Shown here one piece after another: positions 1 through 34,473 of a stretch of 34,473 nt of DNA. The notes below the pieces were generated by a model, which did no database searches, was not told the origin of the DNA, and worked only from the letters and a program-made list of their open reading frames with translations. Origin of the DNA: a virus. Positions within the stretch are counted from its first letter, which is position 1; the number at the start of each line of letters is the position of its first letter. Where the stretch lies: the IMG/VR virus record IMGVR_UViG_3300032516_000093, positions 1 to 34,473 of that record; one strand, written 5' to 3'. Both the position numbers and the translations under genes were made by a program.

Positions 1-3000
1 ATGTGATGTAGGTGCTGTACCCTTTGTTCCTCGCCTTACTAATTTCAATTCCCATGTATCTACAGCAGACAAAGTCTTAGATCCATATTCAATGCGCTCG
101 CCATCAATCCAAATAACACCCGGCGTTGTTCCCGGATTAGGAAGAATATCAGTACCGCTTGGATGAGTTAGCGGATCAACAAAGACGGTTATTACATCAA
201 GATTTTCTGTTGGTGCCGTAGGGGCAGCTATATCAAAAACTAATGTACCTGCATGCACAAATGCATTTCTATAAAAATTTTGCCCATCAATTACATTTAC
301 ATTTTCTTTGAAGCTAATTGTATTTGGGAACAATTCGAGAACGAGAGTTGCATCCCACGGAACTGAATCGTCGCCACCAGCAGCAATAAGGATTGCTGCA
401 ACAGGATCTGGCACGGTATCCCATATATCACCGTACAAAACATATGGTGTTGGAATACCTGTAGAAATATCAACTGGTAACTTAGTATCAACATTAATAA
501 CTAAATCATCTACGCCTGTTCCGGCGGCAAGTTCATTTCTATATCCATTAATAAAGGAGTTCTGAATGGCGCCACCGTCAAACCACACCAGTGCTACAGG
601 TGCAGGCGAGACACCAGGATCATTAAAGAAATATGCTGTATATGTTCCGTCATTATTGTATTCAACATAATAATCTTCACCATATGTAAGAATAATATTG
701 CCGATTTGAATTCCTACAACATTGAATGGTGTAATAAAGGATTGAGGATTATTTAAGTTTACATCATTGAAATCAAAGGTATATGGGAATAATTGCGAGA
801 AGCCGACCTTTGAAACATCAAAGAATGTTAGTGGTGTAGAAATAACTGACCAAGTAACAAGACTAAACAACAGTGGATCTGATATAGGATTCTGGCCCGG
901 TGTTGTATTAGCAACAACTCTATAGGTTAGTCCCAGATAGCTAATCATTTGATTTACGGTATATGACTCAAGCGCAGTCCAAATGTTAATAATTTCACCA
1001 GATATAAATTGGTTAATCACTAATGCAATGTTTGTAATATCCCACGGCATGGTAACATCAATATCTGCACCACTCAATGCAATGGTTGGTAAATCTGAAA
1101 CTGTAAATGTGGTCGAACTGTTAATAGATACTATAAAGGTATCTGTAACAAATTGACCAGTGCCGGCTGTAACTACCACTTTCATACCCGGATATAGGTT
1201 AGTCGTGTCAGAAATAGTTACGACGTATCCAGAGGAATTTACACCCGTAAATTGGTACAGTGCATCCCAGGGAATGTTGTAGGGACCCTGGTTAAAGTCC
1301 CAACCAATCATTGGATCTATTGCTGGACTATTGGCATATGGATCTATATTCTCGGCATCATTTGGACCAAATTGTAGTTTTATAGCCCAATTAATGAAAT
1401 CTGTTGCTGTTCCTGGAGCAATATCAGATGTTATATATGTGCTTGAGTAATCGCGAATTTGAGTATGATAGGGTTTGACATCTGTGATGTAATCAATAAC
1501 ATTTTGAATTTGATCTGGTATATAAAGTTGATCTTGTGTCAATGGCAAATTATCTTCCTTAATGAAGATATATGATGATTTGAACACCCAATTTGGATTC
1601 TTCTGTTCGCTGACAACATAGTTGAGTAATGAGAAGAACAATTCATTTTGATCAACAATATATGCATCAATCATAACTTGTGTTCTGAATGCATTCAACA
1701 ATTCTCTAAGTTCAACAGATAAACCATACTTATTAATTACAGTATATATGGTGTCAAGTAATTTAATTGCACTATTCTGAATAGCAATTTCATTCAAACT
1801 CAATGTTGGAACATTTGGATTTACCTGAACTACAGCATACAGAACATATCTTCCATCAACAGTTCCATTTACAACTTGTAAGATAGTTCCAAGTGTTAAT
1901 TGTCCTGCGACCAATGCGGCATTAGCTGCGGCAAGTGTCGGATATACAATTGTAGGAATTGCATCTTCATATCCAATTTCATACCAATTAGTATATGTCC
2001 AATAAATGTCTGTAGATACATCGGTATTCCAACTTGGATTATTATCCCTAATAGGAATATGTTTTAGTAGCTCATTGGCAGATTGAACAAAGATTTTTCT
2101 GGCTGATTGCAGCTTAACAAACATGCCCTGTCGTGGACGATATAGTATTCCAAACTTCTCAGCTTCGCTTAATGTTGGGTCAGGTACAGGTAATATTATT
2201 CCGTAGTTTGTGGCATCCCAGGTAAATGTATCCCATGGATAATTATCCCACAACGACATATCCCACACAGGAATACCATTGCTATATTCGTCTGATAACG
2301 ATAACGCTTTTGTGTATCCACATAGGCTGTCAACCATCTTGTTCCAGAACTGATCTGTAACCAACGAATTTGGATCACCCTCACGGAAGAATGCCCATTG
2401 AGTATGTTCCTGATCGTCTCTTTCGGAAATTCTATATTGCACCTGAATATTGTCGCCCTGGTATGCTAGAATTTCTTGTACATTGTAGAACATGTATGAA
2501 TTATTGGTACTTGTCTGTTGAATTGGGCAGAAGAATGCAAATCCCTGACCCTTAGGACTCTGTAATAATCTTGCCACATCAGTTGCGGCCATAGTTCTAT
2601 TTTCAATGTTTGGCCTATCTGTTGCACCAATAACCCAGAAATAATAATTCATTTCTGTAATATCTGTGAACCTGTTAGATGTGGTTATCTGGACATAAGA
2701 AGTAATGTCTCTTGGTACGCCTGTTCCCGTATATTGTGCAGGTGGCACTGAACTCTTTACCCATTCATAGATAGCAACAGTTGACCCTGGGAACAATTGT
2801 GCCCAATGATCTCTTCTGTAAATTAGATTATCTACTGATGTTTCACTGCCATCAAGAGCAATAGGTTGTTCATAGTAAACAAATCGTGTGCTTGAAATAT
2901 CCCACCATAGTTTACCAACTTGTGCTTCGCTGAATGTAATATTTTCACTAAACAGTCTCTCATTACTTGTAACATTGTATGTTGCAGGATCCTGAAGAGA

Positions 3001-6000
3001 GATGTAAGTGATATTCTGTTTTGCCGGACCAGGGAGAATAAACTTAAATGGATCATAAATTGGTAACTGAACAAGTTCAGTACCTGATGTATTGAATACA
3101 CTTGTACTTTCGAATAGGTGAGTATTGATTAGTGGTTCTTGTGTTCTAAATGGTTGATGTCCTGTCGGATACTGTACTGTCGGTGTAATGACAGTAAAGA
3201 CATTCCATAATGGTGGAACTAAATCAATTCCATCAACCCAAATCTTATCACCCAACGAAACATATGTAGGTGTGCTGACTGCTGGCTCTGTCAGGAATCG
3301 CATTGTCTTGAATAGCATCAATTTTGTAAAATTGAGATAATCAGGAATATCTGTGGCACTTATAGGATTACCTTCGAGTGTTAATAGATTGTAATAATTG
3401 TATGTTGGATCACTATCTGTTTCAACTTGGTTAAATTCAAATGCAACCGCATAGTTTGTTGCTGGTGCTACAGAAAGTGGAGGAGCAATTTCTATTGTTG
3501 CTGCCGATGTGTAACCAGAACCTGCCGTATCAATGATAATTTCGGATACCACACCACCGGCAATTGTAGCATGGGCAGTTGCACCAACACCCGGGCCGTT
3601 AGCATTGATTGTTACAAGTGGTGCGATATTATAGTTTGCACCAGATTTTGTTATTGTTGCATCAAGGATAGCACCACTTGGTGCTGGTGGAGGAGCAATA
3701 GTTAAGGTAGCGAAGGTATAATTCACACCGCCTTGATTAATAATAATATCTGTAACTTGTCCATCTGTTATTACGGCTGTAGCAGCAGCGCCAGAACCGT
3801 CGCCAGCAATTCCTACAGCAGGTGCAACGGTATAGAATGCACCGGGATTGGTAATTGTTGTGGAATATACTGTGCCGTTACCCAATGGTGGTTCTATTGT
3901 TACTGTTGGTGTAATAATAAATCCAGAACCAGGTTCTGTAACTACAATGCTAGTAATGACACCAGCATCAACGACTGCAATAGCAGTTGAAATGGTATTT
4001 ACATTTGTTGGATCGGCAATAGTTACCGCAGGAATAGAAGTATATCCAGATCCGCCACCAATAACAAAACCAGTTACTACGCCAGCCGCTATAGTAGCGG
4101 TGGCTGTTGCTGAGGTTCCGTTTGCTGCTCCGATGAGTACGTTAGCAGTTGTATATCCTGAACCAGGTGTGATAGTAAATCCTGTAATAAACCCATTAGC
4201 CACACTTGCGATAGCTGATGCACCGACGCCATCGCCTGTAATTGAAACAGACGGTGCTGTTGCATATCCTGCTGCGCCATTTGTAATAATAATCGATTCT
4301 ATTGCTCCACCATTTATAGTTGCCGTAGCAATTGCATTAGTCAATACAGGCGGGTCAATATTTACGGCTGGTACAACGATATAACCAAATCCACCAGTAC
4401 TCAAAGGTAACGATGTTACTACACCTGCTGTTACTACTGCGGTAGCCTGTGCAGTTTCATTCGCCGGAATATCAATGCTAACTTGAGGGGTAAAGGTATA
4501 ACCTGCGCCGCCAGTTACAATGTTCAATCCTGCAACTTCTCCACTAATGATATTAGCGGTAGCTGATGCAACAAACGGAACTAAGGCCGTTGCTGTTGCT
4601 GTTTCGGCTGGGCCGTTTATTTCTAATGTAGCATGTGCCTCAATAACCTGCAATGAGATTAGATTTCCAAAATCAGTTTCATTTGCACCACCTGTAAATT
4701 GTGGAGTGATTAGGTAGGATGGATCTGTTCTTAGGAATAAATCTCCGGCAGCATTAGCGATAACATCAAATCCAGATGACGCTGTAATATCTATCATCTT
4801 ATAGACATCCCAATCTTCTGTGAATGTCTTGGCTACCCAGATTGTATTATTTTCGACTGGATTGAAATTAGTTGTTCCCCAGGATACGGCAACCTGATTG
4901 GTATCAAAGGAGTTCAGTGTCACATCATTGAAATTTACATATCCAGCATTAGGGATTGGATAATCAATAATATTTGTTAGTGGAAACACTAAAGCAACTG
5001 TTGGATCTGTTGGACGAACAATCCACTTATCAACCTCATCAATGTCAATATTGATAATATTATCGAGTGCTACATCACTAATGATTTCACCTTGCCAGAC
5101 GCTATAGAGTCTATCAAGTGCATGTGATTCGGAGCCGGAATCAATACTTACTATTGGTGCTGATAGATATCCATATCCCGGATCAGTAATATCAATACGA
5201 GAAATGCGATTAGTAGCATCAAGAACAACATACGCCCTTACAATACGAGTTGCAAGAACAACTGTCCAATTAGCTGGAATAAAATCAATTGCCGATTGTA
5301 CAAATATAATCGGTGTTGTTCCAATTGTAATTGGTGCTGGTGTTATTTGCTGCCATGTTGTGCCGGCCTGAGTACCACTCTGAACAAAGGCTGTGAGTCC
5401 AACCATCTTAGTTTGCGTATTAGCATAAGTAGATCTTGACCACAACCCGGCAGAGACCACAAAGATTCCGTTTTGAAATTCAAAACCAGGAGATTGGTTT
5501 TTAACAAGAACACGATCACCGATTGCAGTTGGAATACCATCTATTATCGGTGTCCCCGATCGGACAATATTTCCGGTTGTTGCTACTCTAACAGCAATCT
5601 GATTGAAATTACTTGAATAATAAACCGGGTTACCTAAAGTATCATTTTGTTCTGCTAATGCACCGATTTGAAAAGTTTTAGTAGGGGAGAAGGTAGTCCA
5701 TGGTCCGGTCGGGGTTGCATCCGGCAATGGGAATACTAATTTTGGAATATTGATGTAGGTATTTTGAGCATTCAATATATTGATTTGTCTTACAAATCCA
5801 ACATCTGATGGGACAAAATTCAATCGTGCAACAATAACTTCACCTGTATTCTGTTCCGGGATTAATCTAAATTCAGTTGATACTTGTTCAACGGTATTAC
5901 CAAAGTCTCCCAATTTAAGGGCCCATTCTTCGAACACCTTAATGATTTCGTCGCTCTGTACCTTAGTAGATCTAAATAGTTTCTCAAAGGATTGTTTTGT

Positions 6001-9000
6001 TCCTTTCTGCCTAATCGCACCCTGATAGAATAGATACTGTACGTCATTAGACACTGATAGGTTGTCGAGATAACTCTTGCTCTCATATCCGATTAGATGG
6101 CGGCCCAAATCTTCGAGGCTTGGATTATCAATAGTAACATTAGAATCGTAGAAATATCTCATGCTTTCTACAATAGTATCATAGTTAGGAACAAGTTGAT
6201 TATCTATGATTAGATAACCAGGTGCTTCCATCTTACCATACCAACCATTACTTCTGAATCCGTTGAAGCGTAAACGCTGCTGCCTTGCTCTTAATAACGG
6301 AGTGTAGATAACATCGTTGAAGTTTGTTATGTTATCAAATATTAATACATGTTCTGTCTCTGACGTGTTAACTTGTAGGAAATAAATTCCGCCAGAAGAT
6401 AAATCAGCCGGTGCTACTGTAATGAGCGGTCCGTCGCGGTCGGTAGTTGTGGTATTAGGAGCAATTGCTACACCGAACTTATCTAGAATACTATATACTC
6501 CGTTTGACAGCGATTCAACATCATTTGGATAACCCCTCTTAACAATCAACGATGCTGAATTAGCAAGTGGGCTTAATTGAATTGAAGCATCGGGTGCCCA
6601 ATTTGTATTCAACCAGAATAGAAATTGTTTAGCAGAAGATAACCAGTCACTGAGAATATTTGTATCCTGACTTACTTCTGTGAATTGCCACCCCTGCTGT
6701 TCAAGATAGGCGCCCCAGCCGATCATAAGATCGAATACTTCTTGTACGTTCTTTAGAATAGATCCGTATGGATATTTTGTGATAGTCGTAGCAGAGATAG
6801 GTTTATAGGTTACTGATACACCACCAACGGTTGGGAGACCTTTTAGTTTCTGCCAGGCCGATGCTACGAACCGTTGAGCTATTTGTGTTACTAGGCTTTC
6901 ATAATATACGCCATTATATCTAACAATTTCGCCCTGGCTATATGTAGATCCTATTTCGAAATATCTAAATTCAACAGGTGTGCCGCCAATTGTAATATCG
7001 ATAAGTTTATTAGTTGTTCGATCTAGTGTAATAAATTCAGAATTCAATAAATCATAACCATAGACAACAAACGTACCATCAATTAATGCACGGATGATAA
7101 CACCGCTGTAGGAATAGGTATCAACCACCGGACTTTTATGTAAAAATACATCAAAATTCGTTGATGGAATAATTAGCGTATTTGTGTTTGCACCCGGAGT
7201 AATAGATGAAATATATGTATTGGTTGTATCCTTGTTAATAAATCCTGCAAGTTTATTTGCTAGATTTACATCAAGTGTTCTAATCTTCTGTCCAAAGGTA
7301 TCGGCAATGCTCTTACCTAAGAATAGAATTCTGTCACTAATCCATACTTGATAACCGAATCTAACTTCGGTAATACCATCAACAATTTCAGCATGTACAA
7401 TCTGATCCTTATTTTTTGGGCGCATCCAGGCAAAGAATGAATCATTATAAGAGAATGTATCATTTTGTACATATTGCCAATTCATATTTGACATCACAGG
7501 AAGTTCTATTCCCGGTAATAATAATGGGTCTGTAATCATTCCCGGTGATAATTCTGTGCCAAGTGTGTCCCAGAGTAATTCACCAAAAGGGCCCGGTCTC
7601 ATTAGATATAGGAATTCCTGTGAGCTATATGCATATCCTGAGGTCGACATCCAGGCTTGTTCTACCGGTCCACCATCGCCATAAATCCACGGATCATCGA
7701 AGTGATCAAATGGTGCGAATGGGTTACCAGAATATGGAAGACCAAACAGAGTAATTATAGGAATAATTTCACCAAAAATATCAACAGGAACAATCGATGA
7801 TAGGCCCGGCCTTGCCCACATAGGCTGTTCTTGTGGCAACAAGGTCACAGGATCAAAAATAGCTGTAGGACCTTGACGTATAATTCCAAATTCTAAATCG
7901 GCCCACATAATGTTATTACCGGCCGCAAGCGAAGTCCAAACCTCCTGGCCGGCAATGTTTAGGACTGGAAGACCGTACTCAAATTCCCACCACGACGGTT
8001 TCTGGCTAAAACCTAACATCTCCCAGGGGCTGGTATCTGGATAATAGGTGTCATAGTAATACTGAAAAATACCCTTCCAGTTACCCGGTAACTCCGTTGC
8101 CGAAACCATTGGTGTTACAGCCGGACGATAATTATATAGCTTCCATAATTCACCTGCCGGTGCTGTAAGACTTGCTGACGGCCAATCGTTTACTCTGTAA
8201 TTTGCCCTGTTCTTGGCCGCCCACTTGTTTAGATACGATTCTGTAATTTCAAGGAACTCGTCTCTTGTGTAACGTGTTTGTCTAAAGAAACCCGATTTTA
8301 CAGATTCAAGGCGTAACGGAATATAATATTCACTACGGAATTTTGTCTGCAAGGAGTTGTAAATTCTTGTTTCTAAATCAAGAAGAAGCTGGTCTCTATA
8401 ATCACCATATGCGATGGTCTTTGATCCATCATGTCCAATAATAACATTTGTTGGATTAACATAGGTTGCATCGAGTTCTATAACAGGGGTATATGCACCC
8501 CAGGCGCCGACTTTAGTCGGGGTTGATGGAATATAAGTTGGGACAGGATTTTGGTACAGGGCAGCATAGACAATGTTACCCGGTGGTACAGTAGTAGTAT
8601 TGAATTGAACATCGATTGCTAAATTTGTTCCCACAATATTATAATCTGTTCCAACTGTAAGAATTCTTTGAGTTGCAGTTGTAATATCATAGAAATATAC
8701 AACATTTCTAGGATTAGACAAATCTACATAATTGGTAAGTGTTACAAGACCGCTAAGTGGAATAATAATATTATTTTCTGAGAGAAATGGCGTACCTTCT
8801 GCAGCCATAAATGAATACGCGAACGCATTTGAGAATTCTCTAGAAACATTAAGTATTCTAAGGATTTCACTAACCCACGCAGTAACATCGATTGTATTAT
8901 TAAAGTATTGAACTGGATTAAATCCCTGATTGATTAATTGCAGAGCCAGCGTCAAGAATTTATTCTTAAATTTTGTATACTCATCAGAGCTAAAACGAAC

Positions 9001-11244
9001 ACCTTTAATAAAATCTAGATCATCCTCTGATGATACAAGCATTGATTTTAGGGCTGGTGCAAGATTCTGTAGAATATATGAGCCGACGCTTCTATTTTTT
9101 CTAGAATCGCGGTAATTGTTAATTCCACCAAATGACGAACCAGTAAATCCAATTTGATTAGAAATGATAGAAGAGAACTGCTGAATTAAGTCACTTCCGC
9201 TAATTTCTGAAACTTCAAGTTGCGTTGGATTTGCCTCAAGTTGTTGAGGGATTTCAAAATATCCCGGAGCGGCAGGATCAAGTAATCCGTGAGTATAAGT
9301 TTGTGCCTCAACAACAGGTGGTTGACTTTGTGTTGTCAAGAGTAGATTAGTTAGATAGGCTGTCAGGTCTATATAGACACGATTATTAATTTCAGTAAAT
9401 TCATATCCACCAATTTCATTCTTAACTTCTAATCCATTAACAGATACAACAATATCTGCAAGCGGTTGTATTGCACCATTAACTGTTTCATAACCGTAAG
9501 GAGTAACACTTAGCCTAAAACTAAATTCAGACCCAAAGCCAACAACAAATTTATCAATAACTCTTTGTTTGCTTAACTCAATACAATTAGCTGGCGGCGG
9601 TATTACAATATTATCGCAATCGCAAATATCATATAGATTCCAGTTATTGAAAAGTACAGGGCCGGTAATTACATTATAGTAATAATATCCGTCAATTGGG
9701 ATTAATGCAGTTCCGTAGGTGTATCTATCGGTAATTAGATTATTCTGGAAGACGATGTCTGTTGATTGTCCCAATGAAGTATAGACAATTGGAAATTTTA
9801 ATACAGGATCAACAGTTGCACCCGGTGCCCGATTTTCTTTATAAGAAAAAATCTTACTACCTCTAAATGTGCTATCTGGATATGTAATTGTATCATCAAG
9901 TTCGACATTGTTATGATCGTATAATAGGAATAATGGCGCCTGATTGGTTGACACTTTATCATTAAATACTTCCTGCCATTTGCCCGCAGAGTAATACCAG
10001 GTTTGACCTCTTTGTGCAGAATTATATGGACCATCCTCGGCAATAAACACAATGTCGCCTTCGAGCACTGGTGTCGCTACAGAAGTATATTCTGTAAAAT
10101 TTGCTATACCAGCATTGTCGTTAAGACGCCAGATATAATTATTAGATAGTACATCATCGAACCAGCAAACCAAGTCGTCATCTGCTAATTCAATATTATA
10201 GGTTAGATTTAATAATGCGATAGATTGGCCTTCGAACTGGGCACGAGTTATTGGCTGCGCGGCAAGATCGGTCCCGAAACCATAACTAATAGTTTCTCTA
10301 AATTGTGTGCCAGACTTGTAAAGTGGAATATTTGCAACAAACTGAATAATAGGACGAAGTGCTCTAGAAGCATTCGACGGAAACGCAGAACTGGTAATAG
10401 CAACAGTCTTATTGATTGTGTCAATATGAAACCATTTATTGGTTCTGGACCAGGCATTTCTGTCTAGTGCGCCGCGCTCAATAGTAATATAATCACCATT
10501 ACCCGGTTGGGCTTGAACTTCCCATGTAGTAGCATCCCAAAATTCATTATTGATTATTCTACCAGTTGATAGTTCAATAGTTCCATCCCACGGTAGAAAT
10601 TCGAAGATTGTTCCAGCCGTAAAATCTGGGAATTTTTGTACAAGACCTAGTCCTTCGCATCCACCAAAGTTTTCAACAACATGTGGTTCAACATAATCTG
10701 GATCATCGAGTAATGATATAGTCATTCCTGTTGATAATGTGAAATTAGGTGGAGTGTCTAAAGGACCTGTAGTAAAGGACGGTTGTCCGATAATCTCAGA
10801 TGCTAGAACACCACTAATATCAATGACTGCAAGACCTTGTTCAATCCAATAATAATTTTGATAGTTAATAAACATATCATAATCAATAGGAGGGCCGAAA
10901 CTATAATATTCAGACTCAAATAATCTATCTTGATTTAATGTATTGCCACCGTAATATTCTATGTTCTCAAGAAGATCTTCGTAGAAGAATATATTTGATT
11001 TTGTAGTATCGGCATTACGTGCGTAGGCAGTAGGTTCGAGTTGCCACCAAGTTCTATTCTTTGATGGTTCGGGCAAATAAAAATCAGTAATAGGATTATA
11101 ACTACCGGGATCGCGTCTGCCGAGATAACCGGCCAATAAGTCGCTATCCTTCTTTGAAAAGACCTGATCAAAGGTTGCATCAAAGAATTTCTTTTCTGTT
11201 ACAGTTTGAAAAACTGTAGGTAGTCGCTTAATATACTGAGTCAT
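1..11244 (-). CDS. Giant baseplate-wedge-position structural protein, 3' end outside window
   Basis: I read this frame codon by codon from the ATG at 11244 to position 1 and found 3748 sense codons and no stop, so the protein is at least 3748 residues and its C-terminus lies beyond the window. It starts MTQYIKRLPTVF and is rich in Tyr, Trp, Asn, Thr and Pro, as expected of a beta-rich virion protein; I see no signal peptide or membrane segment. Residues about 2245-2600 hold ten tandem repeats with a G-x-G-Y-T...P-x-V-x-I signature, and a lone related unit lies near residue 2022. Residues about 2993-3010 hold four Trp-Asp pairs. It directly follows gp6, the place of wedge gene 7 in T4 (1032 residues), so a wedge or tail-fibre-attachment role is inferred from position. 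I recognise no enzymatic domain. A late-promoter motif and a leader hairpin precede it. The only Shine-Dalgarno candidate is a weak GGA. Confidence 0.93.
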   Translation of the reverse strand, partial: MTQYIKRLPTVFQTVTEKKFFDATFDQVFSKKDSDLLAGYLGRRDPGSYNPITDFYLPEPSKNRTWWQLEPTAYARNADTTKSNIFFYEDLLENIEYYGGNTLNQDRLFESEYYSFGPPIDYDMFINYQNYYWIEQGLAVIDISGVLASEIIGQPSFTTGPLDTPPNFTLSTGMTISLLDDPDYVEPHVVENFGGCEGLGLVQKFPDFTAGTIFEFLPWDGTIELSTGRIINNEFWDATTWEVQAQPGNGDYITIERGALDRNAWSRTNKWFHIDTINKTVAITSSAFPSNASRALRPIIQFVANIPLYKSGTQFRETISYGFGTDLAAQPITRAQFEGQSIALLNLTYNIELADDDLVCWFDDVLSNNYIWRLNDNAGIANFTEYTSVATPVLEGDIVFIAEDGPYNSAQRGQTWYYSAGKWQEVFNDKVSTNQAPLFLLYDHNNVELDDTITYPDSTFRGSKIFSYKENRAPGATVDPVLKFPIVYTSLGQSTDIVFQNNLITDRYTYGTALIPIDGYYYYNVITGPVLFNNWNLYDICDCDNIVIPPPANCIELSKQRVIDKFVVGFGSEFSFRLSVTPYGYETVNGAIQPLADIVVSVNGLEVKNEIGGYEFTEINNRVYIDLTAYLTNLLLTTQSQPPVVEAQTYTHGLLDPAAPGYFEIPQQLEANPTQLEVSEISGSDLIQQFSSIISNQIGFTGSSFGGINNYRDSRKNRSVGSYILQNLAPALKSMLVSSEDDLDFIKGVRFSSDEYTKFKNKFLTLALQLINQGFNPVQYFNNTIDVTAWVSEILRILNVSREFSNAFAYSFMAAEGTPFLSENNIIIPLSGLVTLTNYVDLSNPRNVVYFYDITTATQRILTVGTDYNIVGTNLAIDVQFNTTTVPPGNIVYAALYQNPVPTYIPSTPTKVGAWGAYTPVIELDATYVNPTNVIIGHDGSKTIAYGDYRDQLLLDLETRIYNSLQTKFRSEYYIPLRLESVKSGFFRQTRYTRDEFLEITESYLNKWAAKNRANYRVNDWPSASLTAPAGELWKLYNYRPAVTPMVSATELPGNWKGIFQYYYDTYYPDTSPWEMLGFSQKPSWWEFEYGLPVLNIAGQEVWTSLAAGNNIMWADLEFGIIRQGPTAIFDPVTLLPQEQPMWARPGLSSIVPVDIFGEIIPIITLFGLPYSGNPFAPFDHFDDPWIYGDGGPVEQAWMSTSGYAYSSQEFLYLMRPGPFGELLWDTLGTELSPGMITDPLLLPGIELPVMSNMNWQYVQNDTFSYNDSFFAWMRPKNKDQIVHAEIVDGITEVRFGYQVWISDRILFLGKSIADTFGQKIRTLDVNLANKLAGFINKDTTNTYISSITPGANTNTLIIPSTNFDVFLHKSPVVDTYSYSGVIIRALIDGTFVVYGYDLLNSEFITLDRTTNKLIDITIGGTPVEFRYFEIGSTYSQGEIVRYNGVYYESLVTQIAQRFVASAWQKLKGLPTVGGVSVTYKPISATTITKYPYGSILKNVQEVFDLMIGWGAYLEQQGWQFTEVSQDTNILSDWLSSAKQFLFWLNTNWAPDASIQLSPLANSASLIVKRGYPNDVESLSNGVYSILDKFGVAIAPNTTTTDRDGPLITVAPADLSSGGIYFLQVNTSETEHVLIFDNITNFNDVIYTPLLRARQQRLRFNGFRSNGWYGKMEAPGYLIIDNQLVPNYDTIVESMRYFYDSNVTIDNPSLEDLGRHLIGYESKSYLDNLSVSNDVQYLFYQGAIRQKGTKQSFEKLFRSTKVQSDEIIKVFEEWALKLGDFGNTVEQVSTEFRLIPEQNTGEVIVARLNFVPSDVGFVRQINILNAQNTYINIPKLVFPLPDATPTGPWTTFSPTKTFQIGALAEQNDTLGNPVYYSSNFNQIAVRVATTGNIVRSGTPIIDGIPTAIGDRVLVKNQSPGFEFQNGIFVVSAGLWSRSTYANTQTKMVGLTAFVQSGTQAGTTWQQITPAPITIGTTPIIFVQSAIDFIPANWTVVLATRIVRAYVVLDATNRISRIDITDPGYGYLSAPIVSIDSGSESHALDRLYSVWQGEIISDVALDNIINIDIDEVDKWIVRPTDPTVALVFPLTNIIDYPIPNAGYVNFNDVTLNSFDTNQVAVSWGTTNFNPVENNTIWVAKTFTEDWDVYKMIDITASSGFDVIANAAGDLFLRTDPSYLITPQFTGGANETDFGNLISLQVIEAHATLEINGPAETATATALVPFVASATANIISGEVAGLNIVTGGAGYTFTPQVSIDIPANETAQATAVVTAGVVTSLPLSTGGFGYIVVPAVNIDPPVLTNAIATATINGGAIESIIITNGAAGYATAPSVSITGDGVGASAIASVANGFITGFTITPGSGYTTANVLIGAANGTSATATATIAAGVVTGFVIGGGSGYTSIPAVTIADPTNVNTISTAIAVVDAGVITSIVVTEPGSGFIITPTVTIEPPLGNGTVYSTTITNPGAFYTVAPAVGIAGDGSGAAATAVITDGQVTDIIINQGGVNYTFATLTIAPPPAPSGAILDATITKSGANYNIAPLVTINANGPGVGATAHATIAGGVVSEIIIDTAGSGYTSAATIEIAPPLSVAPATNYAVAFEFNQVETDSDPTYNYYNLLTLEGNPISATDIPDYLNFTKLMLFKTMRFLTEPAVSTPTYVSLGDKIWVDGIDLVPPLWNVFTVITPTVQYPTGHQPFRTQEPLINTHLFESTSVFNTSGTELVQLPIYDPFKFILPGPAKQNITYISLQDPATYNVTSNERLFSENITFSEAQVGKLWWDISSTRFVYYEQPIALDGSETSVDNLIYRRDHWAQLFPGSTVAIYEWVKSSVPPAQYTGTGVPRDITSYVQITTSNRFTDITEMNYYFWVIGATDRPNIENRTMAATDVARLLQSPKGQGFAFFCPIQQTSTNNSYMFYNVQEILAYQGDNIQVQYRISERDDQEHTQWAFFREGDPNSLVTDQFWNKMVDSLCGYTKALSLSDEYSNGIPVWDMSLWDNYPWDTFTWDATNYGIILPVPDPTLSEAEKFGILYRPRQGMFVKLQSARKIFVQSANELLKHIPIRDNNPSWNTDVSTDIYWTYTNWYEIGYEDAIPTIVYPTLAAANAALVAGQLTLGTILQVVNGTVDGRYVLYAVVQVNPNVPTLSLNEIAIQNSAIKLLDTIYTVINKYGLSVELRELLNAFRTQVMIDAYIVDQNELFFSLLNYVVSEQKNPNWVFKSSYIFIKEDNLPLTQDQLYIPDQIQNVIDYITDVKPYHTQIRDYSSTYITSDIAPGTATDFINWAIKLQFGPNDAENIDPYANSPAIDPMIGWDFNQGPYNIPWDALYQFTGVNSSGYVVTISDTTNLYPGMKVVVTAGTGQFVTDTFIVSINSSTTFTVSDLPTIALSGADIDVTMPWDITNIALVINQFISGEIINIWTALESYTVNQMISYLGLTYRVVANTTPGQNPISDPLLFSLVTWSVISTPLTFFDVSKVGFSQLFPYTFDFNDVNLNNPQSFITPFNVVGIQIGNIILTYGEDYYVEYNNDGTYTAYFFNDPGVSPAPVALVWFDGGAIQNSFINGYRNELAAGTGVDDLVINVDTKLPVDISTGIPTPYVLYGDIWDTVPDPVAAILIAAGGDDSVPWDATLVLELFPNTISFKENVNVIDGQNFYRNAFVHAGTLVFDIAAPTAPTENLDVITVFVDPLTHPSGTDILPNPGTTPGVIWIDGERIEYGSKTLSAVDTWELKLVRRGTKGTAPTSH
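3440..4620 (-). repeat. Ten tandem GxGYT...PxVxI repeats inside the giant protein
   Basis: Translated on the minus strand, the core G-[SAFV]-[GNF]-[YF] recurs at residues about 2245, 2284, 2323, 2361, 2398, 2439, 2468, 2506, 2535 and 2575, a spacing of 29-41 residues. Each core is followed by a short strand such as PAVTI or PSVSI. Most units then have an Ala/Thr-rich stretch (for example SATATATIAAGVVTGF) leading into the next core. The DNA copies have diverged, so the repeat is clear in protein but only weak in nucleotides. The pattern predicts a stack of small beta modules, either an extended spacer or a carbohydrate-binding array; that is inference. Confidence 0.85.
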
Positions 11245-11267
11245 GTATGGTCCAAATGGTAGGTGAT

Positions 11268-11308
11268 ATTATCTACCTACTATTTATCAACGAAATTATC
11301 TACCTACT
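11268..11308. repeat. Pair of direct repeats flanking a late promoter
   Basis: ATTATCTACCTACT occurs at 11268-11281 and again at 11295-11308, 27 bases apart. The second copy overlaps the gp6 stop codon. The late-promoter motif lies between the two copies. In the leftward RNA, the first copy can also pair with the following ACCTAC (GTAGGT with ACCTAC, 10-base loop), placing a hairpin close to the expected 5' end of the giant gene's message. Confidence 0.7.
11281..11288 (-). promoter_or_regulatory. Late promoter motif GATAAATA for the giant gene
   Basis: Read leftwards the sequence is GATAAATA, one base from the T4 late consensus TATAAATA that the gp55 family recognises. It sits 37 bases before the giant gene's ATG in the only gap between gp6 and that gene. 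It would let the giant gene be transcribed separately from the upstream operon. Confidence 0.65.
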
Positions 11309-14300
11309 TAAACGCGAAGATTCTGGTCTGTAAGATTTGCTACAATCTGTACGTTATTCACTGTTGCTGTAGACATGAATAATTCTGTCGGACTCGCTAC
11401 AATTTCAAACAAATTACCAAACTGCGAATTAGCACTATTTGGCACAATAACTACAGAACTAATAATTCTAGATAGTTGTTGGTGAATAAATGCTGACAAT
11501 TCTGACCAGAAAAATTTCTCACCAAAGTCCCAATTTCTAATATCGAAATAAGTATCAATTGCTTGAATTACTTTTGTTTTAACTTCGTTATCACTGATAC
11601 TCGTTGATGGTGCCTTTACAACCTTAATAGTTGCCTGTAATTCTGATACGGCTTGCGGTCCAAACAGAATCTTAAAAGATCCCGAATTCCATATCATTGA
11701 ATCACTAACCATTTTATATTGGTCAAGTGATTGAAATTGAATACGTAATTCTTCTGTTGTTGGCGGCTCTGGCATAGCAATAATACTACCATTACTATTT
11801 TTCCAAATTAACATATCTCTGTAGAAGCTATCTGTAATAACAACCATATCAATAATGTTAGTTGGCGATGGATCAACACGTTGATCGACCGGAGAATAAT
11901 GACTCCACTTAAAGTATAGTGGTAATCTCTCATCTTCTGCAACTGTTGTATTCTGTGTAAATACTTTTCCGTTCTTATCATAGTGATATTTGTCAATTGA
12001 TGCAACAAATGTTTGACCTGTAGGATAGGTTACTAAATCTGCTGATGTTCCGGTATCAAAAGAATAATATACACCAAAACCCGGCGGACTGATATCAGAA
12101 ATTAAGAATGATTTATTTACAAAATATGTTGATAGGATATCTGATTTATCAACAATAGCAGCAGTGCCTGCTAGCCACGGAAAGAATACAAGCTGTGATG
12201 GTATAGGACCATTGAAGAATGCAGTTATCTGATTTGCAATGGATCTTGTTGCAGGTGCTATCGAATTAAATAATAATTGAGATACGTTATTCACAAAAAT
12301 TAAATCTGCGCTATCCATATACACTGTTGTTGCCGGTGGAGGATCATACTGACTTCCCGGGCCGGTGTTTACAAATGGTCCAGAATAAGGTCCCGGCAAC
12401 GGAATGGTAGAAATAAACGGCGGACTAAAAAGTTGGGTAAAAGTGGTGAGATCTGTAGGAAAATAAACATATAGATCAGTTGCTGTATTTGCTAAAGTTG
12501 TTGACCAATTTGTAATCCATGGTCGTGTGCTTTGATATCCTGTAACTTCGTTATTATAAAATTCAAAAACAATTCTATCTTCTGGTGATACAATCTGATT
12601 AAACCCGTCTGGATTATCAGCAATACCATCATTATTATTATCAATTAATGATACTTCGACTTTTGAAGTGTCAACATAACCGTCAGCCTGAGTGAACACG
12701 CCTGTAATATTAAATGGTACCTGTTTTCTTAAGAATGCGTCTTGTGGGTTTGGAATAGGTGATGGTGGTAGATTATTATCAATTGAACTGTTTGTATTAA
12801 CAAAAGGCATAATCTCAATAGTGTCCTCTAATGCCAATCCTGTTGAGTTATCAATAACAACTTGTCCTGGTTCCCAGAAGAAACGAACATCTCTATAAGA
12901 TTCAAAAACATATACACGACCACGAGCAGTTAGATCAAATGTTGTGATACCGAGTTCATTATTGCTTGCAATGCTTACATATAATAATCCACTAGCAGCA
13001 TAAGGTGCCCAATCTGAATAAATTTCTTCTGTTGGTAATCCGTCATCAATAGGCGGTGCATATATCCACGGCTGATCTGCTTGATTTGTTAATCCCGGTG
13101 TTGCGGCAGTAGATGTATGCCATTCATCTGTTAATAGATCATAATAAAGCCAGAATGAAATTCCGTTGTCAATTGCTACAACAATTTCGGCAATTTCCGT
13201 AGTGTTTAAATCGTTTCTAAAAATAGGAAATACCTTGACAGCCTGATAATTAAGTTGTTCTTCTACGCCTAATTCAACTGGACCGATATTAGCATATGGG
13301 TTTAGTGGGTTAATAATTAACGGAATTCCGTTTTGAATGACACTTCTAACTGATGTTGAATTTAGTGTAGATGGAATTGCAGGATTTACAAATTCTAGAA
13401 CTGAGCCGGATGTAATAAATTCCCAAGGCTGATAAACGTTGCCTACAGCATTAACATTAGTGAGTGTATTTACTAAGCCTACAGCGGTAGTCGATAGTGT
13501 AGTGGTTGTAAAAAACCCAGTGTCATTCTTAAATTTCTGAGGACTAGTTTTCCAAAATAAAGGAAGACTTGGATCAGTTGATGTTGGAACAAGATCTAAT
13601 AATGACCTACCAGTGGGTTGCGTTATAGAGGGATTAACTCTAATTGTATTTTCGAATTGTGGAAGATATTCATCATAGAAAAATTCAGATACCTGCGGAT
13701 CTCTAAGCATCTCTTGAATTGTGTTAATTAGAATATTTTCAATATTACCGGCATTAGATGAGTCTTCAATTACTTCAACTAATACATTTTGATTATCTCT
13801 GTATAATGCCCCATCTTGACCAAATATAATTAAGTCCCTGTGAAATCCAGTTGGATCATTTAAATCAATGTAACGGCTTTGTCCACTGTATGTTCTGTCA
13901 ATTGCCTGAATTTTAGCAATCTGATTTCCAAACACAAGGGGTAATACATTGTAGTCACTACCATTAACCATTCTTGATTGTGTTGAGAATACTTCTGGGG
14001 CACGAAGACGAATCTGCTCATCTGTTTCAGCAGGCGCAGCATTACCGATTGTTTGTTCAAGATTGAAAACAATACGTAATACATATTCCTGTTGATCAAA
14101 TCCAATATATGGAATATTGATTTGTAATCCTTGTGCATCATCGGGACGAATTACAAGGGCTTGATTTGCACTTACACGTATCCAAAATCTAAATAATCCA
14201 GTTGGTACATTACCAAAATTGCCATCAGCAAAGCGTACCGATACGGTATTATTGGCGCCGGAAATTACATCAAATATATTTCTTTCTGCAAACTGAATAC

Positions 14301-15261
14301 TGTTATAGATAATATTCTCACCAGATAATGCAGGAACCTTTACCCATTTGTTAATAACGGTACCGTTGCTATCAGTTTCTTGGGCATACACGTCGTCTTG
14401 GTTGATATTTTGAATATCAATAGGAAATACACGATTAGGTACAGGAAATTCGAAATTGGTATCAATGTTTAATAGATTGCCCTGCTTGAAATATAAGAAG
14501 AATCCAGTATTATCAGATGCTACGCCTAAGCTATCGTTTCTGTAAATGAAATTAAATGCATTAGCAGGATCAGGATCACGTTCGAAGATTGTTTCATTGG
14601 TGACAAAATCTGGATTGCAAACATCAATTGGGTATTCTTGTCCACTAACTGTAACAGATGTAGGATATGTAACATTTAGACGTGGAATGCTGTTTAGCTG
14701 GTATAAATCAGTTGGAATTGACCCAATTGTGCCACTCTTTGTTGGGCGGCCAAACGGGTTAAGTGTACTAAATGCGGCATTGCAAACTTGTACAAATTGA
14801 TCGAACCAATCTGGATTGTTTGGATCATTCCAGAAGATCGCTGTGTCATTGATGTTTACGCCGTTTGCATCTGTTAGCGGTTGATTGGTTTGCACTGCGG
14901 CAATCTTAAACAACCCGCTTGCTGGAATATTTCTGCGTGGAACATAGTTAACCATCTTAGCAAGACGGATAATACTTTCACGACGCTCCGCAGTATCAAT
15001 AAAGTTTTCACGACTATTAAGATCGGTTCTAAATGCAAGACTTGTACCAAAATATGCAAGCAATTCAATAATTGCAATAAATTCAGAACTCTCAATATAG
15101 TCGTTGAAATCTTCTGGATAGTAAGTCTGAATATAATTGATTAGGGCCTGCTTTAGAGTATCGAAGTCATAAGCAGTATAATCAATGAATTGGAAAGCTT
15201 TAAAGACCTTTTTATAGTCTTCTGCTGCGAAGAGGTTGCTCTGGCGAATTGATTCTGACAT
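11308..15261 (-). CDS. gp6: Baseplate wedge protein gp6 (double length)
   Basis: This is the wedge subunit that forms the ring around the baseplate hub. The first 120 residues carry the gp6-family signature: a PEDFN segment, then SSEFIAIIELLAYFGTSLAF, TAERRESIIRLAKM and a PRRN motif. The C-terminal part (SISDNEVKTKVIQAIDTYFD, then NWDFGEKFFWSEL) fits the baseplate J/gp6 fold. At 1317 residues it is twice T4 gp6 (660). The extra sequence lies in the middle and is beta-rich, with many Pro, Asn and Thr. Its ATG overlaps the gp25 stop as TAATG, indicating translational coupling. It is part of the minus-strand late operon. Confidence 0.92.
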   Translation of the reverse strand: MSESIRQSNLFAAEDYKKVFKAFQFIDYTAYDFDTLKQALINYIQTYYPEDFNDYIESSEFIAIIELLAYFGTSLAFRTDLNSRENFIDTAERRESIIRLAKMVNYVPRRNIPASGLFKIAAVQTNQPLTDANGVNINDTAIFWNDPNNPDWFDQFVQVCNAAFSTLNPFGRPTKSGTIGSIPTDLYQLNSIPRLNVTYPTSVTVSGQEYPIDVCNPDFVTNETIFERDPDPANAFNFIYRNDSLGVASDNTGFFLYFKQGNLLNIDTNFEFPVPNRVFPIDIQNINQDDVYAQETDSNGTVINKWVKVPALSGENIIYNSIQFAERNIFDVISGANNTVSVRFADGNFGNVPTGLFRFWIRVSANQALVIRPDDAQGLQINIPYIGFDQQEYVLRIVFNLEQTIGNAAPAETDEQIRLRAPEVFSTQSRMVNGSDYNVLPLVFGNQIAKIQAIDRTYSGQSRYIDLNDPTGFHRDLIIFGQDGALYRDNQNVLVEVIEDSSNAGNIENILINTIQEMLRDPQVSEFFYDEYLPQFENTIRVNPSITQPTGRSLLDLVPTSTDPSLPLFWKTSPQKFKNDTGFFTTTTLSTTAVGLVNTLTNVNAVGNVYQPWEFITSGSVLEFVNPAIPSTLNSTSVRSVIQNGIPLIINPLNPYANIGPVELGVEEQLNYQAVKVFPIFRNDLNTTEIAEIVVAIDNGISFWLYYDLLTDEWHTSTAATPGLTNQADQPWIYAPPIDDGLPTEEIYSDWAPYAASGLLYVSIASNNELGITTFDLTARGRVYVFESYRDVRFFWEPGQVVIDNSTGLALEDTIEIMPFVNTNSSIDNNLPPSPIPNPQDAFLRKQVPFNITGVFTQADGYVDTSKVEVSLIDNNNDGIADNPDGFNQIVSPEDRIVFEFYNNEVTGYQSTRPWITNWSTTLANTATDLYVYFPTDLTTFTQLFSPPFISTIPLPGPYSGPFVNTGPGSQYDPPPATTVYMDSADLIFVNNVSQLLFNSIAPATRSIANQITAFFNGPIPSQLVFFPWLAGTAAIVDKSDILSTYFVNKSFLISDISPPGFGVYYSFDTGTSADLVTYPTGQTFVASIDKYHYDKNGKVFTQNTTVAEDERLPLYFKWSHYSPVDQRVDPSPTNIIDMVVITDSFYRDMLIWKNSNGSIIAMPEPPTTEELRIQFQSLDQYKMVSDSMIWNSGSFKILFGPQAVSELQATIKVVKAPSTSISDNEVKTKVIQAIDTYFDIRNWDFGEKFFWSELSAFIHQQLSRIISSVVIVPNSANSQFGNLFEIVASPTELFMSTATVNNVQIVANLTDQNLRV

Positions 15262-15680
15262 TAGGAGGTCTCTCTATCTTTAAGTGAAAAAATAACAAAT
15301 AGGTTATCAGTTATTGATTCGGGTTTAAATAATAAAACCATGACAACATTTAAAGCCTGGTCTTCCTGAAATGCATCAATTGATACAAGTTCTACTCTTG
15401 GGTCAGATTGGATGACATTAACAGCATCTGCTATAATTGCACTCTTTGTGTATTCATCAAACGGATCAAATAAGTAATTATAAATTCTTGTGCCAAAGTT
15501 AGGTAACATTACCCTTGACCCAAGTGGAGTGGCAAACGTATTTTCAATGTCCCTTTTTACCAATTCAATATTATTGAGGTTATAGGGAGGGGAAGGCTGT
15601 CCCACAGTGTTGAATCCAACAAAGTAGGGCTTCCTGTTAATGCGTTTTGGTTGAACTAAACCTTTCTGATTTGATGCCAT
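15261..15680 (-). CDS. gp25: Baseplate wedge subunit gp25 (lysozyme-like wedge fold)
   Basis: The 139 residues match the GPW/gp25 family in length (T4 gp25 is 132) and content. They show ...IENTFATPLGSRVMLPNFG, then RIYNYLFDPFDEYTK and a VELVSIDAF segment. gp25 joins the wedge to the sheath-initiating core of the baseplate. The family is called lysozyme-like but has no established muralytic role in the wedge. It lies between gp5 and gp6, is coupled to gp6 by TAATG, and has its own late-promoter motif 17 bases upstream of the start codon. Confidence 0.95.
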   Translation of the reverse strand: MASNQKGLVQPKRINRKPYFVGFNTVGQPSPPYNLNNIELVKRDIENTFATPLGSRVMLPNFGTRIYNYLFDPFDEYTKSAIIADAVNVIQSDPRVELVSIDAFQEDQALNVVMVLLFKPESITDNLFVIFSLKDRETS

Positions 15681-15696
15681 ATAATTCTCTTTCTGT

Positions 15697-15704
15697 TATT
15701 TATC
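15697..15704 (-). promoter_or_regulatory. Late promoter motif GATAAATA before gp25
   Basis: Leftward GATAAATA lies 17 bases before the gp25 ATG in the 46-base gap after gp5. The gap is too short for much else, and the orientation fits transcription of gp25, gp6 and possibly the giant gene. Confidence 0.65.
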
Positions 15705-15726
15705 AAGAGAATTAACTGGGACTATA

Positions 15727-18105
15727 TTAAGCGGGCGGAAATTTCTGATCACATCTGTTTGGATCAACATCATTGACGATCATTGTGATGATATTTGGGC
15801 CACGACGGCCTACTTGTGTAAACCACTTTGATTGCCTTAGTGAATCTCCTGCGGCATTATAATTTCCTGCCTTCATTGCAGCTATAAATCTTACAAACTT
15901 TGAGAGTCTTCCTTCTCCCATATTATAGCATAGGTCAGCACAGGCACGTTTCCTGATATCTGTTAGTTCTCCCCAGGTATCAATACCCAATAAGCGTTGA
16001 GCCCCTGATATAGAGATTGGAGCATCCTGTTGGAACCACTGATCTACCTGTTCTTTAGAAACAACTGTAGGAACAGGGAATTTTGTTACTTCATTTGATC
16101 TTAATAGATGTCCAATTCCGGCAGTTGGTAATCCAATGCTGTCGAGATATGAAACATACTTAACCCCTTCGTGGATTTTTAACTGGCATTGATATGCATC
16201 TAGATTAAAATTCTTTGAAACTGCACTTTCGTTTGCTGGTGTTGGCGGTATATCTGTATTATTTGCACCAGGTGTTGTATCAGTCGGCGGTGTTGCAGTG
16301 GCCTCACTACCTGCGCCGCCAGAACCTGCATATGTTTTCGCACCGTCTGTTTGCGTAGGTGTATACCCAGAAATCGACTTGAATGAGAAATTTTCATGTT
16401 CTGGGCACGGCTCGTATGTTGGTAATATGCTAACCGTTGTCTGTAATGATTCTGAATTTCTTTTAAATTTAGATTCTGGATCAGACCAGGTTGCAAGAAT
16501 ATTAATCTTCTCAACTTTTTGTTTAATTTCTGCTGGTGTTGATTTAGTTGCCTTTGATGCAGCACTTGCATCTGTGGGTGAAATAGGTTTATCAGTTGGG
16601 ACTGAACCACCAAGTTGCACAGCACCTCCCAAGAAAGAACCTGCCGTAACTTTAAGAGTTGAATTTATCTCAACACCACCTGTAATTCTCGACTTGGCTG
16701 TGATATCAAAGAATTTAGCCTGTGAAAGAATATTTGTATCAGCCTTCAAATTAATACTAGTACCGGCGTTAACTAGAACCTTAGTTCCGGTTTTCAAATT
16801 ATACTCTGCATCTGTTTGTATATGAATATCACCGGCCGACTTATAGTCTTGTTTTCCAGAGGTAGTAAGCGCATAATTGTTTTCAATCAGAACAATATTA
16901 TCTTTGCCGACAGTTATAAAGAAATCTTTCAGCACATCTATATTTGAATTATTCTTTACAGTTTGAAAAGAATCTTTATGAACAGTTGTGTGCATGTTAT
17001 TGAGTGCTTGTACTACAATATTACCGCCCTCACCGGCTCCTTCTCCTACATATTTGTATAATGGAATAGTTTGTGTATTAGGGACATTATTAATATCGTA
17101 TGTGAATGTTGTGGTAGAAGTAGTTGTATCTTTAGCAGCTTTCATATAGATATTTTGACCTGCTTCAATATTGATGTTTCTATCTGCACGTAGGTTAATG
17201 TCTTTCTGAGCACGCATTGAAATATTTGTTGCACCAAAAATATCTATATTACCCTTCTGATCCATTTGCACCCAGGCAGTACCGTCTCGATTTATTAGAT
17301 ATACGAAACCGTTGGTCTCATCTAACTTAACCTGCGCACCAGACTTAGTTGTCAATTGAACATATTCAGATCCAGTCTCATCATCCATAATAAAGGAAGA
17401 ACCACCCTTTCTTCTAATATTAGCAGGAGACGCAGCAGAGTCGATAACAGGCCCGGGTGTTAGAATTCCAAAAACCGTACTAGGAGATTCGCGGCGAGCA
17501 CTTGAGGTAGTAATACCTCTTCCCTGATCGGTAATTAATCCCTGGTTTCCCAGTCCCTTAAACTTTGTTTTTTCATAGGGTTTGGTTGCCTTATCTGGCT
17601 GTGTTATCTTTGTGTCCCATTTATTATATTCTGCTACAGGAATAATCTTTCCCTGATATTGATAATTATTCTCATCGGCCGCCATACCGGGAACCATATT
17701 ATTCATAAACTGATTATATAGACATCCGATCCAAAATCCCCGGGCAGCATCACCATTAGCAAACATCACCAACACCTGATTGTTTATATCGGGGGGAATC
17801 ATCCACATACCATACGATGTTTGAGTTCCATCGAAGTCCTGAATATTAGATTTACTGGTTGTATTAACATTTGTTGCTCCGGCAAACGGAGAACAATAGC
17901 TTACAACCATCCAACCAGATTCCTCGTTTGGCGCAGCGCCAAGTTCTGGAATCCATACACGAAGTCTTCCATTTCTCTGAACATCTGTCACATCTTTAAC
18001 AAAACCGACATATACACCACTAAGTAAAGGTGCTCTACCCAACGGTTGTTGCCGGCCACCAGATATGGGGGAATTTGTTCTTGTATTTGTATCAATGTAT
18101 GGCAT
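15727..18105 (-). CDS. gp5: Baseplate central spike gp5 with C-terminal lysozyme domain
   Basis: This is the membrane-puncturing spike at the centre of the baseplate hub. Residues about 25-135 fit the gp5/VgrG OB-fold (GRLRVWIPELGA and MIPPDINNQVLVMFANGD). Residues about 240-500 are short strands typical of a trimeric spike (INLRADRNINIEAGQNIY). Residues about 632-792 are a T4-type lysozyme: E646, D655 and T661 have exactly the E-x8-D-x5-T spacing of T4 lysozyme and are followed by GIGHLL. In T4 gp5 the lysozyme lies between the OB domain and the spike helix; here it follows the spike region. The start is 2 bases after the upstream gene's stop. T4 gp5 has 575 residues; this has 792. Confidence 0.93.
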   Translation of the reverse strand: MPYIDTNTRTNSPISGGRQQPLGRAPLLSGVYVGFVKDVTDVQRNGRLRVWIPELGAAPNEESGWMVVSYCSPFAGATNVNTTSKSNIQDFDGTQTSYGMWMIPPDINNQVLVMFANGDAARGFWIGCLYNQFMNNMVPGMAADENNYQYQGKIIPVAEYNKWDTKITQPDKATKPYEKTKFKGLGNQGLITDQGRGITTSSARRESPSTVFGILTPGPVIDSAASPANIRRKGGSSFIMDDETGSEYVQLTTKSGAQVKLDETNGFVYLINRDGTAWVQMDQKGNIDIFGATNISMRAQKDINLRADRNINIEAGQNIYMKAAKDTTTSTTTFTYDINNVPNTQTIPLYKYVGEGAGEGGNIVVQALNNMHTTVHKDSFQTVKNNSNIDVLKDFFITVGKDNIVLIENNYALTTSGKQDYKSAGDIHIQTDAEYNLKTGTKVLVNAGTSINLKADTNILSQAKFFDITAKSRITGGVEINSTLKVTAGSFLGGAVQLGGSVPTDKPISPTDASAASKATKSTPAEIKQKVEKINILATWSDPESKFKRNSESLQTTVSILPTYEPCPEHENFSFKSISGYTPTQTDGAKTYAGSGGAGSEATATPPTDTTPGANNTDIPPTPANESAVSKNFNLDAYQCQLKIHEGVKYVSYLDSIGLPTAGIGHLLRSNEVTKFPVPTVVSKEQVDQWFQQDAPISISGAQRLLGIDTWGELTDIRKRACADLCYNMGEGRLSKFVRFIAAMKAGNYNAAGDSLRQSKWFTQVGRRGPNIITMIVNDVDPNRCDQKFPPA

Positions 18106-18107
18106 TT

Positions 18108-20801
18108 TTATCCAAAAGTGGGTGGTAGGCCGGGGAGTGAATTTGGAATTTCAGTGGGAATATTCGAACTAACTTTAGTACCAATGCCGCTTAATGGATT
18201 AACTACCCTATTTGTACTAAATTGGCTTTCGACGCCCGGTATATCTATCTTTCCGAGTATTCGTTGGCCTGTCGAGATATCGGACAGTCTACTTTTACCA
18301 ATTAATTCTTTTGGATTTGTTGGAACATCTGGCTTTACAGCAGCAGGTTCAAGTTCATCCATAAATTGTGATATATTAATATTGTAATCCATTAGGCATG
18401 ATAATTCTTGATGGAATTTCCCCATTTCAAATTTACTTTTTATATTTGTTACTTTAAATATACCACTAAGCATTTCAACTTCCTGGAAGGCACTTGTGTC
18501 GTCCCCGGCCTCGTTATTAATGTCGAACACACGCGGTGTCCTAAACCTAAGCATAAGAAAATTATCTGTTCCTCTTAGATTGACAGCATTTTTCATTTTT
18601 GTATGAGCTTTCTTAATAAAGTCAATGGCTTTAGCTTTATCTTCCTCTAATGTGAAGAATAATTTTTCGTCGCCCTCTGCAACCGGCTGAGGGAATAACC
18701 AGAACGGGTCGCCCTTTATGCTTAGAGTAATATGCGCAAAAGAAACATCTAATGAGCTATGCATTGCTTGAGAAAATGCATTTGATAATTTCTGAATTCC
18801 GGAATTGCTACTTGATTCAACCCCTGTACCGGTCTGACGAGATTGCATATTATCGCGTCGAGCCATAGGTCGTAGTTTACCTTTAATTTCTAAATAGGTC
18901 TTTGCTTCTTCAATTAGTACATTCTGACGGCTTGTGTTTATATCAGAGAGAAAATTGAATTGTTGATTGGTAATTTTATTTATTACCGGTGTTGCAAGAA
19001 TTCGCGCACGTGATGTTGCTTCTGTCAATCTTCCATCAGTGTCTTGCCCGAGCCCTTGTCGTTCTTTTACAAAGTTTAATCTATTTTCTGGTTTAGCATT
19101 CTCAAGAATTGCAATATATCTCTCTTTAACATTGGGTGGTAAATCAGCAGTAGCAATCTCCTGGCGAGTGGAACTAACTCTTATTCCTTCATCGGCATCA
19201 ACTTCTCCCTTTGATGCTGTATTTAGAAAAGAAATTGTTGATTTTAATTGTTCAGCAAGGCGCGCTGCGTTATCTGACTTGGTCTGATTTACCATACCCT
19301 TATCTATCTCGGCTGCATTATCATAAATGCCGCCCATTCTGCCAACCGATGATGCCATTGCACTATTAATTTTTATATCAAGATTTATAACTTGGTCATT
19401 TAATCCAGAAAAAATATAATTATATTTTTTCTTAAGAATATTATTTTCAATATAGGTATTAAGTCTTTTACGCTCTGCATTAATCGTTGAACTTCCGGCA
19501 GAATCCTGCGATGTATTAACATCGAGTATACCAATATCATATTGTATGATAAAATATGTAAATTCATGTGCATAGGCATTTTGATATGGATCGTACTTCA
19601 ATAAACGAGTCTCTGTGATAATTCTCCAGAATTTCTTCATCTGACTTATTTCAGCATTCATAGATTTACCATTGCCACCCGGGGTGGAAGAATTACTTAT
19701 GCGTATCTGACCTTGCTCGGTCTGCGATAAAATACTGTCAATAATCTTATCAATCCCTGTTCCTTGTGGAAATGTGCCGTTCTTCTTTCCATCAATATTT
19801 ACAGTGCTATCGTTTCTAACCGAGTCGGTATTATGGGTAGATGGTGTTATTTCATACCTTGCAAGATCCGGATCGACGACAATTTTATAAGAATCCGGTA
19901 TGCTTGCAGCACCAATTAATCTATAGATCTGATCACCATTTAATGCATCTTGTAATTTTTTCATTGCATCTTCAAAATTAGAGAGATCACGTAGTACGGT
20001 TGTATTTGGTAACGAGGCATACGCATTGCTTAATGCTAAGTCATTGGTAATCTGTGCAGTAACTTCGTATTTTGTTCCTGCAGTAGTTACATTGGCCTTA
20101 ATATCAGTTAAGACTAATGACCATACCCATTTTAGACTAGATAGTTCGCCCGGTGATCCATTTTCTGCCTCAGATGTTTCCGGAGAACGAGCCTTGAATT
20201 GCAATTGCATATAATAAGGTACTACTGACCAATTACCTATACCTAATGCCAGTGATTGAAGATATATCTTATCAAGGAGCGCGGCTCCAGCAGGTTCGAT
20301 TATTTCAAATCTTATATTTGTTGACAGGCCAGTGCCACCATCGGCACTTGGTGTTCCTTGTGAGTCGATAACAACATTATCTATAGTGAAATCAGTAACT
20401 GCTGATTCTGCAATAATTATCTGATTTGTTGTATTGAAGATTTTTCCGCTACTCGATGCTTCGGGGGTAACCATAAAAAATTTCCAATGGTAAGTGACAG
20501 CATCATATTGATCTAGAATATTAGGTAGAAAATCTACATTAAGTCGAGGAATATCGGTCTGAGTGGGTGTAGATGAAACAACAGTCTTGTGATTATCGCC
20601 TTCGTTTCCATAATTATTATATGATCTTTCAAATTCAACATTATTAATAATGCGTGGTGCTACAGCAACATCCTCAAGTCGTGGTTGTGGCTGAGGTTTT
20701 TTAGAAATAGCACTTACGCCCGGATTACCTTGTGTGGGAATACCGGATTGATTTATAGCATGTATTTTGACCTCTGGGGCCATAAATGATTTATCAGCCA
20801 T
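18108..20801 (-). CDS. Baseplate hub-position protein (gp27 position, 897 residues)
   Basis: I recognise no decisive motif. It is a soluble, mixed alpha/beta protein without signal or membrane segments. The N-terminal 60 residues are Pro/Gln-rich and look disordered. A central part (about residues 420-640) is charged and helical. The C-terminal part (FKVTNIKSKFEMGKFHQELS) resembles the closing strands of hub proteins that bind gp5. It lies between gp53 and gp5 with gaps of 2 bases on either side, so co-expression with the spike is certain. T4 gp27, which carries gp5, has 391 residues; this could be a gp27 equivalent fused to extra domains. The function is inferred from position. Confidence 0.6.
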   Translation of the reverse strand: MADKSFMAPEVKIHAINQSGIPTQGNPGVSAISKKPQPQPRLEDVAVAPRIINNVEFERSYNNYGNEGDNHKTVVSSTPTQTDIPRLNVDFLPNILDQYDAVTYHWKFFMVTPEASSSGKIFNTTNQIIIAESAVTDFTIDNVVIDSQGTPSADGGTGLSTNIRFEIIEPAGAALLDKIYLQSLALGIGNWSVVPYYMQLQFKARSPETSEAENGSPGELSSLKWVWSLVLTDIKANVTTAGTKYEVTAQITNDLALSNAYASLPNTTVLRDLSNFEDAMKKLQDALNGDQIYRLIGAASIPDSYKIVVDPDLARYEITPSTHNTDSVRNDSTVNIDGKKNGTFPQGTGIDKIIDSILSQTEQGQIRISNSSTPGGNGKSMNAEISQMKKFWRIITETRLLKYDPYQNAYAHEFTYFIIQYDIGILDVNTSQDSAGSSTINAERKRLNTYIENNILKKKYNYIFSGLNDQVINLDIKINSAMASSVGRMGGIYDNAAEIDKGMVNQTKSDNAARLAEQLKSTISFLNTASKGEVDADEGIRVSSTRQEIATADLPPNVKERYIAILENAKPENRLNFVKERQGLGQDTDGRLTEATSRARILATPVINKITNQQFNFLSDINTSRQNVLIEEAKTYLEIKGKLRPMARRDNMQSRQTGTGVESSSNSGIQKLSNAFSQAMHSSLDVSFAHITLSIKGDPFWLFPQPVAEGDEKLFFTLEEDKAKAIDFIKKAHTKMKNAVNLRGTDNFLMLRFRTPRVFDINNEAGDDTSAFQEVEMLSGIFKVTNIKSKFEMGKFHQELSCLMDYNINISQFMDELEPAAVKPDVPTNPKELIGKSRLSDISTGQRILGKIDIPGVESQFSTNRVVNPLSGIGTKVSSNIPTEIPNSLPGLPPTFG

Positions 20802-20803
20802 AA

Positions 20804-21091
20804 TTATTGTTTTAGAATATTAACAGGTACAAAAATTTCTAATCCCGCAACAAAATCATTAATTGGATCAATAATAAGATCTGGGTTTCTCATACAGAAC
20901 ACCCACCATAGGCGAGGTGTTCCGTATTCTTGATTACTCATTAGGTCGGGGCGTTGATTGAATTCGGGTGGTATGATTATAATTTTGTCAAAGTCACTCT
21001 TAGGTATGGTTCTCGGAACCCATAGGTCAAGATACCAATCCTTAATAGGAGTTAAAAGGTATTGACTAGAATCTTTTGAATTTGCTGCCAT
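20804..21091 (-). CDS. gp53: Baseplate wedge protein gp53, short form
   Basis: This is a 95-residue protein with the gp53-type pattern: LWVPRTIP, then GTPRLWWVFCMRNPDLI and DPINDFVAGLEIFVPV. gp53 tethers neighbouring wedges around the hub during baseplate assembly. T4 gp53 has 196 residues, so this copy keeps only the core. Its ATG overlaps the preceding stop (TAATG), and the next gene begins 2 bases after its own stop, so it is embedded in the operon. Confidence 0.85.
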   Translation of the reverse strand: MAANSKDSSQYLLTPIKDWYLDLWVPRTIPKSDFDKIIIIPPEFNQRPDLMSNQEYGTPRLWWVFCMRNPDLIIDPINDFVAGLEIFVPVNILKQ

Positions 21092-21765
21092 TAAATATAT
21101 CCATTATTAACAAGTTTACCTGATCTAAATTCGTCGAGATTAAATTGGTTTCTAAGTTTAATTGGAATATACTGAGTTTCTAATTCCAAACTAACTGATA
21201 CATGTGTTGGAACCCATGTGAAACCTTTATAATTCGCTGCGGGTAAGGTAGTTCCGATATTTTCGGAATATATAGATTTTGTTCCGGTTGTATCCACTGC
21301 AACATAATCAATATTCGCAGCAAGTGTATAATCAAAACTTTTTATAATAACAGGAACATTATTAAATTGATACTCACCTAAGTAACTAAAAACTAATGTA
21401 GGCGGTGGTGTACCAGCTTTATTGTATGGATTAACACCAAAATAAGTTTTCGTAACGGACCGGAAGAAGTGGATAACCGCTAATAAATACAATGCTTCAT
21501 CGTTTGACTGTGCTGTAAATTCAGCTGTGATGCCTATTGGCTTTGGATAAGATCTAACATACGCATTGTAATTGTAATTTGAATGGATGAAGGGTGTTGG
21601 ATCGTACTCACTTACGGAACCTGTTGTAACCGATGGGGTATATGGAAAAAGAACACCATTTGTAGAATATAATGGATAGAGAAGATTATCTGTAGAATGA
21701 GGTCCTAGAATAGATTGTGCCTTGGCAATATCCTTTGGTTGTAAGCGTGCTCTTTGATCCGACAT
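21091..21765 (-). CDS. Tail-tube initiator/cap-like baseplate protein (gp48/gp54-like)
   Basis: First gene of the leftward structural operon, 224 residues from the chosen start. The C-terminal half has long amphipathic strands (VPVIIKSFDYTLAANIDYV, then WVPTHVSVSLELETQYIP), and a helix EALYLLAVIHFFRSV precedes them. This layout fits proteins that cap the hub and start tail-tube polymerisation (T4 gp48 and gp54), but I cannot choose between the two. I start at the ATG at 21765 (MSDQRARL), preceded by AGGAGA at suitable spacing. A longer frame to 21801 would start inside the region between the late promoter and this site. Confidence 0.6.
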   Translation of the reverse strand: MSDQRARLQPKDIAKAQSILGPHSTDNLLYPLYSTNGVLFPYTPSVTTGSVSEYDPTPFIHSNYNYNAYVRSYPKPIGITAEFTAQSNDEALYLLAVIHFFRSVTKTYFGVNPYNKAGTPPPTLVFSYLGEYQFNNVPVIIKSFDYTLAANIDYVAVDTTGTKSIYSENIGTTLPAANYKGFTWVPTHVSVSLELETQYIPIKLRNQFNLDEFRSGKLVNNGYI

Positions 21766-21785
21766 TAGAAGTTCTCCTATCTTCT

Positions 21786-21793
21786 TATTTATC
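21786..21793 (-). promoter_or_regulatory. Late promoter motif GATAAATA heading the baseplate operon
   Basis: Leftward GATAAATA ends 20 bases before the ATG at 21765, with the ribosome binding site between them. It is placed to start the main baseplate transcript, running toward position 1. Confidence 0.7.
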
Positions 21794-21827
21794 ATGACCA
21801 TAAAGTGGTACTTTTATACTGATACTG

Positions 21828-21857
21828 TTGACGAAATGCTTTAAGTGTGTTACACTT
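21828..21857 (+). promoter_or_regulatory. Sigma70-like promoter with palindrome over the -10 box, for gp55
   Basis: TTGACG (21828-21833) is followed after exactly 17 bases by TACACT (21851-21856), a good host-type promoter. The -10 box lies inside a perfect inverted repeat, AAGTGT-GTT-ACACTT (21843-21857), which could be a repressor site. No late motif precedes gp55, consistent with expression before late transcription. The divergent late promoter lies 34 bases to the left. Confidence 0.6.
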
Positions 21858-21884
21858 TACGAAACCCTAAAGGAGAAGACATTA

Positions 21885-22811
21885 ATGTCCCCAGACCTAA
21901 ACGAAGAAATGCTAATAGAAGACGACGAAGGTAATGTAGCACCCGAAATTGTTGTTATAGCACCCGTTAAAAAGATTAACTACCTAAACAATAAAGACAT
22001 GCTTAAGGAAATTCACCGTAGTAAGAATTCCTTCTGCGAATACATTAATCCAAAGTACAGCGACTATGATGTAATTGTTGAAAGTGTTGCTGAAATTTTT
22101 CTACCCGAAGTACAAGAAAAAGCAAAGATTGCTCGTGCAGCAAGAATCGCAGCCACAGCATATGAAGCCGCATTGCTTGCTAAGCCAAACGTTTCAAAGG
22201 CTGATAAGCCAAGACTTGCAGAATTTAAGATTAAACCAGACACACTTTCAGTTGATGACTTGGTATTTCGTGTTTTAGGATTTGATCATATTCCACTTGC
22301 GCCGGGCCGTAAGAAAAATCCTAAGAGTGAAGCTGATAGTTATATGAAGTTGAACTTCTACCCCTTCAAGCATTTTATTATTGATAATGGTGTCGAGAAA
22401 GAAGTTGGCCGATCACATTCAAAGAATGGTAAATTCAATCTTGAACGTGGCTCCATTACAAACAAGCTTGCTAAGATGTTCATCCTAATGGTAAACAAAT
22501 ATGCACAACGAGGCAATTGGCGAGGTTATACATACCTTGATGAAATGAAGGGACAGGCGTTATTGCAACTTGCACAGATGGGATTGCAATTTGATGAATA
22601 TAAATCTGACAATCCGTTCTCGTATTACACTGCTAGCGTTTCAAACAGCTTTACCCGTGTTCTTAACTTAGAAAAGAAGAATCAAGATCTTCGCGATGAC
22701 TTGTTAATTGATAGCGGTGCAAGCCCGAGCTTCTCACGCCAGTTAGCAGTAGAAGAAGAGATTCGTAGACTAAGAGAAGATGCACAGGATTCAGCAAAAG
22801 ATGAGCATTAA
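21885..22811 (+). CDS. gp55: Late-transcription sigma factor gp55
   Basis: gp55 is the phage sigma subunit that directs host RNA polymerase to late promoters. The diagnostic part is residues about 190-280, a sigma region 2-like helical block (YTYLDEMKGQALLQLAQMG, then NPFSYYTASVSNSFTRVLNL). The chosen ATG at 21885 (MSPDLNEE) follows AAAGGAGAAG at ideal spacing; an in-frame TTG at 21828 lies inside the promoter and is rejected. The protein has 308 residues against 185 in T4. The surplus is an acidic N-terminus and an Ala/Lys-rich helical stretch. It overlaps gp47 by 11 bases. Its target motif appears seven times in this window. Confidence 0.88.
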   Translation: MSPDLNEEMLIEDDEGNVAPEIVVIAPVKKINYLNNKDMLKEIHRSKNSFCEYINPKYSDYDVIVESVAEIFLPEVQEKAKIARAARIAATAYEAALLAKPNVSKADKPRLAEFKIKPDTLSVDDLVFRVLGFDHIPLAPGRKKNPKSEADSYMKLNFYPFKHFIIDNGVEKEVGRSHSKNGKFNLERGSITNKLAKMFILMVNKYAQRGNWRGYTYLDEMKGQALLQLAQMGLQFDEYKSDNPFSYYTASVSNSFTRVLNLEKKNQDLRDDLLIDSGASPSFSRQLAVEEEIRRLREDAQDSAKDEH

Positions 22812-23817
22812 TTTATTTGATAAATGTGTAGTCTTTACAGATATTCATTTCGGTTTACGTCATAATTCAAAAGAACATAATCAGGATTGCTTAGATTTTC
22901 TTGATTGGTTAATAAAGGAAGCACGTAAGTATGGCGCCGAAACCTGTATCTTTATGGGTGATTGGCACCACCATAGGTCAAATATTAATATTTTGACCCT
23001 TGATTACACTATGCAAGCGTTAAGGAAACTTAACGCTGCTTTTAAAACAAGCTACATCATGGTAGGAAATCACGATCTCTTCTATAGAGAAAAGCGTGAC
23101 ATACATTCTATGGTTGTAGGTAGTGAGTTTCCTAATATTGTATTAGTTGATGCTCCTATAGTTAAGGGTGATGTTGCTCTAATTCCGTGGCTAATTGAAG
23201 ATGAGTGGAAAGAATATACTTCCATAAAATCAAAATATCTATTTGGGCATTTGGAACTACCCGGCTTCAAAATGAATGCCATGATAGAGATGCCCGATCA
23301 TGGGACACTTAATGCCACACATTTTGAGCAACAGGAATATGTCTTCTCTGGACACTTTCATAAACGTCAGACAAAGGGTAAAGTTAATTATGTTGGCAAT
23401 CCCTTTGGACATAATTATTCAGACGTGTGGGACTTTGAACGCGGTGGGATGTTCTTAGAGTGGGATAAGGAGCCTGTGTTTTTAGATTACACAGATGGGC
23501 CACGATTTATTAGTATCAACCTTACTGCACTTTTAGAAAATCCAGACATTTATCTAAAACCAAAGACATATCTTCAAGTGATATTAGATGCTGATATCAC
23601 ATATGAAGAAGCTAGTTTCTTAAGAGAAACTTTCTTATCTCAGTATAATGTTCGAGAATTCAAACTTGTTAAGAATCAAGATGATGAGTTATCAAAAGAT
23701 TATGCTGGAGATATAACATTCAAGACGGTCGATCAGATAGTCATTGAACAATTAACTAATATCGAAAGTGATTCCTTTGAGACAAAATTGCTTGTCGAAA
23801 TTTACAATGGGCTCTAA
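22801..23817 (+). CDS. gp47: Recombination nuclease subunit gp47 (Mre11/SbcD-like)
   Basis: This is a calcineurin-type metallophosphoesterase that forms the nuclease of the gp46/gp47 complex, which resects DNA ends for recombination-dependent replication. All metal-binding motifs are present: D14-x-H16 (FTDIHFG), GD54, GNHD at residues 89-92 and GHFH at 184-187. Starting at the ATG at 22801 gives 338 residues, essentially the T4 length (339). An upstream in-frame ATG at 22780 would add residues with no family support. The start lies inside the end of gp55, and gp46 begins 3 bases after the stop, so the three genes form one transcription unit. Confidence 0.95.
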   Translation: MSINLFDKCVVFTDIHFGLRHNSKEHNQDCLDFLDWLIKEARKYGAETCIFMGDWHHHRSNINILTLDYTMQALRKLNAAFKTSYIMVGNHDLFYREKRDIHSMVVGSEFPNIVLVDAPIVKGDVALIPWLIEDEWKEYTSIKSKYLFGHLELPGFKMNAMIEMPDHGTLNATHFEQQEYVFSGHFHKRQTKGKVNYVGNPFGHNYSDVWDFERGGMFLEWDKEPVFLDYTDGPRFISINLTALLENPDIYLKPKTYLQVILDADITYEEASFLRETFLSQYNVREFKLVKNQDDELSKDYAGDITFKTVDQIVIEQLTNIESDSFETKLLVEIYNGL

Positions 23818-23820
23818 TAC

Positions 23821-25596
23821 ATGTTGAATCTAAACGGATTAACAATAAAAAATTTCATGAGTATTGGAAATGTTACTCAGTCAATAAATTTTAGTAGCAA
23901 CGATCTGGTTCTTGTCTTGGGTGAAAATCTCGACCTTGGCGGAAATGATAATAGAAACGGTGTAGGTAAGTCTACTATTGTAAATGCACTTAGCTATGCT
24001 CTCTTTGGGTCTGCTCTAACAAACATTAAGAAAGATAACCTAATCAACAAAACCAACATGAAAAATATGTTGGTCACATTAACCTTTGAGGTTAACGGAA
24101 TTGATTATACTATTGAACGTGGTCGCAAGCCGGGCATTTTTAAGTTCATTAAAGATGGGGTTGAAAAGGATACAGGAGAAGACGAATCACAAGGCGAAGG
24201 GCGTTTTACGCAACTTGAGATTGAACGTATTATAGGCATTTCACATGATATGTTTAAGCACGTGGTTGCATTAAACACCTATGTTGAACCATTTCTTGCA
24301 TTACGCACAAACGATCAACGGGCTATTATAGAACAACTGCTTGGAATAACCAAGCTTTCAGAAAAGGCAGATAAGCTTAAAGAAGAATCTAAGGTTACAA
24401 GAGATGAGATCAAGGAAGAAGAGTTCCGCATATCGGCCGCAACAGAAGCAAATAAGAGAATTGAAGCGAATATTTCGACATTGGAAACAAAGTCGTCGAC
24501 GTGGGATCGCACGCGGAAACAAAAAATAGAAAAACTCCAGAAGTCTATTATGGAACTTCTCAACGTAGACATTGATTCTGAAATTGCATTACATAAGTCT
24601 AAGAAAGAAATTGAAGACTTGACGGCTGAATATAGATCTCTGGCAAAAGAACTTAGTGGCTTAGATAAAGAAGTTACCGAGATTACAAGAATAAAGATAC
24701 GTTTAGAGAAAAACCTAAATAGTTATTCTGCAGATATTTGTCCTAAATGTAATCAACTAATGGATGCAGAGACACATAAAAAACTGCACGACGAGGATCT
24801 TATAGATCACACTGATGCACTTAAGAGATTGACTGAAAAATCGTCAAAACGAGACGAGGTTAAAACTCTCACCGAATCTGTAGCATCTATTATTCCGGCA
24901 TTGCCTACAACATATTATGATACAATTGATGAGGCATACAATCATAAATCAACGTTGGATACATTAGGCAACAATCTAAGTATCGAATTAGAATCTTCAA
25001 ATCCGTTTGTAGATCAGATTGAGGCTTTGCGTAAAGATGGCTTACAAGAAATTGATTTTATTAAATTAAATACATTGGTGAAATTGCGTGATCATCAGGA
25101 GTTCTTAAATAAACTCCTAACTAATAAAGATAGCTTCATCCGCAAGAAAATTATTGATCAAAACTTAGCATTCCTAAATCACAGGCTTGCTCATTATCTC
25201 GCTGACATTGGATTGCCCCATTCTGTTAAATTTAAAAGCGACCTCGAAGTAGAAATTCAGATGTATGGAAAAGAATTCGACTTTGATAATCTTTCGCGTG
25301 GAGAAAGAACAAGGCTTATTTTATCATTGAGCTGGAGCTTCAGAGATGTCTTTGAGAGCATGAACGACAAGATTAATTTATTGTTCGTGGATGAATTATT
25401 AGATCAGGGATTAGATACAGCAGGAGTTGAAGCTTCGCTAGCTATATTAAAGAAGATGGGTCGCGAGAATAAGAGAAACATTTTCCTGATTAGTCACAGA
25501 GAGGAACTTACCGGAAGAGTATCTGATGTATTAAAGGTGATCAAGGAAGGTGGATTTACCTCAATCGAGAGCAATGATGCTCTTGCAATTCAATAG
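23821..25596 (+). CDS. gp46: Recombination ATPase gp46 (Rad50/SbcC-like)
   Basis: This is the SMC-like ATPase partner of gp47. Walker A is NGVGKST near residues 46-52. The long coiled-coil arms are interrupted by a zinc hook CPKC at residues 307-310. The ABC signature is LSRGERTRL near residue 491, and Walker B is LLFVDE with D524. An ISHREEL segment supplies the switch histidine region. Its 591 residues compare with 560 in T4. All catalytic elements are intact, so the complex should be active. The start is 3 bases after the gp47 stop. Confidence 0.96.
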   Translation: MLNLNGLTIKNFMSIGNVTQSINFSSNDLVLVLGENLDLGGNDNRNGVGKSTIVNALSYALFGSALTNIKKDNLINKTNMKNMLVTLTFEVNGIDYTIERGRKPGIFKFIKDGVEKDTGEDESQGEGRFTQLEIERIIGISHDMFKHVVALNTYVEPFLALRTNDQRAIIEQLLGITKLSEKADKLKEESKVTRDEIKEEEFRISAATEANKRIEANISTLETKSSTWDRTRKQKIEKLQKSIMELLNVDIDSEIALHKSKKEIEDLTAEYRSLAKELSGLDKEVTEITRIKIRLEKNLNSYSADICPKCNQLMDAETHKKLHDEDLIDHTDALKRLTEKSSKRDEVKTLTESVASIIPALPTTYYDTIDEAYNHKSTLDTLGNNLSIELESSNPFVDQIEALRKDGLQEIDFIKLNTLVKLRDHQEFLNKLLTNKDSFIRKKIIDQNLAFLNHRLAHYLADIGLPHSVKFKSDLEVEIQMYGKEFDFDNLSRGERTRLILSLSWSFRDVFESMNDKINLLFVDELLDQGLDTAGVEASLAILKKMGRENKRNIFLISHREELTGRVSDVLKVIKEGGFTSIESNDALAIQ

Positions 25597-25618
25597 GACA
25601 TCTAGTTATAATAGAACT
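25589..25618 (+). promoter_or_regulatory. Possible sigma70-like promoter after gp46
   Basis: TTGCAA near the end of gp46 is followed after 18 bases by a perfect TATAAT in the 45-base gap. The -35 box is weak (4 of 6). It could drive the nuclease-like gene separately from gp46. Confidence 0.35.
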
Positions 25619-25641
25619 TCAATAACAACAAAAAGGGTTTT

Positions 25642-26430
25642 ATGTTTACAGAAGAGGATATGAGTGCGCTATATCAATTCATGATGTGGGATGATGAAAA
25701 GTTTATAAACCTAACCGAAGGTCCACGACACCGACAGCTAATATTATCTATATTGTCGGATAAAAAGTCAAATGTTTTAATTCGAGAAGCTCTTATTGCA
25801 AGGAAACTTGGGTTAGTTCACAACACCAAAATGCATAGTACAACAAACGGTATTACTAGCTTTGATGCAACGCATCCAATAACTACCAGATGCTATGAAA
25901 TAAAGGCCGAGCAATATACAACAAACAATCAGGACAGAAAAACTCAATCAGGACAGATTACAGGAACTGGTGTTTTTTCTACAATAGATGACGAGGCAAG
26001 CTTTATAAAGTTAAGAGATGCCAGTCCGATGATTGCTCATGGAATGTTTTATGATGGTAGAATGCTTGGACTGGTCACATTTGAACTTATTGATTGCCCT
26101 GCCATAGATAGAATAGAAAAATACTTTAGGGGTTCTACAAAAACTGCACCTAGATATTCTTATCAGGACTGGATTAATTCACCATCATTGAAGATAGAAT
26201 ATATCTCTGATAAATGGCCAGATAATATTTCTAGAAAATATAAGAAAGAATTAACTACTAAATTGTTAATGCAACAGATTCTTGAGAATACCTCTTTACT
26301 AACTCTCGATTCTGTTCAACCAACCAAAATTGATCCCACTCAACAAACATCCATCCCTTATATTGAAGTGAGCGATCTGCAACAAAACCTAGATTTTGAG
26401 GAAACACAACCCATTGCCCTTTCCGACTAA
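25642..26430 (+). CDS. Putative PD-(D/E)XK nuclease-like protein
   Basis: 262 residues, family not recognised. Residues about 73-93 contain SFDATHPITTRCYEIKAEQY. A D followed by E-I-K on a predicted strand is the usual layout of a PD-(D/E)XK catalytic centre, and an upstream helix (REALIARKLGL) fits the fold. The rest is mixed, with a polar Gln/Thr/Asp-rich tail after residue 205. The ribosome binding site is AAGGG before the ATG. It lies just after gp46, which suggests a role in recombination or DNA cleavage; a restriction-like enzyme is also possible. Its last 173 bases overlap the opposite-strand nuclease gene. The functional call is inference from a short motif. Confidence 0.5.
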   Translation: MFTEEDMSALYQFMMWDDEKFINLTEGPRHRQLILSILSDKKSNVLIREALIARKLGLVHNTKMHSTTNGITSFDATHPITTRCYEIKAEQYTTNNQDRKTQSGQITGTGVFSTIDDEASFIKLRDASPMIAHGMFYDGRMLGLVTFELIDCPAIDRIEKYFRGSTKTAPRYSYQDWINSPSLKIEYISDKWPDNISRKYKKELTTKLLMQQILENTSLLTLDSVQPTKIDPTQQTSIPYIEVSDLQQNLDFEETQPIALSD

Positions 26431-26776
26431 TCTTAATCAATATTAGATTTAAATCACCCTCATCCTCGACATCCTTTTGCTGTGCAATCCAGGAGTCGAG
26501 GATTTTCACATCCGCATACCAAAGTTGATGGAATGGAAAATCTGCATAGCTCTTACATTCTAAATTGAAGTGAGTCCACTCTTGCGGTGGATGAATGTCA
26601 CCCTTTTTACTAGCAAGTTGCCCGGCATCTAACGATGATTTTCGATGAGTGTTTTTACCGCCCACAAATGCTCCACTGCTTGGCACTCTTAAGAACGTAG
26701 ACCCATAGGTTTCAGTTAGAAATTTTGCTACTTCTAATTCCCAACTATTTCCTTTAGCTTTTGATTTTGATGGCAT
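26258..26776 (-). CDS. Holliday-junction-resolvase-like PD-(D/E)XK nuclease
   Basis: 172 residues. The N-terminus has KAKGNSWELEVAKFL, the basic-plus-Glu helix seen in archaeal Hjc-type and related resolvases. Then come GDIHPP and FNLECKSY, giving D...E-x-K catalytic residues (ECK). A Trp-rich C-terminus (GWMFVEWDQFW) follows. T4 itself uses the unrelated endonuclease VII (gp49); none is seen here, so this protein could do that job, but gp49 may lie outside the window. The start is supported by GGGGATAT upstream and by a late motif 18 bases before the ATG. The last 57 codons are antisense to the neighbouring nuclease-like gene. Confidence 0.65.
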   Translation of the reverse strand: MPSKSKAKGNSWELEVAKFLTETYGSTFLRVPSSGAFVGGKNTHRKSSLDAGQLASKKGDIHPPQEWTHFNLECKSYADFPFHQLWYADVKILDSWIAQQKDVEDEGDLNLILIKISRKGQWVVFPQNLGFVADRSLQYKGWMFVEWDQFWLVEQNRELVKRYSQESVALTI

Positions 26777-26794
26777 TATATCCCCAGTTTATAC

Positions 26795-26802
26795 TATTTA
26801 TC
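26795..26802 (-). promoter_or_regulatory. Late promoter motif GATAAATA for the resolvase-like gene
   Basis: Leftward GATAAATA lies 18 bases before the ATG at 26776. It is back to back with the rightward late motif of the endolysin, only 6 bases away. Confidence 0.65.
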
Positions 26803-26808
26803 CAGAAT

Positions 26809-26816
26809 TATAAATA
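26809..26816 (+). promoter_or_regulatory. Late promoter TATAAATA for the endolysin
   Basis: An exact match to the T4 late consensus TATAAATA, 20 bases before the endolysin ATG with AAGGAG in between. It is the strongest late motif in the window. Confidence 0.75.
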
Positions 26817-26836
26817 GTTAAAATAAAGGAGATATT

Positions 26837-27418
26837 ATGTATTCACAGGCATACGAAGCAGCGGTTGATCACGCAATGTTATATGAAGTAGGCGGGTTCT
26901 GGAAACTTACTCCGGAAGTAGAAGCAGGGCTAATTGATACCGCTGCCCAAAGAAAGGCAGTTGGCTATGTCGATGATCCTTTAGACCGTGGCGGAGAAAC
27001 AAAATTTGGTGTTGCATTCAATGCTAATCCAGACTTAGACATTACAAACTTAACATGGGCACAAGCAAAGGCCGTTTACTATGATAGATACTGGGTTACC
27101 GGTGCGTGTGAAAAATTGTCCGGCCGGGTTGCAGTTTTACATTTTGACGGATGTGTGAATCATGGTGTTGGCAGGGCAAAGAAATTCCTCCAAACATCTG
27201 TTGGTGCAGTCGCTGATGGTATCGTTGGGGTAGCTACGTTAACAGCAGTAAATTCAAAAGATCCTATTGAAATATGCAATAAAATATGTGATCTAAGGGA
27301 ACAATTTTACAGAGACATTGTAACAAACAAACCAAATCAGGCACGTTTTCTAAATGGTTGGCTACGTAGAATTGATGAAATGCGAGCCTTTGTCACCGAC
27401 CTAAACAGGCAATTTTAA
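26837..27418 (+). CDS. Endolysin, GH108 family N-acetylmuramidase
   Basis: The enzyme cleaves the peptidoglycan backbone at lysis. Residues 51-58 are RGGETKFG, the GH108 active-site signature with catalytic E54. The conserved LTWAQAKAVYYDRYW and the HFDGCVNHGVGRAKKFLQ block follow. The C-terminal ~90 residues (VGAVADGIVGVATLTAVN) match the peptidoglycan-binding part that usually completes these proteins. About 20 extra residues precede the signature compared with typical members. There is no signal peptide or membrane anchor, so release would need a holin, which is not seen here. The 193-residue length and the ending are normal for the family, so I take the stop as genuine. The ribosome binding site is AAGGAG. 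Confidence 0.93.
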   Translation: MYSQAYEAAVDHAMLYEVGGFWKLTPEVEAGLIDTAAQRKAVGYVDDPLDRGGETKFGVAFNANPDLDITNLTWAQAKAVYYDRYWVTGACEKLSGRVAVLHFDGCVNHGVGRAKKFLQTSVGAVADGIVGVATLTAVNSKDPIEICNKICDLREQFYRDIVTNKPNQARFLNGWLRRIDEMRAFVTDLNRQF

Positions 27419-27772
27419 CCTATATCAAAATTGTGAATCATAAGTGTGTAGAGAGGCTAAAATAGCTTAACGATGTGAATCGTTCAAGCAAATTTTTCCA
27501 ACTAAAGCACACTTTTAATAAACACAATACAGGGTTAGCGAGCCTAGTTAATTTTTCGCTGGCGTGTCTTTCGGAATGGAGAGCAACAGCCAATGTCCAT
27601 TGAGTGTGCAATGGCAGGAACATAAGAAAACGACCATTGTCGTTAGTAAGATGATCTAAAAGTTTGCAGCAAGTATGTGAAAACAGGGTATGGCTTGCTG
27701 GTCGCGTAATTAGCCACTGAAGAATAATTACAAATGCGGCGAGGACGAAAGTCCCCCTTCCGAAACGCTTAA
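27409..27772 (+). ncRNA. Candidate structured non-coding RNA of unknown class
   Basis: This stretch has stops in all frames but an unusual density of hairpins. Paired arms: 27410-27416 with 27427-27433; 27442-27448 with 27508-27514, enclosing 27465-27474 with 27479-27489 (GUGA loop, one bulged C); 27534-27541 with 27556-27563 (two G-U pairs); 27597-27602 with 27609-27614; 27629-27634 with 27639-27644; 27667-27673 with 27694-27700; 27706-27712 with 27725-27731; 27743-27746 with 27751-27754 (GAAA loop). GGCTA at 27455-27459 could also pair with TAGCC at 27711-27715 in the loop of another hairpin. I could not match it to tRNA, tmRNA, RNase P RNA or a recognisable group I or II intron core. The class and exact ends are unknown. 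The strand is assumed from the neighbouring late genes. Confidence 0.5.
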
Positions 27773-27946
27773 TCGCGTGTAGTTGATATAATCAATCCAA
27801 CACTACAAGAATATTTCGGTTCAGAGTCTGGTGATGCTGTCAAGTATTTCCTATCCAAAGGTTTTGGATACCCTTGGTCTGACTCCGCTGTCAAATTAAT
27901 CAATCACTATTTAATTACTATAGAAGAGCGAAGCGATGTGGTCTGA
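27773..27946 (+). pseudogene. Start-less 57-codon protein-like segment (3' exon or gene remnant)
   Basis: The frame opens after TAA at 27770-27772 and runs to TGA at 27944-27946 with 57 codons and no ATG, GTG or TTG. The translation looks like real protein: NPTLQEYFGSESGDAVKYF, then GFGYPWSDSAVKLINHYL, with alternating hydrophobic residues and aromatic content unlike the flanking RNA. It could be a downstream exon joined to a coding sequence upstream, the remnant of a gene whose 5' part was lost, or chance. I do not recognise the family. Confidence 0.4.
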
Positions 27947-28008
27947 ACGAAAGACGAAGCGGAGTTTACGAAGCGAGTGTTTCGTGAATGACCCGGTCTG
28001 AAAGACCG
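27929..28008. repeat. CGAAGCG repeats and GGTCTGAA-type hairpins at converging gene ends
   Basis: CGAAGCG occurs at 27929-27935, 27955-27961 and 27969-27975. Two related hairpins lie among them: GTCT/AGAC at 27941-27955, and a perfect CGGTCT-GAA-AGACCG at 27994-28008. The second is inside the 3' end of the minus-strand gene. No T-run follows, so this is not a classic terminator. A role in RNA processing or bidirectional termination is possible but unproven. Confidence 0.45.
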
Positions 28009-28538
28009 ATAGTAGTATCTAACTTCTTGTAAATGCGTTTAGCAAGTTTGATAACTTCTTGATTTGTTTCTGAGCTAATGTCGACATATGGACGCAATTG
28101 CATTCTATATATTTCGTTAGAGAATGTTTCGACACCCACGACTCCAGTGAACTTCTGGAAATATAGTGTTGTAAATGCGCTAAGGCGTAGTTCTACTTCT
28201 CCGATGAGACTACTTAGTTCCTTATGTGATTCAGGATCAATATGCCTCATAAGTTTAACCTCACCCTTAGTGATATACATCTCTGTTAGTATGTGACGCC
28301 CTTCTGCTTTTTTCATGTAAATGTAGCCCGGTTGACGTACTAACATCTTGTTAGATATTAAGTCAATGCTCAATTCTCTATCTGGTAATGCATCTACAGA
28401 GAATGGACTCCATTTAATGTTCTGAACATCAAGTAATCTCGATAGTTCATAAACCCAACGATGTTTAGGATAACGGTCCCAGCATTCAATATCATCCTTA
28501 GGGATGTCGAATTCTTGCGTGTCTGTTTTTCTGTGCAT
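27966..28538 (-). CDS. Conserved-looking hypothetical protein, function unknown
   Basis: 190 residues, not recognised. It is soluble and charged with no membrane segment or signal peptide. The N-terminus is acidic and aromatic (ECWDRYPKHRWVYELSRLL). The middle is helical (DPESHKELSSLIGEVELRL), and the C-terminus is helical and basic (VIKLAKRIYKKLD). The ribosome binding site AGAGG precedes the ATG. It follows the small frame downstream of gp26 after 10 bases, so it belongs to the leftward gp26 late transcript; a role in baseplate-hub or tail assembly is only suggested by that position. Its 3' end contains two of the nearby hairpin and repeat elements. Confidence 0.75.
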   Translation of the reverse strand: MHRKTDTQEFDIPKDDIECWDRYPKHRWVYELSRLLDVQNIKWSPFSVDALPDRELSIDLISNKMLVRQPGYIYMKKAEGRHILTEMYITKGEVKLMRHIDPESHKELSSLIGEVELRLSAFTTLYFQKFTGVVGVETFSNEIYRMQLRPYVDISSETNQEVIKLAKRIYKKLDTTIGLSDRVIHETLAS

Positions 28539-28548
28539 AATATACCTC

Positions 28549-28761
28549 TTACATGTATTCCTTGGCGTTAGGATTCTGTGATTTTAATTTCTTGTTAATC
28601 ACCTTAATCATAATTTCTCTATCTTCAAAGCTTGCACCCCATAAATTATTCCATTCAATCCCTCCAGACATATGCAAGGCAATTTCTACAATCTGCTCTC
28701 TAAGAGCATATGAATCCCTGGTGTATGATTGAATAAGGTCACCTAATTGCTCAGGTGGCAA
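28549..28761 (-). CDS. Small frame downstream of gp26, probably read by -1 frameshift
   Basis: The open part from TTG (28761) encodes 70 residues: PPEQLGDLIQSYTRDSYALR, then helices ending with FEDREIMIKVINKKL. The only start is TTG, and the nearest AAGG is about 12 bases away and inside a strong stem, so independent initiation looks poor. The frame is also open back through seven more codons to the slippery site at the end of gp26. Translation by -1 shift would give a fusion of about 358 residues. Size, position and downstream W...DREI...IN-type helix recall the C-terminal extension of tail assembly chaperones (gpG/gpGT type), which is inference. Confidence 0.65.
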   Translation of the reverse strand: MPPEQLGDLIQSYTRDSYALREQIVEIALHMSGGIEWNNLWGASFEDREIMIKVINKKLKSQNPNAKEYM

Positions 28762-28788
28762 GAATATCAGTGACCTTATGAAAAATTT
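28733..28788 (-). promoter_or_regulatory. Programmed -1 frameshift signal at the end of gp26
   Basis: Read leftwards, the last codons of gp26 are GTA AAT TTT TCA TAA. A-AAT-TTT (28788-28782) is a canonical X-XXY-YYZ slippery heptamer in the right phase. Two bases later ATAAGGTCAC (28779-28770) begins a perfect 10-bp stem with GTGACCTTAT (28742-28733) across a 27-base loop. If the A/U-rich base of the stem melts, the spacing falls in the usual 5-7 base range. The -1 frame leads directly into the 70-residue frame. Confidence 0.75.
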
Positions 28789-29624
28789 ACAGGATTGAAA
28801 TCAATCTCACTCTCCCATTGATGTTCACATTTTTCACATTTAGCTGTAAATGTCCTTTTGATTCCAATTTCATTAATCTTAATGATTAGGTCATTTATAC
28901 TATCAAGGCTCTTCTTATCAATATTTTGTAGGAAATCTTTAATATATTTCGAATCTGCTACATCTACATTATTGTCCTCATCAACCACTTTAACAATACT
29001 AGAGGTTATTAAGTCAAACTTTGTAATAGCAACTTCTTTAAATCCTTTCACAAAGATTGCAGATCGTTGTTCATCGGTTAGTGATTCATTTTCTACTGCC
29101 CGTGCTAATTTTGTTTGTTCAAACTGAGCATGTAATCCCTTTAGCAAATCTGGAAACAAATACGGTCTTACAAACACTGATAATCCAGAGTCTAAATTTA
29201 TAACATATTCTAAATCAAGTTCGGACATGTTGTCTAATGCGTATTGGAGATCTAATTTAAACGTATTTTCTTGTGTACATTTTGGACACCTAAGATTTGT
29301 TTCCAATGAATCATTATATGTTGCATAACGAATTGCTGTGATTAAAACATCAATATCGTTTGTTAGCAAGGCACGCGGTTGTTTTAACGCAGGAATACAA
29401 CTCAACATTACCTCAATTAATGCTTCACCATTTAATAAAGCATCAGGATTCTTTAAGACAAGTTCATCTTTACCAGTCATAGGTAAGATACCAACTTCAC
29501 CCTTTTCGTTTAATTCAATAACACCTGGTTTGTAATAATTGCCGCCACTAGGTAATTTTAGATACATTTTGATCTGTCTAAAATATTGCTTTAACGGATT
29601 ATTCTGTTGTGTGGTTGATTCCAT
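28776..29624 (-). CDS. gp26: gp26-family baseplate hub / tail assembly protein
   Basis: 282 residues with the pattern of the T4 gp26 baseplate family: an N-terminal LPSGGNYY motif, MTGKDELVLKNPDALLNGEA, then IRYATYNDSLETNL. Two Cys pairs (CPKC near residue 116 and CEKC near residue 265) suggest a bound zinc. T4 gp26 (208 residues) is a minor hub-assembly protein. The ribosome binding site AGAGG precedes the ATG. The gene sits head-to-head with the tape-measure-like gene. The frameshift signal two codons before its stop suggests it also makes an extended form, as tail assembly chaperone genes beside tape-measure genes do. Confidence 0.85.
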   Translation of the reverse strand: MESTTQQNNPLKQYFRQIKMYLKLPSGGNYYKPGVIELNEKGEVGILPMTGKDELVLKNPDALLNGEALIEVMLSCIPALKQPRALLTNDIDVLITAIRYATYNDSLETNLRCPKCTQENTFKLDLQYALDNMSELDLEYVINLDSGLSVFVRPYLFPDLLKGLHAQFEQTKLARAVENESLTDEQRSAIFVKGFKEVAITKFDLITSSIVKVVDEDNNVDVADSKYIKDFLQNIDKKSLDSINDLIIKINEIGIKRTFTAKCEKCEHQWESEIDFNPVNFS

Positions 29625-29646
29625 ATTATACCTCTGAAAATGTTTT

Positions 29647-29654
29647 GATAAATA
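29647..29654 (+). promoter_or_regulatory. Late promoter motif GATAAATA for the tape-measure-like gene
   Basis: Rightward GATAAATA lies 51 bases before the ATG at 29706. Together with the leftward copy at 29675-29682 it forms a 9-base inverted repeat (TGATAAATA/TATTTATCA). The two promoters face each other, so their transcripts would overlap by a few bases. Confidence 0.6.
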
Positions 29655-29674
29655 GTATTGATTACTCTTTCACT

Positions 29675-29682
29675 TATTTATC
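29675..29682 (-). promoter_or_regulatory. Late promoter motif GATAAATA for gp26
   Basis: Leftward GATAAATA lies 50 bases before the gp26 ATG. It is the second arm of the inverted repeat described for the rightward motif. Confidence 0.6.
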
Positions 29683-29705
29683 ACGGGATTTAACATAGAC
29701 TTCTT

Positions 29706-31850
29706 ATGGCTGATACTACTTTTATTTCTGGCGTTGCTGATGGAGCTTTTGAAAAAGCTTTTGGGGAACTACCAGAATGGGCTTCAGAAGAAACTGCCTT
29801 AGCGATCGAGAATACTCTCAATAAGATATTAGGTGTACAATCTAAGACATTTGCACAATTACTTAAAACTTCTGCCGGCGGTGGTTCTAGTGGCGGACTT
29901 TCAAAGAAAGATGTTGAAGATACAAATAAGGAGTTAGCTAAACTCTCAAAATCAATAGCCAAACAAGTTGAAGATGCAAACAAGGCTAAAAAGCAAGCAA
30001 AATCCAAAAAAGATTCAGATGAATTGGCCCTAGCCCTAGATAAGAAAACGTCAGCCTCTGGTCAATTATGGGCACAGGTGCTTGTGAAATTAAAAGGTGC
30101 CGGCGACGCAATATTAAAATCTCAGGTACAATATTTTACAACATCAAATGATTTATTTAAATCAGGTGTAAATTTAGCAGATGGTCAGAAGGCAGGAACA
30201 TCTAGTTTAGCAACTCTACAACAGATTGTTGTAGATACAGGCCTTCGTTTAGAAACATTTCAGAAGGTAGTTGAACAATTTTCATCATCTATTAATGCAG
30301 TTGGTGTTAATAAGTTTGTTCAAACACTTAAACTCTCTAGACAAGGACTAACAGCACTTGGCTATAGCTCAGAACAACAAGCTCAACTTATTGGAACAAT
30401 GCTCGAATCTGAGAGCAATTACACTGATCTTAGAAATAAGTCAGCAAAGCAATTAACAGACGATGCTGAACGATTTGGTAGACAGGTGACAAAATTATCC
30501 CTATTTACGGGTCAATCGGTTAGTAAATTACAAGAAAATATTAGAGTTCTATCTAAATCAAACGAAGCCTGGGTAGCATCAGCGAGATTAGGACCAGAAG
30601 CAGCTAAACGACTTACAGGAATAGCGTCAGCATTCGGTGATTCCCACATTCAAGATCTAGTTCTGAAATTTGGATCAACAATGTCTTCGGCAAATGAAGA
30701 TATATTTAAATCATTAAATGCTGCCGGCCTCGGTGCTGAAGCACAAGAATTAGCTGCAACATTCAAGGCAGGCGCTGCCGGTACCTTATCTCAACAAGAG
30801 ACTATACAGAAAGCAACTGATATTGCACTAAGAATTCAAGAACAAAGATCGAAAGTTGAAGCCTTAGAAGCACAACGATTGGGTGGTAATGCCGCTGCCG
30901 GAAGTGCCGAAACATTGCTTGCAGGATTGACATCTGCCGGTCATAACTTATCAAAGGCAACAGATCCACAGGTAGATGCCGCTACCAAATCACAAGCAGC
31001 ATTATCGAGATTATCATCTGCGTTAGAAGATAAAAGTTCACTAATACAAAGAACATTCCCATTACTTAATGACCAAGTAAATCTAGCATCAAGTGCATTA
31101 GAATTGTTTAATCAAGGAATAAAATCAGCTACAGATTTACTTAATCCTGCAACTCGATCTTGGGTTGGCGTCGGAGTTCAATTAGCAGAAGTAATTGTTG
31201 GAACTATTCTTAGTTTCCAAGCATTGAAAACTACAATGAAATTAATTAATGATGTCAGGGGAATACCTAATAAAGGTGTACCAGGCACTAGCACTCCATC
31301 CGGAACGGGCGGTAAAGGTAAGTGGCTCGGCAGGGCAGCTAAAGGCGTCGCCGGCGGTGTTGGTGGCATTTTAGCTGGCATCGGATTAGATTACGCGACT
31401 GATAAATTAAAAGAATCAGGTCATGAAACAGCAGCAGCAGCTACAGATATCGCATCAAGCGCAGCATCAATGGCCGGTCTTGGTGCCACTTTAGGTAGTG
31501 TTGTTCCTATTTTAGGTACCGCTGCCGGCGCAATCGTTGGTGGTATTGCAGGTGCCGGTTACGGTGCATATAAGAATTGGGGGACAATTTCCCCATCGAC
31601 CCCTAAACCATCTACAATTGATTCGCCATCGGCTGATTCCAGTCTTAATAACGGAGAGGAAGACTCAAATAAACTTAAAAGTACCAGAGACGATACATCT
31701 GCTGCCACTACGAATAAATCCTCACAAACAAATGAGGTAAATAGTACATTAACATATCAGACCTCTGTTTTAACACAGATACTTGAAGCATCACAGAATT
31801 TAGTATCAGTTAACAGAGAAATTCTTAAATTCACAAGGGCACGAGCATAA
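29706..31850 (+). CDS. Putative tape-measure / tail-length protein
   Basis: 714 residues with the composition of tape-measure proteins: long Ala/Lys/Gln/Ser-rich helices in the first two thirds, then a hydrophobic segment near residue 490 (VQLAEVIVGTILSFQALK) and a Gly/Ala-rich hydrophobic block at about 540-625 (VGGILAGIG, then GAIVGGIAGAGYGAY). It ends with a polar linker and a helix. Its place beside gp26 and upstream of the portal, and T4 gp29 (590 residues, hub and tail length) as precedent, support the call. At roughly 0.15 nm per residue it would fit a tail of about 105 nm. No muramidase or peptidase motif was seen. The ribosome binding site is weak. An internal head or pilot protein is an alternative. 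Confidence 0.6.
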   Translation: MADTTFISGVADGAFEKAFGELPEWASEETALAIENTLNKILGVQSKTFAQLLKTSAGGGSSGGLSKKDVEDTNKELAKLSKSIAKQVEDANKAKKQAKSKKDSDELALALDKKTSASGQLWAQVLVKLKGAGDAILKSQVQYFTTSNDLFKSGVNLADGQKAGTSSLATLQQIVVDTGLRLETFQKVVEQFSSSINAVGVNKFVQTLKLSRQGLTALGYSSEQQAQLIGTMLESESNYTDLRNKSAKQLTDDAERFGRQVTKLSLFTGQSVSKLQENIRVLSKSNEAWVASARLGPEAAKRLTGIASAFGDSHIQDLVLKFGSTMSSANEDIFKSLNAAGLGAEAQELAATFKAGAAGTLSQQETIQKATDIALRIQEQRSKVEALEAQRLGGNAAAGSAETLLAGLTSAGHNLSKATDPQVDAATKSQAALSRLSSALEDKSSLIQRTFPLLNDQVNLASSALELFNQGIKSATDLLNPATRSWVGVGVQLAEVIVGTILSFQALKTTMKLINDVRGIPNKGVPGTSTPSGTGGKGKWLGRAAKGVAGGVGGILAGIGLDYATDKLKESGHETAAAATDIASSAASMAGLGATLGSVVPILGTAAGAIVGGIAGAGYGAYKNWGTISPSTPKPSTIDSPSADSSLNNGEEDSNKLKSTRDDTSAATTNKSSQTNEVNSTLTYQTSVLTQILEASQNLVSVNREILKFTRARA

Positions 31851-32383
31851 TGACATATTACGTCTACCAATATATTAGAGAGGATAATTCTCCATATTAT
31901 ATTGGAAAAGGATCAGGATATCGTATTTCTGAAAAAAAACATTCGGTAAAGGTGCCAGAGAAGAAATATAGACAATTTGTAGGTAAGAATTTAACCGAAG
32001 AGGAAGCATACCAATTAGAAGGATGGCTTACACATAAATATGGTCTTTTAATCGACGGTACAGGTATATTAGAAAATAAAATTCACGGTGGTGGGAATGT
32101 GAGCCCGGCAGGCTTTACGGGAAAACATCATTCTGATTATTCTAAAGAAAAGATTTCTAATGGTAATAAGGGCAAAATAAGAACTGCTGAGCATAAGAAA
32201 AATTATAGCAAACCAAAAACTACCAAACATGCTGAGAAGATTAGACAGGCTGTATTAAAGATTGCAGAAGATAATCCAGCTCGATATGTATATGAAAAAC
32301 CATTTGCACACAAGAATAGGCCCTGGACACAGGCCCGTCGAGATGCACAAAATTTAAAGAAGAATAAACATGACTTGGCGTAA
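31850..32383 (+). CDS. Free-standing GIY-YIG homing endonuclease (Seg-like)
   Basis: 177 residues. The N-terminal GIY-YIG nuclease core reads YVYQYIREDNSPYYIGKGSG (GIY degenerate as VYQ, YIG intact). It is followed by the catalytic-type Arg (YRIS) and Glu (EEAYQLEGWL). The C-terminal part has a NUMOD3-like DNA-binding motif (HHSDYSKEKISNGNKGK) and a Lys-rich tail. Such genes spread by cutting relatives that lack them and do not serve the virion. It is wedged between two structural genes: its ATG shares a base with the upstream stop (TAATG), and its last 14 bases contain the start of the portal gene, so insertion kept the operon's translation intact. Confidence 0.9.
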   Translation: MTYYVYQYIREDNSPYYIGKGSGYRISEKKHSVKVPEKKYRQFVGKNLTEEEAYQLEGWLTHKYGLLIDGTGILENKIHGGGNVSPAGFTGKHHSDYSKEKISNGNKGKIRTAEHKKNYSKPKTTKHAEKIRQAVLKIAEDNPARYVYEKPFAHKNRPWTQARRDAQNLKKNKHDLA

Positions 32384-34109
32384 ACATTTCAAGCCCGTTA
32401 ATTCGGTCTTACCAGCAACACAGAGAGTAATCGACAGCACATCGGCTTACGCTTCCACGTCTAAATATAGCAATTGGCTACCCGAAGTTTATGCAGGTCC
32501 ACCAGACAGATTGCAACGCTATGCAGTATATGATCAGATGAATTATGATCATGAAATTCATGCAGCATTAGATACAATTGCAGACTTTGGTACTGAGCCA
32601 GACGAAGTTACTGAATTACCACTAGTCATGAAATACAATGATGATCCTACACCCTCTGAAATTCAGATTCTAGAAAAATCATTGGGACAATGGTGCAGGC
32701 TTAATAAAATTAGCAAGCGCCTCTGGTCCATGTTTCGTGCAACTTTAGTATATGGTGATCAATTCTTCTTACGTGATCCGGAAACATTCAAACTATTTTG
32801 GATTGATCCAGCTAAGGTAGAAAAGGTTATTGTAAACGAATCTGATGGTAAAAAGATTGAATCTTATTTTATTAAGGATATCGATCTAAACATTAAAGGT
32901 CTTGTTGCAACTAATCAATTGAACAAACTCTCTAATGAAGCATTTGGATCCAATAGTATTGTATTTTCACCACCAATGCAAGGAAATATGAATTATATTT
33001 CAGGTGGCTACGGCGGCGCTGGTACAGCAAATTACCAAGATGGTGGCGCTACAGCAGTTGATGCTGAACATATCGTTCAATTGTCACTATCAGATGGTAT
33101 GAACTCTGCTTGGCCCTTTGGACTGAGTATACTTGAGCAAATTTACAAGGTTTATAAGCAAAAAGAATTGCTAGAAGATGCAATTTTAATTTATCGTGTC
33201 CACCGCGCACCTGAGCGCCGTGTTTTCTTTATTGACGTCGGTACTATGCCGCCTAATAAGGCACAGCAGTATCTTGAACGTGTTCGTTACGAAGTACAGC
33301 AAAAACGTATTCCGAGTAGAACTGGCGGCGGCGCTAATGTGGTTGATTCGACATATAATCCTATGTCTATCTTGGAAGATTATTTCTTTGCTGTAACAAG
33401 TGAAGGCCGTGGATCTAAGGTCGAAGTATTACCCGGCGGTGAGAATTTGGGTGATATTGATGACTTACGTTATTTCAATAACAAGATGCTACGTGCTTTA
33501 GGTGTTCCAAGTTCGTACTTGCCGACAGGTCCGGAGGATGGTACATCATCAGTTAGCGATGGTCGTGTTGGTTCGGCGTTTATACAAGAGTTTAGATTTT
33601 CTAAGGTTGTAACTCGTTATCAGCAACAGGTCATTGAGCCTATTGATTTAGAATTTAAACTTTTCTTAAAGCGTCGTGGCGTAACAATTGATAACAGTTT
33701 GTTTGAACTTGCATTTACACCAGCACAATCTTTCTCTGAATATCGTCAACTTGAATTAGATTCAGCTAAGATTAATACATTTACAGCACTAACAGACATT
33801 TCGTTTGTTTCTAAACGTTTCATTCTTAAGCGTTATTTAGGTTGGACAGAAGCAGAACTTGCAGAAAATGAGCGTATGTGGAAAGAAGAGCGTAGTCGCT
33901 TAACTAAGACATTTGCACCAGATGCAGGAGTAGGCGGCAGCTTAGGCGGCATGGGTGGAGGTTCAGCACCAACAGGTTTATCTGATGTTGGTATTACAAG
34001 CTCGGGCATTGATGATATGGCACCGGATGAAGACGGTGTAGAGGGTGCAAATCCATCTGATGCCGGTCCAGAAGTTTCTGATACTGAAGTAGATAACTTT
34101 GGTCAATAG
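32370..34109 (+). CDS. gp20: Portal vertex protein gp20
   Basis: This is the dodecameric ring through which DNA is packaged and to which the neck attaches. Typical family segments are present: NYDHEIHAALDTIADFGTEP, then LVYGDQFFLRD, VDAEHIVQLSLSDGMNSAWP, the stem-helix region around YKQKELLEDAILIYRVHRAP with RRVFFIDVGTMPP, and LRALGVPSSYLPTGPEDG. Its 579 residues compare with 524 in T4; the surplus is a Gly/Asp-rich tail. The start lies inside the end of the homing endonuclease gene, so expression probably depends on coupling or on a weak purine stretch upstream. In T4 gene 20 follows the tube gene 19; here a tape-measure-like gene and the endonuclease precede it. Confidence 0.95.
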   Translation: MTWRKHFKPVNSVLPATQRVIDSTSAYASTSKYSNWLPEVYAGPPDRLQRYAVYDQMNYDHEIHAALDTIADFGTEPDEVTELPLVMKYNDDPTPSEIQILEKSLGQWCRLNKISKRLWSMFRATLVYGDQFFLRDPETFKLFWIDPAKVEKVIVNESDGKKIESYFIKDIDLNIKGLVATNQLNKLSNEAFGSNSIVFSPPMQGNMNYISGGYGGAGTANYQDGGATAVDAEHIVQLSLSDGMNSAWPFGLSILEQIYKVYKQKELLEDAILIYRVHRAPERRVFFIDVGTMPPNKAQQYLERVRYEVQQKRIPSRTGGGANVVDSTYNPMSILEDYFFAVTSEGRGSKVEVLPGGENLGDIDDLRYFNNKMLRALGVPSSYLPTGPEDGTSSVSDGRVGSAFIQEFRFSKVVTRYQQQVIEPIDLEFKLFLKRRGVTIDNSLFELAFTPAQSFSEYRQLELDSAKINTFTALTDISFVSKRFILKRYLGWTEAELAENERMWKEERSRLTKTFAPDAGVGGSLGGMGGGSAPTGLSDVGITSSGIDDMAPDEDGVEGANPSDAGPEVSDTEVDNFGQ

Positions 34110-34111
34110 TA

Positions 34112-34473
34112 ATGAAATTTTCTGAAATTTCTTTTGATCCAATTATATATAAAATTATTGAAACTCATTATGAAGATATAAGTGAATTATATAAATTTCT
34201 GAATGAAAATATAATTTCTGAAGACTTAAAAGGATATGATGTTGAAATATCAGAGTTACTAGATAGATATAACAATTCTGTATCTATCGGAAATATATAC
34301 ACCCCTGCATTAATTGTGTTCAACATAGGTCAGAACATAATTGAAATTCAATATTTAGAAAATGCTGAACTCAAAAAAATTTCATCTTTTGATAATTCTT
34401 ATATTTTTGAGAAAAACAATAAACTTGAAAAATTTCCAAAAGATTTAAATAATAAATGGATTATTAGCAGAAC
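34112..34473 (+). CDS. Unrecognised protein, 5' part only
   Basis: The ATG at 34112 is 2 bases after the portal stop, and the frame stays open for 120 codons to the window edge. It begins MKFSEISFDPIIYKIIETHY and is rich in Ile, Asn, Glu and Lys with many A/T-ending codons, noticeably more AT-rich than the portal gene. No motif was recognised. Tight spacing indicates co-transcription with the portal gene, but T4 order (gp67/68/21 next) does not match anything visible here. Confidence 0.7.
   Translation, partial: MKFSEISFDPIIYKIIETHYEDISELYKFLNENIISEDLKGYDVEISELLDRYNNSVSIGNIYTPALIVFNIGQNIIEIQYLENAELKKISSFDNSYIFEKNNKLEKFPKDLNNKWIISR

What the first reader, a model, noticed from the sequence alone, without database searches (positions are those of the whole stretch)
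27409..27772. Hairpin-dense candidate RNA behind the endolysin
About 360 bases without coding potential contain nine helices, several with GNRA-type loops (GUGA, GAAA), and a possible long-range GGCTA/TAGCC pairing. Phage genomes are compact, so keeping this much non-coding sequence suggests function. It fits none of the RNA classes I tried.
Basis: partly seen in the sequence, partly recalled or inferred. Interest (0 to 1): 0.78.

Follow-up and report, generated by a model that had tools for sequence, protein, structure and literature searches.

The report
New structured RNA gene in jumbo phages
Behind the lysis gene of this giant bacterial virus lies a roughly 365-base RNA whose folded shape has been kept by evolution in dozens of related giant phages; it matches no family in Rfam, is probably a stand-alone RNA gene, and its job is unknown.

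Summary
A short leader with a promoter-like box and a hairpin lies at 27457-27490. No Rfam 15 family matches. The same element sits behind the endolysin in about 37 other IMG/VR contigs. At least two near-complete jumbo genomes carry a second, diverged copy elsewhere. Across 28 copies, 74 proposed pairs (including two pseudoknots) are 93.7% paired; 54 show changes on both sides that keep pairing, 0 of 500 shuffles match this, and sliding the partner destroys it. PA5oct, an isolated relative, carries a different, unaligned RNA-like element in the same slot; a paralogue of that element is annotated in its GenBank record as an lncRNA from RNA-Seq. Best reading: a stand-alone, probably late-expressed, trans-acting structured RNA gene, similar in lifestyle to GOLLD and ROOL but not a member of either. 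Its function is open. Two direct repeats in the 3' domain drift together between phages, which may mark a recognition site. Expression of the window RNA itself is inferred, not shown.

The parts
26837..27418 (+). endolysin gene (Glyco_hydro_108 + PG_binding_3), the conserved upstream neighbour
   Evidence: Pfam and PHROG hits; upstream neighbour of the RNA in the first-type copies with enough flank
27457..27465 (+). promoter-like box CTAAAATAG, resembling a T4-type late promoter (TATAAATA); inferred promoter of the RNA
   Evidence: TAAAATA kept in most of 13 leaders, columns at 90% or more; leader sequences. Not unique in the window (2 exact matches), so the claim rests on conservation and place. 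The phage encodes a late sigma factor (21828-22811)
27469..27484 (+). leader hairpin AACGAU-GUGA-AUCGUU just after the box, probably near the transcript 5' end
   Evidence: stem changes on both sides in relatives (AACAG/CUGUU, AACAAC/GUUGUU, AACAA/UUGUU), by inspection
27532..27894 (+). conserved structured core of the RNA
   Evidence: 28 distinct copies aligned; 74 pairs, 54 with both-sided change, 93.7% of cells paired, 0/500 shuffles
27538..27559 (+). P1: 27538-27541 with 27556-27559
   Evidence: 94.4% of cells paired, 3 of 4 pairs with both-sided change
27561..27591 (+). P2 (27561-27562/27590-27591) and P3 (27568-27572/27579-27583)
   Evidence: helices 2 and 3; G-C to U-A in 8 copies at one P3 pair
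27597..27614 (+). P4: CCAUUG/CAAUGG hairpin
   Evidence: helix 4, 96.9% paired
27618..27656 (+). P5: 27618-27623/27651-27656 with inner hairpin 27631-27634/27639-27642
   Evidence: helices 5 and 6
27667..27700 (+). P6: 7-bp helix closing the conserved loop GUAUGUGAAAACAGGGUAUG
   Evidence: 100% of cells paired, all 7 pairs with both-sided change
27701..27740 (+). P7: two-part hairpin whose apical loop forms PK1
   Evidence: helices 10 and 11, 10 of 11 pairs with both-sided change
27717..27824 (+). PK1: CUGAA (27717-27721, P7 loop) with UUCAG (27820-27824)
   Evidence: unbiased scan; helix 12, 95.7% paired; switches to UUAUA/UAUAA and UUGAA/UUCAA in relatives
27686..27874 (+). PK2: GGGUAU (27686-27691, P6 loop) with AUACCC (27868-27873)
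   Evidence: 93-96% paired but nearly invariant, no both-sided change (helices 8 and 9): plausible, not proven
27743..27754 (+). P8: GGAC-GAAA-GUCC hairpin
   Evidence: helix 13; G-C, C-G and U-A versions
27760..27819 (+). P9 (27760-27765/27814-27819) enclosing P10 (27766-27768/27775-27777) and P11 (27779-27783/27802-27806), with near-invariant loop sequence AUAAUCAAUCC
   Evidence: helices 14-16; CATGAC/GTCATG in the paralogue L109
27826..27844 (+). direct repeat R1 GUCUGGUGAUGCUGUCAAG
   Evidence: co-drifts with R2; identity 6.07 of 7 within a copy versus 4.55 when shuffled, 14 haplotypes, 0 of 20,000 shuffles
27877..27894 (+). direct repeat R2 GUCUGACUCCGCUGUCAA, 3' edge of the conserved core
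   Evidence: further co-drifting pairs in L074 and L108 by inspection
27966..28538 (-). conserved convergent downstream neighbour gene, family unknown
   Evidence: no Pfam or PHROG hit, no match in annotated phages; neighbour in the first-type copies

Best explanation
It is a stand-alone RNA gene of a lineage of T4-like jumbo phages. Shown: a conserved core of about 365 nt, read from the + strand, that folds into at least a dozen helices plus one covariation-supported pseudoknot and one likely one, in a fixed genomic slot, with a second diverged copy elsewhere in some genomes. Inferred: it is transcribed from its own late-type promoter (CTAAAATAG), starts with a stabilising hairpin, and acts in trans as a compact folded RNA, alone or with a protein, during late infection. 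Inferred and weaker: the two co-drifting direct repeats in the 3' domain are the recognition surface, pairing with or binding the same partner outside the RNA.
For: Covariation on 28 distinct copies: 54 of 74 pairs with both-sided change, 0/500 shuffles, collapse when partners are slid; RNAalifold found 35 such pairs on its own; the unbiased scan recovered a long-range pseudoknot. Strand: 56 G-U against 23 A-C cells at paired sites. Independence of the endolysin mRNA: in L004 and L033 a gene lies between endolysin and RNA, and diverged copies lie elsewhere in the genomes G001 and G002 (L109, L147). Conserved promoter-like box and leader hairpin. In the related isolate PA5oct the same slot holds another RNA-like element, one paralogue of which is annotated as putative lncRNA from RNA-Seq (246116-246734).
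Against: No transcript of this RNA itself is available. The sigma-70 scan finds no good promoter upstream of it. The PA5oct element does not align with the window RNA and the RNA model does not find it, so its expression is support by analogy only. No intrinsic terminator was found at the 3' end. In-phage function was not testable here.
Confidence: 0.66

Rival explanations
1. A cis-acting 3' UTR element: the structure protects or ends the endolysin mRNA and separates it from the convergent gene.
For: It follows the endolysin stop directly and lies between convergent genes. Phage 3' UTRs often carry hairpins (general knowledge).
Against: Genes are inserted between endolysin and RNA in L004 and L033. 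Second copies lie far from the endolysin. Several loci have a separate terminator-like hairpin right after the endolysin, before the leader (for example L075, L009, L010). The elaborate covarying fold exceeds what a terminator needs.
Confidence: 0.14
2. A ribozyme or degenerate mobile intron that processes itself or is spliced.
For: Compact pseudoknotted layout with nearly invariant unpaired stretches (AUAAUCAAUCC, GUGAAAACAGGGUAUG) is typical of catalytic or ligand-binding RNA.
Against: No split gene around it and no intron-encoded protein next to it in most loci. No Rfam ribozyme or intron family matches, even at permissive thresholds.
Confidence: 0.1
3. A DNA-level element such as an origin, packaging or recombination site that happens to fold.
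For: Co-drifting direct repeats R1 and R2 resemble paired protein-binding sites; L033 has a tandem duplication at R2.
Against: Compensatory changes include many G-U wobbles on one strand (56 against 23), which fit RNA. The pseudoknot PK1 covaries.
Confidence: 0.05

Closest known systems
GOLLD and ROOL RNAs (large ornate phage and prophage RNAs)
   Same: Large, pseudoknotted, phage-encoded RNAs of unknown function recognised by covariation; GOLLD is induced during phage lysis (PMC12286853).
   Different: Shorter (about 365-nt core), no Rfam match, no tRNA genes in the window or in 14 loci scanned, different helices; oligomer formation untested.
PA5oct putative lncRNA ncRNA004 (NC_071039.1 246116-246734) and its paralogues at 12.9 kb and 75.9 kb
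   Same: The 75.9-kb paralogue sits in the same gene order, between a RusA-like gene and the baseplate hub; long non-coding element, several copies per genome, related jumbo phage; ncRNA004 annotated from RNA-Seq.
   Different: Sequence does not align with the window RNA and R1 does not find it. L029 joins the window-type leader to a PA5oct-like core, so the slot may exchange its core.
IS110 bridge RNAs and other guide RNAs (from memory)
   Same: Repeated short segments that drift with an outside partner would be expected of a guide.
   Different: No transposase or guide-using nuclease recognised beside it; no target found.

Membership tests
GOLLD RNA / ROOL RNA (Rfam) | match to the family covariance model | tested here: not met
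   no match at gathering score in the window or in L112, L029, L032, L109, L010, L017; none among permissive matches in 27300-28050
GOLLD RNA / ROOL RNA (Rfam) | often near tRNA islands | tested here: not met
   no tRNA in the window or in 14 loci; a frequent, not obligatory, feature
GOLLD RNA / ROOL RNA (Rfam) | large phage RNA with extensive covarying secondary structure and pseudoknots | tested here: met
   one pseudoknot with covariation, one nearly invariant
GOLLD RNA / ROOL RNA (Rfam) | assembly into RNA-only oligomers | not testable with these tools
   needs cryo-EM or native gels
Self-splicing introns, RNase P, tmRNA and other Rfam families | match to the family model | tested here: not met
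   (4227 models); ARAGORN found no tmRNA or tRNA
PA5oct-type lncRNA (second type) | same genomic slot as the 75.9-kb paralogue | tested here: met
PA5oct-type lncRNA (second type) | sequence or structure homology | tested here: not met
   R1 finds only chance-level matches in PA5oct; not tested with a model built from the second type

The most novel reading that the evidence does not exclude
The RNA is a guide-like molecule whose two identical, fast-drifting segments (R1 and R2) recognise the same outside nucleic acid, each paralogue in a genome having its own specificity. That would be a phage-encoded guide system of a kind not described so far.
Probability: 0.1. Interest if true: 0.93.

Novelty: new variant of a known kind. 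Interest (0 to 1): 0.7.

Why it matters
Few large structured phage RNAs are known, and GOLLD and ROOL, the best studied, still have no settled function. This is an additional one, with strong covariation, a fixed genomic slot and paralogues, in jumbo phages. A lab-growable relative, PA5oct on strain PAO1, carries an RNA of analogous kind annotated from RNA-Seq, so the question of what such RNAs do in giant phages becomes testable.

Tried and rejected
GGCTA/TAGCC long-range pair: TAGCC not conserved. Rfam families at gathering and permissive thresholds: nothing. tRNA or tmRNA: none. A hidden protein: no consistent reading frame. Bacterial occurrence: one exact-pattern scan of 84,980 species genomes gave only a chance match in Symbiopectobacterium, which does not exclude diverged copies. 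PA5oct as carrier of the same RNA: only a chance-level model match, lying across the 3' end of the portal gene. An internal pairing partner for the co-drifting repeats: no alignment column fits positions 4 and 7 of the repeat. Most hits of the second-type pattern scan were chance matches in coding sequence; besides L029 (recovered as L126) only L114 looked related. PA5oct ncRNA003 is unrelated to the window RNA by the R1 model. The 2020 PA5oct omics paper was not held.

Full report
What was checked. The endolysin ends at 27418 and the next gene (27966-28538) runs the other way. Between them no reading frame is consistent across relatives. The given region folds better than shuffles (z -3.07 on the + strand). 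Rfam 15 has no match and there is no tRNA or tmRNA.

Relatives. A search with the endolysin brought 58 loci. In those where the downstream neighbour (the 190-aa protein) could be seen, the endolysin-to-neighbour gap holds this RNA, except in L029 and L032, which hold a different element. Pattern scans of IMG/VR for three conserved stretches added more copies; a profile search finds about 37 contigs besides the window. One scan of GTDB species genomes for one exact pattern gave only a chance match. Nearly all copies share the gene order endolysin, RNA, 190-aa protein, baseplate hub. L109, L110, L108 and L147 are diverged copies with other neighbours; G001 (385 kb) and G002 (369 kb) each hold one copy of both kinds.

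Structure. RNAalifold on 28 copies predicts 53 pairs, 35 with changes on both sides. A hand-checked sub-model (R1, 42 pairs) gave 93.0% paired cells and 35 pairs with both-sided change, 0 of 500 shuffles as high. An unbiased scan of all column pairs recovered the main helices and a long-range pseudoknot, CUGAA with UUCAG, that becomes UUAUA/UAUAA in one subgroup. The full structure of 74 pairs has 93.7% paired cells and 54 pairs with both-sided change; sliding partners by one to three columns drops pairing to 35-42%. A second pseudoknot, GGGUAU/AUACCC, is nearly invariant and therefore not proven. The alignment was not fitted to the structure, but the structure was drawn from the same sequences, so the slide control is partly favourable by construction; the number of both-sided changes is the stronger measure. 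Relatedness inflates the shuffle test. G-U cells exceed A-C cells 56 to 23, which favours the + strand.

Leader. Upstream of most copies lies a conserved TAAAATA box followed by a hairpin whose stem changes on both sides. The phage encodes a T4-type late sigma factor, and the only TATAAATA of the window is 28 bases before the endolysin start. I read the box as a late promoter; this is inference. Most loci also have a second element (GGGACTGACGCGCCCCGTGAACGT...GCGTATAGGTTT) between leader and core that the window, L011 and L101 lack, and a G-poor linker.

PA5oct. The nearest isolated phages by portal protein are PA5oct and its kin (58% identity). Their gene order around the hub is the same as in the window apart from the endolysin, which lies elsewhere, but the slot holds a different long element with two further paralogues in the genome; the one at 246116-246734 is annotated as putative lncRNA from RNA-Seq. 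Part of this element resembles L029, L032 and L114. R1 does not find it, so homology to the window RNA is not shown. L029 carries the window-type leader in front of a PA5oct-like core, which suggests that cores are exchanged within one slot.

Co-drifting repeats. R1 (27826-27844) and R2 (27877-27894) are about 51 nt apart (here R1 means the repeat, not the model). Their 7-base cores agree within a copy far better than between copies (6.07 against 4.55 of 7, 14 haplotypes, 0 of 20,000 shuffles), though shared ancestry was not corrected for. In L107, L082, L078, L090 and L017 both copies carry the same unusual letters; L074 and L108 add two more cases by inspection. No column inside the core fits as a common partner. 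The two paralogues of one genome differ in the repeat while each largely agrees within itself. I cannot explain this; recognition of an outside partner is the simplest idea.

Mechanism and verdict. That this is a genuine structured RNA I consider shown (about 0.97). That it is a separate gene acting in trans is likely: genes intervene between it and the endolysin in two loci, and copies exist elsewhere. Late expression and the role of the repeats are inferred. It resembles GOLLD and ROOL in being a large pseudoknotted phage RNA of unknown function (PMC12286853) but matches neither model and is not near tRNAs in the loci scanned. I file it as a new family of a known kind. A recent review notes non-coding RNAs expressed by the jumbo phage PhiKZ (PMC13282480); searches of the held library found no description of this family, which covers open-licence papers only.

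Noticed in passing
window 27826-27844 and 27877-27894; L107, L082, L078, L074, L108: Two direct repeats in the 3' domain drift together between phages; L033 also has a 16-nt tandem duplication at the second repeat.
   Followed up: partly
L112 14640-15560 (PA5oct 75851-76771), L149 about 1400-1950, L150 1617-2235: PA5oct has three paralogues of a second, different RNA-like element; the record annotates one as lncRNA from RNA-Seq and small hypothetical proteins over another.
   Followed up: partly
L029 4670-5330: Window-type leader and upstream element joined to a PA5oct-like core, as if the core of the slot had been exchanged.
   Followed up: partly
upstream of the core in most loci, for example L007 4660-4730: Conserved element GGGACTGACGCGCC...GCGTATAGGTTT, similar to the 5' end of the core; absent from the window, L011 and L101.
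   Followed up: no
L004 3046-3864, L033 4583-5746: Extra genes between endolysin and RNA (phrog_4474; PKD and glycine-rich domains in L033).
   Followed up: partly
window 26809-26816: The only TATAAATA in the window, just upstream of the endolysin start, against about 5 expected by chance.
   Followed up: no
L147 999-1325 (-): The second RNA copy lies just upstream, on the same strand, of a small protein with an N-terminal hydrophobic stretch and no convincing family match; a holin-like role is only a guess.
   Followed up: no
window 27966-28538: Conserved 190-aa neighbour protein with no Pfam, PHROG or annotated-phage match.
   Followed up: no

Follow-up and report, generated by a model that had tools for sequence, protein, structure and literature searches.

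The closest described counterparts of the locus analyzed here are the tail assembly chaperones gpG and gpGT of phage lambda, which are produced by -1 frameshifting (Xu, Hendrix & Duda 2004; PMC5009743). In lambda, coating of the tape measure protein falls to the short form and recruitment of tube subunits to the long form (PMC5009743). T4 has for a long time been listed as exceptional among long-tailed phages, which as a rule possess such a two-form frameshifted chaperone (PMC5009743). A stimulatory RNA structure located 5 to 9 nt downstream is common, but not universal, in chaperones of the G/GT type. For T4, older genetics put gp26 in the hub, while the review reporting this counts both gp26 and gp51 among the hub assembly chaperones and notes that the final particle lacks gp51 (PMC3004832). 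More recently, the tail assembly chaperones of T4-like phages were identified by Vladimirov, Gautam & Davidson (Virology 2022), as cited in PMC10274946 and PMC12846349. According to these citing papers, a short gene together with a fused long gene takes the place of frameshifting in some T4-like phages (PMC10274946), and slippery T-rich sites are known in the TAC-N genes of T4-like phages (PMC12846349). As far as the work is represented in these citations, both the frameshift mechanism and the chaperone assignment of the gp26/gp51 family are already known; the first-pass annotation of our sequence had treated the link between the T4 gp26 family and tail assembly chaperones as unestablished, and this part of it was anticipated by the 2022 study. 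A similar arrangement has been described for the phage Adele locus (Vandenendeviridae, Andersonviridae; PMC12846349), in which, as in our locus, the -1 frame is open in all genomes and a T-rich motif is invariant. The Adele-type locus belongs to other phage families and uses the motif GTTTTT, and its likeness to our locus lies in the logic of the arrangement.

The stretch of DNA that was analyzed (the window) comprises all 34,473 nucleotides of the IMG/VR virus record IMGVR_UViG_3300032516_000093. It contains a single gene of the family PF12322 (T4 base plate protein), which scored 71.4 bits against a curated cutoff of 24.5 and also matched PHROG 150. The encoded gp26 protein carries two CxxC pairs, and its nearest named relatives belong to jumbo phages, with PA5oct at 38% identity, followed by Phosso, Atu_ph07, the 121Q/RaK2/CBB groups, and others. 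The features of the locus are as follows.

29706 to 31850, plus strand: divergent neighbor of 714 aa, possible tape measure protein (from the annotation of its RaK2 counterpart)
28776 to 29624 including the stop (coding part 28779 to 29624), minus strand: gp26 short form (TAC-N, G-like), 282 aa, PF12322 and phrog_150
28782 to 28788, minus strand: slippery heptamer A_AAT_TTT, in phase with gp26
28776 to 28778, minus strand: gp26 stop codon TAA, invariant in relatives
28549 to 28788, minus strand: -1 frame extension (TAC-C, T-like), 79 codons plus stop, counted from the heptamer
28733 to 28779, minus strand: downstream stem-loop with arms at 28770 to 28779 and 28733 to 28742

The 3′ end of gp26 reads AAT CCT GTA AAT TTT TCA TAA, with a single sense codon (TCA) between the heptamer and the stop. 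From the sequence alone, the first-pass annotation had proposed an in-phase A_AAT_TTT near the gp26 stop, a perfect 10-bp stem 2 bases beyond the heptamer, and a -1 frame that is open into a 70-residue frame starting at TTG; all three elements were recovered. The stem arms, ATAAGGTCAC (28770 to 28779) and GTGACCTTAT (28733 to 28742), are perfect complements, and the -1 frame runs without interruption into the TTG frame at 28549 to 28761. The combination goes beyond chance: among the 27 open reading frames of more than 100 codons in the window, gp26 alone combined a shifty heptamer within the final ten codons with a -1 frame that stays open for 40 codons or more. The 56-nt cassette folded with -16 kcal/mol (z of -3.5 relative to shuffled sequences).

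The resemblance to lambda gpG/gpGT drawn here is one of gene organization. Both loci comprise a short open reading frame with an in-phase heptamer at its 3′ end and a -1 extension that lacks a start of its own, from which a short and a long product are expected. The window differs from the lambda type by its larger N-domain with two CxxC pairs, by the heptamer A_AAT_TTT, and by the transcription of gp26 away from the possible tape measure gene. We consider it very probable, judging from the sequence, that -1 programmed frameshifting on gp26 makes a short and a long tail assembly chaperone. At the TAA most ribosomes would halt, and their product would be a short form of 282 residues that resembles lambda gpG (TAC-N). 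A smaller share, delayed by the stem-loop, would slip one base back on A_AAT_TTT, whereby the Asn and Phe tRNAs would re-pair with AAA and TTT; some 77 further codons would then be translated, and the resulting gpGT-like long form (TAC-NC) would have about 358 residues. If lambda is taken as the model, the domain common to both forms may coat the tape measure protein and the C-terminal domain may recruit tail tube subunits. The slippage itself, its efficiency, and the binding partners are what we infer. One observation that speaks against the frameshift reading is that A_AAT_TTT differs from the T_TTT_TTC found in other members of the family. The proposal of a frameshifted chaperone was supported by the cassette, by selection on the -1 frame, by the missing conserved start codon, and by distant cases in jumbo phages, cyanophages, and Cinqassovirus, as set out below.

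A scan of IMG/VR yielded 33 gp26 loci with 45 to 100% identity, from which 25 distinct relatives with a complete region were used for the analysis of the cassette. Within the block GTA AAT TTT TCA TAA, no base varied in any of the 25, although the codons of invariant residues directly before the block (Asp, Phe, Asn, Pro, Cys, and Glu) do vary synonymously in the same sequences. The alignment of gp26 homologs thus showed the heptamer and the open -1 frame to be kept in all of these close relatives (25/25), and no close homolog lacking the two was encountered. The extension was exactly 79 codons long in every relative in which it was complete. In this region the -1 frame contained no stop codons, in contrast to averages of 9.1 and 8.0 stops per sequence in the other two frames. 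Differences between the relatives fell mainly on third positions of the -1 frame, both after the TTG (10697 versus 5586 and 4160 at the other two positions) and ahead of it (687 versus 261 and 111). The -1 frame downstream of gp26 is under protein selection.

As an alternative, the -1 frame could be a separate small gene, translated without fusion from the TTG or by re-initiation past the gp26 stop. The window does have a TTG at codon 9 of the -1 frame, the downstream open reading frames are annotated as genes of their own in several jumbo phages, and in Pseudomonas phage Cygsa01 an ATG overlaps the gp26 stop. Against this, the TTG is common only to the window and two of its relatives (L001 and L002), and in most close relatives the -1 frame shows neither an ATG nor a GTG nor a TTG ahead of codon 39. 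The nine codons ahead of the TTG are nonetheless kept as protein in the -1 frame of the relatives. Since there is no start ahead of codon 39, the conserved first part of the extension, FFIRSLIFLPP, would lie outside any separate protein in most of them. Translation from the TTG was rejected, as this codon is not conserved while the codons ahead of it are. A separate gene also leaves the synonymous invariance of the heptamer block unexplained, and we regard it as very improbable. Ribosomal frameshifting from gp26 into the extension remains our preferred reading.

The downstream stem was compared with a null model in which the amino acids of the -1 frame were fixed and the codons chosen at random. 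All 25 relatives folded better than the null mean (mean z of -2.5), with a z of -3.6 for the window under the same null. The weakest value was that of the most diverged relative with A_AAT_TTT (L027), which is without the stem. The conserved core of the stem, GGTC/GACC, begins 6 nt past the heptamer, and pairs 12-42 and 13-41 stay paired in many relatives through A-U, C-G, U-A, and U-G combinations. In the window clade, the stem is stronger than coding requires. A downstream stem beyond the coding constraint was likewise found in 20 cyanophage sequences (mean z of -2.6), where it lies 5 to 6 nt downstream in many cases, while the signal was weak in jumbo phages with T_TTT_TTC (mean z of -0.9). 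These data also bear on whether the frames could be joined by transcriptional slippage and not by ribosomes, given that the shift region is a run of T residues (five in the window, six to seven in relatives). From general knowledge, five T residues are short for slippage of a polymerase, and ribosomal slippage accords with both the phase in which the heptamer is conserved and the stem about 6 nt downstream; joining of the frames by the polymerase is thus extremely unlikely in our estimation.

The cassette extends well beyond the window clade. In 16 named jumbo phages (PA5oct, 121Q, RaK2, CBB, Phosso, and others) and one diverged contig (L030), an in-phase T_TTT_TTC or T_TTT_TTT was found near the end of gp26, and the -1 frame continued without a stop through a tail of some 70 codons. 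The predicted sequence across the shift in 121Q is ...SHFFRVMLLQSS... In the annotated jumbo phage records, gp26 and the -1 part were never joined, the second part being listed as a separate hypothetical protein or missed. All 66 distinct gp26 loci of cyanophage type and from Aeromonas Cinqassovirus carried a heptamer as well (65 with T_TTT_TTC and 1 with T_TTT_TTT), followed by an open -1 tail of about 60 codons, which was cut by the contig end in one locus. These cassettes share with the window the gene family, the position, and the open -1 extension, and differ in the heptamer, which is A_AAT_TTT in the window clade. In Cygsa01 (L063:3303-3482), gp26 ends in TAATG, and the T-like open reading frame starts at the overlapping ATG. 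This phage has one PF12322 gene and no standard heptamer and may represent a third route, possibly with translational coupling in place of frameshifting. With the exception of T4-type phages and Cygsa01, the cassette is present in every gp26 relative examined.

T4 gp26 belongs to the same family, PF12322, as gp26 of the window; however, it lacks a slippery end, and a stop codon shortly before the end of the gene closes its -1 frame. Neither the heptamer nor an open -1 tail was found at the four T4-type loci. T4 gp51 is a PF12322 protein too, with 249 residues, the last part of which extends beyond the family domain. When profiles were compared, the cyanophage -1 tail matched the C-terminus of gp51 (after residue ~200) with 96% probability and an E value of 1.6e-9, showing homology of this part of gp51 to the cyanophage extensions. 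The long forms aligned end to end, with 100% between the window clade and jumbo phages, 98% between jumbo phages and cyanophages, and 98% between cyanophages and T4 gp51. Because the direct match between the window clade profile and gp51 was weak (12%), the probable homology of the long form of the window clade to gp51 rests on these intermediates.

Gene counts followed the same division. PF12322 occurred once in 18 of 19 non-T4 phage genomes searched via the annotated collection (the 19th, SCTP-2, was detected via tblastn only), once in each of six window-clade records of up to 362,810 bases, and once in two Cinqassovirus records. It occurred twice in T4 and T4-type records, and as three fragments where a gene was broken or at a contig end. 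T4 has two separate genes without a slippery site or open -1 frame, as opposed to one gene with a frameshift cassette in the window. On the simplest reading of the sequences, a single gene with a frameshift has been exchanged for two genes that lack it, or the reverse, and gp51 is best read as the long form, encoded by a gene of its own in T4-type phages. As for the direction of this exchange, it seems reasonably likely that frameshifting on gp26 came first and is to this day the most frequent route in the T4 supergroup (here jumbo phages, cyanophages, and Cinqassovirus) and that the T4 gp26/gp51 pair is derived, with the frameshift product fixed as its own gene. The window clade would then have swapped T_TTT_TTC for A_AAT_TTT with a conserved stem.

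In chaperones of the G/GT type, the genes sit between the major tail protein and the tape measure gene, whereas gp26 of the window adjoins a possible tape measure gene that is transcribed divergently. The neighbor had been called tape-measure-like in the first-pass annotation, a description that profile searches did not substantiate: the 714-aa protein matched neither tape measure profiles nor other families, nor T4 gp29, and its sole support is the RaK2 counterpart, which is annotated as similar to tape measure. The PA5oct counterpart (798 aa) carries an ESI-MS/MS note in its record. Among relatives, the length of the gene varied from 673 to at least 973 aa, with several copies running off the fetched stretch. 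Such variation would suit a tape measure, and the neighbor could be one. On the other side, directly downstream of the -1 extension, an open reading frame of 190 aa (27966 to 28538, minus strand) showed no significant family match. Between this frame and the endolysin gene lies an intergenic stretch of about 400 nt (27490 to 27895, most likely plus strand), which was conserved at the same place in close relatives with 67 to 81% identity. Its consensus fold from 15 sequences comprised 89 pairs, 42 of which showed changes on both sides that keep the pairing in at least one sequence. The stretch matched no Rfam family and no record in the phage collection, and it has the look of a large structured RNA that is so far undescribed.

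Since databases name the family baseplate hub, the frameshifting could be real and its products structural parts of the baseplate hub instead of assembly chaperones. The record of phage CBB annotates gp26 as a structural protein, and the older T4 genetics pointed to the hub. Yet the same review that reports the genetics assigns gp26 and gp51 to the hub assembly chaperones, with gp51 missing from the particle (PMC3004832), and the mass spectrometry notes for PA5oct concern the portal and the 798-aa neighbor, with none on gp26. The AlphaFold2 model of gp26 (pLDDT of 83) had HK97 gp13, a solved tail assembly chaperone (2ob9), as its second-ranked match among solved structures, covering 104 of 107 residues (Z of 5.6, rmsd of 5.6), a weak match on its own and level with those of unrelated chains. 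When solved structures were searched by sequence, the gp26 profile retrieved nothing meaningful, and Foldseek gave no significant match in the PDB. The -1 tail was modeled as a helical domain (pLDDT of 86) that begins at the second residue of the tail, ahead of the TTG, and returned only weak helical matches in the structure search. Products that serve as structural hub parts and not as chaperones appear unlikely, and we favor tail assembly chaperones.

A literature search on frameshifting of tail assembly chaperones in jumbo phages found no paper. As far as the literature consulted shows, the new elements are the conservation of the cassette across jumbo phages, the A_AAT_TTT variant with its conserved stem, and the joined gene model. 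For jumbo phages, this would mean that a baseplate gene has a second product which has been overlooked, and it would explain the short hypothetical open reading frame that is annotated after gp26.
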